IMG/VR virus record: IMGVR_UViG_3300020472_001939
Location: 1-20,024 of that record
DNA length: 20,024 bases
From: a virus
Direction: 5' to 3' (one strand)
Position numbers and translations under genes: made by a program. Below are positions 1 through 20,024 of the stretch, in pieces. The notes beneath the pieces are model-generated. The model was not told the DNA's origin. It saw nothing but the letters and a program-made list of their open reading frames with translations, and did not search any database. Numbering within the stretch: position 1 is the first letter of the stretch; each line of letters opens with the position of its first letter.

Positions 1-676
1 CTTCTTGAATAAGTTGTGGACCATTTAAAGCGGCACCGCCTTGTGGGCCTGCTATTGTGGCAAATTTAGATCTTGCTTGTCCTAGTGCCATTTTACATAA
101 TGCTAGAGTATATCTTTTAAGCCATTCTTTAGCAAGATAATCATTTAATAATTCTGTAGTAGGTCTATAATTATAGCAATATAATAGAATTTCTTCTTCT
201 GCTCTAGGTCTCTGTAATAATGTTAATTCTTTGGTTGTAGTATTCCATTTAAATTCAATAAAGCTACCAAACATTCTTCCTACAAGTTCTTGATATTGTG
301 TAAACAAGTTGTAAGTTGATAGTCCACCCATATTTGTACTTGCCAACAAGTATGTATTTGTGTATGCTAAATTGAATGGTTCAAATAGTGTACCACCGTC
401 TCCACCACCTGTTCTAGAACCAATTGAACGTCTATATATTTTTTTAACTTCTATTACTTCTTGTCCTAAGGTATATGCGTTTTGGTCTATTACTGTAGGT
501 AGAAACATATAGCTTTCTTCCACTGAATTGTCGGATCTTTGTCTAAATCTATCAAGTGAATCCTGTAAAGCTGTCTCATAGTGAGGTGGATCTAGCTCTA
601 CTTCTACCATACCACCACCTAGCATATTGTATACGTAGTCAAAGATTTCTTGCTTTTGTGTTGCTAAATCTGCCAT
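1..676 (-). CDS. 13: T4-like neck protein, gp13 type (3' end outside window)
   Basis: The reading frame is open from the ATG at 676 to the left edge, giving about 225 residues, so the C-terminus is missing. It starts MADLATQKQEIFDYVYNMLG and carries an acidic stretch (VEVELDP), a Gly-rich stretch GGGDGGTLFEPFNLAYTNTY near residue 90, and ARSKFATIAGPQGG near the truncated end. I recognise this pattern from the protein annotated as neck protein gp13 in marine T4-like phages; gp13 and gp14 form the head-completion collar that closes the portal and joins the tail. The gene diverges from the gp14-like gene and has its own late promoter box 19-26 bases upstream. Seen: the ORF, start and motifs. From memory: the family assignment. 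In T4 the gp13 and gp14 genes run in the same direction, so the divergence here is a rearrangement. Another neck or head-tail connector protein is the main alternative. Confidence 0.72.
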   Translation of the reverse strand, partial: MADLATQKQEIFDYVYNMLGGGMVEVELDPPHYETALQDSLDRFRQRSDNSVEESYMFLPTVIDQNAYTLGQEVIEVKKIYRRSIGSRTGGGDGGTLFEPFNLAYTNTYLLASTNMGGLSTYNLFTQYQELVGRMFGSFIEFKWNTTTKELTLLQRPRAEEEILLYCYNYRPTTELLNDYLAKEWLKRYTLALCKMALGQARSKFATIAGPQGGAALNGPQLIQE

Positions 677-694
677 TTTATATGTCTCTATAGA

Positions 695-702
695 TATTTA
701 TC
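695..702 (-). promoter_or_regulatory. T4-like late promoter box for the gp13-like gene
   Basis: Read on the minus strand the bases are GATAAATA, one mismatch from the T4 late consensus TATAAATA used by the gp55/gp33 late sigma system. It lies 18 bases upstream of the ATG at 676. With T4 geometry transcription would start near 689, leaving a leader of about 13 nt with only a weak AGAG as ribosome site. The same octamer precedes the 618-aa fibre gene, which supports it as a real element. Confidence 0.65.
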
Positions 703-712
703 AAGGACCTTG
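702..712. promoter_or_regulatory. 11-bp palindrome between divergent late promoters
   Basis: CAAGGACCTTG is a perfect 5+5 dyad around a central A. It sits between the minus late box (695-702) and the plus late box (718-725). It could be a protein-binding site acting on both promoters, or a chance palindrome; nothing else in the window repeats it as far as I can see. Confidence 0.3.
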
Positions 713-717
713 CTATG

Positions 718-725
718 AATAAATA
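718..725 (+). promoter_or_regulatory. T4-like late promoter box for the gp14 operon
   Basis: AATAAATA is one mismatch from the T4 late consensus. It ends only 6 bases before the gp14 ATG at 732. With T4 geometry the transcript would begin within a base or two of the start codon, so the message would be essentially leaderless. No Shine-Dalgarno is visible upstream of this ATG, which fits that reading. Confidence 0.55.
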
Positions 726-731
726 TAACAT

Positions 732-1889
732 ATGCCAAGAATTAGTCTATATAAACCAGAGAAGGGCCATGATTACGCTTTTCTAGATAAAACAGTTAAT
801 GAGATGTTTACTGTGGGTGGTACTGATGTATTTGTACACAAATACCTTGGACCTAAGAATCCTGAAGAAGCAGATGCTACATCTAGCCAACCAAGGTATA
901 ATGCTGTTAAAGAAACAAATATTCAAGATATGTTATTCCTTGAAAACAGGGACAGAAAATATGATTCTAGCATTTATCAATTAAGAGGCATTTACAACGT
1001 ACAAGATATTGACTTTGATATGAGTCAATTTGGATTATTTTTACAAAATGATACGTTGTTTATGACTATTCCTATATCTACATCTGTAGAAACTTTAGGT
1101 AGAAAAGTTATGCCAGGAGATGTATTCGAATTACCACATCTTAAAGATGAACACGCCTTAAATGATTTTAATTTAGCATTAAAAAGATACTATGTAGTAG
1201 AAGATATAAGCAGGGCGGCAGAAGGATTTAGTGTATCGTGGTATCCTCATTTATATAGAGTAAAATTAAAACAAATAGTAGACAGTCAAGAATTTAAAGG
1301 CATACTAGATTTACCTGCAGAAGAAGGATCAAGTCAAACATTAAGAGATGTATTATCCACTTATGAAAAAGAAATGCAAATTAATAATGCCGTTGTTGCT
1401 CAAGCAGAAGCAGATACTAAAAAAAGTGGATATGAAACTAGTCATTTATATACATTACAAGTAGATAAACAAGGTAGAAACGAACTTGTTACAACAGATA
1501 CAAGTACGTTAGATGCTAGTACACAAAATGAATTAGCAGATAGAGTACATCAAACACCTGAAAGAGAAGGGTATGATGGATACTTATTAGGTGATGGTCT
1601 TGCACCTAATGGTGAAGTATTTGGTCATGGAATTACTTTCCCAACAGGATCTATTAAAGGTGATTATTATTTAAGAACTGACTTTTTACCAAATAGATTA
1701 TTTAGATTTGATGGTTCAAGATGGATTAAAATGGAAGATGCATTACGTATGACACTAACTAATACAGATGCAAGAAATACAATGAAGACAGGGTTTGTTA
1801 ATAATACAGCAACTAATACAATAGGTGGAAAATCAGTACCTGAAAGACAAAGTTTGTCTAAAGCACTTAAACCTAAGGCAGATAGTTAA
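732..1889 (+). CDS. 14: T4-like neck protein gp14
   Basis: Product of 385 residues. Residues about 97-180 (FGLFLQNDTLFMTIP, then a PGDVFELPH segment, then SWYPHLYRVKLKQIVDS) parallel the T4 gp14 core, which has a similar 'FGMQVDDEVTLSINP ... GDLIYFP ... LFEINWVEP' order. gp14 binds gp13 and the portal to form the neck after DNA packaging. It is longer than T4 gp14 (about 256 residues). The extra part is a C-terminal segment (about 280-385) with GDYYLRTDFLPNRLFRFDG and ERQSLSKALKPK, which I associate with marine T4-like gp14. The start at 732 follows a late promoter box directly and has no visible Shine-Dalgarno. The stop overlaps the next ATG (TAATG), indicating translational coupling in a gp14, 55-aa ORF, gp15 operon. 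Confidence 0.75.
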   Translation: MPRISLYKPEKGHDYAFLDKTVNEMFTVGGTDVFVHKYLGPKNPEEADATSSQPRYNAVKETNIQDMLFLENRDRKYDSSIYQLRGIYNVQDIDFDMSQFGLFLQNDTLFMTIPISTSVETLGRKVMPGDVFELPHLKDEHALNDFNLALKRYYVVEDISRAAEGFSVSWYPHLYRVKLKQIVDSQEFKGILDLPAEEGSSQTLRDVLSTYEKEMQINNAVVAQAEADTKKSGYETSHLYTLQVDKQGRNELVTTDTSTLDASTQNELADRVHQTPEREGYDGYLLGDGLAPNGEVFGHGITFPTGSIKGDYYLRTDFLPNRLFRFDGSRWIKMEDALRMTLTNTDARNTMKTGFVNNTATNTIGGKSVPERQSLSKALKPKADS

Positions 1890-2056
1890 TGAGACTTAGA
1901 GAATTTTTAGGAGGCGTGTGGGGTATTCCTATACCGGGCACAGAAAAAGCAGTAGGACTTAAAAAAGTTACTCGAAAATATATGGGTAAAGTTAGAACTT
2001 TTTATGAACCAACAAATAAAAAAGCAAATGAAAAATTTAAATTAGAGAAGAAATAA
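1889..2056 (+). CDS. small basic protein between gp14 and gp15, function unknown
   Basis: A 55-residue frame fills the space between the gp14 and gp15 genes exactly. Its ATG shares the final A of the gp14 stop (TAATG), and its own TAA shares its last A with the gp15 ATG. An AAGG precedes the start by about 10 bases. The protein begins MRLREFLGGVWGIPIPGTEK and continues with a Lys/Arg-rich tail (about 18 basic residues), so it is strongly basic. No signal peptide, membrane segment or Cys is present. The perfect start/stop coupling on both sides argues that it is translated. Its position suggests a neck or tail-completion accessory, but I do not recognise the family. Confidence 0.72.
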   Translation: MRLREFLGGVWGIPIPGTEKAVGLKKVTRKYMGKVRTFYEPTNKKANEKFKLEKK

Positions 2057-3516
2057 TGCAATTTTTTTACGACGGACAAATTAGACGATACATAACTCAA
2101 ATTATTAGACTAATGAGTAACTTTAGCTATAAAGATGGTGATGGTGTTTTAAGACAAATACCTGTTATGTACGGAGATATGACTAGACAAGTTGCTCATA
2201 TTGTTAGAGATAATTCAGAAAATAAAATCCCATCAGCTCCAAGAATGGCAATATACATTACTAATTTAGAAATGGCTAGAGACAGATTAGCAGATGCTAC
2301 TTACGTTAGCAAAATTCACGTAAGAGAAAGAAAATATGATGAATCAGGAAAAGAATATTTAAATGTTCAAGGAGCAAATTATACTGTTGAAAGATTAATG
2401 CCTACGCCTTATACATTAGGAGTAAGTTGTGATATATGGTCTACAAACACAGAACAAAAATTACAAATTTTAGAACAAGTTATGATGTTATTCAATCCAA
2501 GTTTAGAAATCCAAACTACAGACAATTATATTGATTGGACTAGTTTAAGTGTAGTAGATTTAACAAGTGTACAATTTAGTGGAAGAACAATTCCAACTGG
2601 AACAGAAAGTGAAATAGATGTAGCTACTTTAGGATTTACAACACCTATTTGGATAAGTCCGCCAACTAAAGTTAAAAAATTAGGAGTAGTAACTCAAATT
2701 ATTACTAGCATATACAATGAAAAAACAGGTAATATTGACCTTAGTCAAACAATGCCTGAATTACAAGCATATCAAGATGATTATACTAAAAGTATTAAAG
2801 CAGATATTGTTAAAACAGCTGACGGTAAAATTGATACTAGTGTTGCTTACAAACCAGATGTTGATAGTATTGTAGGAACTACAGGCATTCAATATGATGT
2901 ACTTGTAATGAATAATATTGCACAAATAATAGAAAAAGGTGTTGTAGGAAATGTAAATTGGAATTCTTTATTAGATAGATTACCAGGAAATTACAAAGCA
3001 GGAATTAGTACATTATATTTGAATAGAAAAGATGTAAGCACAAGAATTACTGGAACGTTTGCAGTAAACACTTTAAATGAAAATCAATTAATTGTAAATT
3101 GGGACACAGATTCTATTCCTACTGACTCTGTTATTCAAGGATATGCAGACGCAAAAGGTACAGTAGATTTTATAATAGATCCATCAACTTATAATCCATC
3201 AACTACAAAAGTAGCAGGTCAAAGATTATTATTACTAGGACCTGTAGGAGATGCAGGAAATCAAGACGGTCCAGATGCATGGAAAGGTAATGCAGGAGAC
3301 TTTATAGCAGAAGCTAATGATATTGTAGAATGGAATGGAACAGATTGGACAATAATTTTTAATGCAAGTGCTAATAATTTAGATGATTCAACAGCATTTA
3401 CACCTACCTATATTACCAACCTTAATACAGGCATTCAATATAAATGGGATGGCACAAATTGGTTATTAAGTTTCGAAGGCGAATATCGTAAAGGAACCTG
3501 GAACATCTCTCTTTAA
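2056..3516 (+). CDS. 15: T4-like tail-completion / sheath-stabiliser protein gp15
   Basis: Product of 486 residues. The N-terminus (MQFFYDGQIRRYITQIIRLM) and the segments PRMAIYITNLEMARDR and TPYTLGVSCDIWSTNTEQKL then LEQVMMLFNPSLE parallel T4 gp15 (FYNSSFRRYATLMGDLFSNI, LPRINLHLVDFSYNA, YELSIFTRYEDDMFQIVEQI, LPYFQP). gp15 caps the tail tube and sheath and docks the tail to the neck. T4 gp15 is about 272 residues; the extra 200 here form a C-terminal region (about 390-486) with two W-rich stretches, VEWNGTDWTIIFN and YKWDGTNWLLSF, that look like a repeated beta-sandwich or surface domain. A GAGAAG ribosome site lies 5-10 bases upstream of the ATG, inside the 55-aa gene. The gene sits directly after gp14, as expected in a T4-like gp14-gp15 order. 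Confidence 0.78.
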   Translation: MQFFYDGQIRRYITQIIRLMSNFSYKDGDGVLRQIPVMYGDMTRQVAHIVRDNSENKIPSAPRMAIYITNLEMARDRLADATYVSKIHVRERKYDESGKEYLNVQGANYTVERLMPTPYTLGVSCDIWSTNTEQKLQILEQVMMLFNPSLEIQTTDNYIDWTSLSVVDLTSVQFSGRTIPTGTESEIDVATLGFTTPIWISPPTKVKKLGVVTQIITSIYNEKTGNIDLSQTMPELQAYQDDYTKSIKADIVKTADGKIDTSVAYKPDVDSIVGTTGIQYDVLVMNNIAQIIEKGVVGNVNWNSLLDRLPGNYKAGISTLYLNRKDVSTRITGTFAVNTLNENQLIVNWDTDSIPTDSVIQGYADAKGTVDFIIDPSTYNPSTTKVAGQRLLLLGPVGDAGNQDGPDAWKGNAGDFIAEANDIVEWNGTDWTIIFNASANNLDDSTAFTPTYITNLNTGIQYKWDGTNWLLSFEGEYRKGTWNISL

Positions 3517-3529
3517 GATAATTATTTAC

Positions 3530-3964
3530 ATGACCCAGAGAATAATTGGTTGCGGAGCACTTTTCTATACTTTAGACACCCAACGTTTTTTATTATTACA
3601 TAGAACACAAAGCAAACAAAACCATGTTTGGGGTTTAGTTGGTGGTACAACTACTACTGATTCTAATGCGTGGGTAGGTTTAAAAAGAGAAATTAAAGAA
3701 GAGATAGGTGACCAAAAAATTATTAAAACTATTCCAATGGAAACTTTTATCAGTAATGATGAAAATTTCTTATATCATACATATCTCTGTTTAGTCAAAA
3801 ATGAATTTATTCCTAAATTAAACAAAGAACACGACGGATATTCGTGGGTGACTTTTGGTAGATGGCCAAAGCCTTTGCATCAAGGATTAAGAAAAACATT
3901 ACAAAATAAAACTAATCAAACAAAATTAGAAACAGTTTTTAAAATGGTTAAATTTATAACATGA
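3530..3964 (+). CDS. Nudix hydrolase with a near-complete Nudix box
   Basis: A 144-residue single-domain protein, the usual size for a Nudix enzyme. The Nudix box is at residues 39-61: G39, then R53-E54-I-K-E57-E58-I-G60. These match the metal-binding REUxEExGU core. The Glu normally expected six residues after the first Gly (Gx5E) is Ser45 here, but that Glu is less critical than the REUxEE core. The fold context (GCGALFYT, then RFLLLHRTQ, then VWGLVGGTT) is typical of MutT/GDP-mannose mannosyl hydrolase-like members. Nudix enzymes cleave nucleoside diphosphate linkages, so candidates are nucleotide sugars, oxidised dNTPs or alarmones. The 13-base gap after gp15 holds no clear promoter and only a poor ribosome site. 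Its ATGA overlap with the HldE gene suggests a role alongside nucleotide-sugar synthesis; that is inference. Confidence 0.85.
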   Translation: MTQRIIGCGALFYTLDTQRFLLLHRTQSKQNHVWGLVGGTTTTDSNAWVGLKREIKEEIGDQKIIKTIPMETFISNDENFLYHTYLCLVKNEFIPKLNKEHDGYSWVTFGRWPKPLHQGLRKTLQNKTNQTKLETVFKMVKFIT

Positions 3965-5202
3965 TTAAAATAATTGGTGATATTATGCTAGATGTATGGG
4001 TAGAAGGTCAAGCTAATAGAGTTTCACCTGAAGGACCTGTATTAGTTTTAAAAGAACAAAATAAAAGATATAGTATAGGTGGTGCTGGAAATGTTGCAGT
4101 TAATATTGCAAATTTAAAAATATTTTGTGAATTATATGGTGCAGTAGGACAAGATGACTCAGGTAAAAAATTAATAAAATTATTTTTGACACAAGAAATA
4201 CATCCTAAATTAAATTATGATCATTCTGTTACAACTACTAAAACTAGAATAATAGGTCAAGGTGGTAAACACGTATTAAGATTAGATAAAGAAGAAAATT
4301 ATTCTAATGAAATTACCGTTGACTGTAATGAAAATGATATAGTAATTGTTAGTGATTATAATAAAGGCGTTATTAAAAAAGATACAATATCTAAATTATT
4401 AGAAAAAACAAAATATGTAATAGTTGATCCAAAACAAAGTGCAGATACCTATGATGGAGCTTATATTGTTAAACCAAATATGAAAGAATACAAAGAATGG
4501 AATGGTGTATTTTCAATTAGTGATGCTCTTAAATTTATGCGAGATCATCAATGGACATGGTTAATAGTTACAGATGGTAGTAATGGTGCTCATGTATTAT
4601 CTACTACAGGTGAATATCAATTATTAAAAGAAAAAGCAAAAGATGTTGCTGACGTCACAGGTGCAGGAGATACATTTTTAAGTGTATTAGCTTATGGTAT
4701 ATCCAAAGATATTAATGTATTTGAATGTTGTAAATTAGCGTGTATGGCATCAGCTAGAAATGTAGAACAACGTGGTGTTGTTCCTGTTACTTTAAATGAT
4801 TTACAAAAAGGAGTTATTTTTACTAATGGAGTATTTGATATTTTACATATAGGTCATTTAGAATTATTAAAATATGCAAAAAGTTTAGGTAAAAAATTAA
4901 TTGTTGGAATTAATAGTGATGCTAGTGTTAAAAAAATAAAAGGTCCTGATAGACCTATTAATGATGTTGATAAAAGAGTTAAACAATTAATGATGTTACC
5001 GTGGGTAGATGAAGTTAAAGTTTTTGAAGAAGATAATCCACACAATCTTATGAAAGAAATTATGCCAGATATTATAGTAAAAGGCGGTGATTGGACTGTA
5101 GAAACAGTAATAGGAAATGAACTTGCAGACGTCAAAATTTTTTCAAGAATAGAAGGACATTCTACAAGTGATATAATAGAGAAAATTAAAAATGAAAGAT
5201 AA
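3961..5202 (+). CDS. hldE: bifunctional heptose-7-phosphate kinase / heptose-1-phosphate adenylyltransferase (HldE/RfaE-like)
   Basis: A 413-residue two-domain protein matching E. coli HldE (477 aa) along its length. The PfkB/ribokinase-fold kinase covers about residues 1-275: IIGDIMLDVWVEG, SIGGAGNVAVNIANL, VSDYNKGV, VDPKQSADTYDG, and the anion-hole/catalytic motif G234-A-G-D237. The nucleotidyltransferase domain covers about 285-413: FTNGVFDILHIGH with the HxGH signature at H296-H299, GINSDASVKKIKG, IVKGGDW and GHSTSDIIEKI. In bacteria the kinase makes heptose-1,7-bisphosphate and the second domain makes ADP-D-glycero-D-manno-heptose after dephosphorylation. All key motifs are intact. The shorter length comes mainly from loss of the linker helix region between domains and of the N-terminal extension. 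It overlaps the Nudix stop by 4 bases and the oxygenase start by 11, indicating one operon. Confidence 0.92.
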   Translation: MIKIIGDIMLDVWVEGQANRVSPEGPVLVLKEQNKRYSIGGAGNVAVNIANLKIFCELYGAVGQDDSGKKLIKLFLTQEIHPKLNYDHSVTTTKTRIIGQGGKHVLRLDKEENYSNEITVDCNENDIVIVSDYNKGVIKKDTISKLLEKTKYVIVDPKQSADTYDGAYIVKPNMKEYKEWNGVFSISDALKFMRDHQWTWLIVTDGSNGAHVLSTTGEYQLLKEKAKDVADVTGAGDTFLSVLAYGISKDINVFECCKLACMASARNVEQRGVVPVTLNDLQKGVIFTNGVFDILHIGHLELLKYAKSLGKKLIVGINSDASVKKIKGPDRPINDVDKRVKQLMMLPWVDEVKVFEEDNPHNLMKEIMPDIIVKGGDWTVETVIGNELADVKIFSRIEGHSTSDIIEKIKNER

Positions 5203-5791
5203 AATTATAACTGTTAATGATGTATTAAGTACTGAAGATTTTGAAAAATTAAGAAATAGAATAATGGATAAAAGTTTTCCTTGGTACTATTATGATTATG
5301 TTGTAGGAGATGCTATGGCAAAACCGGGTACATCAGAATATCAACAACAATTTGTGCATCAATTTCAAGAACATAGTAGAATTGTTACTCCAGAACAAAA
5401 TTGGGAAATTTTAATGCCAATTTTTGCAGTTTTAAATCCAATAAACTTTGTTAGAATTAAAGCTAATCTTATTCCAAAAACAGATAAAGTAGTTGTTCAC
5501 GGATACCATGTAGATACTATTCATCCTTGCTCACTTACAGCAATATTTTATGTTAATACTAATAATGGATATACTGAATTTAAAAATGGTGTACAAACAC
5601 CTAGTGTTGCAAATTCAATGGTTATTTTTCCTAGCTATCTAAATCATTCAGGCTCTACTTGTACAGATGAAAAAGTTAGAATAGCAATTAATATTAATTT
5701 TGTACCAATTCCAGATAGCAAATATTCTTATTTGGTTATACCAGAAGAAATATGTAAATTAACTAGAGATTGGCAAACAGACGGATACTAA
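5192..5791 (+). CDS. 2-oxoglutarate/Fe(II)-dependent oxygenase
   Basis: A 199-residue protein with the double-stranded beta-helix oxygenase signature: H106-V-D108 (in HGYHVDTIHP) and distal H152 (in YLNHSG), which together make the Fe(II) facial triad, and R163 eleven residues after H152 as the expected 2-oxoglutarate carboxylate ligand. The segment between (LTAIFYVNTNNGYTEFKNG, then SMVIFPSYL) is the usual strand pattern of small phage 2OG oxygenases. These enzymes hydroxylate or demethylate proteins, nucleic acids, lipids or sugars; the substrate is not readable from sequence. It lies between hldE and hldD, overlapping both (11 bases with hldE, TAATG with hldD), so a role in modifying the heptose product or its acceptor is a reasonable inference. 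Such oxygenases are common in marine T4-like phages. Confidence 0.83.
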   Translation: MKDKIITVNDVLSTEDFEKLRNRIMDKSFPWYYYDYVVGDAMAKPGTSEYQQQFVHQFQEHSRIVTPEQNWEILMPIFAVLNPINFVRIKANLIPKTDKVVVHGYHVDTIHPCSLTAIFYVNTNNGYTEFKNGVQTPSVANSMVIFPSYLNHSGSTCTDEKVRIAININFVPIPDSKYSYLVIPEEICKLTRDWQTDGY

Positions 5792-6612
5792 TGAATATTT
5801 TAATAACAGGATATAAAGGATTTATAGGACGTAATTTGTTTGCATATTTACAAACTAAAGGACATACTGTAGAAGGTTATGATTATATAGAAAATTCTTT
5901 TCCGGATCCATCAAAATATGATTGGATAATTCATTTAGGAGCAATTTCTAAAACTACTGAAACAAATGTAAACAAAATAATGAAACAAAATTATGACTTT
6001 AGTATGAGGTTGTTACAATTATGTGATACTATGGGAACAAATTTTCAATACGCCAGCTCTGCTAGTGTATATGGAACTACAGGAAATTTTAATGAAGAAG
6101 GTCCTGTTTATCCTATGAATGCTTATGCATGGAGCAAATATTTCTTTGATCGTTTTGTAGAATCTGTAGATAAAGATGGATTTCAAATTCTTGTTCAAGG
6201 ATTTAGATATTTTAATGTGTATGGTCCTCATGAAGAAGATAAAAAAGATCAGGCGTCACCTATAACTAAATTTACAAAACAAGCTAAAGAAAATAAAGTA
6301 ATTAAAATTTTTGAAAATAGTGAAAATTATATGAGAGATTTTGTTTGTGTAAGTGATATATGTAAAGTACATGAACAAATGTTAACAACAGATACAAGTG
6401 GTATTTTTAATGTAGGTACTGGTAAGTCTACTAGTTTTTTAAGAATAGCTAAAATTATTGCTGAAAAATACAATGCCAAATTAGAAACAATACCTATGCC
6501 AGCAAATTTAAGCAAACAATATCAAACTTATACTTGCGCCGATTTAACAAAATTAAATAAACATATAGACATTAATTGGAAAACAGTTAAGGAATTTATC
6601 GATGATCAATAA
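5791..6612 (+). CDS. hldD: ADP-L-glycero-D-manno-heptose 6-epimerase (HldD/RfaD-like)
   Basis: A 273-residue short-chain dehydrogenase/reductase with the NAD(P)-binding G7xxG10xxG13 (ILITGYKGFIG) and catalytic Y112-x-x-x-K116 (YAWSK). It is closer to HldD than to a generic sugar epimerase. The segments IIHLGAISKTTE, YASSASVYG, GFRYFNVYGP, SENYMRDFVCVSD and GIFNVGTGKS align directly with E. coli HldD, and K151 falls at the position of HldD's second catalytic base (Lys178) in the loop after GFRYFNVYGP. HldD inverts C6 of ADP-D,D-heptose to give ADP-L,D-heptose. It is about 35 residues shorter than E. coli HldD. I chose the ATG at 5791, which overlaps the upstream stop as TAATG and puts the Rossmann strand at residue 3; a TTG at 5770 in the same frame would add seven residues and is less likely. 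Confidence 0.9.
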   Translation: MNILITGYKGFIGRNLFAYLQTKGHTVEGYDYIENSFPDPSKYDWIIHLGAISKTTETNVNKIMKQNYDFSMRLLQLCDTMGTNFQYASSASVYGTTGNFNEEGPVYPMNAYAWSKYFFDRFVESVDKDGFQILVQGFRYFNVYGPHEEDKKDQASPITKFTKQAKENKVIKIFENSENYMRDFVCVSDICKVHEQMLTTDTSGIFNVGTGKSTSFLRIAKIIAEKYNAKLETIPMPANLSKQYQTYTCADLTKLNKHIDINWKTVKEFIDDQ

Positions 6613-6991
6613 ACTAGGTAAAAGAGAAATGGGTTGGGGCTATGAATTAATATGGGCATCCAGCGACAAATACTGTGGAAAAATTATGGTCTTTACTAAA
6701 AAAGGTGCAAAATTTAGTATGCATTTTCATAAAGACAAAGATGAAACTTGGTTTTGTAATAGTGGAGTATTCAAATTACATTGGATTGATACTAAAGATG
6801 CAACCTTATATACTAAAGAATTTAAAGAAGGTGAAACTTGGTACAATCCACCATTAATGCCTCATCAATTAGAATTAGTATCTGATCATGGTAGCGTATC
6901 CGAAGTTAGTACACCTGATCATTCTGAAGATAATTATAGAGTTATAAAAGGCGATAGCCAATTAAAAAAAGACAATCCTGAAAAGAAATAA
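6602..6991 (+). CDS. cupin-domain metalloprotein, sugar-pathway associated
   Basis: A 129-residue single cupin. Motif 1 fits G(x5)HxH(x4)E(x6)G exactly, with metal ligands H41, H43 and E48 (SMHFHKDKDETWF). Motif 2 is G(x5)PxLxxH with H88 (GETWYNPPLMPH), where the usual Gly after P is Leu. All four metal ligands are therefore present. Small cupins of this kind include sugar-phosphate isomerases, nucleotide-sugar epimerases/isomerases and dioxygenases; the specific reaction cannot be assigned. It overlaps hldD by 11 bases and has a good AAGGA ribosome site 10 bases before its ATG, so it is the last gene of the heptose operon. A role as an isomerase feeding or modifying the heptose pathway is possible but is only inference. 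The stop codon abuts the stop of the oppositely oriented giant gene with no spacer. Confidence 0.82.
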   Translation: MINKLGKREMGWGYELIWASSDKYCGKIMVFTKKGAKFSMHFHKDKDETWFCNSGVFKLHWIDTKDATLYTKEFKEGETWYNPPLMPHQLELVSDHGSVSEVSTPDHSEDNYRVIKGDSQLKKDNPEKK

Positions 6992-9900
6992 TTACGCTTG
7001 AGCTTCTGACCAACGCAGTGTAACCGTACCGTTAACTGATCCAGCACCCGATGTTCTATATACGTTAATTGCTAACGCATCTGGACCATTAGGAAATGTT
7101 CCTCTTCCACCTAATGTAGTATTAGTCAATTCCTTGATCGGAGCAAGAGATAATGTTGCTCTTTCACCTGGCTGTGCAACGAATGAAAAGATCGTTTCAC
7201 CTGGTTGTGCATATGGTGGATTACCAAATAAGAACGTAACACTTGCACCTGCGGCAATAGCCCCGGTAGACGTTTGTGAAAACGTTACTTTGTAATAATT
7301 TGTACCACCACTAACTGGACCATATCTTGCTAGTGGGTCCACACTAATAACTGATGTACCAGCTGGAAAATTAGCATCTTGTAATTCTGTACCTTGTGTG
7401 GCATTTGAAGCTTCCCATGAAGTTGGATCCATGTACAAGTAGTTTGTATTAGTTAATGTACCTCCCATAGAAAATGTAATAGGTGTTCCCATTGGAATAC
7501 CACCGTGATTATTACTGTAGTATGCTAGGAAGTAATAAGAATATTCATAAAGCTCTGTAATAATTGTATTTGCAGGGAAACTACCACCACTTACTGCATC
7601 TCCTACTTTAATATTTCTGTCATCAAAACCATTGTTGTTTCCTGGACCATCTTCTTTTAACCAGTATGAATAATTGTTATACCAAGTACCCATGTTCCAC
7701 CAGTTGTTTGTAACTTGAGTTGAAATTGCCGCCGATGTGTCTGCTGTTGCTGTAACCTGAGTTTCACCACCGTTCCAGTTAACCGAACCACCTGCCGCTA
7801 TTTGAGCAAATGATGGTTGACCACCTTGTGCAGTTCCTGACAGTCCCGTCCAACCTATATCACTTGGATCAATTGGATAGTTTTGAGGATTAATAACCCC
7901 TTGTACAACTAGTGAACCTGGATTAGTAGCTTCAGGTTCAGTTGTAATTTCTATACCTTCAAGTAGCAACTGGGCTCTGTTAAGCAAGTCTCTATCTCCA
8001 AGGTCTCCTGTTAAAGCGTTAGCAACTGATGGTGCTAATCTTATTAGGAACACAGTTTTTTTCGTAGTTGATAATTCTAAGTTCGTTGCTGAGTAACTAA
8101 ACAAATATCCACGTTCTTCATCAAAGTCACCATCTGTTATGTAAGATGATCCCCAGTGTGATATAATTGGACTTGCCGAGTTACTAATTAATACAACTCC
8201 TGTATTTCTAAAGTGTTCAGCCGCCACTCCTGCTGTATATGATCTAGTAGCTCCTGCAGAAAAGTTAGTTAATTGAGTTGCTCTAGTAACACCTGTTAAT
8301 TTATTACCAGTAATAGTTGTGTATGTTATAATTTCATTATCTATATAAAGCGTTCCGCCACCTGGTGGGAAGAAAGAAGCATCTACTAATCTTATTGTTG
8401 TATCTCCTGCAGTTAAATTATCTGAAAGTTTACCATTAGGACCTTCATTTGTAACTTCATAACGTACAGGTTGGTTACCTGTTCTCATATATGCTTCTGT
8501 ATTGATGTTAGAATTTCTCATTCTGTGACAGAAAATAAAGTTACCATCACCACCTCTAGTCATGTAGTCAATAAATCCTGCTCCATACCAGGACATTTGT
8601 AAACCGATCATCTGCATCTTAGATACATTTAAATTATATCCACTAGGTCCTGTTCCGTCTACTCTATCTAAATTCCAGTTATCTTGTTTAACTTTTTTAT
8701 CAAATACTAAACAACTTTTAACACCAGATGAAACATTAACTCCTCTATAGTCTGGAGTAACATTCATTGTTATATTATCCGTAACACTAGATACAACGTG
8801 AGTCATACCTCTTATTACTATTCTATCACCTGCTTTTAATTGTTCTCTAAATCTTGTTCCTGTTCCTGTAATTGTATTAGAATCAGGATTTACTGAAATT
8901 GTTCCTGCTAATTGTCTTGTAGCTGTTCTTTGTACAAGATTTAAGTTTACACCATCATATTCCCAGAAAATTCCATTTTGATCATCAAATATACCTGATC
9001 TTACAGTTGCACCATTCCAATTTTTTAATGATACTTGTGGTTGATCTTTAAATTCTGGAGTTAACATACTTAAAGTACTTTGAGCAGTAATTTTAAATGT
9101 TCTTTCATTTACTATTTGAGTTACTGTATAATCATCATTAAATTCTTGTTGTGCTATTCCAATTAATGTTATAATTGCACCAACTTGTAAACCGTGATCA
9201 ACTTCATCTGTAGTAACTGATATAACTGAACCAAGTGCTTTACCTTCTGCTACAATATTTAAAATATCATAAGAAGGAGCAAACAAGGCACCCGTTGTAT
9301 ACATTATACCTTTACCTGATTGATATCTAATATATTTTTTAGATTGTCTTATCGCCTGTGCACCATGTTGTGGTCCACCTGTTCCTAATTGTACACCTCC
9401 ATCAAATGGTCTATGTACGAAGAATGAATCTGGTCTAACATATACGAATCCAGACCAATCCTGATCCGTAATTTGTCCTGGAGCTCTAGCTTGGAATCTT
9501 AATTGATTAGTTGCTGGAAGTTCTGTAACAAGGAATGGTCCTGATGCTAATAAGTGATTATTACTTCCATTATCAGATCCAATAGTTACTAAGAAACCAT
9601 CTCCTGGAACTAAACCGTGTGGTGTTAAAAATTGTACTTGTATTGTTGCTATCGCACTATAAGTTATTGTAGATGAAGAAGGTAAAACTTGTGTAGTTGC
9701 ATCTGATAAAGTAATAGATGAATAAACTGATACACCTGTTCCTGTTACTGCACTACCTGAGTGAGTACATTGTGTTATACCACCAAATGAATTTACAGCT
9801 TGAACAGTAATACTGCAATCATGCGTAGGTGTTCCTCCACCTAAACTTGAACCGGAGACTACAATTTGATCTCCTACATTATAACCTGTTCCTAAAGATG

Positions 9901-12900
9901 AAACTGTTGCTTCTGTATATGTAGTTGATGAATCATTTGTATATGATCTAGTTATATAGAATACTGCTCCAATACCAGCCTGTGGTCTATTACTTCCACT
10001 TATTAATGTTCCTACAGCACCAGTACCTGTGTTAGCACTTCCAGTAGCAGTTACGCCTGTTATTCCGCCTGTTGATACTGCATCTATTGATGTAATTTCT
10101 AATGATAAATCATTTCCTGGTGAAGCACCATATAATGTTGATCCAGAAATTTTAACTATTTGTCCTACCCAGAAATTTGTACCTGCCTGTGCAATTGCAT
10201 CTACAGTATAATTTCCACCTGAAATACTAATATCAAATGCTTCACCTTGACCTATTCTTTTTGATGTAGGTGAATTTGTATATGTTTGAGTATTAGCCGC
10301 GGTTCCTGTTACTGCACTAATGGCTGTAATACCACCGCTACCGTCAACAGTTGAAATAGTAAATGAAGCGTCATTGGCGGCTGTTGCCCCACCTAAGTGT
10401 GTTCCTAAAATTGTTATTTGTTCTGTTCCTACAAATCCTGATCCTGCCGCTACTACTGTGGCTGTATAAGCTGTTCCTACTCTTTGAATTGTAAATGTTG
10501 CACCTGTACCTGATTGGTTTGTAGTCCATCCTGGTATCGTTGAACCATCCCATTCTGGTATTTCGGTATATGTTACGTCTCCATCAGTTCCTGTTCCACT
10601 AACAGCTAATCCTGTAATAGACCCGTCTGCGTCTACGCTAGACACTCTAACGTATGCATCATTGGTCGTATTAACTCCGCCCAAAGCCGAACCAGAAACT
10701 TCTAACATATCATTTACTACATAAGCTAATGATTCAGGTCCTGGTACAGCATTACCACTAGTTGTCCAGTTGCCTTGTGCAACTGAATCATTGGCTCCTA
10801 ATGCTGTATCCAATGTAATTGTTAAATCATGTGTAGGTGATAAACCACCTAATGTTGTTCCTGATATTTTTAATTCTTGACCTAATGTATAATGTTCTCC
10901 AACTGTCGTTACTGTAATATTACTGTAGCTACCTCCACCTGGATTAGTAACACTAAATTGAACTCCTGAACCTACATAGTTGTTAGCTGATGTTAATCCA
11001 GTCCAAGATTGTGTGTTTACGGCTGTACCTGTCTCTGTAACACTTGTTATTCCACCTGAACCGTCTACAGTTGCGATTGTTAATGTACAATCATTTGTTG
11101 TTGATGCACCACCTAAATTACCACCATCAATTGTTATAGTATCATTTTGTGCGTAATTTGTTCCTAATCCTGTTATAACTGCTGAATAAGTTGTACCTGT
11201 TCTTGTTACGTTAAATTGTGCTAATGTTCCTGAACCACTTGTAGTAAATGCTGGGTTTGAGTATGTTACTACTGCATCAGGAGCCGTACCTGCAGATGAA
11301 TGACCTGTTATTACTCCTGAACTTTCACCAGTAACTCTAATTAATAATTCATTAGTATCTCCAACTCCACCAAATTCTGTTCCTGCAAATCTTAATGAAT
11401 CATTAACAATGAAACCAGTTCCACCATTTGACATTGTAACGGCACTAAAAGTATTATTCAATATTGTTATGTCCCAAATAGATCCAGCACCATTACCGCC
11501 TGCGTATGCAGGAGTTATAGCTGTATATGTTTTACTTGCCAATGCTACTGAATATGTTCCAGCTGTTTTAGTAATATTAAATGTGCCGCCTGTTCCTACG
11601 CCACCTGGTACACTACCAGTTACGTTTGATACTGATCCTGTTCCGTCAAATGCAGTTCCTGAATAACTGAAAGAAAGAATTTCTCCTGCAGTATCTACAC
11701 TATCTATATTAATTGTTAAATCGTTTGCTGGTGTTGATGCACTTAAAGCCGTTCCAAGAATTGTTATTGCATCACCTACTTGATAATTTAGTCCAGTTAC
11801 AGATATTGCAACAGTATAAGTTCCACCAGTCCAACTTACATTCCAAGTTGCACCTGAACCATTTGGTGATCTGTTTAATCCAGCAACATTTTGATAAACT
11901 GTTTGATCACCTATTAAACTTGATTGTAAGGGACTTGATAAAGTTAAAACCATTCCATTAACGTTTATAATATTTGTACCAAACCCATCACCTCTATCCA
12001 TTACAGAATTTTGTAAAATACCAGCCGCATCTACGACTTCAACTTGAGTTACACCTGAAGCATAATCTCCTTTAATTTTTGGACTAACTATTGCTCCACC
12101 TGAACCTGTAATTGCTGTAATTTGTGTACCAGTTGCAATACCTGTTCCTGCCACTGGTGCTCCTGTTGGAGGAGCTGTTCCAGTAAATGGAACAATTGTT
12201 TGTCCTGATAATACTTTTAATGAAGTTGCAACTGATCCACTTGATCCTTGAGTTACAACAGAGAAAGTCGGTTCTCCTAAATCTGCTCCAGTATAAAATG
12301 CACCTTTACGCATTTGAGTAAATTTAGTTGATATGACCTGTGCGTTTGATGTTCCTACTTTTGCTTTTGCATAGTAATTAAAAATTTTATTAGATGTTAT
12401 AGCATTTACAACAAATGAACCTTGTGCTCTACCTGCCCCTTCTACTCCTGATCCTGCAAAACCTATAATAGTTAATGGATCTCCTGCTAACATGGAGTGA
12501 GGACCAACTGTTGTTACAGTTATTAATGATGCACCTATTCCTGCTGTACCAGTTGATGCGTCAGTTGTTACTGATGCAATATCTATATCTGTTCCCGGTA
12601 CTTCGTAAATTGATGGATAACCTCTTTGTGTTGCAATCGCTTGCCACTTGGTTGGCTGTAGTCCATACTCAAAGTCAGCATCTATCATTGATTGTGGTTT
12701 TGCAATTCTAAATCTTTCAATTGCGTCAGTACCAAAATCAAATGGTCTTGTTTTAAGTTCTCCGCCTTCTACAAAAATAGATACTGCATCATCTAATGCG
12801 TGTGTACTAGTATCAGCATTTAAAAATATTGTAGTTACAGTATCACTACCTTGTAAGAATGCTTTAAAATCATCATCTACTTCTTTTTCATATTCTACTG

Positions 12901-14707
12901 TACAACCAAGACTTGCATCTGCAAAATTATATAATACAGTATTTCTTGTAGTGTTTGTAATTAATAAAATATCTTCATGATTAACTTGTCCACCTGGATT
13001 AACAACTTTTAAGCTAGATACTTCATTTTTTTCTAACGTTGGTAAATTATCTAAACCATTTTCTTTTACATCAGCAACAATATTTGACAATGTTGTTATT
13101 CTACTTGCCGCATTTGATTCAGAAAGAGTTCCATCTGTAAATTGTGTAGTAACAACTGGGCTTTGTTTTGATCTTGTAACTGCACCTGTAGTAGCACTTA
13201 CAAAAGTATGTGCTGTTGTATTACTTGATATTCCTACGTTTACAGTAATTGAATCTGCACTTATTCCTGTAACTAAAACTGGTTCATTATAGGCATAGTC
13301 AGCCCCACCTGGTGCATTCGAGCCTGATGCTCTTGGATATGTATGATTTGATCCATGGTTATCCATAGCACACGTAAACGTCAAACTATTTGTATTAATT
13401 CTAATATATTGACCAACTGTTATTGGGTGTGTTCCAATAGTTAATGTCATTACTCCAGTTGTAGGTGTGTATACTGCATTTGTTGGAGTGAAGTTTACTG
13501 ATCTATTTGCTAAAACGTAATTAGTTATTAAATCTCTAACCCAATTTGTTGCGGCAATTTCTGGTTGTCTATCACCATCTATCTGTGGAGTTGTTCCAAC
13601 CCAGAATTTAGAAGCAATAAATCTTGTTTGTTTGTTACCATTGTAACGTAAATCATTAAGATATGCATCAAGAATAAATTGATAATCTCTATTACACTTG
13701 TCTGTATTATAAGTAAAATTTTCAAATTTATAAGAGCTACTTATTAAAGCTGGTAATTGAAGATATCCATTGTCAACTGTATTAATTAATTGACCTAATT
13801 TTGTATCATAATCTGTAACACCGGCACTTTCAGCATTTGTTCCTGTTAAATCTTGTATTGTTCCACTTTGTACAGATCCAGAAGAAGCACTTACAAAAGT
13901 ATGTGCTGATGTATTACTAGATACTCCTACATTTACAGTAATTGACACTGAATCTATAGCTGTAATTTTAACTGGTTTATTATAAAAATAATCAGCACCA
14001 CCGGGTGCGTTTGAACCAGACGCTCTTGGATAACTGTGATTTGTTGCATTGTTGTCCTTTGCACACGTAAAAGTTAAACCAAGTGTACTAATTCTAACAG
14101 ATTGTCCAACTGTTAAAGTGTGAGCACCAATAGTTAAAATCATATCACCAGTTGTTGGCGTATATATTGCTCCTGTAGGAGTGTAAGATGTACTAGTTTG
14201 TAAAGAACTAAATGCACTTCCAGGTAAAATATAATCTTTTATAAGCGTTTGCATATAAGTCCAATATGCGATTTCAGGATCTCCACTATTAGCTAATTGA
14301 AGTACACCATCTATAAAATATGTTCCTGTTTGAGTTCTTAAATTTTCATTACCACCATATCTAACATCACGTGCAATAGCATCTACTACTTTTTCTACAT
14401 CTGCTTCTACAGTGTCTTCAGTTTTAGTAAAACCGGCAAATGGCGCAATGTTACCTGCAACTTGTGCCGATACCCAAGCCCATACTTCATCTTTAATAAA
14501 AGTTCTATTGTTTGTAATTCTGTTAGATGTATTAGGATATATATCTGCTTTTGTATGTAAATTTGTTTTTTCTAAGATGTACCCCATCATCTCATCTTTA
14601 ATCCACTCTACGTTTTTAGAGATAAGATTGTGAGCAATAGGATAATTATTCCCGCTTTTAGGAATTCCTGTTTGAAATATATAATTTGTTAATTTCTTTT
14701 TAGCCAT
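6992..14707 (-). CDS. giant 2571-residue virion structural / adhesin protein
   Basis: One uninterrupted frame of 7.7 kb, Gly/Thr/Ser/Ala/Asn rich, with no signal peptide or membrane segment. Residues about 1-110 form a helical N-terminus (ISKNVEWIKDEMMGYI, VWAWVSAQVAGNIAPF). Residues about 105-285 and 340-510 are two copies of one unit containing YTPTTG and YPRASGSNAPGGADY. Residues about 950-1660 hold eight or nine degenerate beta repeats with a Y-x-V-G-D-x-I-x-I-x-G, LGG, ND and VDGSGGI pattern. The segment near 1765-1815 (FDGGVQLGTGGPQHGAQAIR) is, from memory, a hallmark of large structural proteins in marine T4-like phages. The C-terminal part includes INPQNYPIDPSDIGWTGL near 2280. An AAGGA ribosome site lies 9 bases upstream, inside the cysteine-rich ORF. 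A long tail fibre, baseplate wedge extension or whisker-like adhesin are all possible; receptor binding is inference from size, repeats and neighbours. Confidence 0.8.
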   Translation of the reverse strand: MAKKKLTNYIFQTGIPKSGNNYPIAHNLISKNVEWIKDEMMGYILEKTNLHTKADIYPNTSNRITNNRTFIKDEVWAWVSAQVAGNIAPFAGFTKTEDTVEADVEKVVDAIARDVRYGGNENLRTQTGTYFIDGVLQLANSGDPEIAYWTYMQTLIKDYILPGSAFSSLQTSTSYTPTGAIYTPTTGDMILTIGAHTLTVGQSVRISTLGLTFTCAKDNNATNHSYPRASGSNAPGGADYFYNKPVKITAIDSVSITVNVGVSSNTSAHTFVSASSGSVQSGTIQDLTGTNAESAGVTDYDTKLGQLINTVDNGYLQLPALISSSYKFENFTYNTDKCNRDYQFILDAYLNDLRYNGNKQTRFIASKFWVGTTPQIDGDRQPEIAATNWVRDLITNYVLANRSVNFTPTNAVYTPTTGVMTLTIGTHPITVGQYIRINTNSLTFTCAMDNHGSNHTYPRASGSNAPGGADYAYNEPVLVTGISADSITVNVGISSNTTAHTFVSATTGAVTRSKQSPVVTTQFTDGTLSESNAASRITTLSNIVADVKENGLDNLPTLEKNEVSSLKVVNPGGQVNHEDILLITNTTRNTVLYNFADASLGCTVEYEKEVDDDFKAFLQGSDTVTTIFLNADTSTHALDDAVSIFVEGGELKTRPFDFGTDAIERFRIAKPQSMIDADFEYGLQPTKWQAIATQRGYPSIYEVPGTDIDIASVTTDASTGTAGIGASLITVTTVGPHSMLAGDPLTIIGFAGSGVEGAGRAQGSFVVNAITSNKIFNYYAKAKVGTSNAQVISTKFTQMRKGAFYTGADLGEPTFSVVTQGSSGSVATSLKVLSGQTIVPFTGTAPPTGAPVAGTGIATGTQITAITGSGGAIVSPKIKGDYASGVTQVEVVDAAGILQNSVMDRGDGFGTNIINVNGMVLTLSSPLQSSLIGDQTVYQNVAGLNRSPNGSGATWNVSWTGGTYTVAISVTGLNYQVGDAITILGTALSASTPANDLTINIDSVDTAGEILSFSYSGTAFDGTGSVSNVTGSVPGGVGTGGTFNITKTAGTYSVALASKTYTAITPAYAGGNGAGSIWDITILNNTFSAVTMSNGGTGFIVNDSLRFAGTEFGGVGDTNELLIRVTGESSGVITGHSSAGTAPDAVVTYSNPAFTTSGSGTLAQFNVTRTGTTYSAVITGLGTNYAQNDTITIDGGNLGGASTTNDCTLTIATVDGSGGITSVTETGTAVNTQSWTGLTSANNYVGSGVQFSVTNPGGGSYSNITVTTVGEHYTLGQELKISGTTLGGLSPTHDLTITLDTALGANDSVAQGNWTTSGNAVPGPESLAYVVNDMLEVSGSALGGVNTTNDAYVRVSSVDADGSITGLAVSGTGTDGDVTYTEIPEWDGSTIPGWTTNQSGTGATFTIQRVGTAYTATVVAAGSGFVGTEQITILGTHLGGATAANDASFTISTVDGSGGITAISAVTGTAANTQTYTNSPTSKRIGQGEAFDISISGGNYTVDAIAQAGTNFWVGQIVKISGSTLYGASPGNDLSLEITSIDAVSTGGITGVTATGSANTGTGAVGTLISGSNRPQAGIGAVFYITRSYTNDSSTTYTEATVSSLGTGYNVGDQIVVSGSSLGGGTPTHDCSITVQAVNSFGGITQCTHSGSAVTGTGVSVYSSITLSDATTQVLPSSSTITYSAIATIQVQFLTPHGLVPGDGFLVTIGSDNGSNNHLLASGPFLVTELPATNQLRFQARAPGQITDQDWSGFVYVRPDSFFVHRPFDGGVQLGTGGPQHGAQAIRQSKKYIRYQSGKGIMYTTGALFAPSYDILNIVAEGKALGSVISVTTDEVDHGLQVGAIITLIGIAQQEFNDDYTVTQIVNERTFKITAQSTLSMLTPEFKDQPQVSLKNWNGATVRSGIFDDQNGIFWEYDGVNLNLVQRTATRQLAGTISVNPDSNTITGTGTRFREQLKAGDRIVIRGMTHVVSSVTDNITMNVTPDYRGVNVSSGVKSCLVFDKKVKQDNWNLDRVDGTGPSGYNLNVSKMQMIGLQMSWYGAGFIDYMTRGGDGNFIFCHRMRNSNINTEAYMRTGNQPVRYEVTNEGPNGKLSDNLTAGDTTIRLVDASFFPPGGGTLYIDNEIITYTTITGNKLTGVTRATQLTNFSAGATRSYTAGVAAEHFRNTGVVLISNSASPIISHWGSSYITDGDFDEERGYLFSYSATNLELSTTKKTVFLIRLAPSVANALTGDLGDRDLLNRAQLLLEGIEITTEPEATNPGSLVVQGVINPQNYPIDPSDIGWTGLSGTAQGGQPSFAQIAAGGSVNWNGGETQVTATADTSAAISTQVTNNWWNMGTWYNNYSYWLKEDGPGNNNGFDDRNIKVGDAVSGGSFPANTIITELYEYSYYFLAYYSNNHGGIPMGTPITFSMGGTLTNTNYLYMDPTSWEASNATQGTELQDANFPAGTSVISVDPLARYGPVSGGTNYYKVTFSQTSTGAIAAGASVTFLFGNPPYAQPGETIFSFVAQPGERATLSLAPIKELTNTTLGGRGTFPNGPDALAINVYRTSGAGSVNGTVTLRWSEAQA
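9730..11860 (-). repeat. protein-level tandem beta repeats in the giant structural protein
   Basis: This part of the gene encodes about eight or nine degenerate units of 70-100 residues (residues about 950-1660). Each contains a G-x-G-A-x-F/W start, an alternating Y-T-V strand, a G-x-x-Y-x-V-G-D-x-I-x-I-x-G-x-x-LGG core, an ND turn, and a closing VD-x-x-GGI-T-x-V-x-x-xGTA strand. The units diverge too much for simple DNA repeats. Their regular register suggests a beta-solenoid or a string of small beta domains forming a shaft. Confidence 0.75.
13160..13500 (-). repeat. second copy of an intragenic duplication in the giant structural protein
   Basis: Encodes residues about 402-515 and is clearly homologous to 13860-14190. 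Shared stretches include YTPTTG, the YPRASGSNAPGGADY block, SITVNVG and AHTFVSA. The helical stretch just upstream (DLITNYVLANR) also resembles the one before the first copy (TLIKDYILPGS), so the duplicated unit is probably about 170 residues. Confidence 0.8.
13860..14190 (-). repeat. first copy of an intragenic duplication in the giant structural protein
   Basis: Encodes residues about 172-282. It pairs with 13160-13500, with similarity visible at both protein and DNA level (for example the block encoding PRASGSNAPGGADY). Between the copies lies a spacer of about 115 residues. Confidence 0.8.
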
Positions 14708-14712
14708 TTAAA

Positions 14713-14808
14713 TTATTCCTTTGTACACTCACACTGATTGTCTTCCGTGCATAAACATGGATTGCAAGTACAATTTTCACATTTACATTTTTCGTTTTCG
14801 CAAGCCAT
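14713..14808 (-). CDS. 31-residue cysteine-rich, metallothionein-like peptide
   Basis: ATG at 14808 to TAA at 14713. The product has nine Cys in 31 residues (positions 3, 8, 10, 13, 15, 18, 20, 26, 28), four CxC pairs (8-10, 13-15, 18-20, 26-28), six Glu, three Lys and no His or aromatic residue. That composition is the classic profile of a metallothionein, which binds Zn, Cd or Cu(I) in thiolate clusters; nine thiolates could hold a cluster of three or four ions. The gene looks translated: a strong AGGAG lies 8 bases before the ATG, its start is 3 bases after the 618-aa fibre stop, and its own 3' end carries the AAGGA ribosome site of the giant gene, whose ATG is 5 bases after the TAA. I cannot align it to a named family by eye. 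Alternatives are a disulfide-bonded minor virion peptide or a redox/zinc peptide. Confidence 0.75.
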   Translation of the reverse strand: MACENEKCKCENCTCNPCLCTEDNQCECTKE

Positions 14809-14811
14809 TTT

Positions 14812-16668
14812 TTATACTCCTAACGCAATAGAATAAACCATACTAGTTGCGTCCACATATGTTTTATTGGTCAAGTGTTTACCTGTTGAAGGCGCATTTT
14901 CGCCCGATGCCTGTAAAAATCCAGCATTAGCAGGTGTTGTTGTACCAATTGTAGTACTATTTAACGTTCCTGACGTCGAAACGAGAGTAGTAAAAGACCC
15001 AGCTTTAGGAACAGATTGCCCTACAGTTACATTATTTAAAACTCCTGTTGCTGTAGGATTAATTGTTAGTGTTCCACTTATTTGTGGGCTTATAGTTACG
15101 TCTGAATTAGGTGTTATTGATACTTCACCAGATGTTGTTAAATTTGATGCATTAACATTTACATTGTTTATAGTACCACCGCCAGCTGGATTAATATCTA
15201 CTGTACCAGTACCTGTAGGACTAATTGTTATAGTTGCATCTACACCTGAACTTATTAAATTTCCTGTATTAAGAATAGAACTAAATGATCCAATTCCTGT
15301 TACCGTAGGATTAGTTATATTCATTGCCGCATTAGGTATTTTGTCTCCATCACCATAAAATATTTTATCTGGGGCATCAATTGGTACTATAAAACTTAAA
15401 AGTCCTTTAGTTTTTGCTTGAGCACTTGCTCCTGATACAGTTGAAGCTGTAGGAATATCTAAAAATGAACTAGGTGTTGCTGTTTCATTTACTTTTGTTT
15501 GAATGCTTGTTTTTACAGCTCCTTCCCAAGATTGTGCTACATTAGGATAGCCATATAATGCTACTGCACCTGAATTATAAGAATATAAACTTGCTCCATC
15601 ACTTTGTAGTGTTCCAGATGTTAATTTACTTTGACTAGTACCAACGGCTTTTGCCCATCCATATATTGTAGTTGCCGCTGTTAAAATAGTTTCGCCTGCT
15701 ACAACTCCTCCATTAAATGGATACGCTAAATCTTCTTCACCATGAAACATTACAACTTTTGATTTAGTTAAAGGTGTTACAGGTGTCCAAGAAACTGCTG
15801 TTGAATCTCCTAGATTAGATAAAGCCATTTTGTAGAAAATGTTTGTATTTTCTCTATATTGATCTTCATTAAATAATGCTGATTCAATAATTACATTTTT
15901 AATATTTGTTTTTGTTGTTTGTAAAGCATATTGGTGTGCCATTTGACCACCAAGTCCTTGTCCATGAATTGAAATTTCTCTTATATCTACGTTATCAAAA
16001 GTTGCTAACTTATCTATTATTGCATCAAGATATGCTATATCATCTGCTTTACTAGATGAATATCCAACATTCCATTCTTTACTATAACCTTGAGGAGCAA
16101 CTATAATTTTATCTGTTAGATAATTTAAATGTGTAATAGCATTTCCAGATGATTGATTTGCATTGTGTAAAGATATAATTACAGGAATTTGTTTACCTTC
16201 TAAGGATGTTCCAACAGTATTAGGTACAACAACAGTTACAGGTCTACTATATGCTGTTGTTTCTTGTTGCCAAGTTTGTTGAACTGTCCATGTATCAGTT
16301 GAAAGATTTTGTCCATTAATACTTGTAGTATGTGATAACCCAGTATTATAAAGCTCACCAGGTACTGAATTATTATTTGTATCAGGTGCAAAAATATTAA
16401 ATGTAACAGATGTAGTATCAAGGCTAAAAACGTAAGTTGTACCTCTTTTTAAATCAAGAACAGGATTTGATCCTAAATTATTGCTTTCTTTATCTGTAAT
16501 ACTAAAATTATTTGAAGATTCTGTAACTGTATAATCTATAGAGTCAGTCGCAGTTGGAGTATATGTATTAGTAATTGTTCTTACTATTACATTACCAAGA
16601 TTGTCAACCGTAAATCCTGGACTCTTAAATCCATAGTTTGCTTCAAACTGTTTATAATTTACTGCCAT
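14812..16668 (-). CDS. tail-fibre protein with an embedded, apparently inactive alpha/beta-hydrolase (PHB-depolymerase-like) domain
   Basis: Product of 618 residues. The N-terminus (about 1-145) has the DLKRGTTYVFSLDTTSVTFN strand pattern common in marine phage fibre proteins. Residues about 150-400 follow the LpqC/polyhydroxybutyrate-depolymerase esterase plan: VIISLHNANQ (oxyanion strand), IIVAPQGYSKEWN, DIAYLDAIIDKL, then ISIHGQGLGGQMAHQYA where GxSxG is expected, and MFHGEEDLAYPFNGG with the acid D313. The nucleophile position reads Gly238 instead of Ser. The C-terminal His motif (GGGHxWPG) reads VAQSWEG, with Gln379 in place of His. Two of three catalytic residues thus appear lost. Residues about 450-618 are phage fibre repeats (ISPTGTGTVDINPAGGGTIN type) ending in TGKHLTNKTYVDAT. 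A late promoter box precedes the start. The domain probably serves as a binding module; that is inference. Confidence 0.8.
   Translation of the reverse strand: MAVNYKQFEANYGFKSPGFTVDNLGNVIVRTITNTYTPTATDSIDYTVTESSNNFSITDKESNNLGSNPVLDLKRGTTYVFSLDTTSVTFNIFAPDTNNNSVPGELYNTGLSHTTSINGQNLSTDTWTVQQTWQQETTAYSRPVTVVVPNTVGTSLEGKQIPVIISLHNANQSSGNAITHLNYLTDKIIVAPQGYSKEWNVGYSSSKADDIAYLDAIIDKLATFDNVDIREISIHGQGLGGQMAHQYALQTTKTNIKNVIIESALFNEDQYRENTNIFYKMALSNLGDSTAVSWTPVTPLTKSKVVMFHGEEDLAYPFNGGVVAGETILTAATTIYGWAKAVGTSQSKLTSGTLQSDGASLYSYNSGAVALYGYPNVAQSWEGAVKTSIQTKVNETATPSSFLDIPTASTVSGASAQAKTKGLLSFIVPIDAPDKIFYGDGDKIPNAAMNITNPTVTGIGSFSSILNTGNLISSGVDATITISPTGTGTVDINPAGGGTINNVNVNASNLTTSGEVSITPNSDVTISPQISGTLTINPTATGVLNNVTVGQSVPKAGSFTTLVSTSGTLNSTTIGTTTPANAGFLQASGENAPSTGKHLTNKTYVDATSMVYSIALGV
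14817..14821 (-). promoter_or_regulatory. ribosome binding site of the cysteine-rich peptide
   Basis: AGGAG on the minus strand, 8 bases before the ATG at 14808 and inside the last codons of the 618-aa fibre gene. It is among the best Shine-Dalgarno matches in the window and supports real translation of the small gene. Confidence 0.7.
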
Positions 16669-16683
16669 AGTCTTTATACTCTA

Positions 16684-16691
16684 TATTTATC
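16684..16691 (-). promoter_or_regulatory. T4-like late promoter box for the fibre / Cys-rich / giant gene operon
   Basis: GATAAATA on the minus strand, identical to the box upstream of the gp13-like gene. It lies 15 bases before the ATG at 16668. T4 spacing would give a leader of about 10 nt without a recognisable Shine-Dalgarno. No other promoter-like element is seen before the two downstream genes, so this box probably drives all three. Confidence 0.62.
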
Positions 16692-16709
16692 AAAATATAA
16701 CTTCATATA

Positions 16710-17132
16710 TTATGCACCACCTACCAAAGCATTCATTGTTTGATAATATGTTGCTTTGAAAATAGCTTTTGAACCGTCATATTTTGTTGTTGATGTTTTT
16801 TGTTCAGGATCTAGTTTTAATTCTACATAAGAATTAGTAACTGTACTAGTTAATTTTACTAAATCATTTCCTAAATTTGATCTTCCGTAAATTGTTACAG
16901 AACTATTTGATGGGCTACCTACTACTAGTGCTCTAATAATTTCTTTATTATTAGTATCATAGTCTATAGATATTGTATATTCTGCAGAACAAAAAGTTCC
17001 AACATGAAATCTGTCTAAAATTAATCCTTCTACAACTGTAGCATACGGACCATTATATGAAAAATTTAACCCATTTTTCATTAATAGCGTATTTTTATCG
17101 CCTTTTCCAAATAGTTTTGACACATCAAACAT
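16710..17132 (-). CDS. small virion structural protein of marine T4-like phages
   Basis: A 140-residue beta-rich protein starting MFDVSKLFGKGDKNTLLMKN. The pattern CSAEYTISIDYDTNNKEIIR, then VTIYGRSN, then SYVELKLDPEQ, then IFKATYYQTMNAL resembles a small conserved structural protein I recall next to fibre genes in marine T4-like phages, usually annotated only as structural or hypothetical. No signal peptide or membrane segment is visible. It has its own late promoter box and an AAGGA ribosome site 8 bases upstream of the ATG at 17132. It is the first gene of the late structural block, followed 41 bases later by the fibre gene. A fibre-attachment or baseplate role is plausible from position only. 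Confidence 0.6.
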   Translation of the reverse strand: MFDVSKLFGKGDKNTLLMKNGLNFSYNGPYATVVEGLILDRFHVGTFCSAEYTISIDYDTNNKEIIRALVVGSPSNSSVTIYGRSNLGNDLVKLTSTVTNSYVELKLDPEQKTSTTKYDGSKAIFKATYYQTMNALVGGA

Positions 17133-17140
17133 ATGAAGAT

Positions 17141-17162
17141 TCCTTCTTTAAGTGTATTTACC
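17141..17162 (-). promoter_or_regulatory. late promoter box and ribosome site of the 140-aa structural gene
   Basis: Minus-strand GGTAAATA at 17155-17162 is two mismatches from the T4 late consensus. It is followed by AAGGA at 17141-17145, 8 bases from the ATG at 17132. This is the only late box in the window whose predicted leader (about 17 nt) holds a good Shine-Dalgarno. The rest of the 66-base gap to the GT9-like gene shows no clear terminator. Confidence 0.5.
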
Positions 17163-17198
17163 AATTTTATTAGGATAAAGTTTAAGTAGATATTGGGC

Positions 17199-18146
17199 TT
17201 AACGGGTATTTTTACCGTGTTTTATCATTCTATTGACAGATGCAATAACTTGTTGCTCTTGTTGGTCATTCATCTCCATAATACCCTCGTTTATACGGTC
17301 TGAAAATTCATCTACAGTAATTCTTATAGGGCTATAAACACGGTCTTCTTTGCCCAAATCAATGACATCAAATTTTTCATAATCTGGAAATGATGTATTA
17401 ATAGGAAATGTAGATCCTATAATAGATGTTGTAGTTGTGTCAAAAGTATAAGCCATATGTGCACCTACACTGTCACATCCTACAAAGTGATCACATTGTC
17501 TAATTACAGCCATCCATATTCTAATATGTACGTTTTGTGGTGTAGCTACAGGTGATGACATATGCTTATTAAATTCTAATGGTGTTTCTGTCATAATCAT
17601 TACAGCATATTTTTTAGATAACTTTCTTACTATATTATAAAGATTTTTAGTTTCCATACTTCTGCCGGTAATGTCAACTACATCTTTATCTTCTTTTCTA
17701 ACACCTCTTCCAAAGGGTTGAATAACAATTATTTTATCTTTTTTGCATTTTTCTTTTACTTCAGTTAACATTTTTCGAGCATATAATAGTTCATCTTTGC
17801 TTAATCTTATTGTAGGTTTTTGTAATTCTCTTATACCTTTATTATTAATTGCAATATCATATGCTTGGGCAAGACTACATTTTTGAGTATAGTATTCCCA
17901 TACTCTATAAGGTTCAGGATTAATACAATTTCTATCTTTTATTAATTCTTTAAAAAGTCCTTTATGCCAATTGTCATATGTTTTATAATATAATGTTGGA
18001 TGACCTTTTAAAACATCAGTTCCACCTTCACAAATTATTACAAAATCATCATTAGGATTTTCTTTTTCAAAATTTTCTAATGCAGGTATGGAACTAATCA
18101 TTCTTCCAGCACCGCCATTTAAAAAGATAGCACTATTTCTTAACAT
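17199..18146 (-). CDS. GT9-fold (heptosyltransferase-like) glycosyltransferase
   Basis: A 315-residue protein with the GT-B plan of family 9 (ADP-heptose:LPS heptosyltransferases, WaaC/WaaF type). The N-terminal Gly-rich loop is FLNGGAGRMISSIPALENF (residues 8-26). The C-domain strand IIVIQPFGRG is near 139-148. The nucleotide-sugar site C224-D225-S226-V-G-A-H230 is followed by TTTTSIIGSTFPIN. D225 and H230 fit the D-S/T-G-x-x-H motif of the family. The N-terminal motif, GxGD in WaaC with a catalytic Asp, reads GAGR here (Arg15), so either the activity is altered or another residue acts as base. Its start lies within the 3' end of the carbamoyltransferase gene (14-base overlap), with AAAGG just upstream of the ATG. 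With HldE and HldD in the same window, heptose is the natural donor candidate. Confidence 0.75.
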   Translation of the reverse strand: MLRNSAIFLNGGAGRMISSIPALENFEKENPNDDFVIICEGGTDVLKGHPTLYYKTYDNWHKGLFKELIKDRNCINPEPYRVWEYYTQKCSLAQAYDIAINNKGIRELQKPTIRLSKDELLYARKMLTEVKEKCKKDKIIVIQPFGRGVRKEDKDVVDITGRSMETKNLYNIVRKLSKKYAVMIMTETPLEFNKHMSSPVATPQNVHIRIWMAVIRQCDHFVGCDSVGAHMAYTFDTTTTSIIGSTFPINTSFPDYEKFDVIDLGKEDRVYSPIRITVDEFSDRINEGIMEMNDQQEQQVIASVNRMIKHGKNTR

Positions 18147-19944
18147 TTTTTACCTTTATCATTTTTCCATATTCTGGAAGATACAAATATTCTAAAAGAG
18201 ATTGTTCAAGAGTCCATATAGCGTCTTCTAATGTTTCTACAAGTGGTTCTCCAGCTAAATTAAATGACGTATTAAACACAATTGGTATTTTTGTTTGATT
18301 ATAAAACTCTTTAATTAATTTATAATACAATGGATTTTGTTCTTCTTTAACTGTTTGTATTCTACAAGTACCATCTACGTGTATAATACTAGGAATTTTT
18401 TCTGCTATTCCTTCTTGACAATTTACAGCATACATCATATAAGGACTTTCTTCCATTCCTCTTAAATCAAACCATTCGTGTACGTGTTCATGTAATATAG
18501 ATCCTGCAAATGGTCTAAAATATTCTCTTCGTTTAACTATATTAACAAAATCTTTACCATCTTTAAATGAAGGATCAAATAAAATACTTCTGTTACCTAA
18601 TGCTCTTGGACCACTTTCTGATTTTCCTTGAAACATTGAAACAATATTTTTTTCTATCATTAATTTAACTACATCTTTATCGTTTGCGTCCATCAATTCA
18701 ACACCAGGTTTATTTGCTAATTTTTCTATTTCTTCTAATGTATATTTTCTTTCTGGACCTTGACATAATGTAGTAAGTGGTCTTTTTGTCATATCTTCTG
18801 ACATACCATAATAAAATAAAAGAGCCGCTCCAATGGCTGTTCCGGCGTCATTTGATACTGGTTCAACAAATAAATTAATTCCATCTTTTCTTAAAGACTC
18901 AAGATACCAATAATTTGCTACACAATTTAATCCATATCCACCAGATAATACAACATTTTTTTGACCTGTCATTTCTACAGCTTTATAAATTAATTTTAAA
19001 ACTTCTGCTTGAGTTTCTGTTTGACAAGCATAGGCTAAATCTCTTCTATTAGGTAGTTTAGTAACATCAGGATTGTCTGTAGGTGTTTCATCTAAATAAT
19101 CATAAATGCCTTCATTTACTATTGCCGCATTAGGATATGTAGGAATTATTAAATGTCTATTAGATAAAGACATATATTTTATTTCATTATGAAATAATGG
19201 AGGAATTCTATCATTAGGTTTTCCATAAGGAAATAATCCCATTGTTTTTCCTGCTTCAATGGCTGAGAATCCACAGTATTGAGTAACTGCTTCATAAACT
19301 TTAACAATTCCTGCTACATCTGAAAATAAACATTCATGAGTTTTACCAGGTTCTCCCATTTTAGATGAATCCATTTTTGTCATATGTGCTCCAGGAGACG
19401 CAGAACCAGTACCGTAGTGTTTCCATACAGTTGTTATATTATTAGGATATGAACAATCAAAAATAGATTCTATTTCAAACATCCATAAATCTCCTGTAAG
19501 TTGATTATTAACAGGCATAAAAGTTCCTGCTCCATCAACAATAACCGAACAGGCTTTATCAAATCCTGATCTATAAAAAGCACAACCGGCGTGTAACTTA
19601 TGATGAATATGACTTAGGTCAATTACTTGTGGGTGTTGTTTTAAATTTGCTTTTCTATCTATTAAACCTAATTTTCTTGCTATTCCTGTATATACATCAT
19701 CATGAGTATAATCTACTTTACCAGTAGTAGGATCATCTAATGGTTGTGTATGAGCTACAATTAAATAATCTATTTTGTCAGTATATTTTAATACTTCCAT
19801 CATTGAACGATAAGGACCACCATCGTATTTGTGTCTAGATAATCTTTCTTCTTCTATTGCAAAAACAATTTCTCCATCTTTTAATAAACATATTCCTGCA
19901 TTATGTCCTCTGGCTATTGCCGCAATATAACCTGATTTATTCAT
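18133..19944 (-). CDS. O-carbamoyltransferase (NodU/CmcH/TobZ family)
   Basis: A 603-residue protein of typical family length. The N-terminal Kae1-like domain (about 1-380) has GHNAGICLLKDGEIV (H14), EEERLSRHK, the metal motif H114-H115-K-L-H118-A, and VIVDGAG with D137. A later Kae1 motif is GGYGLNCVANYWYL, then PVSNDAGTAIGAAL. The C-terminal YrdC-like domain follows with SESGPRALGNRSI, REYFRPFAGSI and FNTSFNLAGEPLV. These enzymes use carbamoyl phosphate and ATP to make carbamoyl-adenylate and carbamoylate a hydroxyl of a sugar or antibiotic. All recognisable catalytic motifs are intact. I chose the ATG at 19944 because AGGA lies 8 bases before it; an in-frame ATG at 19959 would include that site in the coding sequence. 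It overlaps the upstream gene by 8 bases and the GT9-like gene by 14, so it is part of one operon. Confidence 0.9.
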   Translation of the reverse strand: MNKSGYIAAIARGHNAGICLLKDGEIVFAIEEERLSRHKYDGGPYRSMMEVLKYTDKIDYLIVAHTQPLDDPTTGKVDYTHDDVYTGIARKLGLIDRKANLKQHPQVIDLSHIHHKLHAGCAFYRSGFDKACSVIVDGAGTFMPVNNQLTGDLWMFEIESIFDCSYPNNITTVWKHYGTGSASPGAHMTKMDSSKMGEPGKTHECLFSDVAGIVKVYEAVTQYCGFSAIEAGKTMGLFPYGKPNDRIPPLFHNEIKYMSLSNRHLIIPTYPNAAIVNEGIYDYLDETPTDNPDVTKLPNRRDLAYACQTETQAEVLKLIYKAVEMTGQKNVVLSGGYGLNCVANYWYLESLRKDGINLFVEPVSNDAGTAIGAALLFYYGMSEDMTKRPLTTLCQGPERKYTLEEIEKLANKPGVELMDANDKDVVKLMIEKNIVSMFQGKSESGPRALGNRSILFDPSFKDGKDFVNIVKRREYFRPFAGSILHEHVHEWFDLRGMEESPYMMYAVNCQEGIAEKIPSIIHVDGTCRIQTVKEEQNPLYYKLIKEFYNQTKIPIVFNTSFNLAGEPLVETLEDAIWTLEQSLLEYLYLPEYGKMIKVKNVKK

Positions 19945-20024
19945 TTTGTTCTTCCTCATCAGTTTTTTGTTTTCCTAATATTACATTTACAACATAATCT
20001 TCTACTTCTTCAGACATCCACATT
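19937..20024 (-). CDS. 3' end of an upstream gene, function unknown
   Basis: An open minus-strand frame enters from the right edge and stops at a TAA (19937-19939), overlapping the carbamoyltransferase start by 8 bases. The visible residues end ...SEEVEDYVVNVILGKQKTDE plus EEQNE, a very acidic tail. In-frame ATGs at 20023 and 20017 could start a tiny protein of 26-28 residues, but the region upstream is outside the window, so this may equally be the C-terminus of a larger protein. The overlap and the ribosome site inside it imply translational coupling with the carbamoyltransferase. Confidence 0.5.
   Translation of the reverse strand, partial: MWMSEEVEDYVVNVILGKQKTDEEEQNE

Follow-up and report, generated by a model that had tools for sequence, protein, structure and literature searches.

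The beta domain of vertebrate metallothionein contains nine cysteines and binds three divalent metals. The bacterial proteins SmtA, BmtA and PmtA (Pfam Metallothio_Pro) form a folded zinc-finger-like domain with histidine ligands. The window analyzed here is a 20,024-nucleotide stretch of viral DNA (IMG/VR record IMGVR_UViG_3300020472_001939, positions 1 to 20,024), and a micro-ORF on its minus strand has the translation MACENEKCKCENCTCNPCLCTEDNQCECTKE, which resembles both systems in part. With the vertebrate beta domain it shares a length of about 30 residues, nine Cys, CxCxxCxC runs and small acidic or polar spacers, but the Cys spacing differs, being C-x4-CxCx2CxCx2CxC-x5-CxC in the phage peptide, which is rich in Glu and Asn whereas the beta domain is rich in Lys and Ser. 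As with SmtA, BmtA and PmtA, it is a small Cys-rich peptide of the bacterial world with presumed Zn/Cd binding; unlike them, it lacks His and matches no Pfam or NCBIfam model. The Neurospora-type fungal copper metallothionein is likewise tiny, CxC-dominated and free of aromatic residues, but it has seven Cys instead of nine and another spacing. The features at the locus are as follows.

16668-14812, minus strand: upstream neighbour, 618 aa, phrog_2576 (function unknown) as its sole PHROG match
14821-14817, minus strand: AGGAG ribosome-binding site that precedes the micro-ORF ATG by 8 bases and lies within the final codons of the gene upstream
14808-14713, minus strand: metallothionein-like micro-ORF, 31 aa, ATG start, nine Cys
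14707-6992, minus strand: downstream neighbour, 2571 aa, PHROG 'virion structural protein' phrog_5838 (1.3e-245)

The nine Cys are at positions 3, 8, 10, 13, 15, 18, 20, 26 and 28, with four CxC pairs at 8/10, 13/15, 18/20 and 26/28. The end of the upstream gene is separated from the micro-ORF ATG by 3 bases, and the micro-ORF stop from the downstream gene start by 5 bases. The reading frame described in the first-pass annotation is thus confirmed in its length, Cys content, ribosome site and spacers. The peptide has no His, Phe, Trp or Tyr, as was also stated there; this is true of the window peptide and does not extend to the family, where only 37 of the 65 peptides of the core set described below are free of these residues. 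The label of tail-fibre genes for the two neighbours fits loosely. Over its first 200 residues the 2571-aa protein shares about 30% identity with structural proteins that include cyanophage short tail fibre proteins, and the 618-aa protein has, beyond phrog_2576, only weak, below-cut-off resemblance to esterase-type Pfam models.

The plus strand of the window carries a cassette at 3530-6991 with a NUDIX gene, a PfkB and cytidylyltransferase fusion (HldE-like), an NAD-dependent epimerase, a cupin and a possible 2OG-Fe(II) oxygenase, and a carbamoyltransferase is found at 18133-19959 on the minus strand. The content of this cassette and the carbamoyltransferase suggest surface-sugar modification. 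An earlier idea that the peptide supplies metal to the cupin and the Fe oxygenase has lost ground, as these ORFs lie on the opposite strand (5192-6991) and none of their Pfam matches rises above the cut-off.

A short Cys-rich frame may be non-functional and arise by chance. Weaker Cys-rich frames do occur antisense within the long structural gene, for example at 12122-12208 on the plus strand (TTG start, 8 Cys in 28 aa). Such frames in a repetitive neighbouring gene make Cys content insufficient as proof of a gene, and conservation is the deciding test. In a shuffle control, the window sequence was randomized 300 times with its dinucleotides preserved; no shuffled copy had an ORF of 20-75 aa in which Cys made up 25% or more and CxC occurred four or more times, and the real window has exactly one such ORF.

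Searches of IMG/VR with either flank returned the identical eight close contigs, at ≥87% identity to the query. Five of them (L001-L005) carry the micro-ORF, in three alleles including that of the window, with nine Cys in each and with the AGGAG site kept. From the other three (L006-L008, one allele) the micro-ORF is cleanly missing; the flanking genes there are 7 bases apart, GGGG stands at the place of AGGAG, and a search of the rest of their available sequence gave no copy. The micro-ORF is likewise missing from a distant relative, L009 (34%). The three alleles differ by very few changes, which give pairwise dN/dS values of 0.11, 0.05 and 0.35. The simplest reading of this locus would be that a unit of about 97 bp was gained, or lost, between the two flanking genes, and the pattern of presence and clean absence indicates that the micro-ORF is dispensable cargo here. 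The first-pass annotation had proposed that its reading would fail if phages with the same flanking genes had no Cys-conserving ORF, and the outcome is mixed: three of the eight have none, and no broken frame or lost Cys occurs among the five that carry it. Its expectation of relatives widespread at this very locus did not hold beyond these five contigs; it is at other loci that relatives are widespread.

A scan of viral contigs with the core motif CENCTCDPCxC identified 65 contigs. Three of them cover the window's own locus, and there is some redundancy, with one virus represented by more than one contig. The motif lies inside a closed ORF of 20-53 aa in all 65, giving 40 distinct peptides, and exactly nine Cys are present in 61 of the 65. 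An SD-like site precedes 62 of the 65 ORFs, with a start choice that favoured SD. Of 60 upstream neighbours, 57 share the strand of the peptide gene and 56 are no more than 120 bases away. The scaffold of the family can be written as C-x4-CxCENCxC-x2-CxC-x5-CxC. The looser motif CENCxCxxCxC was found in at least 120 stretches of viral contigs, 107 of those listed being in ORFs of up to 75 aa; together with the window, the matches listed comprise 108 ORFs and 77 distinct peptides. This looser set left out ORFs longer than 75 aa, and one of its 77 peptides, from L312, looks like a chance frame. A control scan with the core reversed, at equal degeneracy, gave 35 stretches, 24 of them without an ATG-started ORF.

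It should be mentioned that six remaining stretches of the control scan (in viral contigs L464, L468, L473, L488, L492 and L494) belong to a second family of tiny Cys-rich peptides, of the type MTKENKKRCATCECYDCDCNECSCDCHDEE. Two other patterns were of limited use. A degenerate DNA pattern for C-x-C-T-C-N/K-P-C gave 72 stretches, nearly all chance frames by eye, and was abandoned. A MAC-anchored pattern (at least 120 stretches) gave mostly chance frames among the matches listed, yet it exposed the family. Short modules with CENCxCxxCxC are also embedded in large phage proteins (523-708 aa) to which no function has been assigned (L246:4452-6578 on the minus strand, L260, L323 and L334). A family peptide is carried by L345 (PBPT01000016.1, 335,231 bases), a contig binned as Neomarinimicrobiota; its neighbouring genes are phage-like by eye, and L345 could therefore be a large phage.

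The selection analyses, from which one allele with an ambiguous base was excluded, distinguish the Cys positions from the rest of the peptide. Column -2, two residues before the core and outside the search pattern, holds Cys in every one of the 43 distinct alleles, encoded by TGC in 23 and TGT in 20, so that only synonymous differences are found. The other outside Cys columns hold Cys in 39, 39 and 38 of the 43 alleles, and in the looser set column -2 is Cys in 69 of the 77 peptides among the matches listed. For the non-Cys columns outside the core, dN/dS is about 0.46 (362 pairs, ≥75% identity) or 0.52 (82 pairs, 85%). An earlier dN/dS figure of 0.19 had used alleles pre-filtered for Cys at three positions, and the calculation was therefore repeated without that filter; at 75% identity it gives 0.21 with the Cys columns and 0.46 without them. 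Codon comparison thus shows a Cys scaffold under selection between spacers that are drifting, which matches the expectation for a metallothionein-like peptide. The weak constraint on the non-Cys columns was at the same time counted against the explanation that we favor below. With Cys codons under selection, a closed short ORF in every core contig and the result of the shuffles, the chance-frame reading was rejected, and we give it practically no credence. Judged by its sequence and conservation, the micro-ORF is a real gene of a widespread, unnamed family of uncultured phages.

Comparison with databases did not connect this family to a described one. No Pfam or NCBIfam family was matched by 32 members at E values up to 10, under HMMER filters that may drop short biased peptides. 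The same 32 members matched two PHROGs families, one member each, at the non-significant E values of 3.4 and 3.6. The sole match under E 10 in a PDB profile search is a metallothionein, 1m0j, and is also not significant (E 2.2). Profile searches of 20 named phage records, which included isolates and four viruses from single cells, gave no match to the family. A tblastn search of named phages with the 31-aa peptide gave no match with the low-complexity filter on, and so is not evidence of absence; blastn of a family locus against phages gave no match, and L177, a relative of 62 residues, had tblastn matches that were at best weak (E 0.7). The open-licence literature, in which the longest result lists were covered by their top entries, yielded no title about a metallothionein of phages. 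The family is unnamed, absent from Pfam and NCBIfam, and without a significant PHROGs match. The suggestion that relatives are widespread and unannotated has accordingly been borne out by the 65 core contigs.

Several broad properties of metallothioneins are present: small size, Cys-rich CxC/CxxC arrays, no F, W, Y or H in the window peptide, and a Cys scaffold under purifying selection, as seen in the invariant column -2 and in the locus alleles that keep all nine Cys. The view of the peptide as metallothionein-like and as the product of a conserved small gene is therefore upheld. The statement that such a composition defines metallothioneins was too strong, as there is no metallothionein profile match and metal binding is inferred. 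The family peptides are probably metal-binding.

The gene neighborhoods of the relatives are varied. The 183 neighbour proteins of the 108 ORFs, among the matches listed, fall into 70 clusters. When 20 neighbour or host proteins were compared to PHROGs, the named families were endonuclease, Hsp20, cytidyltransferase, head closure, terminase small subunit, endolysin and virion structural protein, and several of the 20 had no family or families of unknown function. The gene is an accessory gene of uncultured tailed phages, packed tightly on the same strand as its neighbours, provided with ribosome sites and found in many neighborhoods. Its structural-gene setting, as read from these contigs, is local to the window's locus and not a family trait. 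This bears on the proposal that the peptide is a metal-binding component of the virion, placed in the tail or fibre and helping to fold, cross-link or protect the particle. The 3- and 5-base spacing to two structural-region genes in the window would fit such a component, as would the related Cys modules embedded in the larger phage proteins, but relatives lie beside genes as different as those for endonuclease, Hsp20, cytidyltransferase and terminase, and three of the eight phages with the same two structural genes manage without the peptide. Because the tail-fibre setting is not conserved, the virion-binding role suggested in the first-pass annotation is weakened, and we regard it as very unlikely.

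Neighbour genes were also searched by tblastn with queries from family loci, in 174 motif-bearing and 263 other loci. Hsp20 was found in 24 versus 0 and an SNase-type nuclease in 20 versus 2, respectively. NifU is beside the peptide in 5 of the motif-bearing loci, IscA-like genes accompany it in 6 (at a distance of up to 1.5 kb in five), and a glutaredoxin gene in 3 (within 260 bp); none of the three was found in the 263 others. Since the other loci were not lineage-matched and the contigs are redundant, these counts are descriptions and not significance tests. Most relatives have neither NifU nor glutaredoxin nearby, and neither was found in the eight contigs of the window's group, which are fragments, so that the link to metal rests on the relatives. 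Where NifU, IscA-like and glutaredoxin genes do occur, they favour a role in metal, Fe-S or thiol handling over one as a part of the virion.

The closest coupling is in L173:5856-6396 (minus strand), where a nine-Cys peptide gene overlaps a NifU-domain gene (Pfam 5.7e-19) by 8 nt, an arrangement also present in L320, L530, L533 and L546. This overlap, and the IscA-like genes that lie up to 1.5 kb from the peptide in five loci, could indicate a dedicated metallochaperone for the assembly of Fe-S or other metalloproteins, working with NifU/IscA-type carriers of phage or host. However, the five NifU loci carry just two peptide alleles and hence represent at most two lineages, neither NifU nor glutaredoxin was found in the eight contigs of the window's group, and the IscA-like proteins match TIGR00049 below its NCBIfam cut-off. 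We consider a dedicated chaperone quite unlikely. The glutaredoxin genes raise another alternative, a redox or thiol device in which the peptide is a sacrificial reductant or a glutaredoxin/thioredoxin substrate that protects the infected cell late in infection. Such a device would account for the glutaredoxin neighbours, but these are in only 3 of 174 loci, and the fixed CxC/CxxC spacing, expected of metal clusters, is needless for a thiol buffer. It seems an unlikely explanation.

The peptide most likely acts as a thiolate metal binder. Our best reading is that it would be the metallothionein-like product of a mobile phage accessory gene, by which soft metals are buffered or handed on. The alternating CxC/CxxC thiols of its nine Cys could form a small thiolate cluster of a d10 metal, Zn(II) or Cu(I), and by analogy with the nine-Cys vertebrate beta domain about three divalent ions may be bound. 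The peptide would be made together with the neighbouring structural genes, and in the infected cell it would buffer metal and thiols or pass them on. It might, for example, keep soft metals from host breakdown off the assembling proteins, or alternatively supply phage or host metalloproteins with metal. We judge this full account, in which the peptide binds metal through its thiolates and buffers it or hands it over inside infected cells, to be somewhat better than an even bet.

Similar peptides, possibly related, were also found outside viral contigs. A scan of genome contigs gave at least 120 matches, and among the matches listed 48 loci, mostly in Flavobacteriaceae records, encode a chromosomal peptide of about 33 aa that ends in NCTCENCxCxxCNC (NCTCENCTCNNCNC). 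They have CENCxCxxCxC and a Cys-dominated design in common with the phage peptide, but differ by a longer N-terminal Cys part and by having no CDPC core. An ECF sigma-factor gene is located less than 400 bases downstream on the same strand in 44 of the 48 (including L354, L364, L377, L340 and L341), and two of the four exceptions (L349 and L360) are at the edge of the available locus. Among the 72 remaining genome loci listed, such a gene is found in 11. Three of the sigma proteins scored best against SigZ models, below the SigZ cut-offs. Together, peptide and sigma factor have the look of a sigma-linked unit in Flavobacteriaceae, with a metal or redox role, that is as yet undescribed.

Some phage genes are known to redirect the carbon, phosphorus and photosynthesis of the host. 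If a metallothionein is indeed common in phages, such control would extend to trace-metal handling. With 20-53 residues and no significant model match in Pfam, NCBIfam or PHROGs for 32 members, such peptides are easily overlooked in phage annotation. A broader view, which we put forward tentatively and hold to be doubtful as it stands, is that uncultured tailed phages carry a large, mobile and unannotated family of nine-Cys metal-thiolate peptides and that some lineages, with NifU, IscA-like and glutaredoxin genes, may have a viral metal and Fe-S toolkit that commandeers the soft-metal economy of the host during infection. The tight NifU coupling of some copies offers a concrete, testable system, and the sister-like peptides upstream of ECF sigma-factor genes may offer a second, chromosomal system whose function is within reach of ordinary genetics.
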